Positions 1-64,000 of a DNA stretch of 64,000 nucleotides are shown in pieces. The notes beneath the pieces are model-generated. The model ran no database searches. It was not told the origin of the DNA and saw only the letters and a program-made list of their open reading frames with translations. Both the position numbers and the translations under genes were made by a program. Where the stretch lies: assembly GCF_001659605.2 (NCBI RefSeq), contig NC_035162.2:8203248-8267247 (forward strand). Reading direction: 5' to 3'. The DNA is from Manihot esculenta. Taxonomy: Eukaryota; Streptophyta; Magnoliopsida; Malpighiales; Euphorbiaceae. Position 1 is the first letter of the stretch. The number at the start of each line of letters is the position of its first letter.

Positions 1-1437
1 GAAGAGGGAGGGGTTCCACCTCTGCTGAAATTGATCAAAGAAGGGAAAATGGAAGGCCAAGAGAACGCCGCAAGAGCGATTGGTCTATTGGGTCGTGATT
101 CGGAAAGCGTTGAATACATGATCCACGCCGGTGTTTGTATTGTGTTTGCGAAAATACTCAAAGAAGGTCCCATGAAAGTTCAAGCTGTAGTGGCTTGGGC
201 TGTTTCTGAGCTTGCGGCGAATTATCCCAAATGCCAAGATCTTTTTGCGCAGCATAATATAATTCGGTTGCTGGTTGGTCATCTAGCATTTGAGACAATT
301 CAAGAGCATAGCAAGTATGCCATTACCAGCCAGAAAGCCACTTCGATCCATGCGGTTGTGATGGCCAGTAATAGTTCGACTACTGCTCATAATGTGGCAA
401 AGCCAACAACAAACGATGATGATCAGAGTCGAATTCCTCATCCTATGGGTAATCAGACTGTAAATCAGTTACACAATGTGGTCACCAATACTATTGCTAT
501 GAATGCAGCATCCAAGACGCCACAGCAACGACCTGGTTATAATAGTAATGGACCAAGCCAAACCAACGTTGCCAAGTTCAGTGGTAATGGAAACAACAGT
601 ATGAAGCTGAATCATCAGCCCCACCATCAACAGAGTCATTCGCTTTCTGGGGTTAACATTAAGGGCAGGGAACTGGAAGACCCTGCTACGAAGGCTAATA
701 TGAAAGCAATGGCAGCCAGAGCACTTTGGCGTCTGGCCAAGGGAAATTCCCCAATTTGCCGCAGCATAACCGAGTCAAGAGCACTCTTGTGCTTTGCAGT
801 TCTATTAGAGAAGGGAGCTAAAGATGTTCAATACAATTCTGCCATGGCTTTGATGGAGATCACAGCAGTAGCAGAAGAAGACGCTGATTTAAGAAGATCA
901 GCATTCAAGCCTAATTCGCCTGCTTGCAAAGCTGTCATTGATCAATTGCTGAAGATCGTTGAAAAAGCTGATTCAGACCTCCTTATACCATGTGTCAAGG
1001 CTATAGGGTATCTAGCAAGGACATTTCGAGCAACAGAGACCAGAATGATTGCCCCATTGGTTAAACTTCTGGACGAGAGAGAAGCTGAGGTTTCTAGGGA
1101 GGCTTCAATTGCCCTCACAAAATTTGCCTGCACAGAAAACTATCTCCACCTTGATCATTCCAAGGCAATCATACAAGCTGGAGGGGAAAAGCACCTAATC
1201 CAGCTTGTCTACTTTGGGGAGCAAATAGTTCAACCTTCAGCATTATATCTTCTATGCTACATTGCAATGCATGTCCCAGACAGCGAGCAGCTAGCACAAG
1301 CTAAGGTGCTCACAGTGCTAGAATGGGCTTCCAAGCAATCATTTGTGACTCAAGATGAAACAATTGAAGCATTAGTAGACGACGCCAAAAGCAAATTGGA
1401 GCTTTATCAGTCCAGAGGTTCAAGGGGATTCCATTAA
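1..1437 (+). CDS. Armadillo-repeat-only (ARO) protein, C-terminal part
   Basis: The frame is already open at base 1, so the 5' end lies outside the window; 478 residues and a TAA stop are visible. The fragment begins inside an armadillo repeat (GGVPPLLKLIKEG) and continues with helical repeats such as VQAVVAWAVSELAANYP. A low-complexity Ser/Asn/Gln/His-rich linker follows (about residues 115-215 of the fragment), then more ARM-type repeats (MKAMAARALWRLAKGN, DVQYNSAMALMEIT, SREASIALTKFAC). There is no intron in the visible part. This order matches the plant ARO family, known in Arabidopsis for roles in polarised growth of pollen tubes and trichomes through small GTPase and actin control. The family label rests on the combination of ARM repeats, the mid-protein linker and the single exon; which ARO paralogue it is cannot be told. 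Nothing in the visible part is broken. Confidence 0.85.
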   Translation, partial: EEGGVPPLLKLIKEGKMEGQENAARAIGLLGRDSESVEYMIHAGVCIVFAKILKEGPMKVQAVVAWAVSELAANYPKCQDLFAQHNIIRLLVGHLAFETIQEHSKYAITSQKATSIHAVVMASNSSTTAHNVAKPTTNDDDQSRIPHPMGNQTVNQLHNVVTNTIAMNAASKTPQQRPGYNSNGPSQTNVAKFSGNGNNSMKLNHQPHHQQSHSLSGVNIKGRELEDPATKANMKAMAARALWRLAKGNSPICRSITESRALLCFAVLLEKGAKDVQYNSAMALMEITAVAEEDADLRRSAFKPNSPACKAVIDQLLKIVEKADSDLLIPCVKAIGYLARTFRATETRMIAPLVKLLDEREAEVSREASIALTKFACTENYLHLDHSKAIIQAGGEKHLIQLVYFGEQIVQPSALYLLCYIAMHVPDSEQLAQAKVLTVLEWASKQSFVTQDETIEALVDDAKSKLELYQSRGSRGFH

Positions 1438-3786
1438 ATTCCATCAATCAATAGAGTCTTTAGTATGTTCTTGCGTATAAATTTTTCTTGTTTATTTCTT
1501 TCAACCGTGTCATTCTAATGGAGTGTACATACAATTAGTTTTCTTCTTTTCTATAATATGTTTCAAATCATTGGAGTCTTTAGCATAAATGCAGCGTCAT
1601 GCTATGTTTTTCATGTTCTTTGTTGGGACTGGGAGCCCTCATATGAATCATTTGAATTGTTGTAATTCAGGAAATTTATATGATAAACAGAGCTGTTTGA
1701 TACATTTATCAAAAGGATGTGGCGTTCAGACGGGTGTGGAGAAGTTATGAGGTAAGCAATCTCCATTAGTTGTCTTGAACCTCTAATTCAAACGCTCTCC
1801 TTAGTCCTTAACCCGTCTGGAATAGTACCCTGTTGGAATTATTGGATGGTTGATGATAAGTTAGAAAAAGTCGATATGGTGGGGAAACATGTTCGCAGAA
1901 GAAAGTGTTAGGTCAGCACCTGTGGAATCGTTTTATGCAGATTGAGACATTAGAATGTGAACTCAGAATTGGCTGAGGTTGCAGCCAACATGGGAGAAAT
2001 ACTAAACCTTGGAACTTATACGAAAACTGCTGTAAAATCATATGATGCTTGTTTATTTCCTTCATGGGGCTAAACCAGATCATCATAAATTTGTGGGCAT
2101 AAGGATTTGGTTGTGCCAGAGATTGAGAATTTATGCACGCATCTAGTTGAAAAGGGGAAAGATAATTTCTATAATTTTCACAATGTTAACATGGGTGAAA
2201 ATGAAATCAGACCAAACGTCATATGGTCCAAATATTCAATCCTGAAATGTGCAGGACAAGCAGTTGCAACTTGAAACTGGAATTTATCGTATGCATATGA
2301 AATCTGGAATATGTACTATTTGACAAGGACTTTGCCCCCAGTCATATTGGTGGGATTTGAAACTTTGGTATTTATTCTTGATTCAAACGATTACGTTTGG
2401 TGCTTTTTTTCTCATTAATCTCTAATATGTAAATACCTTTTGCCAAAAAATATATACCCATATAAAGGAATTTCTTACCTAAATTTGTTGTGGACCTATA
2501 GTGTAAAATTTGGGTAAGTTTTTTTTTCATACGTAAAACACCAATGTCTAGTTGCTTATTGTGCCTATAGGAAAGTTTGTTCATTATGAAAGCTTACCTT
2601 AGCATCGCAGCGGCATGGATCCATGTTTTAAAATCATGGAATTAATTTATTTACGTATTACGATTACATTGTTTAGAAATAACAAAAATATAATTTTTTA
2701 TTTTTTTATTACTACTACTACATTTGTTTCAGAAAGATAAATTTATTTATTTTATTTTTTCATTCATTTTAAATTATTTCTCTCCTTCCTTTCTAAAATG
2801 AAAATTTATATTTTCTAATATACCTGTATTTAATATATATTGAAAAAATAAAATTTACTAATTTAACAAATAATTATAGCTTATTTTTTATATGAGGGAT
2901 GGAATATTGAGTCAACTTAAATAGTGAGTCAATAGGGAGAAATGGCAATGCAAGTGAAGTGCCTCTTGGTCAATAGAGCTGAGGCAACGTCAACACCCTT
3001 TAATGTAAAATTTTCTTAATATTGAACAATAAAATATTTATTTTATAATATAACTCATATAAAATTTTACATATATTTAAATTATGAATTTATATAAATT
3101 TGATATAAGTAAGAATTATTTATTGATGAATGCTAGAGCTTTTAATAAGGCTATTCATGTTAAAAACGAAATGAATTTGGCTGTATCTACATTGACACGG
3201 GGTTGAAATCAAATCGAACCCATCTCAAAGTGGGCTTTGGCTTCTCTCTTCGCCAAACAAAAGAAAGTGGGCCTTTTGGGCTTTGTTCCAGCCTTGCCAT
3301 GGTCTGGCACCTGCTATTATCAAAGCCTAATTGAGGAGTTTAATATTGTTGTGAAAAATAATAGAGAAAAAAATATAAGAAATTTAAGCGTAACAATCTC
3401 TTATAAATCTAATTCTAGTATGTTACTTGAAATCTTACCATAAAAGAAAAGTAAAAACACAATTATTTATAATTTTCTATATCATTGCAGACAAATCATA
3501 CAAAGGGAGTAGTTTTTTTTTTTTTTTTTTTTTGAATTGTAATATAGAAAATTTCTTACATGTTAAAAAGTTAATGCAAGACCGTATGATATAAGTGGTG
3601 TATAGAATTAGAAGGAGCGAGAGTCATACATCAGATTACTAACTTATCTTCACATCAACCACTGCATTGCCTTCAAAATCTCATCCACGCATTCTATAAT
3701 CCATTTCCAACCAAAATATCCTACTACCCTCTCCCTGCTTCTCCATTACTAGCAAGGACCTTCCTTTCTGCTTCAACATCACAGCC
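1438..3786. other. Intergenic: ARO 3' UTR and spacer upstream of FNR
   Basis: Contains the presumed ARO 3' UTR and then AT-rich spacer with a 21-base T run at about 3513-3533. No convincing reading frame, RNA gene or transposon ends were seen. The last 100-150 bases should hold the FNR promoter and leader; no clean TATA box stands out. Confidence 0.6.
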
Positions 3787-6083
<2,297 letters not shown>

Positions 6084-7183
6084 TTCATAGGCAGCCATTA
6101 CTTGTACAAAAAAAAAACTGCTTTTTTTGAGTGTTTGAAGCAGAGGCATCCTGTAATGATAAGTTTTCTCATGCATTCCTTATTTAAGCAATATATATAT
6201 ATATATGAATGTTAACTTTTCATTTATAATTGTGGACTATATATAAATTAATATTATTTTTCAGTAACTCTATGTTTTCTTAATTAAACTATATATAATT
6301 AAGAAATAAGTGAAAAATGAATTACATCATATATTTTGTATTAATAATCAATTTTAGATTTAAATGCTCTATTTTAAGAATCAAAACCAAATAATTGAAA
6401 ATTAAATCAAATCGACATTAACCTAAAATCATGTAAAAATTTTGATTTCATTTCCAACCAAAACCGCATAATCCTAACTCTCTTACATAGATGACCAAGT
6501 GTAACCAAGTTCAAACTTAAAGATCACTACACATCAGTTTATCTACTATGCGCATAAAGGGTTAATTTAGTGTTCCAAAAAATAAATTATATAAAAATTA
6601 TATCTCTATTGCTTCTAAATAGTATATAATATTCAATTTTTCATTTTCTAATTGCTTATTATTAAATATTGTTCTCTTTTCCTTAAAAGAAAGTTCTTTT
6701 TTGCAATATACCTGATATTTATTTTTTATTTTTCAACTTCAATGTGCATATATATAAATTTAATAAAAGTGTAATAATAAAAAATATCAAGGCATTGATA
6801 ATGGATTTTTAAGGATTAAAAACATAATTTTACCTTTATAGCTTTTATAATCAAAATTATTTAATAATTTTAAAATAATTTTTAAAATTGCTATTTAATT
6901 CTTATATTTTATTACAACTAATTATTTAATTGTTCTATTTCAAAAATGCATTAATGAATTATTATTGTTTTCTACCTCCGTCTTGGGCCAACCTGGCAAA
7001 CTTGACGCAGAAGAACCGCCGAAGGCGTGGTTGCTTAGCATGGACCGAAGAGCACCAGATTAAAACACAACATTCCCGAGGATAAGTATGTTTAATCAAT
7101 GTTAAGCCCCAATCAGCATGCAAGATGGCAGTGGCTAATTAGCGATTAGGGTTGTCTTAGGGTAAAATCTAATTCTCTCTCTC
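6084..7183. other. Intergenic AT-rich spacer
   Basis: FNR 3' UTR with a short (TA)n run near 6190, then very AT-rich sequence to about 6960. From about 6970 composition rises and the promoter of the cold-shock-domain gene begins. No gene or transposon structure was recognised. Confidence 0.6.
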
Positions 7184-7196
7184 TATAAAACCCTAA
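7184..7196 (+). promoter_or_regulatory. TATA box overlapping a telo-box motif
   Basis: TATAAAA at 7184-7190 is followed directly by AAACCCTAA (7188-7196), the plant telo-box often found near the start site of translation- and growth-related genes. They sit about 100 bases before the start codon of the downstream CSP/GRP2-type gene, behind a short CT run. The position fits a core promoter; function is inferred. Confidence 0.65.
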
Positions 7197-7283
7197 AGTT
7201 TGTACATCTCCTTTCTCACATAGAAAAAAGCCCTCTTGTCACTGTTTTCTCTGTCTTTAGGGCTTCCTTCCTTTCATCCATCA

Positions 7284-8030
7284 ATGGCTCAATCAATGGC
7301 CGAGGAGCAGACGTCGGTGAGATCTACTGGCAGGGTCGTCAGGTTCAGTGATAGGAAGGGTTTTGGCTTCATCAAGCCCGATGATGGTGGCGAAGATCTC
7401 TTCGTCCATCACACTGCTATTAAATCCGACGGCGGTTATCGCTCTCTTGCTGAGGACGATATAGTTGAATTCACTGTCTCTCTCTCTGCTGATAAGTACC
7501 AAGCGATTAACGTCACTGCCCCTGGTGGTGGTCCCATTCAAGCGGCTGCCAAGAGAGGGGATGCTTCAGCCAAACGTGGCGGATTCGGAGGTTCTTGGAA
7601 TAGGAGGAACAACGGCGGTTATAGTGCTGGTGGTGGAGCCGGTTCCGGTGGTGCAGGTTGTTATAACTGTGGGAGCTCTGGTCATATTGCTAGGGATTGT
7701 AATAATCGAGGCAGTGATAATAATAATGGTTGTTTTAAGTGTGGGAATTCGGGACATTTTGCAAGGGACTGTCCACGATCGAATAATGGTGGTGGGGGTG
7801 GCAGTGGCGGCGGCAACGGTGCTTGCTTTAGCTGCGGAGGTTACGGTCACTTGGCTAGAGATTGTCATGGTAATGCCGGGGCCTGCTATAACTGTGGGGG
7901 TTATGGCCACTTGGCTAGAGATTGTACAAGTGCTAGGGGAGGTGGCAGACTTGGCGGCAGCAGTGGTGGTGGATGCTTCAATTGTGGGAAGGAAGGGCAT
8001 TTTGCAAGGGAGTGCCCTAACAACTCGTGA
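7284..8030 (+). CDS. Cold-shock-domain/glycine-rich zinc-knuckle protein (CSP/GRP2 type)
   Basis: Nucleic-acid-binding protein of the plant cold-shock-domain family, whose members act as RNA chaperones in nucleus and cytoplasm. The single exon encodes 248 residues. An N-terminal cold-shock domain (about residues 11-78) contains RNP1 (KGFGFI) and RNP2 (DLFVHHTAI). A Gly/Arg-rich region follows, then five CCHC zinc knuckles of the form CxxCxxxGHxxxxC (for example CYNCGSSGHIARDC and CFNCGKEGHFAREC) separated by Gly/Asn spacers. The frame is open slightly upstream, but the ATG at 7284 is the first in frame, lies 94 bases after the TATA box and starts the conserved MAQSMAEEQ-type end; a second Met at residue 5 is an alternative start. 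Arabidopsis relatives have two or seven knuckles, so five marks a lineage variant. Long overlapping reading frames on both strands are by-products of the repetitive Gly codons. Confidence 0.93.
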   Translation: MAQSMAEEQTSVRSTGRVVRFSDRKGFGFIKPDDGGEDLFVHHTAIKSDGGYRSLAEDDIVEFTVSLSADKYQAINVTAPGGGPIQAAAKRGDASAKRGGFGGSWNRRNNGGYSAGGGAGSGGAGCYNCGSSGHIARDCNNRGSDNNNGCFKCGNSGHFARDCPRSNNGGGGGSGGGNGACFSCGGYGHLARDCHGNAGACYNCGGYGHLARDCTSARGGGRLGGSSGGGCFNCGKEGHFARECPNNS

Positions 8031-10160
8031 TTGAGGGAAAGAAAAAGAGTACATATTTCTCTCTCCTTTTTTATTATCTTCGCTGGTGGTCTTTTTTGGG
8101 ATTCTGCTTTTATTGTCCCCCTCAATTTATACATAGAAATGTGTTGATGCGAGTGGGTAATCCTCTGTTTGTTGGAGGGAACTTTCCCAGTTTTGACGAA
8201 TTGTATGTGGTGGTTCGGATCATAAAAAATCAGGCTTTGTTTTCATGAACGTTTGTTAATGTTCTAATGGAGGCTTCTCATTTTTATCAAGTGATTTTTT
8301 TTATCTAGTAAATATCTAAACATTGGGATGGTGATAATCATCCTTGGTCATAGGTTTGTTGTTGTAATGGGAATTTCAGATTTGGAATGGCAATTGGTCA
8401 TTGAACTTAAAATCTTTTATCTGTTGTAATTCAATACGACACTGAGTGAACTCTTGAAGTCGAAATATTTACTTAGAACTGCTTAATTGCAAAAATAACA
8501 TGAGAATTTGATGTGGTGAGATCTTTAGAAATGGCATGAAGGGGTGTTGGGTTGGGATTGGTATTGGTACTTAGACAATTGATGGTTGATTCGCATGGCA
8601 GTGAGCCCTATAGCCGAGTAACAAGCTGTTGCATGTGTCTGTATTTTCTGCTCAATGTATCGTTAAAGCTGCCCGGTAGTCTGTCTTGTGGTTTTGGATG
8701 GCTTTAGCTATAGTTTGCAAGCTGGCATATGTAGTGAAAATTGTTTGATAGTTTCGGCGACAAAATCAACCCCCAAAAAATAAAACTAGGATTAGAATTT
8801 CATTAAAAATGGCAGAATTATAACCCAAGGCCTCATGAAAGATGTAAACTAAAACATGGCCAGAATCTATAGCCCAAAACCTAGGCCCGTACTAAAGAAC
8901 TCTAGGTTGATAGAGGACTCGACTCGTGGAGGGGATTCGGTTGCCAAGAGAAGCAGCTGCCGTCCAGATGTTTCCACTAAGAGAGTAGGCATTGATTTGA
9001 GAGTTTTCCACCATGAAAAGCAGTACCAGGGCAACGATGTTCACTGAGAAGCATCCTCAAGCTCGTTACCCTTAGAGAGGAGGCAAAAAGAACCATATTC
9101 ACAGCATCACCGGCCCATAACTTGGAGCAACTGAACCCAGGACAAAAGGGGTGATCCCCAGAAAGCTTGCGTTGGGCGTTGGAGGGGGAGGGGGAGGGGG
9201 GGGGGGATAAAGAGATCCTAACCATTTCAATCTTGTATAGGCTGAGGGATCGAGCACGAAAGCGTGTGGTACCGTAAATGCACAAGACCCACTAATTTAG
9301 ATTTGCACTATGGCCAAAACAAGCATACACCATCGGTCAAATGCACAAGATAACGGTTGCTGGATCTCATATGCCTAGGCTCCACATTCCCTCAACTTAA
9401 AGATCGCTCTGGCAAAAACAGTAAAAGTCAAACATATCTACAATATGGAGATGGTAAAGGAGAGATCCACTATAAGGTAAATAAGACGAAAGGAAAATGA
9501 GATAAAATTCTCTAATTTTAACTTGCCAGGTTTCATTATTATTATTATTATTGGGAAGATCAAGTGGCTTTCCAATGCAGCAGTTTCGTGGCATGCTTCC
9601 ACGAAGCAAAGCCTTGTATTTTCATAATAAAATATTAAATAGGCCTCCTCTCTGTACGCGGCATTTCTACGCTGAGGATCAGAAAGCAACGAATTCTATC
9701 TTTCCTCAGGAGGTCTATTAGTTTTCTATTGATTCTAATTTCCCTACTGTCTCTTCCTATGTTTTGGTTGCGTAGTTGCTCTTTTGGGACATGTTAGATG
9801 GGGACATGGCTTTCAAATTCCAGGATTGGGCTTCCGTGCCAGCGTTATAATGATGTAATAGGCTTTTTCTTAGGACTTGACGGTTGACCTTTGCATGGGC
9901 GTCCTGGGATTTGGATGGAATTGGTGTGGGTATCAACAAAACCCACAATCCCCGTACGAGCTTACAAATTCTGCCTAGTACCTGAGGCTAGGCGACATTT
10001 TTCCTTACTGTAGTGCAAAAATTAGGATGGGATTCATGGCATGCCAGCAAATGGTCAAGTTGCTTCCTCTTTAACAACTGCAAGTGGCAAGCCTTTTCCT
10101 CTTCTCCAAGGGTCACCCGAACCTAAAAAAGGCACAACATAATTTCAGTTTGATTTCTAT
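8031..10160. other. Intergenic: CSP gene 3' UTR and unassigned sequence
   Basis: The first few hundred bases are the likely 3' UTR. The remainder has mixed composition without a supported gene. A G-rich run of about 30 bases (roughly 9177-9206) and an ATT microsatellite (about 9536-9552) are the only simple repeats. It may include old transposon debris, but no ends or domains were identified. Confidence 0.5.
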
Positions 10161-11282
10161 TGTCACGTGCTGAGCGATCCCAATCCAAAAATCACTCCAG
10201 CAGTGCTGAATCACTCCAGCAGTGCTGCACTCAGCTCAGTTCGTCGAGCTAAGTCAGCCTTAACCTTACAAACACGCAGCAAGAAGTAATTGAAGGGTTG
10301 TGAAGAGTTAAACCAGTTAAAACAAGTTAAAACTAGCTAGAATGGAAGAGAATTAGATAAATGTCTCTTATATTACACTTGGAAAAAATGTAAAAGGCAA
10401 GAATACAGAAAAGCTCACAAATGCTATACAAAGTGCTCACAAAGTGTCCCAATGGCTCTTTAGGTGTAGGAGGCTTCCATTCCCCTTAAAATGCTACCAA
10501 TGGGTGTATTTATAGGCAAATGAGGGTGCTTGGCCGATTTAATCACGTAGTTGGTAATTTTCCACGTGTCTGCCTCTGTTTGGGCGGTTTGAGATCTGTT
10601 TGGGACCTTCTGAAATTTTTTGGTAAATTCTGGCAGAATTGAACCTCATTATGGCGTGCCACAGGCCCGCGCGCCTCGCCCGTCCTTGGCCCGCCCGCGC
10701 CTAGCAACTTCCACCAGCGTCTGGAGAATCCTTGAAGCTTCTGGAATTCTCACGCGTCCTCCAGCCCGCATGAACCTCGTTTGCCTGCACGACCGTCCCA
10801 GTGCGCGGCCTACCAGCGCGCTCCCTCTGTGTGTGCGGCCCACCATCGCGCTCCTTTTGTGCGCACGGCCTGCTAGCGTGCCCAGTGAACCTCATTTGCG
10901 CCTGGACATCTCCAGATGCTCCTGGAACCTTCTCGAATGTTCCAGTCCCATTGAACCTCCTTCCATCTGGCGACGCCCCTGGCTTCTAGCACCTTCCCCT
11001 GTGCTGGACTGGCCCAATTGCACTCCATTGGGCCTGCCACTAACCAGATCACCTCCATTGCCTTGGCCAACCCGTCTGGCCTGCTGAACTCCATGCCTGC
11101 CCAGTCTCTTAATGAACCTCGCTTGCTAGCCCTTTTGACCCGCAAATTCTACCTGTTTTCTTCAACTATGCCAGTTTCCTCTAGTATCCACGGGCCAATG
11201 CAGAATTGGATCCAACCATATGTAAAGCCAATCTTCCTTCAAATTATGGGCCCTTTGGTTCCATCGCCTTTGAACCGTGACA
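10161..11282 (-). mobile_element. Solo LTR of an LTR retrotransposon
   Basis: The block starts TGTCACG and ends CGTGACA, the TG...CA ends with a 7-bp inverted repeat typical of LTRs. It is flanked on both sides by ctat (10157-10160 and 11283-11286), a probable decayed 5-bp target duplication. A TATAAATA box lies on the minus strand (10507-10514), so the LTR probably reads leftwards, with a long GC-rich U3 (about 10660-11100) to its right. A 19-bp tandem duplication of atcactccagcagtgctg-type sequence is at 10191-10228. No internal domain, primer-binding site or second LTR is present, so it looks like a solo LTR left by recombination. Superfamily is not determined. Confidence 0.72.
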
Positions 11283-11817
11283 CTATACGTTAAGTCCGAG
11301 GGGCTGAGAGGAGCAGTTGCGTCCTGGACCCTAACCCGGAAGCACGAATAGCTAAAATGTAATTTCCTTCTAATTGATTGGTTTGACCTCTGACGACGGC
11401 AGTTTTCTTTCTCGCCTTTCAATGACTTCTCCTCAATTGAAGTCTAGTACCATATACACATAATTTAACTTCACCAATCATGTGATCAAATTTCACATGG
11501 CCTGTTTTGTTCTCTGTATCCTGCCCTTGAGGACCTTGCAGTCGCCGCCCTTTCCTTATTACCTCAGACTTCGCAGAATCTCAATGCACTCTTCGAATAG
11601 TTCCAAAGCCCTGGCGTACACTTTTCAATTTTCTTTAATATTATTTTGTCATTTTTCTCTCTGGCTTTAGATCGTCATTGGTCAAGGGGGAGGAAGGGAA
11701 CAACCATTTTTCCCTTTGCCTTAAGAAACCGCACACGCACTCTTCTAAAATTATAAATTAATTCAGACTCATACCGACTCATCCCATGGACTGGGATTGG
11801 GTTGCATGTGCTTTGCC
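11283..11817. other. Spacer and upstream promoter region of the first thaumatin-like gene
   Basis: About 530 bases between the solo LTR and the TATA box. No coding frame or repeat was recognised. Proximal cis-elements for the thaumatin-like gene would lie in the last 200 bases. Confidence 0.5.
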
Positions 11818-11825
11818 TATAAATA
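11818..11825 (+). promoter_or_regulatory. TATA box of first thaumatin-like gene
   Basis: TATAAATA sits 104 bases upstream of the start codon at 11929, the expected distance for a plant core promoter with a short leader. Confidence 0.7.
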
Positions 11826-11928
11826 GGTCCCCATGCTCCATACTCTCACCACATGAACTCCACTTGCTTTCCCATAACCTTTTTACACTTGCATATATAA
11901 TCTCTTTCTCATTTCCAACATTCATACC

Positions 11929-13209
11929 ATGCCAAATTCTCCAATGGCCTCAGCTCACCTCCTCATTCCTCTGCTCTTCCTTACTTTCCTTCTCTTGTTA
12001 TCAGGTGACTCCCTCCCATATTTAACCATCTCATTTTGTATTTTTTTTATTAGTTCTACTTAATTAGGAGAGTTATAAAATTTCTCATTTAATCTCTGTT
12101 GCATTTACAGGTGCATATTCGGCTACTTTTACAATCACAAACAAGTGCAGCTATCAAGTTTGGCCAGGTATTCTTTCAAACGCTGGAACTCCACAACTTC
12201 CCACCACAGGTTTCGCTCTTCAGCCCGGTGAATCAAGCTCCGTCTCCATGCCAGCCTCCTGGTCTGGCCGTTTATGGGGTCGAACTCTCTGCACCCAAGA
12301 TGTCACCACTGGCAAATTTACTTGTCTGACTGGTGATTGTGGCTCATCCACTATCCAATGCTCCGGTGATGGCGCTACTCCTCCTGCCACCCTCGCAGAA
12401 TTCACTCTTAATGGAGCTAACGGGCTTGACTTCTACGATGTCAGCCTTGTCGACGGATACAACCTGCCAATGCTAATAGCACCACAAGGCGGCACCGGAG
12501 GTAATTGTACGGTGACTGGCTGCGGTGTGGAGTTGAACAATGCATGCCCGTCGGAGCTGAAGGTAATGGACAGTGAAAACGGGGAGAGCGTGGCATGTAA
12601 AAGCGCATGCGATGCGTTTGGGGAGCCTCAATATTGCTGTAGTGGAGCGTACGCGAATCCGAATACGTGCAAGCCCAGCTCTTACTCGGAGTTCTTTAAG
12701 AATGTTTGCCCTCGAGCTTACAGCTATGCCTATGATGATGGAACCAGCACCTTCACCTGTGCCGGCGCCGACTATGCCATTACATTCTGTCCTTCCCCTT
12801 CTACCAGGTAAAAATTGCACTTCCACTGCATAATAACTATTTAATTATATAATCAAAATAGTAATCTTCTAATATACTTTTAACTTTTTTTTAACTTGAA
12901 AAATTTTTAGGTTTTTTTTTAAGTTACGAAGGTCGGTAGTGTTTTATGATGGGACCATTCTCCAATTCTGATCCTTTGGCAATGAAATGGGCAGCACGTC
13001 TCATTTGTTGTCTTTTTGTATGAAAAAAGAAATTGATTTTTTGATAATGTGAATTTGGTGGCGGTGGTTGCAGTCTGAAATCGGCAAATGGACAGTATCC
13101 AGAAGCGGTGCAAGTCTCAGGCGGCACTCATAGGACGTCACCCTATCTGTTTAGCGGGGCCATCACCATTATGGCGGCAATTTGGCGTTTGTGGCAGCTG
13201 CTCTATTGA
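11929..13209 (+). CDS. Thaumatin-like protein, probable GPI-anchored (PR-5 family)
   Basis: Secreted thaumatin-fold protein of the PR-5 family; relatives bind beta-glucans or act in defence and cell-wall processes. Three exons, 11929-12004, 12111-12807 and 13074-13209 (GT-AG), join to 302 residues. Residues 1-27 form a hydrophobic signal peptide. The mature domain has all 16 conserved cysteines (eight disulfides), the signatures SWSGRLWGR, AEFTL and DFYDVSLVDGYN, and the acidic-cleft residues of the REDDD set. Exon 3 adds a tail beyond the thaumatin fold that ends in a hydrophobic stretch (SGAITIMAAIWRLW), the usual form of a GPI-attachment signal, so a membrane or wall location is inferred. 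If exon 3 were not spliced in, an in-frame stop just past the exon 2 donor would give a soluble form. A paralogue with the same exon plan lies 5.4 kb downstream. Confidence 0.9.
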
Positions 13210-16200
13210 CCATCCACAACTTTCAACAACAGGCCAACTCTTTTCTCATCTGTAAATATTGTAGCAAAGATGCCAACGCAATATTCCAATCAGTTCAAGT
13301 TTGAAGCCCAGATGCTGAAATTGAAGAATTGGCCTGGCCTTCATATTTCACAGTGTTGGTGCCCAACTCCCACAAAGAATTTGGGAGTTTTAGTAATGAT
13401 ATTTTTTGAGCAAAGATGTGATGGAAGAGAGTGGGGCAAAAGGGTATGCCTGAATCAGCAGTCACCTTTCTGACTTGGATAAAGACACTGAAACAACAAG
13501 TTGTTGCAGCTAAATGAGAGCATAACAGCAAGTGGGTGCCTTAATTTTTACTTGATTTTATTTCCCTAATTGTTTTGAGGATGTAATAGTTTAATGTTTT
13601 CTCAAGTTGTTGGATTGTGTAGTCTAAACCTCTGCCTATTAATGCCAACTTTGATTACTTCATAATCCTTCGACCTCTTATCTAACTATTCTTTTTAATT
13701 TTTATTATTATATTAAAAAATTTTAATATAAAATAATCCATTTTGAAATTTACAATTTTTTTTTCTTTAGTTTGAATAATAAAATATATGATTTAATTTA
13801 AAAATGTGTAGTGATAAAAGAAAAGTGAACTCCCTCTCATTTTTTATAATCATAAATTTTAATTTTTTAAAATGAAAATGAATTATTGTAGTTTAATGTG
13901 AGGAGATGCTCCTCTTGTGAGTGGGATATTATATTCTTAATATTTTATCATTTTGGTGGGTTAATTTATTTTTGTTGGGCATCCACGAATCTGTGTGTTT
14001 GGTTGAAATTGAGGGTTGTGCCAGTCCTTGATTGACTAAGCAGGAGATTAGGCAGGAGTGGGCTACTGCCCACTGGGGGTAGGCTTTATGCAGAGCACCG
14101 AATCTCTTTGGTTTTGCAGAACCGCCGCCACTAATCAGGCTCCGAATCTGTCCCTACGCCTATTAAACTATACTTTGGGCCTTGTCATACTATACTACCT
14201 TCCAAAATGTAATCTTTCACCATCCCCACAATTTTATTCCTTTAGTCAATTTAGCCCTTGTTTGGAAACGTAGAATATAAAATTTAGAAGAAAAATATAA
14301 TATTTTCTATCTTTACAGTATTTAAATTGAAAAAAAAAAGGAAGAAAAGATAAAATAATACTTGGACCTCTTATTGATTTGAGGTCCAAGGGATAAAGAA
14401 GTAAAGGGATCAGTCAATTCTCTCAATTATATTTTCCTTTTCCACACGTGCACATACATATTATCACTTCATTTAAAATAATACTTTATTAATTAAAAAG
14501 CTGATAATTATCACCCAAAAAAATTTTAAATCTCTGTCTCCATGTATCACTGTCAATTTGGTTGCTTTCACATGGGAAATTAAGCTACTCCTTAGCAATT
14601 AGTGTATGAAAACATGAATATGTGATCTTAAGAAACACGCATGGATTTGTTGTCATGTCGAATTTAGTGTGTGAAATGTGATGTTTAATCTTTATTTTCT
14701 TCAATTCCATGACTAGGAAAAGCTAAATGCTCAGTTAGCACGTTCAAAGATTCTTGTCTTCACCCATAAGTGGATAAGGTAGTGCAATTAATCAATTCAA
14801 AAAGGCAATTCATTTTCTCAAGCATCGTTGATTTACTTGCTAGTGCCTTAAGATATATAATTATTATTAGGCTTAGTTATAATTAAAATTTAAATATTTA
14901 TGTGAATCTAATATTAAAAATAAATAAAATTTTAATACGTGTGAGCAAATTTAGTTTAAATGGTTTATAACTTTTTTTTATTTTATTTTTTTATTTTTTA
15001 ATAACGTATAATTGAAATATTCTACGGTGTCATCTGTCGCTATTATATAGAACTGTACGTATAGACGTACTTATCTTTTCGCCATCGTCAGACAGCCATT
15101 TAATTTACATCCGACGCTCACGCTGGTAGAGTCGTAGTATAACAAGATCTGTTTCTCATTGACCCATCAAGTCAGGGGATTTGATTCTTTTATGATGAGA
15201 TCGGCCACTAGTCTACTCAATCTGTCCAAATATAATTTGGATTGTGTGATGATGATCTAACTTGCACATTAAATTCTAATGGGTTTTGAGTACAAAAATC
15301 CAACCACCGTCTGAGTGGTAGAGTTCCAGCGATTTTCTTAAGTTTACTTAATTTTGTTAATTAATATTTATTTATAATATTTTTGTAATTTTATTCAAGT
15401 TATGATACTAATTTGATGGAATATATATTTATTGAGGAGCTACATCACAAAGAATGATTTATTTTAATATGGAAATGGTCAGTAGTGGGATCGATGCCGT
15501 CAAACGAACTTTATTAAAGAAGATTGGAGATGGCTACAAAATTCACTGAACTTTAAAAAAAAAAAAAATCTTATCCTTTACACGCACATGGAGGAGCCAT
15601 GGGAGACCTTAAGTTGAGATAGATGTTGATGGAACTGTGTGTATGTATATATATAGGAATTCAAAAGGAAAAAAGCACCCATTAGTCTCCTTATTGATAA
15701 GAAAGCTATTAATTGCCCAATTTTTGATAATTTCATCAAGTTATCACCCACTTTCCCCAAACCTATTTCATTCATATTTCTTATCTATCATCTTTGTATA
15801 TAAAGAGGATTGTTAATTAATTAATTAATTCTTGTTGTATGAGATAAACACTTGATTATTAAAAAAAATTATAATTAAAAATAATAAACTAAATTTGTAT
15901 GAGTTGAATCTTATTTAGATATGTAATTAATTTTTATTAAATTAATTAGTTACGAATTATCATACTAAATTATTCGTGTCATTTTTTTTAGTTTACTTTA
16001 AAATATCATTAATTTTGACAATTAACATAAATAAATATAATTTTATATGATCAATCGATGACTTTTTAAACTTTAATATTAATAAAATATTGCGGATTAA
16101 TTAAGATTTTGATTTTAATAGGAAAATGAGATTAATTAATTTAAAAAATTAAAAGTAGCAGAGAAAATTAAGAATAAGCATTAAAAGAGTTTTTAACAAA

Positions 16201-18272
16201 TCTAACTTTTATAATGGATTGTTTTTTAGATTAAAATCATTCTTATTACTTGGCAAAGCTGATACAGAAGTGTCCCACTCAAAAATGAAACAACCAACGA
16301 ATTTCAATGGAAGTGGCAAGTGAAGTGTGAGCTTTAATTTTTGTATAAAGCTTTTTCTGTGAGTGAATTCATACAACTGCATGTTTTCTTGTCATGTAAG
16401 CTTTTTGCTCTCAAAATTTTTATCTTTCTTTAAAGTTTTTGCACAACTTGTTCTTCAATTACATGGAAGCAGACCAAAAAAGAATAGGAAAAATTACGTC
16501 CCCATTGCTTTGGAAATCAAAATTTCTTCAAATTCATTTTTATAATAATGGGATGCAACTAAGATTTAAATTTATGACTTTTTCAGTATTAAAAACAATA
16601 TTTAATATTAAAAAAATATATGTATTTTCACTTTAAAATTTCAAATATATAAAAGCAACACGGCTCAAATTTAAAATTTTTATTTTAGTTATTTCAATTA
16701 GTATAGAATATATATAACACTTATGAAAAAAATTTAACGTTAATTTTTTAAAATAGTAGAACTTACATATGATGATGTGTGCACACGCAAAATCCTTTAT
16801 TCTATGTACCATCATTTTCATTTCTTTGTCTTGAGGCATAATCATTTTTATTCACTCCATTAATTTTAATTGTTAAATATTAAAAAAAATTATAAATTAT
16901 TTTTAATATAAAAAATTTTAATATATTTTTTAAAATTAAAAATTAACTAATTAATTTTCCCATACGATTAAATAATAAATTTTATTTATATAAATCAAAT
17001 TATTCACTCCATATGTACAATTTTGCTTTCCTTTCCGGTTCGTTGTTGGACTTTGCCACCCGAATAAGCAATTAATTGTTTACATGGTTGTAGGATCAAG
17101 TATGCACATTTGGGCCTTGTGCTTCCATTTATATCCTCCCAATTGCTTCCTTGCCAGTATAGAGCAAATAATTATTTTTTAATATTTTTATGATAAAAAA
17201 AAATTACTATTTAATCTTTCTAATTTAATAAAATTAATTGTTTATTCATTTTACTTACGAAAAATTATATTAAATAGTTGTTATCTAATTACTATTTAAT
17301 CTCTTTCATTAATTATAGAATGTAAATAGTTATTATTTTAGTATTATAAAATTTAAATAATTATATTTTAAAATTGTAAATATTAATTAAAAATAAAAAT
17401 ATTTTTTAATAATGTATTATACCTGCAAATTACAAATAACTGAAATAAGTAAAATTAAATTATTGAAAAAATATATCCGAGTAAATATGAGAGTTTTCGA
17501 ATTTTATTACCTCAAGTTTTAATTTTTATTTAAAAAAAATATTATTAATGTATTTTTTAAAATAAAAAAACTAAAATTTTATTTATTTTGAGAAAAATAT
17601 TTTTTATATATTTTTTTAATATTTAAAATATTTTAAAAAATAATTTTTTTAAAGAAAATAACTTTCTAAAAAAAATATTTTTACATTTTAAAAATTGTAT
17701 TAATATTATTATATATAAATTTAGTAATATAAATAAAAAATAATTTTTTTTATAAAATACTTTTATATTAATACACGAATTATTTTTCGCAAATAAAGAT
17801 TGCGTTAATTTAGTTTATTTTGTAAAAAAATTAACTTTGTAAAAATGTGTAATTTTTTTAATGGGCACATAAAAATCTGTAAAAAAAAAAACAAAGGAAA
17901 ACTGTCCCACACGCATAATCATGGATTTGAGTCGGAAAATACAAAAAGATTACAAGTTGATGAGCCAATCTAAACAATAATTTCATAAAGTAATAATGTG
18001 CAATTAATTATTCTCTCATTCCTGAACCGTTCAAAAGAAGAACGATGTCGTTTAATCCAATAAGAAGGAAAGATCTGGTGCAGCCGACAAGCACTGGAGC
18101 AGATTTTTATCAGTTAACCGACCAAGTGAATTAACACATTGGTGACACGTGACCCTTTAAAGCAGATTCTAAGTAGACCAGAAACAGACGAAAAATCTTT
18201 CCCAAGTGGATTTTTCTTTCCTCTTCGCCTCTCATTGTGGCGGTCTGTTCTTCGATACCTCTCCTCTGTTCT
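13210..18272. other. 5-kb AT-rich spacer between the two thaumatin-like genes
   Basis: Mostly AT-rich with many poly-A and poly-T runs and no supported gene. A moderately GC-richer island at about 15030-15330 (with ACGTATAGACGTAC and ATCCGACGCTCACGC) differs from its surroundings and may be a relic of a transposon, but no paired ends were found. From about 17920 the promoter region of the second thaumatin-like gene begins. Confidence 0.5.
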
Positions 18273-18280
18273 TATAAATA
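18273..18280 (+). promoter_or_regulatory. TATA box of second thaumatin-like gene
   Basis: TATAAATA followed by CT-rich sequence and a GA run, 332 bases upstream of the main start codon. The same octamer serves the first paralogue. The leader would be about 300 bases, unusually long next to about 80 for the paralogue. Confidence 0.65.
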
Positions 18281-18359
18281 CCGGACCTCTCTAGCCTCCG
18301 GTTGAGATTCTCCTCCACCAGAGAGAGAGAGAGTGGAGTTTAATCTTTGTGAAAATTTT

Positions 18360-18521
18360 ATGGGTGGTAATTCATTTCAAGAGATTTTTCATTCATCTTC
18401 TATTCCTGCCATCTATTGTAGCGAAATACCCTGTTTCGGTTACTATTCTTCCTCTGTTTTTCATTACCTTTCCATTAATTACCAATCACATCATCAACAC
18501 AAATGTCTACCCATTAATTAA
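18360..18521 (+). other. Upstream open reading frame in the leader of the second thaumatin-like gene
   Basis: ATG at 18360 opens a 53-codon frame ending at 18521, between the TATA box and the main ATG at 18612. The predicted peptide has no recognisable domain. If the leader is not spliced here, this frame would lower initiation at the main start. Whether it is translated cannot be told from sequence. Confidence 0.35.
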
Positions 18522-18611
18522 TCGCCGTCTACTCACAGCTATTTTCCTTCTTATGCTTGCCTTACTAACCAAAAAAGAATTGTTTGCTTCAACCGCTTGA
18601 TTAATAAAAAC

Positions 18612-19951
18612 ATGGCTTCTTTATTCTCCTCTGTTTCTTGTTCTTGCACTGTAGTTCTCTGCCTGGTTCTTTTCATTTTCAGAGGTGAATTGCATCTCCT
18701 TTTTCCTTTTTCTTTTTTTCTCTTTTGAATTAGTCTAATGATGCATATTGAGTGAATTATTGGCTGAAAATTCAATAACTAATACTGGGATTTATTAATT
18801 TTCAGGTGCTTCAGCTGCTACATTCACACTTGTAAACAAATGCGATTACAGTGTATGGCCTGGAATTCTGGGCAGCCCTAAACTAGAAACGACAGGCTTT
18901 GAGCTTCCCAAGGGCAGCTCTCGCACTTTCCAGGTACCGACAGGTTGGTCCGGTCGTTTCTGGGGACGAACTGGCTGCAATTTCGACGATTCCGGCCACG
19001 GCTCCTGCGCCACCGCTGACTGTGGCTCTTCCCAAGTCGAATGCAATGGCAACAGTGCTACTCCACCTGCCACCTTAGCTGAATTCACGCTCGGTACTGG
19101 TACACAAGATTTCTACGACGTCAGCCTCGTCGATGGCTATAACTTGCCAATGGTAGTCGATGTAAATGGAGGCTCAGGTGCTTGTGCGTCGACGGGATGC
19201 GTGACAGACCTTAACAGGAAGTGCCCGAATGAGCTGAAAGTTGAAGGCGGTGGAGCATGCCGGAGCGCTTGTGATGCGTTTGGGAACCCAGAGTACTGTT
19301 GCAGTGGCGCGTATAATACACCTTCAACTTGTAAACCTTCGACGTACTCGGAAATGTTCAAGAGTGCGTGTCCGAAATCATACAGCTACGCTTATGACGA
19401 TGCTTCCAGTACTTTTACGTGTACTGGCGCTGATTACAGGGTCACATTTTGCCCCAACTTGCCCAGGTAAGAACACTTGATTCATGCAAATCGGAGCAGT
19501 TATATCATGTGAAATTGACTATATAATATAATAAGTTAACAAAAAATTAATAACTATATAAATATAATCTAATAATAAATATAACAATAAGTTAGTATTT
19601 TTTAAAAAAAAATAACTATTTTTATTTAATTGTCTATTTTATATAGTACAATAACTTTATTGTATAATTTTTTCAATATGAGATTGTTTAATGGTATGAA
19701 CAGCTGAATTACTTTTTTACTAAATAAATAGCGTACGGTGAAAAAAATTGTGCAGTCTAAAATCAGCGAGAGATTCTTCTCCAAAGGCAACAGGGACAGT
19801 GCCAGCGGCAGTACAGGAGGCAGAGTTGGCAAGCTCATGGCTAGCAAGTTTGGCCACTGGGGATTCAACAAGAAGCTACCCACTTTCAGTTGTGCAATTT
19901 GCACTTGTTTTGGTGACATCTTTGATTCTTTGGTACAATATTGGATTGTAG
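18612..19951 (+). CDS. Thaumatin-like protein, probable GPI-anchored, second tandem copy
   Basis: PR-5-family secreted protein and paralogue of the gene at 11929. Three exons, 18612-18684, 18806-19466 and 19756-19951 (GT-AG), at the same splice positions and phases as the first copy, join to 309 residues. A signal peptide occupies about residues 1-24. All 16 thaumatin cysteines are present, with GWSGRFWGR, AEFTL, DFYDVSLVDGYN and YCCSGAY. The exon 3 tail is Ala/Ser/Thr/Pro-rich and ends with VVQFALVLVTSLILW, a typical GPI-signal hydrophobic end; its sequence differs strongly from the first copy's tail while the fold domain is well conserved. The ATG at 18612 is chosen because it directly precedes the signal peptide. 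Separate TATA boxes show the two copies are independently transcribed. Confidence 0.9.
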
Positions 19952-21184
19952 CTAGTCTCTCTCCCTAATCCATCACCTTTGAGATTGGCAATCAATACTT
20001 TTTGTGACGAAAAGAAAGGGGAGAGAAGGAATCAATAATCAACATATATGTATGGGGACCAATCAAATCATATTTGTAAGCAAAACCCACTTCCAAAATG
20101 ATGCATATATTTATATTAATTAGTTTAGAAATAAAAATTAGTGTATTTCTCTTTTATCTTAGATCATTTGCTTGTATTTTCTTTTCTCTCTTTTCTATGG
20201 TCCTGCAGTGGCCTTCAAAGTTAAAAGTAAAAGAAAGGATAGGATAATTTAAGAAAGTAGAGATAAGGAAACATTCAATATTTGCTTTTATATTTTAGCC
20301 TAGTAAAAATAAACTTATAAAATAATTTTAATCTTTTATTTGTTTTAATTTTGTTCAACTCTTTCCATTGGTTATGAGTCAAAATACAAGTAAAGAAGCT
20401 GTCTATTTCAAGTACCATGGAACAAAATCTAAGATATTCATTCGTTATTTTATTAAAGTTAAGCTTTAAGAGGCCAAAATTAAATTTTAATATTTTATTA
20501 GTATTTGCATTTACTTTCAAAATTTTTTCTTCCCGAGTGAAATAATATCTTGAGATATTAATAACAATCATTACTTTCTTGGAAATTTTTTTCCTTCTGA
20601 AGATTTGATCAATTGGCGGTTAGTGGCATTTGAAAAGTGAAAAAGATTGGGATTTTAAAAAATAAAAATAAAAAATAGAAAATTTATATTATAGGTTTAG
20701 AGATAACGGTGAAGAAAAGACAAGAGTGGCAATAGAAATTCAAGTCGTGGCAGATAAGTTTTGCAATTCAAAAAATCTCAATTACTTGCTGATACATGCT
20801 TCTATTATGAATATTCAACAACGATTGGTCGGGAAAAAAAGACAAGTGGGATTTCTTAGAAGTATAGCATCAAATTCAATCAAGGAAACAAGTGATGCAG
20901 AGGCAATTTTCATATGTGCCAATGTTGGAAACTTTTGGGGCAAACACTGTAGTAAGAGAAGGAAATAAAGTTGAAGAAGCCAATGTAAGGTTGTCCCATT
21001 TGCAGGTTCCAGTCTTTGGCGGAGTTGAGGTGAGAGGTGATGCTTCACCAACTCAACTTGTAAAGTAAACAAACCCACCTTTTAACTTGAAGATATCAGA
21101 AGATTTCTATGCTTTCAACTTTAATTTTTCCCAACCCCTCAGCATATCATTAAGGTTTTTTTAATTATTTATTTATATTAGTTA
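19952..21184. other. Spacer downstream of the second thaumatin-like gene
   Basis: 3' UTR followed by AT-rich sequence. A frame at about 20726-20968 has no ATG start and no recognisable motif, so it is not called. The right end borders the decayed copia element. Confidence 0.5.
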
Positions 21185-21216
21185 GGTCAGAGCTGTATAT
21201 ATAAACTCAATCTCCT

Positions 21217-21450
21217 TTGCCACCATGTACATGTGGTGGAGCCAAAGAAGTTGCAGAAATACCTAACAGAGGAAAACTCATGCAATTCTTGATTGGATTA
21301 ACTGATGTATTTGATCAAGCAAGAAATCAAATCTTGCTTCTTGGTCCCCTGCCTTCGATAAATAAGGCGTATTCTATGATCATGAAAGTAGAAGCTCATA
21401 AACAAGTAATGAATTCTTGTTCACAAGTTGTTGAGTCTGTGGGACTGTAG
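21217..21450 (+). pseudogene. Copia gag fragment
   Basis: Encodes a piece of the copia gag domain (CTCGGAKEVAEI, LMQFLIGLTDVFDQARNQIL, LPSINKAYSMI). It lacks the N-terminal part. Just downstream a zinc-knuckle-like segment (CTDCNLEGHVSF) has lost its last cysteine. An in-frame stop ends the fragment. Confidence 0.8.
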
Positions 21451-21867
21451 GTACATTCACATGGTTTCAAGAAAGAATCAAAGAAATTTGAGAAAAAGAA
21501 AGGTTATTGTACTGACTGTAATCTTGAAGGTCATGTAAGTTTTAGATTAGTAGGATATCCTGAATGGTATAAAGGCAAGAAGTACGCAAGAGGCAATCAA
21601 CAGCAGCCAAGATCCAGTGTTTCTAATGAAGCCAACAGGCGTACAGCCTACATGGCAAATACTCCTATGGAAGATTTTCCAGTTGATGGATCTAGCAAGA
21701 TTAATGAAATCAGTTGCTTACTTGGAACGCTGCAGCAAGAAGTGAAAAATGCTGATCAAAGGAAAGGGACCAATGGCAGCTTCAGCAACTGCAAGTCCCT
21801 ATCATGGTGTTGGTAAATATACTCACTACAGCATGAATCATGCTGTACTAAGAAATTTACAAGAGAT

Positions 21868-23137
21868 TCTTGGATAATTGACACAGGAGCCACTGACCAT
21901 GTGACCAGCAACAAAAGCCTGCTTACTTCAAACAACAGTCTCCTATCTCCCATAAACATGCACCTACCAAATGGCACGATATCTCAAGTTCGTATTCCTG
22001 GAAGCGTGCATCTAGATCCATCTGTCAATGCTTGATACTCTGTTTGTAGCTAATCGCTACAACTTATTGTCTGTGTCAAAACTGCTGCGAACTACTGAGT
22101 TGTCGCTCACGTTTACCACTGATTGTTGTTTTTTCCAGGACTAGAGGACTAAGAATGTTGTGGCTGTAGCACCTCTTGTACAGGGTCTTTACATTCTGGA
22201 TGATCACAGCTTTCAAGTGGATACTATACAAAGACATCTCTCCAACTTTCATTCTGTAAATACCATACTTCCTATTGACAGTATTAATAAAGGAAGTTCA
22301 ATTTGTAATTCAGCTGTGGATTTCTCTGTATTACATACAAGACTCGGTCATGCTTCTATTAAAAAGATGAAACATATTTTTCACATTTCTTTCACTAAAG
22401 CTGATTGTCATATATGTTCCATTGCAAAAATGCATCGCCTGCCTTTTTTACATAGCACTTCCCATTCGTCAGAACCATTTCAGCTGATCCATATAGATGT
22501 CTGGGGACCATATTGGGTGCGCTCTGCCACTGGTGCACAGTTTTTTTTTTTAACCATCGTAGATGACTTTAGCAGGGCTGTCTGGAAATATATGATGCAG
22601 TATAAGAGTCAAGCCTTTCAGAACATTAAAATCTTTGTACAACTTGTTGAAACTCAATATAACACCTCTGTCAAAACTATATGTACTGATAATGGTGGAG
22701 AGTTTGTCAATTCACACTGCAAAGAATTTTTTTCAGAAAAAGGGATTGCTCATCAGCTCACATGTCCGTATACTCCACAGCAAAATGGAGTCGTTGAACC
22801 AAAACACAGGCATCTATTGGACATTGCACGAGCTCTCAAATTTCAAGCTTCAATTCCTTATTATTTGTGGTCTGAATGTGTCTTGGCTGCAGCTTATATA
22901 ATTAACAGGTTACTTGTAGAAAAACTGTCTTGGAAGAGCCCCTATGAAATGTTACACAACAGGCAACCCTCATATGAACATTTGAAAGTGATAGGCTGCT
23001 TGTGCTATGATGCAAATATTACACCTCAGAAAGACAAGTTTGCTGCTCGGGCCATAGCATCAATCTTCATTGGTTATTCTTTGCATCATAAAGCTTACAA
23101 GCTCTATGATATTCATACACACTCCATTTTTTGTTAG
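21868..23137 (+). pseudogene. Copia protease and integrase remnant
   Basis: A protease active-site motif (WIIDTGATDH) lies near 21870, with a frame break before the long open frame from 22160. That frame carries the GAG-pre-integrase zinc motif (LGHASIKKM then CHICSIAKMH) and the integrase core with its acidic residues in HIDVWGP, CTDNGGEF and QNGVVEPKH. It also carries the LWSECVLAAAYIINRL and GCLCYDANI segments. The frame stops at 23137. The conserved Arg after the last catalytic Glu is replaced by Pro. Confidence 0.85.
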
Positions 23138-23466
23138 CCGTGATGTCATATTTTATGAATCGGTTTTTCCATTTAAATCTCATTCTTCTACAGAAATTGG
23201 TCCTACTATTCCATGCCCTTTCGTGGATTCAATGTCTCACAGTCCAGAAACTGTTGCTCCTACCATTCCAGAAACTGCAATTTTAGCACCTGTTGATCAA
23301 ACTTCACCTCATGAAGATTCATCTACTGTTACTCTTACAGTACGAAGATCAGTTCGACAACATGCCGAGCCATCATGCTCAGTGATTTTGTTCATTTGGC
23401 AGTTAGACACTCTTCTACTCTCAATACAAATGTATTGCAACCTGTCTCTTTTAATCCAAATTATTG

Positions 23467-23706
23467 TTCTTATGTGCATAATGTAGCTGTTGTACCAGAA
23501 CCTGTTGCCTATTCCAAGCATCCCAAGATCCCAGATGGATAGAAGCAATGCAACAAGAAATACAAGCCCTTGAAACAAATGAGACATTCTTATGTGCATA
23601 ATGTAGCTGTTGTACCAGAACCTGTTACCTATTCCAAGCATCCCAAGATCCCAGATGGATAGAAGCAATGCAACAAGAAATACAAGTCCTTGAAACAAAT
23701 GAGACA
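23467..23706 (+). repeat. 120-bp tandem duplication inside the copia RT start
   Basis: Units 23467-23586 and 23587-23706 are identical except for two substitutions. The unit contains the WIEAMQQEIQALETNET-type N-terminal end of copia RT, so this segment is present twice in frame. Confidence 0.9.
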
Positions 23707-23720
23707 TGGATGCTAATAGA

Positions 23721-24517
23721 ACATGTATTAATCTATTTATCACACGATATTTAAATGAAATAAATACAAGCCTTTGAAATTATAAGCGGCCTCTAACAAG
23801 ACGTTGTAATTACCCAATTAATATGAGAATTGATAGTCTGATAAAGTCTAATAAACATAATATGTACTAATCTTTTTGTTACACGATATCTAGTTTGAAT
23901 ATATAAGTAATGGTCAATGTCAAATTCATAATGTTCAAACTTATGATTTCTCGATCTCTAAATAGACTGATAAAACAAAATGATATTGATCACATTATCA
24001 ATTTATTTGAACACCGCCATGCATTTCTCAATCTCACTTGTCGAGGGGTCCATAAGATATTTCTCTAAAAGATAAAATTAAATTCTATCTATTATACTCG
24101 ATCGTAATCTTTACGATTATCCGATTAAAGATAATGTTTGGTTATGTCATAACAGTCCTTGTGGAAACTATGACAATCTTAAATCAAATGATTAAAATAT
24201 AACTATCTTGAGATTCGAGTACTTATAACAATAACCCATGTAGTGATCTCAATGTGAGTTCATCTAATACTTTGTTCTCTAATAAACATTTATAATTATT
24301 GATTTATATTAATATACACATAATATTTTCATAATTATCAATCAATAATCATACTAGTCATATTTTATTATTATCATTATAATAATAAGTAATTAAAGAT
24401 ATTAATCATTATTATGCAACATGCAAATAAATAATAATGAAAATAAAACCTCTTTTATTAATAAACAAATTACCTACAAAAAGTTCAAGATAATGACTTA
24501 GGACAAATATACTAACA
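23721..24517. mobile_element. LTR-like AT-rich insert replacing the copia RT core
   Basis: Between the RT start (ETWML) and the RNase H remnant lie about 800 bases without RT similarity. The right edge reads TACTAACA, so the minus strand begins TGTTAGTA, as many LTRs do, and the strand after it (TTTGTCCTAAG) resembles LTR starts of other copia families. The left edge and a target duplication could not be fixed. Confidence 0.35.
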
Positions 24518-24534
24518 AAATCTTGTCCTTCCAA

Positions 24535-25143
24535 AGGATTATATTTTCCTACTAACAGTAGCTTAGAATTACAAGCTTATTATGATGTTGATTGGACTTA
24601 TGTTCTTTTTCACACAAATCCTTAACTCGATATTGCATTTTCCTGGGAGGTGCTCTTATCTCATAGAAAACAAAGAAGCAGGCTACTATTTCCAAATCAT
24701 TAGCTGAGGCAGAATATCATGCAATAGCTACTGTGATCTGTGAATTACTATGGCTCTCATATCTTTTGAAAGATTTTCAAATTCTTGTTAAGCAATGCAA
24801 TAGCTACTGTGATCTGTGAATTACTATGACTCTCATATCTTTTGAAAGATTTTCAAATTCTTGTTAAGCAGTCCATTTTTATTTCCTATGATAACAAGAC
24901 TGCTCTTTATATTTCTGCAAATCTGATTTTTCACGAATGTACAAAATATCTCGATATCGACTGTAACCTTGTGCATGATCAGTTTCAAAAGAGTTTCATT
25001 TTTTCATCTCATGTTAGCTCCTCTCTACAATTAGCAGATATGTTTACTATGCTTCTTTCTCCTTCATCCCATCTCCACGCTATCTCCAAGTTGTTACTGG
25101 TTGACGTATATATCTCCTCCTGCTCCAACTTTGAGGGGATGTA
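24535..25143 (+). pseudogene. Copia RNase H remnant with 76-bp tandem duplication
   Basis: Motifs of copia RNase H are readable across several frames: a GLLFPTNSSLELQAYYDVDW-like start, EYHAIATVICELLWLSYLLK, YDNKTALYISANLIFHECTK and SSLQLADMFT. A 76-bp unit is duplicated at 24721-24796 and 24797-24872; 76 is not a multiple of three, so it shifts the frame. The end abuts the polypurine tract and 3' LTR. Confidence 0.8.
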
Positions 25144-25305
25144 GAGATAGGTGTAATTCTGTTGCACTAATAACAATAATTGTTTTAGGCTGTTAGTATT
25201 AATAGAAGAGCTGGCACTTTCCCATTGGTCAGAGCTGTATATATAAAATCATGTATACAACGAATGCAATACACATTTTTTCTCTGATAGCTTTCACAAG
25301 GAGGA

Positions 25306-26401
25306 CATAGTTTGTGACAATAGTTAAAAGAGAGAGAGGAGAACAGGTTGCTACTTTGCCTAATTATCCCTCAGCCAATAACCTTAAAACAGATGAGAGA
25401 AAGGAAAGGACACAGAAAGCAATCCCGTGGACAGATCAGATCATGTAGCCAAACAATGTGGCTGCTGAAGACACTTTGATTTGGTGGCTATACTAGTTAA
25501 CAGTTCTGAAGCAACCAATAAGCATCATCCATGGAGTTTCCAATAAAGACAGCACTACAAGAACATCATATTTCGTAAAATGACTTTGCCATTAGCGGAT
25601 AAAACAACAATTTAACATTCTGATAGCAGATCTTTAACCGACACATTTATCTTATTGCATTAGACAGTGAAGTATTGATGATCACTAGCATAATCTTTTG
25701 CCTTATTCGACTTTATGCTCAAAAAGCACAAATTTACGACTAATACCTATAATGAACCCTTTCATCTAACAAAGATAAGCACAGCAACTGGAAAACCTGC
25801 AAAAACAGTTTCACTTCCAGAAATAGCAAATAATTCAGGCCAAGGCACGTTCATCTTTCTTCTTCACAGACATGGCACGTGCATTGCTGCAACTTTAAAA
25901 AGCAAATACTGAAATTTTCCTCCTCCAATGAATTTTAGTTTAGTTGATTCACCGCATCGGATAGCTTTTTGACTTTGTTTTCAATCGTCCTTTAGTTGGA
26001 AGGTCTTTGTTTACTCATGGATGGTCATATCTAAATGCTTTTAACTTAGATGCTAAAATGAAGATAAGGAATCTCATTTCAAAAGCTTCATGGACCTATT
26101 GTATATTGTACTAATAAGTTGAAAAAGAAATCATAACCAATTAAGATCAGAAACAGCATCCGATTGCTTTCCTTTCCACTCTCAACACAAACCAGCAGGG
26201 GGGCCTACAAAATGTAGTGGTGAGGAATACAATTTCAGTGATAATGGAACCCACCAAGACACTAGACTAAATAGTGCAATAGGCAAACGAACTGTTGCCT
26301 ACCACTAACAACTGGTTGCCATCCAAGCTTTGCCATTTCGGGTCATCCAATCCATGCAGAAAATATACACACATATGAACGGAATAGAAGGCTTTTGAGG
26401 T
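25306..26401. other. Spacer between copia remnant and methyltransferase gene
   Basis: About 1.1 kb with no supported gene or repeat. The right 100-200 bases would be the 3' UTR of the minus-strand methyltransferase gene. Confidence 0.5.
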
Positions 26402-29400
26402 CTATAATGTAACTCTGACGAGTAAAGGATAACAGTGGTCTTTTTCATAGCTGGGCCATGAGTTATCACCATTCATGAACCGCTGATGACGCATCCAAAC
26501 TTCTGTATCATAGTTCTCTGTTACGCAGAAATGCAAGCCGTTTTCTTCAATTTCCTCTAGAAACTTATCCAGTGAATTTCCTCTTTGAGGACTGAAGAAT
26601 ATTGCTTCTGAGGTCCCAGCATTTCTCAGCAAGAATTTGACACTACACGCAAGGCCTTTGTGGAACTCCTTAAAAAAGGTGCTGTTAAAAAATGGCATAT
26701 CATGTTAATAAATGAATACGAAGAAGATAAGATGAACATAATAAGAAAGAAAACTACACATCACTGCATGCTTGCGAGTCAACCGGTTTTCTCACAATTT
26801 ATAAGGGCACAAGTGCCTTTTGGTTTAATGTCATTGGAACCTTGGAGAATTTGACGTCTTCAGTCCACTGAGGAATTGTGAGTGACATAAATTTCCTTTC
26901 CCCAATTAGACTGAGAACTCATTTGCAAAGTTGTATTGGTAAATTATTAAAAAAATGCATTGGTGGAAATGAAAAAGGCATCACTTAGATAGGTTAGGGA
27001 ATGTGGCATGTTATTTACAGCTGAATATGCAAAGATTGGATCTGCTGTGAGTGAGCATTCAGTCGGATCGGTTCAAAATCAAAATTTTAGTATTTATGAA
27101 AACCAAACCGAATTAATTTTGATAGAAACCGAATCAAATCGATTCGGTTTGATTTGATCAGTTGGGTTTTCTATATTGATTTTTTATTATTTACACCTTA
27201 TTTTTAGTATTCTAAAATTTCATTAAAATATTTCAACCTTAATTATAGTCTAATCTATCTATAGTATCAAAAATAATATACTATTATCACTAATCGATTC
27301 GGTTTTTTTAATTTTTTCTGATCAAAATCGAATCAAACCGAAATAACTAAAATTTTTAAAACTAAAAACTAAATAAATAAAAAATCGAACCGAATTTTCA
27401 AATTAATTCAGTTCGGCCGGTTTTTTCGGTTTGAACTGAATAGTGATGCACCCTAACTATGACTAGCACCGTGGCATGAGACCTTGTCTTTATCCAATAG
27501 TATAAATAAGAAGTTACTTGGGACTATATGGCACTTCAAACAATTTTAACAGTTCTCAAGGTTTAAATTCAATTGATCCAGTTGATATGATATTTTTGCC
27601 CCTTTGTAGCACAAACAAAAATGTAAAATGCGGTCCAAATTTATTGATAGGAAAGTTAAAAGAGGCAAAACTTACCAGTCACTAGCAACAATGATATCGA
27701 AATTGTTAGACATATTTGAAGCTTCTGCCTGATCCCAATGCAGTGTCATACTCCTTACTTTGGTACCGCCAAATGCCCCAGAGTTAGAATCTATACTACG
27801 CTGAATATCTGGATGTTAAGGACAACCCATGTGAATCTAAGAAATAATTGAGAAAAGAGAATGGAGCTTGTCACCACCGCACACCCAGGCATGCAAGTGC
27901 ACGCAACAACTAAACAAGAAGATAGTAACGAAAAAGCAGAGTGACCATTTGGCAAGGTTACCAGAAAACTTTTTAGCAATACAGTGATGCTCCGCTTGCA
28001 CGAGTAAAGTAACTCACTGCACAACCTTAGTACTAAACAGTTTAACTGCTTAGCACATCAAGAAGTTACATCTCCAAGAACATGTACCAAAAACTATCAT
28101 AAGTAATTAACAGCCTAAAATCATGATAATTATTGTCAAAATAAATCTTCCCTTCTAATTTAAAATAATGTATAATCAAACTAATGGTCCTCAAACAAGA
28201 GAGAAAAAAAAAAAAAACAAAATATAGAGTATTTTGATACAATAAGCAGGCAGCATAAAACAGATTGAAAGCAAGCGAGAATAAGACCAGGTTGGAGTCA
28301 CTCCACATCTTGCTCATTCTCAAGTCTAAAGCACGCTAAAACCCAATCCTAAGCCCCCCCAAAAAAATTGAGATTACGGGCAATAAATGAATCGAGGGCA
28401 ATTACCATTTAAGATTGAAAAATGGCTGCAAATTTTTCAAGGAATAAAGATAGAATTAGAAGGATCGATGACAACAAAGCTAGGTAGATCACTAAGAGAT
28501 GTATCTAGATTAGAAATGGAAATTATAATAAAGTATAATCCGTTCTAATTAACAACATAACTAACATGTTTTCCATGGAATAGAAAAGTAAATATATTGC
28601 CATCCAAAATTAACAATTAAAAATTTGATAATTACGTTTAGTGCCAATGGATTAGCAACGAAAAATTCCTCAATTAAACTATATACTTTTTTTCCAGTGC
28701 ATATTTTGCAATAAGATTATGCAATGATACAGCTTTGAAGTCGAGCCACATTACGAATATTTCTAATATATACTCATGGTTATCCTCCAATGAAACAAAC
28801 GAATCAGACATCAGCAAGCAACACTGCCTCACATGGAAAGCCAGTACCTACATTTGAGAAACAAATTTGCCATCCAAACTTCTCATGCCATGTTTCACCA
28901 GCTAATCCAACCAATTATTATGCTGTTGGCATTGACGACAATGAAAAAGCTGTCTCCAGAAATAAATAGTCAAAGACTGGCAAAATGTTTCATGTCATAA
29001 TTGCCATCATACAAAACCCAATTTACAGCATCTCACCATTCAATTTCTTAGGCCTCGTACATTTCTTTGCTTCACATATACTTGAGAATAAGATTTGCTG
29101 CTAAATTCCCTACTCAATTAGTGATTGAAAACTTAATATTTAACTTCTTTCATATGAAGGCTCCAGTTCTTCTGCATCAAATACATCTCTATAACAATTT
29201 GCTTTTGAGAGTTGGAACATTTAGAAAATTAGTCAATAGAAAATATTTTCCTAGCTAAAGAGAAAATCATATGATATTTAGGGAAAATGACTTCTCCAAG
29301 AGGGAAAAGTTTTTCTAAATTTTGATAGTCACTAAAAGAAAAGAAGAAATTTATAAGGGAACCACATTACACACACTTGTTAATCTATCAACTGCCTTAA

Positions 29401-31977
29401 ACCATCTTTGGACCTGAAATAAATTCCATAAAAAAATGGAGCATAAAATTTATGGATAAGTTCTCTTACATAATAACCACGAGAATATGCAAATCAAAAG
29501 GATACAATCAATCACTTGAGGATTTCCATCAGAGATCACAACTTCCACTGCCTCAGAAGTTGCAGCAATAACTAATCCAGCTAAACCATAGCCAGAACCA
29601 ACCTCAATAACTCTTTTTAACCTAGAAATTGGACAAGGAATTAGGACAAATAAGTAGAGTGGATAGGCACACAAGTTGAAAAGCAAGAAACAAAAATACA
29701 GAACAGCGGCATAAGTCTTCCCAAGTAAACAGAATCTCCTACAGCACAGATAACCTCTGTTTTTTCTTTGGGAAATAATAGAAGACGTTTTATTGAGCAG
29801 AACTACAAACAATAGCGAGAAAACAAGTCAAAATACATGGAAACTTGAAAAGCACAGGGCAATGCTATTTTACACACCTGAACATGTCAGCATGTGATAA
29901 GCAAAAATAAGCAAGGACTTCTTCTGATGGCCAATTACCTGTATAACAAGATGACTTTAGAACCATAAGCATAAACAGGAAAAAACAACAATAATTGATT
30001 AGGCAGATGAACCATTTGGATTTTCTCCAGCTAACATTTGAATTGAATCTTCCAGTTCATATATCTAACACCATATTAAGAAACTTCTGATGATGATACA
30101 TACCAACTGCTATTATCATGTTGTATTTAAATTAGCGTATTAGCTAATAAAAACAATACTATTGCAGAAGTTCAAACAATAGCAGGAGCTTAGAGCAGAT
30201 CTTCATAAATAAAATAGATAGACATCTTAAAATCATAGAGGGCCCCATGCTTGACATATTTCAAATTTCATCAAAATTCAGGCCCCATAGCCAAGCCGCC
30301 TCTCCCATCCAATACTCTCACTCTGAGGGGTATGCATCATTAAATTCAATCTGCCAATCCAGTCACAATTTGGCAGTTGGTTTGTGTTTGCCACTCGAAA
30401 AAAAAAAGTTGCAATATGGTGTGAACTTTGAAGGAAATAAAATTGCCACTTCATAAACCAAAATCAATAGCAACTCAAATCTGTATTGAATAATAGTAAT
30501 AATAATTTATTTTTAATATTTAAATATTTCTACATAAGGAAGTAAATATTTATGATAACCTGAGCTGGTTATCTAATAAACCTAGTAGTAACCTGAGCTG
30601 GTTATCTAATAAACCTAGTAGTTAGAACCGGAAAAATAAAAGATTTTTTCTTTCCTCAAAGCATTTCAAAAGTTGGATAAAAAGAATGATATTCTGATTG
30701 TATTTGATTTGGTTCGGTTCAATTTGATTTTTATGTGCAAACATGTCCAGTTTGTTTTGACAGTTTTAAAACAGCAACTATCGGTTTGGTCTCAAAAGTC
30801 AGAATCTCCTCCAACTGCTCCAGCCTGAAACATCCATAGCACATCACTATCCCTTCCCTCAATCCTCTGTGCTATGCAAACTAAGTGAACTACCTCCTTC
30901 ACACTTTTTGTCAAGGTAGAATGATGAGAAGTGGGGGGAAAAAAAAACCAAGGGGATTTAGTTAAGGGTGACGTCATGTCTGTGTGATGATCCTTTACAA
31001 CTAATCATATTCTTCCCCCTTGGCCCTTTCTTGTTTTATTTAATTTTGTAAGCAAGGAGACAAATTCATGGTGAGAAAGACTCCATGAAATGAAAACATG
31101 GCAGGGAAATCACAAAACAAGATCGTTACTTGTCATTTCCTGGAGGAAACCTCATATAAAAAAATAGGTATAGAACCTTAATTCTCACTAGAACAGATGC
31201 AAGAGTCAACTTCGCACTAGAAGCTTCCCTACAATAGGCCAGAGAGATCTCTTCTGCTTCAGCCAATGATTAGGAACCATGTAATTCTAAAACATGCTTT
31301 CTATGCTCAAAGTTCTTATCATAGCTCTGGGAATAACCACAATAAATGCGAAAGAAAACTTACAGACAAGCCCAGTGTTGTCGACATTGTATCTATTAGA
31401 GAGCTCAAAATCACTGAGATCAGCACGCCCATCCATCCTTTGGCTGCATAGAAATTCCATTTTAGCAACATCCAAACTCAAATACTATAGTTTATTCTTC
31501 TGAATACACAGTCCCATAGTATTTGTATGCAACCGCCTTTCAATCTAAAGTCTAGAACGTGTTCAAAGAAATGCCTGAAAGAGCAAGAGAAGCAGTACAG
31601 CCAATACAATACTCAGAGTGAAACAAAATTAACTCACGTTAGGAAAAGTTTGGGCGATCCATTAATGGGCAACGTGTAGCATATACACGCTTCTCTGGAG
31701 TTTGGATCTTCATCAATTACTTGGCTAGGAATCAAGTTGAATCCATGACTGGCCTTCCTGGAAATGCGCTTGATGGCATTTACAGATTGGTGATCTGCGA
31801 GATACATTAACAGTTATAGGCAGCTAATTAGACTTGAGCAATTTGGTTGGTTTAGAGAAGAAAGTAAGAACCTGAAATTGGGGCAGGAGAGCGACGAAGG
31901 AGGGCTTGACGAAGGATTCTCCATCTCAGAGAAGCTGCTTTTGCATTTGCTATGCCTTCCGTTTTATGATTATCCAT
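26402..31977 (-). CDS. Calmodulin-lysine N-methyltransferase
   Basis: Class I SAM-dependent methyltransferase of the CaMKMT family, which trimethylates a lysine in calmodulin. Seven exons on the minus strand (transcription order): 31977-31872, 31794-31638, 31443-31364, 29938-29878, 29621-29506, 27808-27676 and 26681-26402. All are GT-AG and join to 310 residues, the expected size. Motif I is VIEVGSGYGLAG in exon 5, followed by VVISDGNPQV. Exon 6 has FDIIVASDC and exon 7 the family C-terminus (FFKEFHKGLACSVKFLL, YPLLVRVTL). Exon 3 ends with the conserved NTGLV/C junction continued by NWPSEEVLAYF in exon 4. The start at 31977 is the first in-frame ATG of exon 1; the N-terminus is basic (RWRILRQALLRR) and poorly conserved in the family. 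Introns 3, 5 and 6 are 1.1-1.9 kb long and carry transposon-like and duplicated DNA. Confidence 0.9.
27040..27455. mobile_element. MITE-like element in last intron of the methyltransferase gene
   Basis: About 400 bases filled with CGGTTTGATT/AACCGAA-type runs in both orientations. The left end (TGAGCATTCAGTCGGATCGG) and the reverse complement of the right end (AGGGTGCATCACTATTCAGT) look like decayed terminal inverted repeats. A similar sequence style recurs at about 30700-30740. Exact ends and target duplication could not be established. Confidence 0.45.
30556..30621. repeat. 33-bp tandem duplication in an intron
   Basis: Two perfect adjacent copies (30556-30588 and 30589-30621) of a 33-bp unit beginning taacctgagctggttatc, within intron 3 of the methyltransferase gene. 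Confidence 0.9.
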
Positions 31978-32669
31978 ATTTTGTCCAGTTAAGAAATAGG
32001 TATTTGCTATTTTCCTTTCAGTTTTCTTCGAGCTCCTCCAGATGGGCGAAACTACGGAGCCCAGTGAGCCGATTGGTGAGCAGAAAAGGAAGTGTTTATT
32101 GTACGGTTTGTTTGCAGATTTTTCTTTTAAACCAATATTTATTTCAGCCAGTATTTATTTTGTTTATAAAATTAGGAGCCTCGCATCGGAAACGAATCAA
32201 TAAAATCTTATTAGCTTTAAAATATTTTAATTTAATTATAATTTTTTTGAAGTTTGGACGCTAACAAGACTCCTTTGTGCCAAAATCAACTTTCTCCGCT
32301 TGATCTTTTCCCCAACATTATTTGTTCCTAATTTTGATTTTTATACCTCCACTTGATCAACAGCCAAAATAACCCACATTCAGAAAAATAGACAGCAATA
32401 CAGAAAAGAAAATTCAAAACCATTCACAAAGTTCCCTGAGACAGAACACTTTATAATGAAAACCCCAAATTCAAAACTTCTAGCTCTATGGCTCACCAAG
32501 GTCTACACCAGCACACTTACAAAGTGCTGCCAGTTCTTCTATATGCCCCATCTTTGCTGCCCGATGCGAACATGAATTTTTCAAACACTTATACAAGATT
32601 CAATCCAGATACAGAATTAGAAGCCCTATCTATATATATACAGAAAACCAATTAAATCTGGATCTCTTC
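31978..32669. other. Short spacer between methyltransferase and DUF632 genes
   Basis: Holds the promoter and leader of the minus-strand methyltransferase gene on its left side and, from about 32400, the probable 3' UTR of the minus-strand DUF632 gene. No clear TATA box was identified. Confidence 0.5.
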
Positions 32670-33859
32670 TTAGGGTAATATTCTCTTCACATCATTTACT
32701 GTTTGGGTACTTTTTGCTTGGTTGTATACGGACTCGAATGCGTGCATGCATACACTTGAAAACCCAACTATCGCCTGAAAGACATGTGGGAATCCCATTT
32801 GCAGATTATTCAGTGTCATTGCTCTCGTTATGCTTACTGATTTTTCATGCTTACTTTTCTCCTCTTCTGCTTTTGCTCTCATAATCTCAACCTTAGCCCG
32901 CTTCACTACTACTGGATCCTTGCTTCTTGTGTTGCCAGATGTTTCTGGCACTGAATATGGACCATACTTCCTTTCCAGTGATCTAAGTTCAGCAGTCCTC
33001 TTCTCAAACTCCTTGGATGCTGATTCTGACCTCTTCTTTTGCTTGTGCTCTTCTGCTTGTTGGACAACTATGGCATGAATAACTGTTAAAAAGCTCTTAA
33101 TTCCTTCAGACGCCACTTTGTCTGGAATTCGATCAACTGCATGGTGCCATTCCTCACAAATGGAGTAAATTTGAGATTCTTGATTGGTTCTGGAAAGTGG
33201 GTTTGCGTTGAACTGGAAAAGACTGAGCCGAAGCCAACCCGATAGAGACTGGATGTAATCACGCTGTGCCTTCATTAGGTTGCAGAAGGATTGGTGCCAT
33301 TGCTGAACTTCAAGTTCGAGCTGGAGAGTGGATTGCCTGTGAATCTCAGACGTGGGTTCAGTAGATGGTATGGTGTTGAGGTATTTGAGCTGCTGAACTA
33401 TGTGCATTTGGACCTGATGAGACTCGTACATGCTTCTCCACATGCACATCAATCTGCAGAATGGAAGATGAAGCAGCAAATAATTAAACAGCAACCATGC
33501 ATATCCCTTAGAAGTCCTGAATTTGCTACTCAATTTAGAATTAGATTTGCATTATAATTTCCCAAGTTAAAATGATGGGAACAGAATTTTCCTGATATAC
33601 TTTACTTGCAATCACAGTATAGGACACAGAGCCACGAGATTGTCTCCTTGAGGAGGACAATGGGGGAAGAACCGAAGAAAGTTCAAGCATGCGTACCTAT
33701 TGAACAGTTTTATCACTGTAATCTTTGAACAAAATGCAAATAAAGGCAGTGAAAAAAACAAGCCAGTAAAAAGCCAAAAAGCAGTCAAAAGCAACCTTCT
33801 GTACAGTAAATATATACCAGGGCAAATCTTCAGCTCAGGAAAAAAAAAATCCATATTTG

Positions 33860-33925
<66 letters not shown>

Positions 33926-35552
33926 CTCTCCAGATATTTACCTATGATCACTACTCAATACTCACAACTGAAACTACAACTACCAAATCCCTTTGAATCT
34001 TGCGACGGCTAAAATGCACTATACATAAATGCAACAGCGGCGTACTGTGGTCCATTTCAATTTTTGCCCGGTAATCAATTTACCCCCACAAAAGCAAGTA
34101 CCCTTATGATCAGTACGGAAAGCAAGCACAAGAAATTAAGGACACCAAGGACTAACCCTTTTACAAGCTCAAGAAGTTGAGGGTAGAGCTCTGTCTCCCT
34201 TAGTTTGATGATTTCAGCAGATGTAGTCTCAATGGCCTGTGTAGCAACCATCATTAGTGACTCCAATTTTTCCACTTCTTTCTTTGTCTTCTCCGTCTTT
34301 ACATAGTCAGCCCTTTTTACCTCTAGCTTCCTCAGCAATGCCACCTTCTTCTCATGCTCAATCTTTATGCTTTCAGCATTCTAATCCACACCACCCAGCA
34401 AAAAAGAATAAATAAATTAGATAAAATTCACCATCTCCAGGATTGATAGAGACAGGCCAAATGCCCACGTTTTGACTTTTTTGAACAGTCAATCCGATTT
34501 TTAAAGTCTAATTACGGATTAATTATTGTCAATTCTATGGAAGAAATGAAGATCTAACCTTCACCTCCTGAAATAATTTTTTCTCCCATGCATACAGCCT
34601 CTCTACAGTGGAGCAGTGGCTAATTCCTGTAGTATTTCCAGCCATTCCCTCCCCCATCTTTCCGAATCCATTCATTTTTGGACTTGAACCCCATGTCCAT
34701 AATGATGGATTTGTCAAATTGCATCCATGGTCATAAACTTTACCTGCAATGTCAAATAAACAGAAGGGAATCAGTAAAATAAGAGCCTAATAAAACAAAT
34801 GTACAGGATGAACTCCAAGGAAACTACTCGCCTCCTTTGCTTTGGCAGGAAAAGTTTGGGGTTGGAACTTCTAAAAGCAAAGAAAGGTGAGCACCAGCAT
34901 CAGCAGCCTTGAGAAAATATTCATCAACTTCCTTCACAATCTCCGCCAGATCCTTGCCATTCCTCGAAACCACCATGGCAAGCTTACTCCCGCTCCCACT
35001 ACCAGTATCCTTCGAGAACCCACTCATTACCGATGGTGGCGCCGTTAGGCTAGCTGCTGTCCCTGTAGGCGTGACCGCCACTTCAGACGCCGTCGCGGTT
35101 GTCACCTCTTCCCACTCCTCCTCAGTTACTGACCGTGATGTCTGAGGAGGCGACGGGACGAAAGGATCCCAGAAGTCCCAGCTTGAAGACTGAGGCGGCG
35201 GTGGCGGAGGAGGCGGGGGGAGAGCTGTGGAGGTGGTTATGGAAGTCCAAGTGTCGGAGCTGGGGCTCATTGGTGGAGGAGGAGGTGGCGGCGTGGGTGG
35301 TAAAGGAGGTGGCGAGGGTGAGACAGGTGGGAGATGGTGCTGGTGGTGGCGGTGATGATGGAGGTGGAGATTGGCTTCTGTACTGGAGAACTGAAGAAGC
35401 ACTGAACCAGTAGCACGCAGGGAACGAAGGTACATTGCGTGGGAAGCAGAGACAGCTTGCCTAGCATTCACCAACTGCTTCATGTACCTTTTTCTTGCTT
35501 TGCATCTGGAAACCATTTCTTCCCTCTCTAATCTTGAATACCAGCAACCCAT
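32670..35552 (-). CDS. DUF630/DUF632 protein (NRG2/APSR1-like)
   Basis: Plant-specific protein of the family that includes NITRATE REGULATORY GENE2 and ALTERED PHOSPHATE STARVATION RESPONSE 1; the molecular role is not settled. Four exons on the minus strand: 35552-34832, 34743-34559, 34380-34157 and 33453-32670, giving 637 residues. The N-terminus MGCWYSRLEREEMVSRCKAR is the DUF630 start, with Gly2 and Cys3 suitable for myristoylation and acylation. A His-rich patch and long proline runs (PPPPPPP) follow. DUF632 spans exons 2-4 (VERLYAWEKKLFQEVK, coiled-coil-prone ESIKIEHEKKVALLRKLE, and VFQAIVGFSSVCMHAFESVY near the end). Intron 1 must use a GC donor: AG|GCGAGT gives the family-consistent SKGGKVYD junction, while the nearby GT leads straight to a stop. 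The other introns are GT-AG. Confidence 0.88.
33862..33923. repeat. (TC)31 microsatellite
   Basis: An uninterrupted run of about 31 TC dinucleotides in intron 3 of the DUF632 gene; it reads as (GA)n in the transcript. Such a run is likely polymorphic. Confidence 0.97.
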
Positions 35553-38500
35553 TTTCTTGATCTCAGTTCTTCCTCTCCAATAGATCAATCTCCTGTTGAG
35601 ATTTGGAGACGAAAGGAAAAGTAAATGCTTTAAGAAAGCAAAAGAAACTTTATTTTCCTTTTTGTGCTTTAGAAGTTTTTGCTGTGAAAGATCTTAGTAT
35701 GGTGAAAGGACTGTTGCTTTGGTTTCAGAATGAGCTGTGATTATTGGAGGGTCTTCCATGCTTGCTCTGTCTATGTTCTGGACTTTGTAACTAGCTCTTG
35801 AACCAAAACACAAGCTATATCTCTAGAAAAGCTTCTGCATTCTTCAGATGACAAACTTGCTCGTCGTGGAAACCTATTATCTCTCTATGGAGAGAGATAG
35901 AAGCTTAGGATATGGCGGAAGAGAGGACCAGAGTTGAGAGGTATAGCAGAGAGACAATGAGCATTGGGCAGAGAGCCAAAATAATTTTATATTTAAATTT
36001 TCGTGAAGAATGGCCTGAAGCTTATTATATTTACTGCAAAATACCTTCCAACATGCAGCGCATCACACGAAGCCAAATGTTTGCGGCCAGGTTGATACTG
36101 CCAGCCAAGATGGCAAGACTCGGCGTACTATAAGCCAAATCTGGGAAAAGAATGAGAGTGAAGGGTTTTTTTGGCAATTGACAGTTTGACACTTCAACGG
36201 CACAAAAAATAATTTAGATATGAAAATATTTTTTTTCTGTTTTCTTTTTAAATGAAGATATGAAATTATCTTTTAAAGTGTAATATATTTTTCAATATTT
36301 AGCTATAATAAAGTAAAAAATGTTAATAAAGTTTATACATAGAAGTTCATAATATTAATAAAATCTTTAAATTTTAGAAAATATCTTTTTCATATTTTCT
36401 TTAAAAAATAATTAAAATTTTATCAATAAAACATTTTACTGATTAATGTTTTTAATATCAAAGAATGTGAAAAATATTTTAGAAAAATTCTGCATAAAAT
36501 AAATTGAAATATAGTGCTTGAATTAAAACATAAGTGAATAAATACAGTCCAATTAAGATTTTTTTCCAGTAAATAAGCTAAGACTAAACTAAGTTAATGT
36601 TATCCTTAATTTGTTTATTTTCTTTTTCAAAATGAATATCTAATTATTCACTTTTTTTAAAAAAAAGCCTCACAATTTTTCAGTAAAATTTTCATTTAAA
36701 AAAAAAATTAAATTGCAATTGCTGGAAATGGTTGAATGTTACACGAACTCTGAAAAAAATTTAAAAGCCAAGACGGTAGAGTGGTTGAATGGTTGACGGC
36801 CTACAAAAATTTACGGAAGTGGTTCAGAAATCAGGAAGACAGTAACAAGCGGAAGTGCAACTCCTCAAGACCAAAGTCCATCCGAGGTTGGTGAGTCCAG
36901 GTCCAGGATATTAGCTGTCTGAACGGAAAATACTGCAAAATTAGAATGCTGCGACACCTTCGATAACCATCATAATTGCAGGCTCTGAAGTCTGAGCATC
37001 ATCCGCTGGGTCTAAGTTTTTCATCACCGCACCGGACAACGTTATAATAATTGCCTCATTTGCTACAATATCCGTAACTTTTTTCTTTTAATTACTCGCT
37101 CTGTGCAATTTTTATCCGTCATATATATTTAAAAAACTTATTAAATCATCTAAATAAAAATAAAATAACTCTTATTTTAATTAAGTTATCCTTTCTCTAA
37201 TCTAATTATCTAAACTTTAATAATGAAAAGAAAGATTGGAATAATCAATAAAAAGAGAAAAAAAGATTAAAAAAAACTATATAGAATTATAAAAGTAATT
37301 GCTTTATTTATATACTTTTATCTGTCATTTTTAAAAAATTATTTATTTAGTGAGAATTAAGAAATTTATATTTTTCAAATTTACCCTTATATCCACTAAA
37401 TACAACAATTATTTTTATAATTTTTTAAAAACCTATCTTACTATTTATTTTTCTTTTTCTCTAAAGTAAATTAATAAAAAAAGTTATCTCCTAGACGAGT
37501 AATACACAATTATCTACTAGACTAAATCAAAATAGGCGTGACAATATTGTATTTAATATACAAGATAAAAAGAATAATTAATACTCTTTAAATTTTTCAT
37601 GTAAAAATTATATGAGGGAGTTTATGATCTTGTGTCGATTTTCCATTCCTTAAAAGATTAACCCATCAGAATTTCTGTTTGTCCATATTAAGTTTTCAAA
37701 AAATCTTTAAAGATAAAACTAATTTCTCCTAAGCGCGGGTTTACATAAAATTATTTTTATAAAAATTTTATGCTCTATGCTTTTTAAATATCTTTCTTAT
37801 GTCGCAGTTCAAACAATATATATATATCTTTCCCATGTCTTTATAAAGGGAAGAAATGACTTATTTTATGCATTTAATTATTTTCTAATATTTTCACTCT
37901 TGTATCCAAACATGTAGATTTCGAACAAAAGGTTTGAAATGAATCACATGATTTCTAATATTATTAAGGATAAATATTTAATGATATATACCTGTAATAA
38001 ATAAAAATATTTATTATATAAAATATATTTACTTATTAATATAATGTCTAAATTAAATATTTTTATGTAATCGAAATAAAACTGTATAGCGATTAATCAA
38101 TCTGCAAGAAAAAATGTGAGGTGGTTGACGTTTACTGCAGTCACTCCGATATTTAAATCATTAAACTGAAGAAAATGAGAATGTAATGAATTGTTTAGAA
38201 CTCAAAAGTAGTATAAGAATTGTGTATTTTAATTTTTATAATCATTACTTTTTATATTATAAGAAAATTGAATTATTTATAGCATCTTTTGAAAATCTGA
38301 TGGAATTACCGACTAATTAATAGGGGATCTCATGATTATAGGTGATCTGCTAGATTAACGGTAATTTTATAAAAAAACTCGACCTATTTAGTAGAGAGCG
38401 AGTCTTGATGAAGAACCGGGTGCCACGGTGTTTGGGTCTTCCTTTTCATTATTCGTACTGCGTATCGGCTTATCAAACCCTTACCACGTGACCTTATTTT

Positions 38501-39061
38501 ATGATAACAACTCATTATTTACTTTTGAGCGATTATTGTATTATATCAGAGATCCTTCCGTTAATATTTGATTATTTAGATTCGAAAGTGCTATTTATCT
38601 TCATAATATTAGGGTACATGGCTTGTTTAGATTATCATTTCATACTCATATCGTTTTGCCTGTTACTATCTATAAATGACAATTGTTTTGTGACTATGAA
38701 ATAAATTAAAAATAATAAACAAAACTTAGTGCATGATCAGGATAATAATTTGAGAATTTTATTAGTCATGATTGACACCCGATCGTTGGCCTATCGTTAG
38801 CCTGACGGATACTCTCCTAGTAGTCTGATCGTGAAATGTGCCATGGTTGTAGAGTGTAAATCACACTAATTGTTCCAAATCGATATGAAATCATGCAGCA
38901 TTAGTTCAGTCCATCGAACTAAGTCAGCTTCTATCCGGATTGAGTGTACGCTGTCCTTACTTTCTTCTTACTCTCCTTGCCGATCAGGCCGGTCCAAGAT
39001 TTTATCCAGTTCTTGATCAAAATTGATCTGAGCGATATAGTAACACCTTGGCGAGCTTTCG
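35553..39061. other. Intergenic region upstream of the DUF632 gene
   Basis: The first few hundred bases are the DUF632 leader and promoter. From about 36150 to 38700 the sequence is very AT-rich with no supported gene. From about 38750 composition rises; this last part appears to be the left flank of an older repeat that the solo LTR at 39062 inserted into, since related-style sequence resumes after 41618. Confidence 0.5.
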
Positions 39062-39709
39062 TGTAACGACCCGAAAATCCGGACCGCTACCGGCGCTAGG
39101 ATCCAGATCGGCATAAGGCCGCCAGGACCCGTAGCAAGCCTACTATGCATCCTGTACAGCTGGTATAATCCCAAACATGATCAAATATATCCATAAAAAC
39201 ATTTAATACTTTACCTTTACCCAGCTTGACCTGTGTATGCACTATGACTGAACTCATAGAACCCCTAGGGTCAGCATACCCTATGTCAAACTCGGTCCAA
39301 CACATATATCGACATGAAATAAAACTCATGTATAAAGGGATTAACCAACTCGGGCCAAGCACAATACTATAACTCTGAACATATAACATAATTTCATTAT
39401 GCAATACAACTTTTTTTTTTACATCAATACATAACCTTACATTACATCATGTCCACTACTATTCTATTACATAAACATGACCATGGACGTAACCTGCTGA
39501 TCTCCTGACTATCTCTGACCCTGCAAACCTGGGGTTAGGGGAGAGGGGTGAGCTAAAAAGCCCAGTGAGCAGAAACTATAAAAGAAAACAGTTCATTTTA
39601 ACGTATGCTATCGTGGAATGCATCACAACACAAACATGTCACATCAAGGATGAATCTGTCACCAATAGCCCTCTACATATTAATATCGTACCATAACAAA
39701 TCAACAATG

Positions 39710-39877
39710 CTCTATGCCAGGGGCGATACGGCCACGCCTGGACTTCACATACTCTATGCCAGGGGCGATACGGCCACGCCTGGACTTCTCATGCTCTATG
39801 CCAGGGGCGATACGGCCACGCCTGGACTTCTCATGCTCTATGCCAGGGGCGATACGGCCACGCCTGGACTTCTCATG
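39710..39877. repeat. 42-bp minisatellite, four units
   Basis: Units start at 39710, 39752, 39794 and 39836, and a partial fifth at 39878. Each contains ccaggggcgatacggccacg; copies 2-4 are nearly identical. Because 42 is divisible by three, the array yields spurious open frames with a 14-residue repeat on both strands. Confidence 0.95.
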
Positions 39878-40322
39878 CTCTATCATAATGTACATGCCAT
39901 ATCATATTATTTCATATCATGTCATAACATACTGAGGGCTAGAGGATCATCCAGTATCCATCCACATCATCATCATCGTATTATGCAATGCATCATATTC
40001 GTGAGTTCTAATGCAAACAACCTATTACATAACATGGTATCCATGATGCATGAACATGTTTGAACATGCTGAAAACATTTGATTTAAAACATAAGGGTTA
40101 GTTCCACTCACCTCTGGCTAGCTCTGGACTAACTCTGAAGCAGCTAACACTGCTAAACACCTCGGTTCCTCGGGTCCGATCCTACACAGGTGGACTCCAG
40201 TGAGGTGCCAAACATACTCTAAACAACTCATAAACAACTACCCAAAAACCCCCTAAAGCATCACTTAAACATGCATAGAAAACACTCATGAAAAGTCTGG
40301 ACAGGGCAGGTTCGGGGGCACA

Positions 40323-40557
40323 TTCGGCGGCCGAAAGTCTCAGACAGAGACGAAAGTCAGGCAGGTTCGGGGGCACATTCGGCGGCCGAATCCTCTCTCC
40401 AGAGACGAAAGTCAGGCACTTTCGGCGGCCGAACATTACCTTCGGCGGCCGAAAGTCTGCTTTCAAGCCAAAACTCAACTTTCGGGGGCAAGGTTAGGCG
40501 GCCAATACACGCATCCTCAGGCAGGTTCGGCGGCCGAAACCACCTTCGGCGGCCGAA
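40323..40557. repeat. Cluster of six TTCGGCGGCCGAA motifs (R-U5 side of the LTR)
   Basis: Perfect copies start at 40323, 40378, 40421, 40441, 40526 and 40545, with degenerate ones between them. The motif has 6-bp inverted arms (TTCGGC/GCCGAA) around a single G and contains GGCGGC, the reverse complement of the GCCGCC core bound by AP2/ERF factors. The pairs 40421/40441 and 40526/40545 are 19-20 bases apart. Confidence 0.92.
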
Positions 40558-41234
40558 CCTGAGTTCATCCAGAACTCAGCCTTTGTGCATTTCAAGCCTC
40601 CCAAACCTTCCATACACCCCAAAACAAGCACTCAACTTCTCAAACACATGCATACATCATTAACCATGCACAATGGAGCTTAAACAAGCTTAAACTCCCA
40701 AAAACAACATCTAAGCACACATAGATAGTTTATGACCCACATAGGCCAAAACCATCAAAAACAAACCAAACCTCACATACTCTCTCCCAATCATGCATTC
40801 TCTCTCCCATATGCTCAAGGGGCTTGAAAACTAACTTAAACCCCAACACAAACATCACAAGAACATACATTATCATACATTGGGCATAAAACCCACATAA
40901 ATCCTAACATGCATATCTACCCATACTCAACCATCAAAACCTCTTAAAACTCACTTAAAACTTCATGAAACGTAAAAGAAAGCATAGATCCACACTTACC
41001 TCTTGAAAATCGAGGGTTGGTGCGACCCAAAGCTTGAGATGTGGAGAATCCAAACTCTTAAAGTCTCCAAGCTCTCCAAACCTTGATCCAAGCTTTAAAA
41101 CTCTTCAAAACAACCATATAGCTTATAAAACGTGAAGGATTTGAAGAAAAAGCAAGAAAACGACTAGAGGAGGACATGAACACACCTGAGCTCGAGAATG
41201 GGGAGAAAACTCGCCCATTTTCGGTCTGAGGGGC

Positions 41235-41241
41235 TTTTATA
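41235..41241 (-). promoter_or_regulatory. Putative TATA box of the solo LTR
   Basis: TATAAAA on the minus strand within cctataaaagcccc. It sets the likely orientation of the LTR and separates the two motif clusters into U3 and R-U5 groups. Confidence 0.55.
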
Positions 41242-41296
41242 GGTGGCCAGCCAAACCTCTTTCGGCGGCCTAACATGCCTGCAAAACACCCCCATG

Positions 41297-41420
41297 TTCG
41301 GCGGCCGAACTTGAGGTTCGGCGGCCGAACCTGGTTTGTTCAAACATAGCTTTCGGAGGCCAAAAGCGCTCCCAAAACCAACTCATGTTCGGCGGCCGAA
41401 CTTCACTTTCGGCGGCCGAA
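41297..41420. repeat. Cluster of four TTCGGCGGCCGAA motifs upstream of the LTR TATA box
   Basis: Perfect copies start at 41297, 41317, 41388 and 41408, as two pairs each spaced exactly 20 bases. They lie about 55-180 bases upstream of the minus-strand TATAAAA at 41235-41241, the place for promoter-proximal elements in the U3. A transcription-factor role is inferred from position and the GCC-box core. Confidence 0.92.
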
Positions 41421-41618
41421 CCTGGCAAAAACCTCCTTAGTCTATTCTTTTCAAAACTCAAATCTTTTTCATTTAAAACCATGAAATCAGTAAAAAATCA
41501 TTTTAAAAATCACATTTTACCCCTCTAGAAGACTCTGGCATCATCAAAATTCCATATTCCAACGGAGATTCCGCCGGAAGGTAGGGATTCCGATGCCGGA
41601 ATCTAGCCGGGTATTACA

Positions 41619-42956
41619 TTTCGGGTTTTCTCTTACCCCAACTAGCCCTAGCGAGCTTCTGGACATTTTTTAACTCTGATGAGCTTTTGGGCATTTTTAG
41701 CCCTAGTGAGCTTCTGACTATTTTTTTGCCCCGATTAGTCCTAACGAGCTTTCGAGTATTTTCTCACTCCAGCAGCCCTGATGAGTTTCCGGCCATTTTC
41801 TTACCCTAACCAGTCCTGACGAGCTTCCAGTTATTTTCCTCCTTACGGACTTCAGTCGTTTGCTTAGCGATCCATCCCACTAGCGCCAACTTCTTACCAG
41901 TTTGTCTCACATTCGCCAATCGTACAAAAATTTTGCCCGCCTACAATGGGCCTCCTTTCGCAAATAATTTTGAAATTTCGGGAGTAATTGTAAGAGTAGG
42001 ATAAATGCCTTTGGGACTTTTTGTAAAATTGGACCAACACCAGGTCGCATGTGTATGGCCTGGTTAATACTTGCCTTGTGCCTTAGGTATAAAATGATGT
42101 AAAAACTTTTTATAAAATGAGAGTAATACCCGGACATGTGTGTGGTCTGACTATTACCTATCTCGTGGCCTTGATATAAAATATCTTAGAAATTTTTTAA
42201 AAAAGAAATATTTTATACCATGAATAATTTTTTTGAGCTTGATCATCGTAACACTATTAAACAAAATTACAATTCTAGAACTAAATTTTTTACGGACTAA
42301 TATAATTTACTACAAAAATTAAGATAAAGAAAATTAAAAATTACATAGAATTATAAATTACTAATAAAAAGGCTTAGGCTGAAATTTCAATAGAAATGAA
42401 TTTTTAAAAAATTATGATAAATGAATAGAATGGGGCTTTGGTACCAAATGAGATAGAGGGGCCCTAAAATAACGACAAGTCGTTGCAGGAAGTGGGGGTG
42501 ATGAACCGGGCCATCTTTTCCGCTCCACGAGATCAGAAGGCCCAATGTCCAATAGGATAAGGAATTCTGTCCCCACGCGTGCATCTTCTCCCAAACCAAC
42601 CTCCAATAAAATCACATTAAATTTAAATAACATAAAAATGTAAAATCTTTTTTTATTTTTCTATATTTTCTTTACATAACTAAAAACATAGAGTAGAATT
42701 TAGTATCAACATTTTATTAATTTTATTTACATGTAAATTTCAATTTTATTAAATTTTAAGACAATATTATAACGTGTGTCACGCACGCGCTCAAGGTGAA
42801 GGAGCAGCAGTTTCTGGAAACATCCGCATTTATTTATTAAATAATCTCATGAAAAGCCTATGTTCCCTCCCTACCTTTAATCCATCTCTGTTTCTGGGTT
42901 ATTCTTCTTGATCATCAACTGAGGCTCTGTTTTTGGTTTTGTTTCTAATTGTACAA
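41619..42956. other. Repeat-derived spacer and APX promoter region
   Basis: From 41633 to about 41850 there are about six degenerate tandem units of 28-38 bases built on gagcttctgg...attttt. A second loose duplication (cctggttaatac / taatacccgga-type) lies at about 42020-42170. This looks like old retroelement sequence interrupted by the solo LTR. From about 42200 the sequence becomes AT-rich and then holds the promoter and leader of the APX relic; no clear TATA box was fixed. Confidence 0.5.
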
Positions 42957-43108
42957 ATGGTAGCACCAACAGTGGACGCAGACTACTTGAAGGAAATAGT
43001 GAAGGCTCAAAGGGACCTTCGCGCTCTCATGTCCACCAAAAACTGCGCCCCTATTATGCTTCGCTTAGCGTAAATTCTGTATTATCCTCTGTTTCTTTGT
43101 ATCCACGG

Positions 43109-44559
43109 TGATAAGCGGTTGTCGAAACCGTCAAAAATAAACCTATTAAATAATCAACAATAAACTTGTAGATAGTGGCAATAGGATCGAACCACAGGGA
43201 ATTGACACCAATTATTTTCCTAATAATGACTAGGTCAAGTAAATAACAAGTAATTAAATGAGGGGGGTTTTGATTTGATGATTAAAATTAAATAGTAAAA
43301 GAAAGCAATAATTTAAAGTTTGAGTAAATCAATAAGAGAAAAGCTTATAGTTGAAGTATGGATCTTTTTTAGATTGTTTAGAATTGATCATTGATTCTTT
43401 AATACTCCTATTTATCTCAACAAATTAGTTTAGGATGTGGAAGACGCTTCTCACAATCCAAATTTCTCCTTAGTTCTTGTTTGATTAGCGAACGTTTCCT
43501 AATCAAACTAGATTATGCAAGTTGCCTGCATTAGGAAACGTTCGCTAATCAAACACTAGTTAACAAGTTTCCAAGGAACGTCCTTGGGGCCTTTGGCATC
43601 GAACAACTGTTGACTGCATTAAAACTTAGAGAAACCCAATTCTATCCTTGCCAACCGCGTGGTCAAGTTTAGATTATGCAATTTGATTAAATGTGTATTT
43701 GAACAACCTAAGCAATTACGGACCTAAATCATTCAAACAATATTACTTAAGCAATTTAAAAACAATGGGCCCTTATTGATTCTAAAAGCAAAGTAATAAT
43801 TATGGAAAGCTCAAATTGCATAAATATTGATAATAAATAGAAGTTTAACAATGGAGATTTAAATCTCCCAATTCATCACAAAATCTGAAATTCACCAACT
43901 TCAACTAGAAAAGGAGGAATTTAACCACTCATGGTGGACTAAATACACAAAAAGATGAAAAGAAAAGAAAAAGGAAAGAGGCTGCAGAGTTTCTGGCGAG
44001 GGAGAAGATGCTGACTAGCTGATCAGAAGATGCCCCTTGCTGGTTTGGAGATTGCTCTTTTATAGCTGAAGAATTCCATCCTTCTAGGGTTTTGAAATCC
44101 CTTTTTAATTTGGCTTGTGATTCCTCTTTTGATGTTGAATTTAATTGCAACTGGAATTCCTTAAGTGAGAAACTCTTTCGTGGCTCTTGGAATTGTTTTG
44201 GTAGTGATTGAGTTGGATTTGGACTTCTGAAAACTCAAAATTCGGTTTCCTGAACAATTTCCCGCTCTGCTGTATTTTCTGCTGTCATTGTGATCGGGGC
44301 AGTGATTTGGGCAAATCACTGGTCCAATCACTTTCTGCAAGTCTGTGCTATCTCTGCTAGTGATCTGGGCAGTTTCTGCGAGTGATTTGGGCAAATCACT
44401 GGTCCAATCACTTTTGCTGTCATTTTCTGTACTTTTTCTCCAACTTTTCAATTTCTTCCTTTTCTACAAAACCATAACAAAAACACAATTTAAGCTAGAA
44501 AAATGTGTAAATAAACAGTAAATAATATATTAAAAACATGGTTAAATTATGCTTGATCA
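43109..44559 (-). repeat. 3' LTR of the non-autonomous gypsy element
   Basis: 1451 bases, TGATAAGCGG...TTGATCA on the + strand. It is 46 bases longer than its partner because of an inverted duplication at about 43490-43555, where ATTAGCGAACGTTTCCTAAT and its reverse complement ATTAGGAAACGTTCGCTAAT both occur. It contains two perfect 18-bp palindromic repeats (44302 and 44382). Confidence 0.93.
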
Positions 44560-44574
44560 AATACCCCCACACCT
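44560..44574 (-). other. Polypurine tract next to the 3' LTR
   Basis: On the minus strand AGGTGTGGGGGTATT lies directly before the 3' LTR start, preceded by CTTGAGGACAAGCAAAAAG, the usual context of the PPT in this group. It primes plus-strand synthesis. Confidence 0.85.
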
Positions 44575-44908
44575 AACTTTTTGCTTGTCCTCAAGCAAAC
44601 AATAACTTAGCTAATCAAGCCCCCCTTTTCTTTTGATCCTAAATACCACTTAATCAGCTCCCCTAGACTCCTAAACTGAAGTATCACAGTATATAGTAAA
44701 TGCACCAAGGTCATCCTCTCTTTTCCTTGTTTCCCTTCACCTACCATGGTCAAGAGAAAGGTTTATGGCTCAATCATGCTTATTCCTTTATGTTAGTTTT
44801 AATGCAACCCCTAGGAGTGACTTGCCCCTTTTTTCTCTCTTTCTTTTTATTTTCATTTTTATTTTCAGCAGCACTTATTCTTATCCTTGCCTGAAAAAGT
44901 CACTAACC

Positions 44909-45150
44909 TTTTTACGCGATTGTGTACATGGGTGATACACCCCCGGTTACTCAGTTAGTCACTTGTTCAAGTGGCTACTAGCTCTGTTCATAGTCTAGAC
45001 CATCGAAACTTATTTGCTTGAAAAAAATCACCGCCTTTTTTACGCGATTGTGTACATGGGTGATACACCCCCGGTTACTCAGTTAGTCACTTCTCCAAGT
45101 GGCTATTAGGCTCAGTTCATAGTCTTAGACCATTGGAACAGGTTTATGAT
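44909..45150. repeat. 128-bp tandem duplication inside the gypsy element
   Basis: The segment beginning tacgcgattgtgtacatggg at 44913 recurs at 45041 with a few differences. It lies in the noncoding stretch between the two polypurine tracts. Confidence 0.9.
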
Positions 45151-45577
45151 TTGTGTTTTGTGCTGGTTTTTCATGATAGTTTGGGCAAATCAGCTCATAG
45201 GGAGTTACACTAACTTTTTATTTGCATGTATTTGTATTTTTATTTCCCTTGACCATAGCAAATTTAAGGATTCAGTTCAAGAGAAAAAACTCCCTAAGTG
45301 AAGGTAACATACTGTGAATGATTCAATTTAGGCTTAAAGGGGTGGCAAATCAATGGGGTCATGAGATAAGGAAGCTCTTTTAACCTTGTTATCTATGTTG
45401 AGTAGAGCAATTAGCTAAGATAAAATTCTGTGTGTGTGTGCAAGAAGTGTGAAAAAAATTCTGGTGTGTGAAAAAGGGGTAAGAACAATGCAAAAAAGAA
45501 ATAAAAAGAAACAAATAGAAAAAAAAAGAAACAAAAAGAAACAAATAGAAAAAAAAAGATGATGGAATCAACGCAAA

Positions 45578-45850
45578 TCAATGCAAAAATAACCTAACAA
45601 TACCCCCACACCTATGACAAACATTGTCCTCAATGTGTAAGCATATATATAAAAAATTAAGAAGAAAAGGGAAAAAGACTTCCTGGCCTGTGGGTGATTT
45701 GGCCAGTGATTTGGGCAAATCACTGGTCAAATCACTGTCTGTCACGGTGTTGGGCAGAAAATGGTCTACCAACAGGTCCAGTAGGTGCTCCATGTGCTGC
45801 ATCCTGTCTCTGATTCTGGTGAGATGAGCCTCCACCGAATGGTCTTGAGG
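45578..45850 (-). pseudogene. 3'-terminal coding remnant of the gypsy element
   Basis: In a different minus frame from the protease, this segment encodes an amphipathic, Arg/His/Leu-rich stretch (MEAHLTRIRDRMQHMEHLLD) of the kind found at the end of Athila/Tat polyproteins, then SDLTSDLPKSLAKSP from a palindromic repeat. The join with the protease-side frame near 45850 marks the deletion that removed RT, RNase H and integrase. Confidence 0.6.
45601..45613 (-). other. Second polypurine-tract-like sequence
   Basis: AGGTGTGGGGGTA occurs again about 1 kb inside the element, also preceded by GAGGACAATG-type sequence. It directly follows the 3'-terminal coding remnant, where the original PPT would be expected, so the 1 kb between the two copies is probably an added segment. 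Confidence 0.7.
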
Positions 45851-48725
45851 TGCCTTTTATGTCCTCCAAGGTCCACCCAATTGCTTTTTTGTGCTTCTTT
45901 AACACATCAAGGAGCTTTTCTTCTTCCTCTTGGCTGAGCTGGTTGGAAATAATTACTGGAAGTGTATTTCCAGCCCCCAAGTAGGCATATTTGAGGTGGC
46001 TAGGCAAGGGTTTCAGATCTGGTGCTTTCTCTGTCTGCTGGTTTTCTGTCTGCTTGCTGTCTGATTTGCCCAGTGATTTGGGCAAATCACTGGTCAAATC
46101 ACTTCCTGTTAAGTCTGTCTGCTCACTGATTTGGGCAGATTGTCTGGGTGATTTGGGCAGATCGCTGGGCAAATCACCTGTAACCAGCTGTGAACAGTAC
46201 TCCATCTGGTCTGTCTTGGTGTTGCTGTCCACTTCTTCTCTCCTGCAAAGACCTTCATAAAGTAAGTTTTCTTGATCAAAATCAAAAATTTCTTGACTTA
46301 AATCATCAATTATATCAAGGCCATAAACAGGAGAAACATCATTGGGGAATTTCATGGCATCATAAACATTAAATTTTATAATTTCCCCTTCAAACTCCAT
46401 GGTCAATGTGCCATCATGCACATCAATTTTTGTTCTTGCTGTGCTCAAGAATGGTCTCCCAAGTAAGATATCAGAGGTGGTGTTGCTCTTATCTTCCTCC
46501 ATGTCAATGATATAAAAATCACCTGGGAAGACTAGTTGGTCCACTTGCACTAACACATCTTCAAGCACTCCTTTAGGGTAGACAATGGATCGGTCAGCCA
46601 ATTGGATCATAATGCTGGTGCCCTTGAGTGTACCTGCATTCAACAAGTTAAAAATAGAAAGGGGCATGACATTAATTGAAGCTCCAAGGTCACACATGGC
46701 CTTCTTTATTCCCACATTGCCTATTTTGCATGAAATCGCGAACATTCCTCTATCCTTGCATTTGGTGGGAAGTTTCCTTTGAATGACAGCTGAGACACAC
46801 TCCCCCACACTTACCTTTTCATGTTCAGCAAGTTTCCTCCGGTTAGTGCATAGTTCTTTGAGAAACTTGGCATACCTTGGAATTTGCTTGATAGCATCAA
46901 GTAGGGGAATGTTGATTTCTACCTTGCGAAGTGTCTCAAGTATTTCTTTTTCCTCTTTTTCTTTTTAGGACCTTGCAAATCTCTTTGGAAAGGGAGGAGG
47001 TACCTTGAATTTCTCTGCTGGTTGTTGTTTCTGCCCTTGACTGGATTCTGCCTGATCTGTTGATTTGGGCAAATTGCCTGGTGATTTGGGCAAATCACTG
47101 CTGGGCAGCTCAGTCTGCCTAGCGATTTGGTCAGTGATTTGGGCAAATCGACTGCCCTGATCACTTTCTGGCAGATTTTCCTCCATGGCCTGTTTTTGCA
47201 ATTTTTCAACCTTGCTGTCTTGTAGCTCTTTTCCACTCCTCAATGTGATGGCACTAACATTTTGTCTTGGATTTATCTCAGTTTGGGAAGGTAGCTTCCC
47301 TTGAGACTCATATTTGCTCATTGAAGAGGCCATTTGACTCACTTGTTTCTCAAGACTTTGCACAGTATTTGCTAAATTCTGCACAATCTCTTCAAGAGGT
47401 GCTTTGGAGTTCTGAGGTGCAGCTTGAGCTTGATTCCTTTGCTGGTAGCTTGGATATTGATTTCCCCTTGCATAATTGAAATTTGGATGGTCCCTCCAAC
47501 CTGGATTATAAGTATTTGCATAGGGATCATACCTTCTTTGCCCATTGAAACCTCCAACAACATTGACTTGCTGGTCCTCCTCTTAAAGGGAAGGACATAG
47601 ATCAGTTGGGTGGTTGTTGGCACATATTCCACATGTCTTGGGCTGCTGAATCTGCTGGACTTGTTGGGTTTGACCCACAACAAGGCTACGGACAGCATTG
47701 GTGAGTTCAGAAATTTGGGATGCTAAAATGGATGTACTCACCTCATTTACATTCCTTGATGGCAGCTCTTGGTCTCCAAATTGTTGAGAAGTTGCAGCCA
47801 TGGAGGAAATTAAGTCCCTCATCTCTCGAGGTGATTTTTTTTCAATTGTTCCTCCACAGGCTGTGTTAATAAACTTTCTTTCTGAGGGTAGCAATCCTCC
47901 ATAGAAGTACTCGATGAGAGATTGGTCAGAAATATCATGCCGAGGGCAGCTTGTGCACAACTTTTTGAACCTCTCCCAGTACTCATACAAGCCTTCAGAG
48001 TGCTTTTGCTTTATGCCACTTATTTCTCGACGGATGCCTATGGCTTTTGAGGTTGGGAAGAATTTTCTCAAGAATGCTCTTACCATATCAGCCCATGATG
48101 TGATGGATCCGGGTGGCAAGTAGAATAGCCACTCTTTGGCATAGTCTTCAAGGGAAAAAGGGAAGGCTCTAAGCTTGATATCTTCTTCTGGAATACCTTG
48201 GGGTCTCATGGTTGAGCACACAACGTGGAATGCCTTCAAATGCTTGTGAGGATCTTCATTTTCTAGGCCTCTGAATTTGGGAAGGAGATGAATTAGACCT
48301 GTCTTTAGCTCGAATGGTGCTGTCAATAGGGGATATTCAATGCATAAGGGTGCTTGATCTCCTACTGGTTCTGCTAACTCTCTGAGAGTTCTTTCCCGTG
48401 GCTGAGGTGCTTGGATGGGCACGTTTCCAGCTTGTATTTCAGCTTCTACATGTGCAGCAGGTGGTGCTGCCATTGCTGGATTTTCTGCCATAACCAGAAG
48501 TTCAGTTTCTGGTGCAAATTCAGTAGTAGTAGGTGTGGTGATGGAAGTTTCTGCTGGTGCAGAAATTTCTGCAGTAGGGGCAGTAGGTGGTCTGTGAGGT
48601 GGAGTTGTTGATGAAGATGGTTTTGAGGCTTGGTTCCTCAAATTTGCTTGCTTCCTTAAGCTCTTGGCGGTTTTCTCAATCTCTGGATCGTAAAGAAGAG
48701 TGTCTTTACGGCCAGACCTGGTCAT
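45732..48725 (-). pseudogene. gag-protease reading frame with two in-frame stops
   Basis: One continuous minus-strand frame runs from ATG at 48725 to a stop at 45732 and is broken only by TAA codons at 47583-47585 and 46965-46967. The gag part has the retrotransposon gag domain (LPKFRGLENEDPHKHLKAF, WADMVRAFLRKFFP, KFINTACGG) and a zinc-knuckle-like CGICANNHPTDLCP. After the first stop come a Gln-rich linker and VQNLANTVQSLEKQ. After the second stop comes the aspartic protease with DLGASINVMP, then LLGRPFLSTARTKIDV. The last 43 codons are out of the original pol frame because of the internal deletion. Several linkers are built from repeats of the SDLPKSL type encoded by the 18-bp palindrome. 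Two stops in an otherwise open 1000-codon frame suggest recent death or suppression; the former is more likely. Confidence 0.85.
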
Positions 48726-48753
48726 AAAGGGAAAATACGTTAGTTAGATCAAT

Positions 48754-48771
48754 TTCCCGGCAACGGTGCCA
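48754..48771 (-). other. Primer-binding site
   Basis: The minus strand reads TGGCACCGTTGCCGGGAA five bases after the 5' LTR. It matches, with about two differences, the tRNA-Asp-complementary PBS (TGGCGCCGTTGCCGGGGA) of plant Athila/Tat-type gypsy elements. It fixes the element's orientation. Confidence 0.85.
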
Positions 48772-48776
48772 ATTTT

Positions 48777-50181
48777 TGATAAGCGGTTGTCGAAGCCGTC
48801 AAAAATAAACCTATTAAACAATCAACAATAAACTTGTAGATAGTGGCAATAGGGTCGAACCACAGGGAATTGACACCAATGATTTTCCTAATAATGACTA
48901 GGTCAAGTAAATAACAAGTAATTAAAAGAGGGGGGTTTTGATTTGATGATTAAAATTAAATAGCAAAAGAAAGCAATAATTTAAAGTTTGAGTAAATCAA
49001 TAAGAGAAAAGCTTCTAGTTGAAGTATGGATCTTTTTCAGATTGTTTAGAATTGATCATTGATTCTTTAATACTCCTATTTATCTCAACAAATTAGTTTA
49101 GGATGTGGAAGACGCTTCTCACAATCCAAATTCCTCCTTAGTTCTAGTTTGATTAGGAAACGTTCGCTAATCAAACACTAGTTAACAAGTTGCCAAGGAA
49201 CGTCCTTGGGGCCTTTGGCATCGAACAACTGTTGACTGCATTAAGACTTAGAGAAACCCAATTCTATCCTTGCCAACCGCGTGGTCAAGTTTAGATTATG
49301 CAATTTGATTAAATGTGTATTTGAACAACCTAAGCAATTACGGACCTAAATCATTCAAACAATATTACTTAAGCAATTTAAAAACAATGGGCCCTTATTG
49401 ATTCTAAAAGCAAAGTAATAATTATGGAAAGCTCAAATTGCATAAATATTGATAATAAATAGAAGTTTAACAATGGAGATTTAAATCTCCCAATTCATCA
49501 CAAAATCTGAAATTCACCAACTTCAACTAGAAAAGGAGGAATTTAACCACTCATGGTGGACTAAATACACAAAAAGATGAAAAGAAAAGAAAAAGGAAAG
49601 AGGCTGCAGAGTTTCTGGCGAGGGAGAAGATGCTGACTAGCTGATCAGAAGATGCCCCTTGCTGGTTTGGAGGTTGCTCTTTTATAGCTGAAGAATTCCA
49701 TCCTTCTAGGGTTTTGAAATCCACTTTTAATTTGGCTTGTGATTCCTCTTTTGATGTTGAATTTAATTGCAACTGGAATTTCTTAAGTGAGAAACTCTTT
49801 CGTGGCTCTTGGAATTGTTTTGGTAGTGATTGAGTTGGATTTGGACTTCTGAAAACTCAAAATTCGGTTTCCTGAACAATTTCCCGCTTTGTTGTATTTT
49901 CTGCTGTCATTGTGATCGGGGCAGTGATTTGGGCAAATCACTGGTCCAATCACTTTCTGCAAGTCTGTGCTATCTCTGCTAGTGATCTGGGCAGTTTCTG
50001 CGAGTGATTTGGGCAAATCACTGGTCCAATCACTTTTGCTGTCATTTTCTCCACTTTTTCTCCAACTTTTCAATTTCTTCCTTTTCTACAAAAGCATAAC
50101 AAAAACACAATTTAAGCTAGAAAAATGTGTAAATAAACAGTAAATAATATATTAAAAACATGGTTAAATTATGCTTGATCA
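48777..50181 (-). repeat. 5' LTR of the non-autonomous gypsy element
   Basis: 1405 bases with the same ends as the partner LTR. It has only one orientation of the GAAACGTTCG-centred hairpin (about 49147-49177) and two perfect 18-bp palindromic repeats (49924 and 50004). Confidence 0.93.
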
Positions 50182-50396
50182 CATGGACTGCAATTGCTGG
50201 GAGTTTCGAAAATTGATAATGGAAAGGGTAATTTACAATTTAGTCCCTGGGTATTGCCATTATTAACAAGTCAATCCCTGTATTTTCAGAAACCTATTAA
50301 AACGTCCTTATGTTTTCTCTCCGTCAACGAAATAGTCCTTCTGTCTATTTTTGCCGTTAAAAATATAGTAAAAGACTAAATTGCCCCTAATTATTT

Positions 50397-50753
50397 TTCT
50401 CCTCCTCCTCCTTCCTTTTCTTCTTCATCAATTCTTCTTCCTTTTGCTTCTTCTTCTTCTGCTTCTTCTCCTTTTTCTTCTTCTTCTTCTGTTTTTTCTC
50501 CTTCTTTTTCTGCTTCTTCTCCTTTTTCTTCTTTTGCTTCTTTTTCTTCTTTTTCTTCTTTATCTTCTTCTTCTTCTTCTCATTCTTCTCCTTCTTCTTC
50601 TTCTTTTTCTTCTTTTTCTTCTTTCTCTCCTTCTTTTTCTTCTTCTCCTTCTTCTTCTTCTTCTTCTCCTTCTTCTTCTTTTTCTTCTTTCTCTTCTTCT
50701 TCTTCTTCTTCTTCTTTTTCGGAGGAGGAGGAGGAGGAGGAGGAGGAGGAGGA
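50397..50753. repeat. Long CTT-type tract switching to a GGA tract
   Basis: About 320 bases of nearly pure pyrimidine (TTC/CTT with interruptions, to 50720) switch abruptly to (GGA)11 at 50721-50753, so one strand changes from all-pyrimidine to all-purine. Poly-Leu and poly-Arg open frames across it are artefacts of the repeat. Confidence 0.95.
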
Positions 50754-50779
50754 AAGAAAATATATGGATTATTTTGTTG

Positions 50780-51145
50780 ATAAAGAGAAACAAAAAGGAT
50801 GTTTTAATAGATCTTAGAAAAGATAGGGACTATTTCGTTGACAAAAAGAAACAATAAGGACGTTTTAATATATTTCTAAAAATATAGGGAGAGACGATTT
50901 CGTTGACAGAAAGAAACGATGATGAGGGACTATTTCGTTGACTTAAATAAACGATAAGGATGTTTTAATAGATGTGAGAAAAGATAGGGACTATTTCATT
51001 GATGGAAAAAAATAATAAGGACGTTTTAATAGATATGAAAAAAGATAAAAATATTTTAATAGATTTTTGAAAATGTAAGGACTAACTTGTTAATAATTAC
51101 AATATACAAGGACTAAATAAATGGTTTTATTTGAGGGTAAAATTG
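50780..51145. repeat. Subterminal TIR-derived repeats in the MITE
   Basis: Units containing agatagggactatttcgttgac and aggacgttttaatag recur at intervals of about 60-100 bases (near 50795, 50857, 50956 and 51017). The stretch at about 51075-51145 is a degenerate copy of the outermost right TIR. Repeated duplication of the right end is the simplest explanation. Confidence 0.8.
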
Positions 51146-52629
51146 GATTTTAAAAATTTTCTCTCTCCTCCTTTATCTAATTTTAACGGAAAATAGGACG
51201 GAAGGACTATTTCGTTGACGGAAATAAAACATAAGGACGTTTTAATAGGTTTCTAAAAATACAGAGACTGACTTGTTAATAATGGCAATACACAGGGATT
51301 AAATCGTAAATTACCCTAATGGAAATGTTTTGTGAAGGTGGCATGATGCGGGAACTTACGATGCTAAAACCAAGACTGGAGGGCCTAATGGTTCCATCAG
51401 GAACGAGAAAGAGTACAATCACGAAGCTAATAGAGGTCTTAAACTCGCTATCGATTTGTGCGGTGAGCTCTTTTTACTAGTTATATCTGGACGTTTGTTT
51501 TGAGATTAGTTTTTCCCCCTTCTTGAAATTGCTTCTGGATTCTGTTTTTCAGAGGAAATCAAGGCCAAACACCCCAAAATTACGTATGCTGACCTCTATC
51601 AGGTGATTACTTATTTTCAGATCATATGATCTAGTTTTGTTCAATAACAATGGAAGGAATTATTTCTCATACTGTTGCAGAAATTATAGATTTAATTTAA
51701 CTTGTTTTTTTTTTCTTCTCGGGAAATTTAGCTAGCTGGGGTTGTTGCAGTGGAGAGGTCACTGGAGGTCCAAATATTGACTTCGTCCCAGGCAGAAAGG
51801 TATTCTTATGATAGAATGGCCGTCACCCAATAGTTCTTATCTACTAACTTCTTTGTTTCTTTGTCAGGATTCAACTGAATCTGCTGAGGAGGGTCGTCTT
51901 CCTGATGCCAAAAAGGGTCTGTATCTGAGTATCTGCTGAAGAAAACACTATTGTGTTCATTTCATTGAAACACATACCATTATAATCTAATGTGGTTGCA
52001 GGTGCATCGCATTTAAGGGATGTATTTTCTCGAATGGTCTGTCAGACAAGGAAATTGTGGCACACTCTGGTGGTCATACCCTGGTAATGTTTTCAGAGAT
52101 TGGAAATGATTGTTTTTAACGTGCTTGACCTTGATTTTTTGCTTCGTGTCATAGGGAAAGGCACATAGGGAAAGATCAGGTTTTGAAGGTGCTTGGACAA
52201 AGGAGCCGCTGAAGTTTGACAACTCCCACTTCAGGTCAGAAACTTATTATCCTAAGCTTCTGAAACGAGACTCAGAGGGGCTGTTAAAGCTCCCTCTTGG
52301 ACAAGACTCTGGTGGAAGATCCTAAGTTTCGCCCCTATGTTGAGCGATGTGCAGAGGTATTAGGCAGACTATATTCGTTTCCTCGCGTGGATAATTGATA
52401 CACTGTGTGTGATCTGCATAATTACTGTGGCAGGACGAGGATGCATTCTTCACAGACTATGCGGAAGCGCACAAGAAATTATCAGAAGCTGGGCTTTACT
52501 CCACCTTCCAGAGCTGCTAAGGGTACACTTCTTGCACAGAGTGCTGTTGGAGTTGCAGTAGCTGCAACTGTAGTAATATTTAGTTACTATTATGTTTCTG
52601 TTTCTCTTATCCAAGTCCAGCCACGATGA

Positions 52630-52820
52630 ATTGGGGTTTGCAAATATATAGTGAAATTAGATACTGAATTTATTCCCAAACTCAAAAAAATAGAAATAAT
52701 ATTCTTTAGCAATGGGGAAAACCCCACTGCTCACAGGAACTAGGGTCCAGGAGAACAAGTTCATCTCCATCCGAGAATTTTAAAAGATTAACTTAGTGAA
52801 TTAGGCTGACTTTAGTCAGG
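52630..52820. other. Convergent spacer between APX relic and POLLENLESS3-LIKE
   Basis: Only 191 bases separate the two stop codons, so the 3' ends of the two transcripts probably overlap or abut here. Confidence 0.6.
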
Positions 52821-54554
52821 CTAGGCTCTTGGGCTGAGAGACAGTGTTATGTCCCGGAAAACCTCGAGCCTCTTTTCGGTTGTCGCTTGAAAGATACTGG
52901 TGATACCAGTTTCAACTGGCTTCCCTGCTTCATTTGTTGGTCCCAAAACTGCTGCAAGAATAGCCTCCTCGAAGTCTTCATTGCCTGGTAACAGCTCAGA
53001 CAATCTCCCCTCTGTTTCATCAGATAGCCCCTCTGTTTCATCAGATAGCCTTCTTGACTTGTTTTCTGAGTTGTCAGGCTCCACTGGTGGCTTATTGAGC
53101 ACTCCCATTTCATTCCCTCTGCTCGAATTTGCAGAATTTCCTGACCTTGTTCTCTTAAGGGTCTCATGGAGTTGATTCCCAGTTGGCTCTTTTGCCATTT
53201 TCCAGGAATAGAATGGGGGTGCATCCACATTCAGTGAATTCCCAAAAGTAGCAAACTGTTTGATACTTTTTTGCTGTGAAAGCACCGTCTGGTATGCTAC
53301 TATATTTGAATCTATGTTCTCATCGGCAAAATCATCATGCAATTTGCTTGCATTTGTTGTTGATAAGTTGCTATGATCCTTGCAAGGCTGAGGCTGCCAA
53401 ATGGATGATGAACCAAGAAACGCATCAAAGAGCCTACTCTGTTCAACCCGGTCTCCTCCCTTGTTCATCATCTCGGATTCAAGATCCTTAAGCATCTGCT
53501 GTGCCCTTTCATAGGCTTTGAGATGGGAATCTACACCTCTTGGGCCATCTGCAACAGCTGGTTTCACTAGGCGCAATGTCTCTTTAGCCTCTGCAATCCT
53601 CCCCTGCTTCATTAAGCATATACCAAGATTGCACATCTTATTGTTGTCAGTTGCAATAGAAAGTGCCCGCCGATAAGCATCTTCTGCTTCGACGTAGTTA
53701 TTTTGCTGCATCAGTGCCCATCCCAAGTTCCCCTGAAACAAGAATAATGCCCAACTTCAACTAGTGCCCAAGATAGAGTGCTTTAGAGATTGGAGTGCAG
53801 AGATAACATTTCTTACCAGTAACCGAGTTGCTTCTTGTTCAACAGAGACCTGAAATTTCTTTCCTTGAGACCTGGCAGTCTTTGTGCGTTTGCCATTGAA
53901 AGCAAGCCCTTGTTGAATCAAATATAGCTTGTGCTTCAACAATGCTATTTGGTCATCCAATCTCCCACATCTCTACGAGATCATTTATAGCATAATAATC
54001 ATAAAATGAAACAAATGGGCAGAAAATAATTAAACATTACATATTGATATTTAACCAGAAACCTTGTAAAGATCCAAAAGAATATTGTCAAGGGACTCTT
54101 GGGCTTGATCTGAACAACGGCTCCTCAATGACTTGATGGCTTCAATGGCTTCCTCAGCCCGATTCTGTTGCTTCATGACAATGGCCATATCTTTCAAAGC
54201 ACTATCCACTCTATCCCCAGCATTTATGGCTGCCCAAAACAGAGGAATGGCCTTCTCTGGATCTTTATCTACCAACTAATTAAACAGGACAAAACAAATG
54301 AAACTTATCAAGAAAATGAACTAAAAGCAAGAGAAAGCTTATCGCGTATCTGAACCAGTTTCAAACTAAACCAGAAGAAGGCTCACTTGAACATTTTTTG
54401 CTCTCACATAAGGAGTGTCACCCACAGGGACTTTATGGATGGCGTGAAAGGACTCAGAGCGTGTTCTGGAAACCCCAAGAGGCTTGGCTGGTGAAGTGGG
54501 AGCGGATTTCGTGGGTCTAAAACCAGGAGGAGCATTCCACATATCTTGCAGCAT
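52821..54554 (-). CDS. POLLENLESS3-LIKE TPR protein (MS5/SDI1 family)
   Basis: Tetratricopeptide protein of the MS5/POLLENLESS3 family, whose Arabidopsis founder is needed to exit male meiosis; related SDI proteins act in sulfur-deficiency responses. Four exons on the minus strand: 54554-54387, 54275-54063, 53972-53817 and 53732-52821 (GT-AG), joining to 482 residues. The N-terminus (NAPPGFRPTKSAPTSPAK) and YVRAKNVQ precede TPR helices: DPEKAIPLFWAAINAGDRVD, ALKDMAIVMKQQNRAEEAIE, NLGWALMQQNNYVEAEDAYR and KMCNLGICLMKQGRIAEAKE. The C-terminal half is polar and poorly structured, with a small SDETEG duplication (near 53000-53045), ending with an acidic patch and LPGNEDFEEAILAAVL. Assignment to the -LIKE branch rests on the intact N-terminal motif. 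The gene is convergent with the APX relic, with 191 bases between their stops. Confidence 0.9.
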
Positions 54555-57500
54555 ATTTTAAAGCACAAATTTAAGTCTTCTCCCTCTTCTTTTCTTTTTG
54601 CCTTTGGAGAGAAAAGAGAAAAAAAAAAGGAGCAGTGAAGAAGGAGGTGAAAGGCGGAGGGAAAATGAAGGAAGGCTCAGACAGCTTAGGGAGAAAAGAC
54701 CAAACAAATACCAAGGAGAGATGTGAACTTAGAAAGGCTGAATAACGGGAATGAAATTTGAAAATATATGACCGTTGAGTTTACCGTTTTACTTCTATGT
54801 TAGTAGCTTTTGCAACCTCGCATTAATTTACATTCGATGGGATATTAGTATGTATTTGCATTTTGACCCCTATAATTCAATTAAATTGTATTTTTTTCTC
54901 AATACTATCCAATTTTTTTCATTTATATTATATTTAGTTTAATTCCAATTCCTTACATTTTATAAAATTTAATTGATTAATATTTTTAGTTAAAAAAATA
55001 AAATTCAATTCTAATATTACCTAAGTTTTGATAGAATTTGAATTTCACAAAACTTATTTAACAATATTTTATAGACTAAAATACTCATAATAAAACTTTT
55101 TTTTAATTATAATTTATTTTACTAATTAATTAATCAAATAACTGAAAATTAATAAATAATTAAAAAATTAATGATTTCAAAATGATTAAAAATTATTTTA
55201 ATATATAATTATATTTTTCAATTTTTATATTATTTTATAAATATTAAATAAAAATAATAAATACTACTATTCCATTTTTATTTTTGAGAATCTCTTGATT
55301 GAATCGAATGAAAATTTTCTTACAGTATATGCTAATAATTTATTTTGATTTTATAGTGAATTTATATTTTATGAATTAAGATTATTATTATTATTGATTA
55401 ATTATTATGCACATATGTGAATAAAAAATGTTTTATAATAGAAAATTTATATATATATACATACACTTTACACTTAAGGGCAATTTAAAAGTTAGAAATA
55501 AATAAATTTTAATTTTAAAATTAAATTAAAGATAAATTATATGAAATTTAATTGAATTCTATATTTTAAATTATATCAAACCAAATTTATTTTTGCTATT
55601 TATTTAAATAAATTAGTACGATTTAGAATGAATTCAAATTTAAAAAATAATATTTATGGTGAATTTAAGTTTTAAAAATAATATTTATGGCGGGTTAAGA
55701 TTTTATATGTAGAGTATTCATTCTCGAATTTATTTATATAAATAATTAATATTTAATATAAAAAATAAATTTTATAAAATTTTTATATATTTTTATTTAA
55801 AAAATAAAATTTAAATATTTATTTAAAATATTAAATTTTTTAAATAAAAATAAAAAAATATTTTTATATAAATTATTTATTAAAATATATAAATGAATTT
55901 TATTCGGATAATAATAATCATGGCCGGAGAACCCAACCTAAAGTTGCTGGCCTTTGATGAATTAACCATCTGTGCCCTCACCTCAAGCATAGAAATTAAA
56001 CAGTTGAACAAGATGAACTCAATCATTATTAAACTGCAGTCTTCTTGACAACAAGGCTCTAAAATTTAAAAGAAAATTAATTTTAAAAGAAATAGTAACG
56101 AGGGTTTTCTGTATGAATGCGCAGGATAATCCCTTAAAGTAGGTAGGATATCAGAAAAAACTTAAAACAAGATCTAAGTAACTTATATAAGAGAAAAGCT
56201 TGTGAGCAGAGGGATTGATCCTTCCAATGATCTAGTTGTTGACATCTCTTGGACAGTTTCTACATTAAGGTGCAGACACCAAGAAAATCCATATGAAGGA
56301 AATGACTAGAACTAAATCTTGAGCTTAAAATATGCCCCCAATTGGATTGATACCACTCAAGTTAGAATAAACATGGTTCATTACATATAAACATGATTCC
56401 GTTACATTTGCACAATTTCGATCATTGAATTCAAAATCAAAGGAGATATTTAGTCTCTAACATATAATTGCACATTTTCTGATTTTCAAAAAATAAAGTT
56501 ACTAAATTCTCAACCACTTGTTTTGAATTCAAGAATTGAGATTATTGATAGTCACGTTTCCACAAAGTAAGAGGTCGAATCGCAATTAATTTCCCTCTTT
56601 CCCATTGTTGTTATTAATTATTATACAGACAGATTGCGATTGTGATTTTTTTTCCTTTCTCTTTTATTCAGAAAAGCTCGTACCAATCACCGGCCAACTA
56701 AAATTTTCACTCACATTGCAAGGCGACAAGCTCATGCATGCTCATGATATTACTAAAAACATTTTCATTGCAAGGTGGGATATATATATAGAGAGAGAGG
56801 GGGGGAGAGATGTTTGATAGCTCAACATCTTACATAATGTCAACCAACTAAACATATAAATACTCCAATCAACACTCTATGTGAAGAAAATTAGATTCTA
56901 TGACATGTTTGCCTCATGCTTTCTCTTTCTGTCTCTCATTCTCCTCCTCCTAGTCCTCCTCATTATTATGATCATCATTTTCAATAAGATGATAACAATA
57001 TAGCTCAATTCTGTATAAGTTGAATTTAGCTCCATTAATCCTTCAAAGTGCACCATCATTTTAGACATTAGCTAAAGTTTGACATTTACATATGCCAGCC
57101 TACAAAAGGCTTAACTTTTATGTTTTAACTTTTAAGTAGAGTCATACATCATAATCGTGCCTGAACTACTTCAGGGTCCATGAGACAAAAAACCAGATAT
57201 TAACTCAGACCAAGACTGCGTTGAGAATTAGAGTAAATATGCTTTTGTGTTCACCAATGTTTGCAGGCAATGTAACCTCAGATCGTGCCTGAACTACTTC
57301 AGGGTCCATGAGACAAAAAACCAGATATTAACTCAGACCAAGACTGCGTGAGAATTAGAGTAAATATGCTTTTGTGTTCACCAATGTTTGCTGGCAATGT
57401 AACCTCAGATCCTGACATAAGTGACACTAACTACTAAGACTGTCCAGATCTAAGCAAACTATCTTCATAGATGGTGCATACATGCACGATTTTGCTTTAC

Positions 57501-58062
57501 ACGCCTTTTCTTATTTATTCAAGGAGGAAAGTGTCTACTTATCAATTGACAATGCTGATTCTAACAAGTATCTAACCACCTTATTTTTCCTTCCCAACAG
57601 TGTCTCACCTCACTGAATAAAATTATCATCAAAAGAATGTTTACCTAAACACTGATCCAATAGAAAGTTATTCTAGAACAATGCTCTTCTGACTTTTAAC
57701 GTTTTAGCTTTTAGGTCCTTTAAGGATCAATGTCAACATCAGGCAAGTAAAAAAAGGTGAAAATAAAATAGTCAGCTAACGCCTGAAGGCAGCTTAAATA
57801 AGTATCAAAATGGCAAGTTGAGAGGACAAAGAAAAAGAAACTTCTCATACGAAACTAAAAATAAGATGCAACTGTTTAGACATCCCTGCATTACCTCAAA
57901 GTGTAAGCAAATTTTTGGCGCGTCACATAAACAATATCTTCCCAAGACAGCATGAGGAATTAGAAATAAAAAAGGTTAATGGTAGAAAGAAAACAAGGAT
58001 TTACAAGCCTCAGCAATATGCCAATGACTCTGAATTTCAAGTTCTCCATAACTTAACTCAAA
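54555..58062. other. AT-rich intergenic region
   Basis: The leader and promoter of POLLENLESS3-LIKE lie at the left. From about 54830 to 55920 the sequence is extremely AT-rich and noncoding. From about 55920 to 57900 it is mixed, with a GA run near 56790 and a 128-bp tandem duplication at 57154-57409. No gene could be supported. Confidence 0.5.
57154..57409. repeat. 128-bp tandem duplication
   Basis: The unit beginning atcgtgcctgaactacttca at 57154 is repeated at 57282, nearly identical apart from one missing T and a few substitutions. It lies in intergenic DNA. Confidence 0.93.
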
Positions 58063-60103
58063 TTACAGCGCTCGAAAACTGTCTGCTTTATCAAGTCTGG
58101 CCATGCCCGAGCTTGATGATTCACCCATTGCATCAGGAGAAGCTGCTGTCTGGGGCAATTCCCTCTTCAGAGAAGTTGGCAGTCCTGAAATCTCCTGAGA
58201 AATAGAAAAAGAACAAATCCATTAGCAGGTTTAAATTTTGGTTCATGTCTTTTTTATCTTCACCCTTTCGATTCACTCTCCAGTCTCCAGTCTCCACCGG
58301 AAGAATGTGGATTGTTTGTGTCATTATGTGGTTAATGGAAAACACATGTAGTCTCTATTCATATCACTTAATAAACATACACAGCTAAAAGCACTATAGT
58401 TGTCATTCATACTTATAGAAACCTTAACAAGAAACATGATTACCTTCATTAAATGCAACCTCAAGTCACAAGGTCGAACTTGATTGCCAATACATGCCAT
58501 CACAAATTTTGAATGTTGAAATAACACATCTGCAGCAGCTTGTTTTTTCTCTTCAACCTGCAAAAAGATAAAAAAAAAAAAAAATGCCCATGACAATTAG
58601 GATGAGAATAAAAAAAGAAAACAAAGGCAAAAAGATTCTAGAGGAAAAAAAAATATTAGTGAGATGCAGGTAGACCCAGACAAGAGCTGGTTTGGGGCCT
58701 GAGTTGGACCGAGAACAGCCTGGGTCAAACCCAGACTTGGCTTGAGTCAATAGTTCGAGGCTTAAACTTGAACCAGAACCGGATTGGCTCGTTGGGTTCA
58801 GTCCCCCTCTCCAACAAAACTGGCAGTTCAAATTGCTAGTTCTAGCACGGTTCTGATCATATTCTTTTGTCAAAAAATGAGTGGCAGCTTTAGAGAGAGC
58901 CACGCGGACTAAACTCGTTTCCAAGGAACTAGAACTAAACTGAATCAGAACTGGCTGAAACTGTGGCTAATCAGTCCAATTTCTGGTCCATCCCAATTCC
59001 CCAGGCCAATCCCTAAATTGGACCAGACTAGTGGCTAGGCCTAGATGCAGGTAGGCTGAATTAAGAAGTATAAATTCTCTCTCCAGAGTTCACCATGACA
59101 GTTTGCAGAACTTGATAAGGTGCAAAATTATCAAAGTTATCAAATCTTAGCAGCATTACTTGTTGGCACAACTAATGAAGTTCAAATAGTAAATAGATGG
59201 ATACACTCATCTCTCAGTGAAATTAGCAAAGGCAATTCAATTCCATAATATTCCATTTATGCCAACAGTGGTTGTCTTGTTGATCCATATGCTACTGCTC
59301 TTCTGCCAACAAAGTTTAGTTCTCCCTTTATAGTGAAGCCACTGCTGAAGGAGCAACTGCCACTAGTTAAACAACAGTTACCCACTGCTGATGCATTATG
59401 CTGCCCGACATTTGGCATTCTAGATGGAATTTTATCCATAAGATGTTCATATGAATGTTCCATATGAGATTGCTCAGATATAAGTTATATTTGACAATAA
59501 GAAAAAGGAATTACTCCAAAAGAAAATTCAAATTCAACTTGCTGGACGTTCATGATATGGTTTTCAAAAATTGGTAGGAGAGTCTCCCACTATCGATTGC
59601 ATTAATCTTCATTTGAATGGCCACAAACCCAGTATTGTTCTCAAGTAAAGAACAGAAAAAGAAATCTCAGAACAAGTTAGTCCACAAAGTTTCAGACTCA
59701 AATTGCGCATCCGAAACAGCCTAGCTCAAATTTACTACCTTATAAGGTGTTGCACTTATTGTTTCCCAAATACCGACAATTGATTTTAAAATCTCCACAA
59801 TCAAGAGAGCGATAACATCGATTGATTTGAAGATAATCTATCGAGCCAACGAATTCAACCCATCGCAGTACAATTCGTATTAAATCAAACAGAAAAAGAA
59901 AATGCTACACACAGAATGGATTTCATTGTGACGTTTGCAAATTTAGAGAGAAACTTAAACAAATGAAATCAAACAGAGAAGAATTTGATAATAAATAAAA
60001 TAGTTGGATATTGAAAGCGAAGAACTTGCATCCCTACCTCGTAGTCTTCTTTCATGGCCAGAGCTCGTTGAAGATTTCCTTTACCGAACCTCTCCCCACC
60101 CAT
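58063..60103 (-). CDS. Conserved-looking small protein, 103 residues, function unknown
   Basis: I do not recognise this gene. Three exons on the minus strand, 60103-60038, 58557-58444 and 58194-58063, have clean GT-AG borders, all phase 0, and join to 103 residues. The N-terminus is MGGERFGKGNLQRALAMKED. The middle is helical (EKKQAAADVLFQHSKFVMAC) followed by CDLRLHLMKEISGLPTSLKR. The C-terminus is a Ser-rich linker (MGESSSSGMARLDKADSF). There is no signal peptide or membrane segment, and the first 60 residues could form an amphipathic coiled coil. Support comes from splice-site quality and the join of three short open segments into one frame with no stop. Intron 1 is 1.5 kb. Its start lies only 77 bases from the divergently transcribed tRNA gene. 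Confidence 0.7.
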
Positions 60104-60180
60104 TCTCACCCTGTTATGCGGTGCTAATGGCTACTTTTTCATTGCTACATTAAACTTACAGGAGACAAATCTCAGCGAAT

Positions 60181-60254
60181 GGCCTATTAGCTCAGTTGGT
60201 TAGAGCGTCGTGCTAATAACGCGAAGGTCGCAGGTTCGAGACCTGCATGGGCCA
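60181..60254 (+). tRNA. tRNA-Ile (AAT)
   Basis: A 74-base cloverleaf. The acceptor arms GGCCTAT and ATGGGCC pair with one G-U, and the discriminator is A. The D arm TAGCTCAGTTGGTTAG carries the A box and the T arm GCAGGTTCGAGACCTGC carries the B box. The anticodon loop CTAATAA gives anticodon AAT, which reads isoleucine codons. There is no intron and no encoded CCA. All arms pair, so it looks functional. Confidence 0.96.
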
Positions 60255-61245
60255 GCCTGAAGATATAAATTTCTATTTTATAATAATTACTGTTATCTTT
60301 CTTTAAATTTTTCCCTTAAATTATTTTATTTGTGAGAAAATATACCAACAATTAATATATTGATAATTTTATAGTTTTTTTTTCACATGAAATAGAATAA
60401 AAAAAATTCTAATTTGTAAACTGATTTTCTATTTTAAAAAATAACAATTTGCATTTTATTTTTTTATTTAACAATTTTTTTAATTATTTTTTCGAATGTT
60501 ACATAAGAAAGAAAAGTAACTAAAAATGCACTATCCCATAACCTCCAAAATGAAACTAGGCTGAGTCTGATCTACCTCCAAAATGATTTTTTTTTTCCTT
60601 TTATCTTCCGCATTTTTCCCTTTCTTTTTAAAAAACACCAACATGCTCATGATGAAAGAGAAACTAATAAGAAGATTTTATTTAGAGGGAGAAGAAAAGA
60701 ATCTCCAAAAATTTAGCCTTAAATGATCAATTAGAATAGAGGAGTGGACTGTGAATATATCATTTACAACAACTTCAGACTTCAATGTGCTATGGTTTCA
60801 ACAAATTGGTGCTATGGTGGGAATCAGAGTTTCCTGGAAAAGATAACATAAATTTTTGGGGATGGGGTGGCCTAGCTAATTGTTCTAGATTACTATTAAA
60901 TGGAAGTTGCTTTTGGTCTAAGACTAAGCTGTGGAAACAACTGCTGTTTGCATAGAATGTTTCTTTGCATCTGAATACAATTTCAGAAACTCACTCATTG
61001 CCTAGATAAAGCAACCTGGTCATACTATGCTCCACAAAAGATACAAGCAATAGAGAAACCAAGCAAGCAAATTAATTTCCAAGGAAAAATCCCTTTATCT
61101 GTGACAGTGCATGGAAGATTGGGATACTTTCTAAGCACATAAAACTTAATGTTATGTTATATTTTGAGTGAAAAGATCAAACTTTACTTCCAAAAACCAC
61201 TTGAGAGAATATTTTGTTAGCTTTTGCAACAAGTGAAGAGAAAAG
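60255..61245. other. Spacer between tRNA-Ile and the histidine kinase gene
   Basis: T-rich sequence just after the tRNA can terminate RNA polymerase III. The remainder is AT-rich without a supported gene; the last 200 bases are probably the 3' UTR of the minus-strand histidine kinase. Confidence 0.55.
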
Positions 61246-64000
61246 TTAGGTTGTTCGTTTAGCGAGTGATAGAATGGTGGAAACCATCAGCTTGTAGTCA
61301 ATTGGCTTTGTTAGATAAGCATCCATGCCCACCTCCAAGCACTTTGCTTCATCGGATGACATTGCATGGGCTGTCAATGCAACAATGGGAATGTGAAATC
61401 CTGTTCCAGCTTCTGACTTTCTAATCGCTTTTGTTGCTTCATATCCATCCATTTTTGGCATCTGGTTTTTCAAGCATACAATGAGTTAGAACCCTCAAAC
61501 AACAAAAGTTAATATACAAAAGCTTGAATGGTAAAATTAATTTATATATTCAATAAACAAACATGTAAAGTCCCTTTTATCATTTTATGATAGCATTTGT
61601 AACAAACTGCGTCAGACATAGCTCTGACAAGCTAGAAGCATGAGTTCAAATGCTAACCTTATATCGATTTAAGATTCATATCGTATCCAAGAAAATTTAT
61701 TGAATGTGCGTTGCGACTGATTTCTCACCTGACAATCCATGAGGATCAAGTCATATGGCAGGGAATATCGAGTTTCAATTTGTGAACCTTTAGTTCCATC
61801 TTGCATGGGAGATTCTCTGCCACGCTCTTTTGTATCAGGCAGACAATTTAGAGCATCCACTGCTTGCAGTCCATCTCCGACAGCAATAACTGTAGCTCCC
61901 ATTTTTTCTAACATGATAGTTGCAACTCTTTGCAGAACTGGAGTATCTTCTGCTAGAAGGATCCTTAGTCCCTCCAGTGCTTTCCTTTCCGTCACAGTCT
62001 TGCTGGAGTATGAATTAGCATTCCCTTTAGGACAATTATTTTCTGTATGTTCCTCCCTTTCTTTTGCAATTTCACTTCTAGAGACTGTTGAAAACGATGT
62101 TTGTTCGTTTTTCATCAATATAGCTGTTTCCTCTTTGGTGTCAGGCAAGTTGGGCTTGATTTGGCACGCGTCCTCCATCCTCAAATTATTTTCTTCTAGA
62201 TGCACATCAGACAATTCAGCTAAACTCTCCTTAAATGTCTCATACTGTGAGGAAACTTTAATCCGTCCTCTTTCTTTTTGTTTATCTCCATGAAGCAAGG
62301 CATTTAGAACATTAGAATTACCCATTTCAGGCATATCAGAATCTTCAGAACTTGCATTGTCAAACTGAGTGGAATCAATCTCCAGACATTCATGCATATC
62401 ATCTCTTGTTATAGCTCTCACAGCATTCAAACATTTCTTTTGTTGTTCCTTTATGACAGTTTCCAAAATCTGGATCATTTTTGCCTTGTATAGAGGTTTA
62501 TTAACCATCAATATATGCCCCTTCCTCCGGAGCTCCATCTTTATTGCATTAGAAGTATCATGATTTAGCATCCAGGCAAATGTGGCTTTCCCAGAGAACA
62601 TATCAAGGAAGTTAAGTTGTTCCATCCATATATCAGTGCTCAAGTCAAGCAATCCTATATCTACAACTATGACAAATAAAGGATCCCTAACATCTTGCAT
62701 GTTGAGAACTGCTTTTAATGGTTCATTCAGAGAACACCGAGCCTCAAAGGCATTATTGTGTCTTCTTGAGTAAAAGAGCTCCTGAAGAACTTGTGTTAGC
62801 TCATTCCACTCGGACACTCCTAAAGAGGGCAGTCCAATTTTATGCAGCCATTGGGACATAATACCTCTACCCATAGAGCCATATAGTGCTAGCAGAATCT
62901 ACATTCACAAGTATAAAATGTCAATGCATGATATTTAAAATTTACTTTGATAAGTGGAATAGACAACAGCCATTCACAATTCTTTGGCCACATATATATC
63001 TTATATTTAGACCAAAAAACGGAAGGGCTTGATTGTGTTGTGCATGTCTCAGGCATGTATTCACTAAGTCTCCATCTCTTTTCCTAAGACTGATGGTGGA
63101 CAAAGAGAAATTAAAAGTAATATTATATCGAAAAAAACTAGGTCAAAATTTACAATATGTTTTGGATTTTCTCAATTCTTTTCGTGATATATACATTCAT
63201 TGATATATCTACCATATGACTTGATGGTACATTGAAAAAAAAGCTTTATTTTCAAAGAGGGTAGGCTTACCACAACATTATGCCTTGCAAAATCTACTTG
63301 ACAATGGTGTTCTGCACCATCTCCAGTTGTATTAAGAAGCAAGTAAAAACGCATTAGAGTTCCTGGTCCATTCTTCTTCACCACTTTTATTTCTCCACCC
63401 ATCTTGTGAACCTGCCGTCATGATACAGTTGGATAATGCAAAATATTATTAAATCACAACAAAAGGAAAAAACAACATTCTTCTAACAAATTTAGAGCTA
63501 GATTTTAAAAAAATTCATTAAAATAATCTCAAAAAGTTTTAGGTGTTAATTCACCTGATAATTTAGAGGTCATAGACTTGTAGATTAAAGAAATCAATGG
63601 TGTTGTTTAATTTTCTCCATAATGGTGTAGGATCTTACATATTCAGGGAGTTTACTTACCAAGGTTCGAACAATGCAGAGTCCAAGACCAGTGCCACCAT
63701 GCCTGAAATAGAGAAATGTTAAATGATATTTGAATCTCTAGGAATTCCAATTATTGATTTCTCTATCTTTATTATGACAGTTAAGCGATGAATTAATATG
63801 CAATAAAGACTCCATGTCATTGGTTAAAAGTTCCAGTCCAGGAACCTATAGTAGTTGTTAGCAGTTTGATTCTTTCAATTGTTGAGTCATACACTGTTTT
63901 GCTACTTACAATCTAGTTGTTGAGGGATCTGCTTGCTCAAAGCTTTCAAATACTGTTTCCCATTTGCTTGGGTCAATTCCTGCAAAATATGGGAAACAAT
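61246..64000 (-). CDS. AHK1-type hybrid histidine kinase, 3' part
   Basis: C-terminal portion of a membrane hybrid histidine kinase; AHK1 of Arabidopsis is linked to osmotic and drought sensing through a multistep phosphorelay. The visible exons (transcription order) are 63979-63910, 63702-63660, 63411-63271, 62898-61729 and 61461-61246; the gene continues beyond base 64000. The first exons encode the end of the ATPase domain (GIDPSKWETVFESFEQADPS, then the G2 box HGGTGLGLCIVRTL, then MGGEIKVVKKNGPGT). The 1170-base exon starts with a receiver-like region (FVIVVDIGLLDLS, ILMVNKPLYKAKM), followed by an acidic linker and the true receiver. That receiver has LRILLAEDTPVLQRVA, the phospho-acceptor Asp in LILMDCQ, then MPKMDGYEA across the last splice junction and the conserved Lys in YLTKP. 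The frame is intact. AHK1 rather than AHK5 or CKI1 is chosen from the receiver-like region and linker. Confidence 0.9.

Follow-up and report, generated by a model that had tools for sequence, protein, structure and literature searches.

A 12-bp unit, CAGTGATTTGCC, has probably been multiplied within one Athila-type retrotransposon family of cassava (Manihot esculenta) by slippage and template switching, in a spread that appears largely neutral; we give this reading a probability of roughly 60%. The unit recurs in both orientations in a defective Athila-type (Ty3/gypsy) element on the minus strand of the window, the 64,000-nucleotide stretch of cassava DNA analysed here, and its head-to-head form is an 18-bp palindrome, GTGATTTGGGCAAATCAC. 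Seven perfect copies of the palindrome were found (starts 44302, 44382, 45706, 46073, 47081, 49924 and 50004), compared with a mean of 0.11 and a maximum of 2 matches in 100 shuffles of the window, and the 12-bp unit had seven exact matches inside the element against 0.0 expected. The palindrome reported in a preliminary description of this DNA is thus real, and it lies where that description placed it, with two copies in each LTR and others in the linkers that follow gag and protease and in a 3' remnant. The 8-bp arms given there proved too short for several sites, where symmetry extends to 17–19 of 20 positions (44302/49924, 45706 and 46073), and pairing was weaker elsewhere (13 of 20 at 44382/50004; 8 of 20 at 47081). 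About five degenerate copies had also been proposed; three, with two to three mismatches, were confirmed (46148, 47060 and 47134), and further degenerate units are present at the level of the 12-bp unit. U3 and the coding units of the element have an exact 25 bp in common, and the pro-RT linker and the 3' remnant 34 bp.

The window element retains gag-pro, with a Retrotrans_gag match (PF03732) of 79.1 bits over a cut-off of 24.1, and an env-like tail that has no Pfam match of its own. No reverse transcriptase (RT) or integrase match was found in this copy, its pre-env zone has been lost, and its LTRs differ by 21 substitutions over 1405 aligned positions. It is most likely a gag-pro derivative, non-autonomous, whose arrays were inherited. 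TR-GAG elements are defined by gag as the sole coding domain; the window element resembles them and other non-autonomous LTR retrotransposons in having LTRs, a target duplication and gag without RT or integrase, but differs from TR-GAG in also keeping a protease region and the env-like tail. Judged by domain content (gag here; ATHILA ORF-1, RT, RNase H and integrase in fuller relatives), the element is of Athila type. Among the two loci covered by the domain test of the env-like gene, ATHILA ORF-1 (PF03078) scored 29.5 bits in L033, above the cut-off of 20.2, and 15.2 in L021, below it. L021 carries the RT, RNase H and integrase domains (PF00078, PF17917 and PF00665), and the scanned L033 ORF carries PF17917 and PF00665.

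Table 1. Features of the retrotransposon and its repeat units, in window coordinates.
Feature	Position	Strand	Details
5' LTR, 1405 bp	48777..50181	-	U3 palindromes 49924-49941 and 50004-50021; TATA at 49686
gag ORF	47583..48743	-	PF03732
gag C-terminus and gag-pro linker	46965..47582	-	frame of gag, one stop between
gag-pro linker units	47060..47151	-	perfect 47081-47098; degenerate 47060-47077 and 47134-47151
Protease region	45732..46964	-	homology to compared plant relatives stops at 45846 or earlier
pro-RT linker units	46060..46180	-	perfect 46073-46090; degenerate 46148-46165; surrounding unit array
env-like reading-frame tail	45578..45856	-	DRMQ.MEHLLDLLVDHFLP common to end of L033 env-like ORF
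42-bp imperfect palindrome	45694..45735	-	19/20 arm pairs; end of env-like tail (3' remnant)
3' LTR, 1451 bp	43109..44559	-	palindromes 44302-44319 and 44382-44399
46-nt insertion, 3' LTR only	43484..43529	-	29-nt inverted, 12-nt and 9-nt direct copies of own LTR

The search of the cassava genome revealed 2,772 exact 18-mers, and 3,607 places when any two central bases were allowed; the reversed control gave 0 in both cases. All 50 of the 18-mers examined, drawn from 100 listed places among the 2,772, lay within loci of the window-element family, to which the three examined loci with a GGCC-centre palindrome also belong. These 50 copies occupied U3, the gag-pro and pro-RT linkers, the pre-env zone and the end of the env-like ORF, bearing out the earlier statement that the repeat occurs in the LTR as well as in coding frame. 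Zones were assigned from matches over 150 bases to the window element, which placed 40 copies; the remaining ten were placed separately by matches to other copies of the family, in U3 (2), the pre-env zone (7) and the end of env (1). A tally from short BLAST pieces was dropped, since unit-to-unit matches misplaced copies. Units with up to two mismatches numbered 20–31 per locus in five loci of 8.1–10 kb, compared with 0.7–1.4 expected. The family sample comprised 23 loci in the first 15.2 Mb of contig C1, selected for holding the 18-mer; L032 and L037 have a common target duplication, and the sequence surrounding one copy is 98.6% identical between L041 and L042, so that each pair probably represents one event.

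The preliminary description likened the repeat to the coding-region palindromes of bacteria. Across 257 billion bases of prokaryote genomes the 18-mer occurred in 12 stretches, once each, close to the approximately 7.5 calculated for random sequence, and IMG/VR contained no exact 18-mer; a bacterial or viral source was rejected, and the likeness is not supported. Rickettsia palindromic elements invade unrelated genes. The cassava repeat is similar to them in being palindromic DNA that is read in frame in most of its coding positions within one element, but differs in that all 50 copies examined fall in a single retroelement family. A mobile palindromic element of bacterial type, inserting cleanly into coding genes, is further contradicted by the gag-pro linker, whose main unit was in place in 15 of 16 family copies rather than being a polymorphic insertion. 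Clean insertion had been suggested by linker length (76 aa in the window element versus 35–54 aa, median 45, in the 16 measurable of 120 listed plant relatives) and was abandoned because other cassava copies have the units too. Such shared presence is what the preliminary description had itself named as counting against it, and it largely refutes clean insertion for this linker; the probability left to the bacterial-type explanation is negligible. To judge by the copies aligned, the units of the gag-pro linker date far back within the family.

In this linker, copies nevertheless differ in the number of units and in the frame in which they are read. Its first unit is read as RFAQI in 6 of 16 copies and as DLPNS in the other 10, the phase having switched via a 1-nt loss and a 10-nt gain. 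Within the window element four of the TGCCCAAAT cores encode LPK, the one at 47145 encodes RFAQI and the one at 46137 SAQIS, and the 45706 copy gives SDLPKS in the env-like frame alone, lying beyond a stop in the gag-pro frame; the claim of in-frame copies yielding SDLPKS-type residues therefore holds for most coding copies but not for all. In L021 and L033 the env-like ORF contains tandem 12-bp arrays, a minisatellite of about 10–13 head-to-tail copies that encodes P-S-D-L-type repeats.

These arrays raise the alternative that the repeat belongs primarily to the protein, as a disordered P-S-D-L tetrapeptide repeat of the linkers and the env-like ORF, with the DNA palindrome incidental. All 26 forward units in the examined L021 and L033 ORFs are in the S-D-L-P phase, the L033 env-like ORF matches PF04886 ("PT disordered repeat"), and linker length is a multiple of three in 16 of 16 gag-pro and 14 of 16 pro-RT linkers. 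The single phase could indeed mean an origin at the protein level, with the qualification that tandem copies are non-independent and that two of the three phases are open. However, arrays of the unit also occur in U3, to which neither the gag-pol nor the env-like frame extends, and one linker unit switched reading frame while its DNA was kept. A motif scan of protein relatives (the best 120 of 5224 and the best 120 of 155 matches) revealed SDLPK in none of the 238 listed, many of which do not reach the linker, KSLG in three and DLPR in one; a search with the repeat-rich linker alone screened 28 candidates and gave no match up to an E of 10. We regard a primarily protein-level explanation as unlikely.

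The layout of the units in the LTRs bears on a second alternative, in which the palindromes would form a selected cis-regulatory array of the type proposed for the repeated motifs of Sireviruses, with paired host-factor sites in U3 upstream of the TATA box and pre-env, and the coding copies would be by-products or internal enhancers. To our knowledge, no factor binds this palindromic motif. The U3 units lie at LTR positions 147–411, and the first TATAAA follows at 496–619 in 19 of 25 LTRs (it is at 470 in L023 and 415 in L029, and four LTRs have none). A unit near position 147–171 was present in all 25 LTRs read, which could mean retained function, and in three LTRs 75–76% identical to that of the window element the GGCC-centre palindrome lies in U3, although these LTRs were chosen for holding it. 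Against selection, perfect 8-bp arms were present in only 2 of 10 LTRs not selected for their U3, and the zone of units varies in length from 149 to 326 bp. Conservation was scored on 10 LTRs, one per element, excluding L037, the truncated L023 copy and U3s bearing the 18-mer; the first U3 site was about average (0.83–0.85 versus a mean of 0.836; rank 649–768 of 1309 windows), and the second reached 0.86–0.89 but was present in only 66–70% of rows. The arrangement is similar to that of the palindromic repeated motifs (RMs) of Sireviruses (Ty1/copia), which, according to the accessible text of Bousios et al. 2010 (PMC2829016), are clustered in U3 ahead of the TATA box, with further copies before env and, in two elements, inside env at its start. 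Weighing these observations, we consider a selected regulatory array doubtful.

A third alternative is a functional RNA hairpin, acting in packaging or dimerisation or as a source of siRNA, whose structure would be conserved. Predicted folds were strong (z of -7.3 for U3, -3.9 and -4.3 for the linkers and -7.8 for the 3' remnant), and in maize Sireviruses small RNAs are drawn to palindrome clusters, as stated in the accessible part of PMC10760457. However, the very make-up of a perfect inverted repeat ensures a strong fold. Among 110-nt sense-strand windows, those of the 3' remnant and of the palindrome in the 46-nt insert alone fell below the -40 kcal/mol cut-off, taken from the same part of that paper, whereas the minima of U3 (-35.4) and the pro-RT linker (-35.0 kcal/mol) did not reach it. 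Of the 128 stem cells scored in the gag-pro linker, 16 were unpaired, and none of the eight stem pairs was changed on both sides. The hairpin function put forward in the preliminary description thus finds no covariation there, and we regard it as very unlikely.

Evidence on the copying process itself comes from the LTRs. Two of eight sister-LTR pairs (L025 and L030) differ by one 12-nt unit, accounting for 2 of 10 indels overall. The inverted insertion of 46 nt in the window's 3' LTR, found in 1 of 23 scored LTRs, was assembled from three templates with overlaps of 3–4 nt. This is consistent with the suggested DNA-level copying by template switching; since the 12-bp unit is not involved, the insertion shows the process and not the birth of the repeat. 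Both the insertion and the unit-step changes could equally have arisen by errors of DNA replication or repair after integration. None of the copies compared preserves a unit in transit from coding DNA to U3. Because the flanks contain additional units, which inflate it, a test of flank homology between U3 and linkers is not relied on.

In the slippage and template-switching model that we favour, new unit copies would arise most likely through reverse transcriptase acting on hairpin-prone RNA or cDNA. Head-to-tail copying would generate the minisatellite and head-to-head copying the 18-bp palindrome. Units would then persist where their length and sequence are tolerated, which in ORFs would mean the linkers, in units that preserve the frame and avoid the phase containing TGA. 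Near-equal divergence of unit columns and the rest of the linker (0.121 versus 0.139; 0.105 versus 0.138 without the rearranged L030), together with the uncompensated stem pairs and average U3 conservation, suggests little constraint, and on present evidence the spread would be mostly neutral. The slightly lower divergence of the unit columns counts against this explanation.

The preliminary description knew of no named element of this kind, but Sirevirus RMs are a published precedent of similar layout, to the extent that the accessible text of PMC2829016 describes them. Like those RMs, the cassava motif is a short palindrome repeated within an element, in U3 upstream of TATA, and 7 of the 50 18-mers match the pre-env zone. 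It differs in its core (GTGATTTG..CAAATCAC, without CGG-CCG, which one published RM, Tnd-1, also lacks), in its Ty3/gypsy Athila-type host (ATHILA ORF-1 in a close relative), and in the direct tandem arrays of the 12-bp unit and its presence in the gag-pro and pro-RT coding linkers. The same text calls RMs Sirevirus-specific and absent from classic retrotransposons. Retand elements (Ty3/gypsy) carry tandem repeats between pol and the 3' LTR in the accessible account (PMC11963269); family-specific tandem repeats of variable array length in the 3' internal region are common to both, but the cassava unit is also found in U3, in coding linkers and in inverted orientation. No paper emerged from a literature search on palindromic motifs of Ty3/gypsy elements and gag, and titles and abstract beginnings on Athila palindromes or repeats and on cassava Athila described no such repeat. 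Of the preliminary interpretation as a whole, colonization of LTRs and coding DNA is supported and DNA-level copying fits; clean insertion into coding DNA, bacterial likeness and lack of precedent are not supported.

Maize Ty3 elements were reported, in the accessible part of PMC10760457, to have no obvious peak of miRNA-like structure. With a Sirevirus-like layout in a Ty3/gypsy family, palindromic repeats look like a recurrent outcome. We tentatively raise the possibility, with less than even confidence, that the DNA unit is a parasite inside the retrotransposon, copying itself by template switching among U3, pre-env and the linkers, and that Sireviruses and this Athila family evolved the layout independently, because hairpin-forming units in these zones would either exploit reverse transcription or meet a promoter requirement common to both. 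Several thousand copies, together with sister LTRs and the constraint of reading frame, make the cassava family a natural experiment that sets slippage and template switching against promoter function.

Analysis of the defective Athila-type Ty3/gypsy element in the window revealed seven exact copies of the 18-bp palindrome GTGATTTGGGCAAATCAC within 44302–50021, plus three copies with 2–3 mismatches, against 0.11 in shuffles, so that the recurrence reported in the preliminary description is real. Symmetry out to 20 bases reached 17–19 pairs at 44302/49924, 45706 and 46073, and was weaker elsewhere (13 pairs at 44382/50004, 8 at 47081). The recurring block is a 12-bp unit, CAGTGATTTGCC, present in both orientations, and the 18-mer is this unit arranged head to head. 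The window element contained 7 exact units, 2 with one mismatch and 11 with two, compared with 0.0, 0.05 and 0.83, respectively, expected from Markov shuffles; five cassava loci (L021, L033, L026, L030 and the window element) each carried 20–31 units at ≤2 mismatches versus 0.7–1.4 expected.

A search of the genome (640,357,471 bases, 86 contigs) detected 1570 + 1202 exact 18-mers and none of the reversed control, and 3,607 places when any two central bases were allowed (control 0). One hundred of the exact places were listed and grouped by hand into 42 clusters; the 23 loci fetched cover 50 of these places, from 22 of the clusters. Family LTR or internal sequence was present in 23/23 loci, and all 50 places examined for copies inside and outside the family lay inside; the repeat is real and, among these places, restricted to this cassava Athila-type family. 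Matches longer than 150 bases to the window element located the 50 18-mers in U3, the promoter half of the LTR (14), the end of the env-like ORF or 3' remnant (12), the gag-pro linker (11) and the pro-RT linker (3); the 10 left unmapped were assigned by comparison with other copies to the pre-env zone (7), U3 (2) and the end-of-env zone (1). Three loci with a GGCC centre were LTRs with 75–76% identity to the window LTR. Loci L032 and L037, ~250 kb apart, share the same layout and target duplication (TAAAT) and are probably a segmental duplication.

The window LTR pair differs by 21 substitutions over 1405 aligned positions, and the flanks (CCATG/CCGTG) agree at 4/5 positions. The gag domain is PF03732, and two in-frame stops interrupt the gag-pro frame. 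Homology to the compared relatives stops at 45846 or earlier, just past the protease region, and the compared relatives that carry RT or integrase gave no match beyond it. The element lies in antisense within the first intron (~43070–51337, by eye) of an ascorbate peroxidase gene. Adjoining it in this intron, 50225–51317 has imperfect inverted arms (137 nt, 88%) flanking a TTC-rich and GGA-rich interior, and resembles a foldback or MITE-like element. A direct repeat of 88 nt (91%, spacing 128) lies at 44894–45109, in the 3' untranslated part of the retroelement.

Features of the window element, its host gene and the arrays of two relatives
Feature	Position	Strand	Remarks
5' LTR	50181-48777	minus	
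3' LTR	44559-43109	minus	
46-nt insertion, window 3' LTR	43484-43529		in none of the 22 further LTRs scored; two LTRs unscored
Ascorbate peroxidase gene	42957-51462		PF00141 and cytosolic ascorbate peroxidase matches; exons placed by eye
12-bp tandem arrays in env-like ORF	L021:2149-2293, L033:4461-4617		coding P-S/T-D-L/V/M-type repeats

Alignment of relatives did not bear out the clean insertion of the palindrome into coding DNA that had been suggested, since the core of the second gag-pro linker unit (GATYTGCCCAA) was in place in 15/16 copies, the block in L030 being rearranged; nor was the proposed likeness to bacterial coding palindromes supported. The exact 18-mer occurred in 11/16 copies, and the divergent copies L023, L027, L036 and L040 held just 0–1 gag-pro linker unit by the strict 12-mer at ≤2 mismatches. 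Linker length was a multiple of 3 in 16/16 gag-pro and 14/16 pro-RT linkers. Six copies read the first gag-pro unit in the RFAQI phase (RSAQI in two of them; L036 damaged) and 10 in the DLPNS phase; the shift arose by loss of 1 nt and gain of 10 nt, which indicates that the DNA unit outlasts the frame change. Divergence was 0.121 in unit columns versus 0.139 in the rest of the linker (0.105 versus 0.138 without L030), and in the linker hairpin no stem pair was altered on both sides, with 16/128 cells unpaired. A motif scan of 238 listed protein relatives found the SDLPK stretch in none, KSLG in three and DLPR in one; the metagenome protein P0122 has a related piece, NLFAQIAGQ, at the same place.

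The more complete relatives L021 and L033 both encode RNase H, integrase and an env-like ORF, and RT was recognized as a Pfam domain in L021 and by tblastn homology in L033. The L033 env-like ORF matched PF03078 ATHILA (29.5 bits; cut-off 20.2) and also PT disordered repeat, and that of L021 scored below the ATHILA cut-off. The tandem arrays in these ORFs are a possible source of the 12-bp unit. In the ORFs listed for the two loci, 26/26 forward units shared a single phase (the tandem ones not being independent), including 4 in open sequence upstream of the env-like start. Units also lay in a third coding spacer, between RNase H and integrase (L021:4412–4437, TGDLPTDLPK; matches at L026:2343 and L033:6851).

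Units occupied LTR positions 147–411, with one extra weak match at 1283–1474 in nine LTRs, and the U3 unit zone spanned 149–326 bp (24 LTRs); 19/25 LTRs had their first TATAAA at 496–619, one L023 copy had it at 470 and L029 at 415, and four had none. According to PMC2829016, Sirevirus repeated motifs (RMs) are palindromic and form clusters in the upper half of the LTR, before the TATA box; 77/79 of their linker copies precede env (two elements with extra copies at env start), and they are described as Sirevirus-specific. PMC10760457 states that cis-regulatory regions of transposable elements often consist of repeat arrays, sometimes palindromic, that palindrome clusters in maize Sireviruses exhibit a small-RNA excess, and that in maize Ty3 elements a clear peak of such structures is generally missing. 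The cassava repeat resembles RMs in layout, though in a Ty3/gypsy family, and is also found in coding linkers; it differs from them in element type and in lacking the CGG-CCG core. Among 10 LTRs not selected on their U3, perfect 8-bp arms were kept by 2; identity at the first U3 site was 0.83–0.85 versus a mean of 0.836 (rank 649–768 of 1309 windows), and the second site ranked 438–597 and was filled in just 66–70% of rows. That the units or palindromes serve a promoter function seems unlikely to us.

Sister LTRs were compared in eight elements with both LTRs, one of which is truncated and two of which, L032 and L037, are probably duplicates. Those of L025 and L030 were exactly one 12-nt unit apart, 2 of the 10 indels in the eight pairs, with 5/1513 and 11/1394 substitutions, respectively. 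The 46-nt insertion in the window 3' LTR combines three copied pieces of the same LTR, one of 29 nt in inverted and two of 12 and 9 nt in direct orientation, with 3–4 nt overlaps, and forms a perfect inverted repeat of 26 bp from these three local templates; by predicted folding, no other 110-nt window on the sense strand of the element has a lower energy than that of this palindrome. The insertion, from which the 12-bp unit is absent, is a signature of template switching, either by reverse transcriptase or during subsequent DNA repair. The best account, to which we assign a probability of roughly 0.6, is that the 12-bp unit would have spread by slippage and template switching under weak constraint or none.
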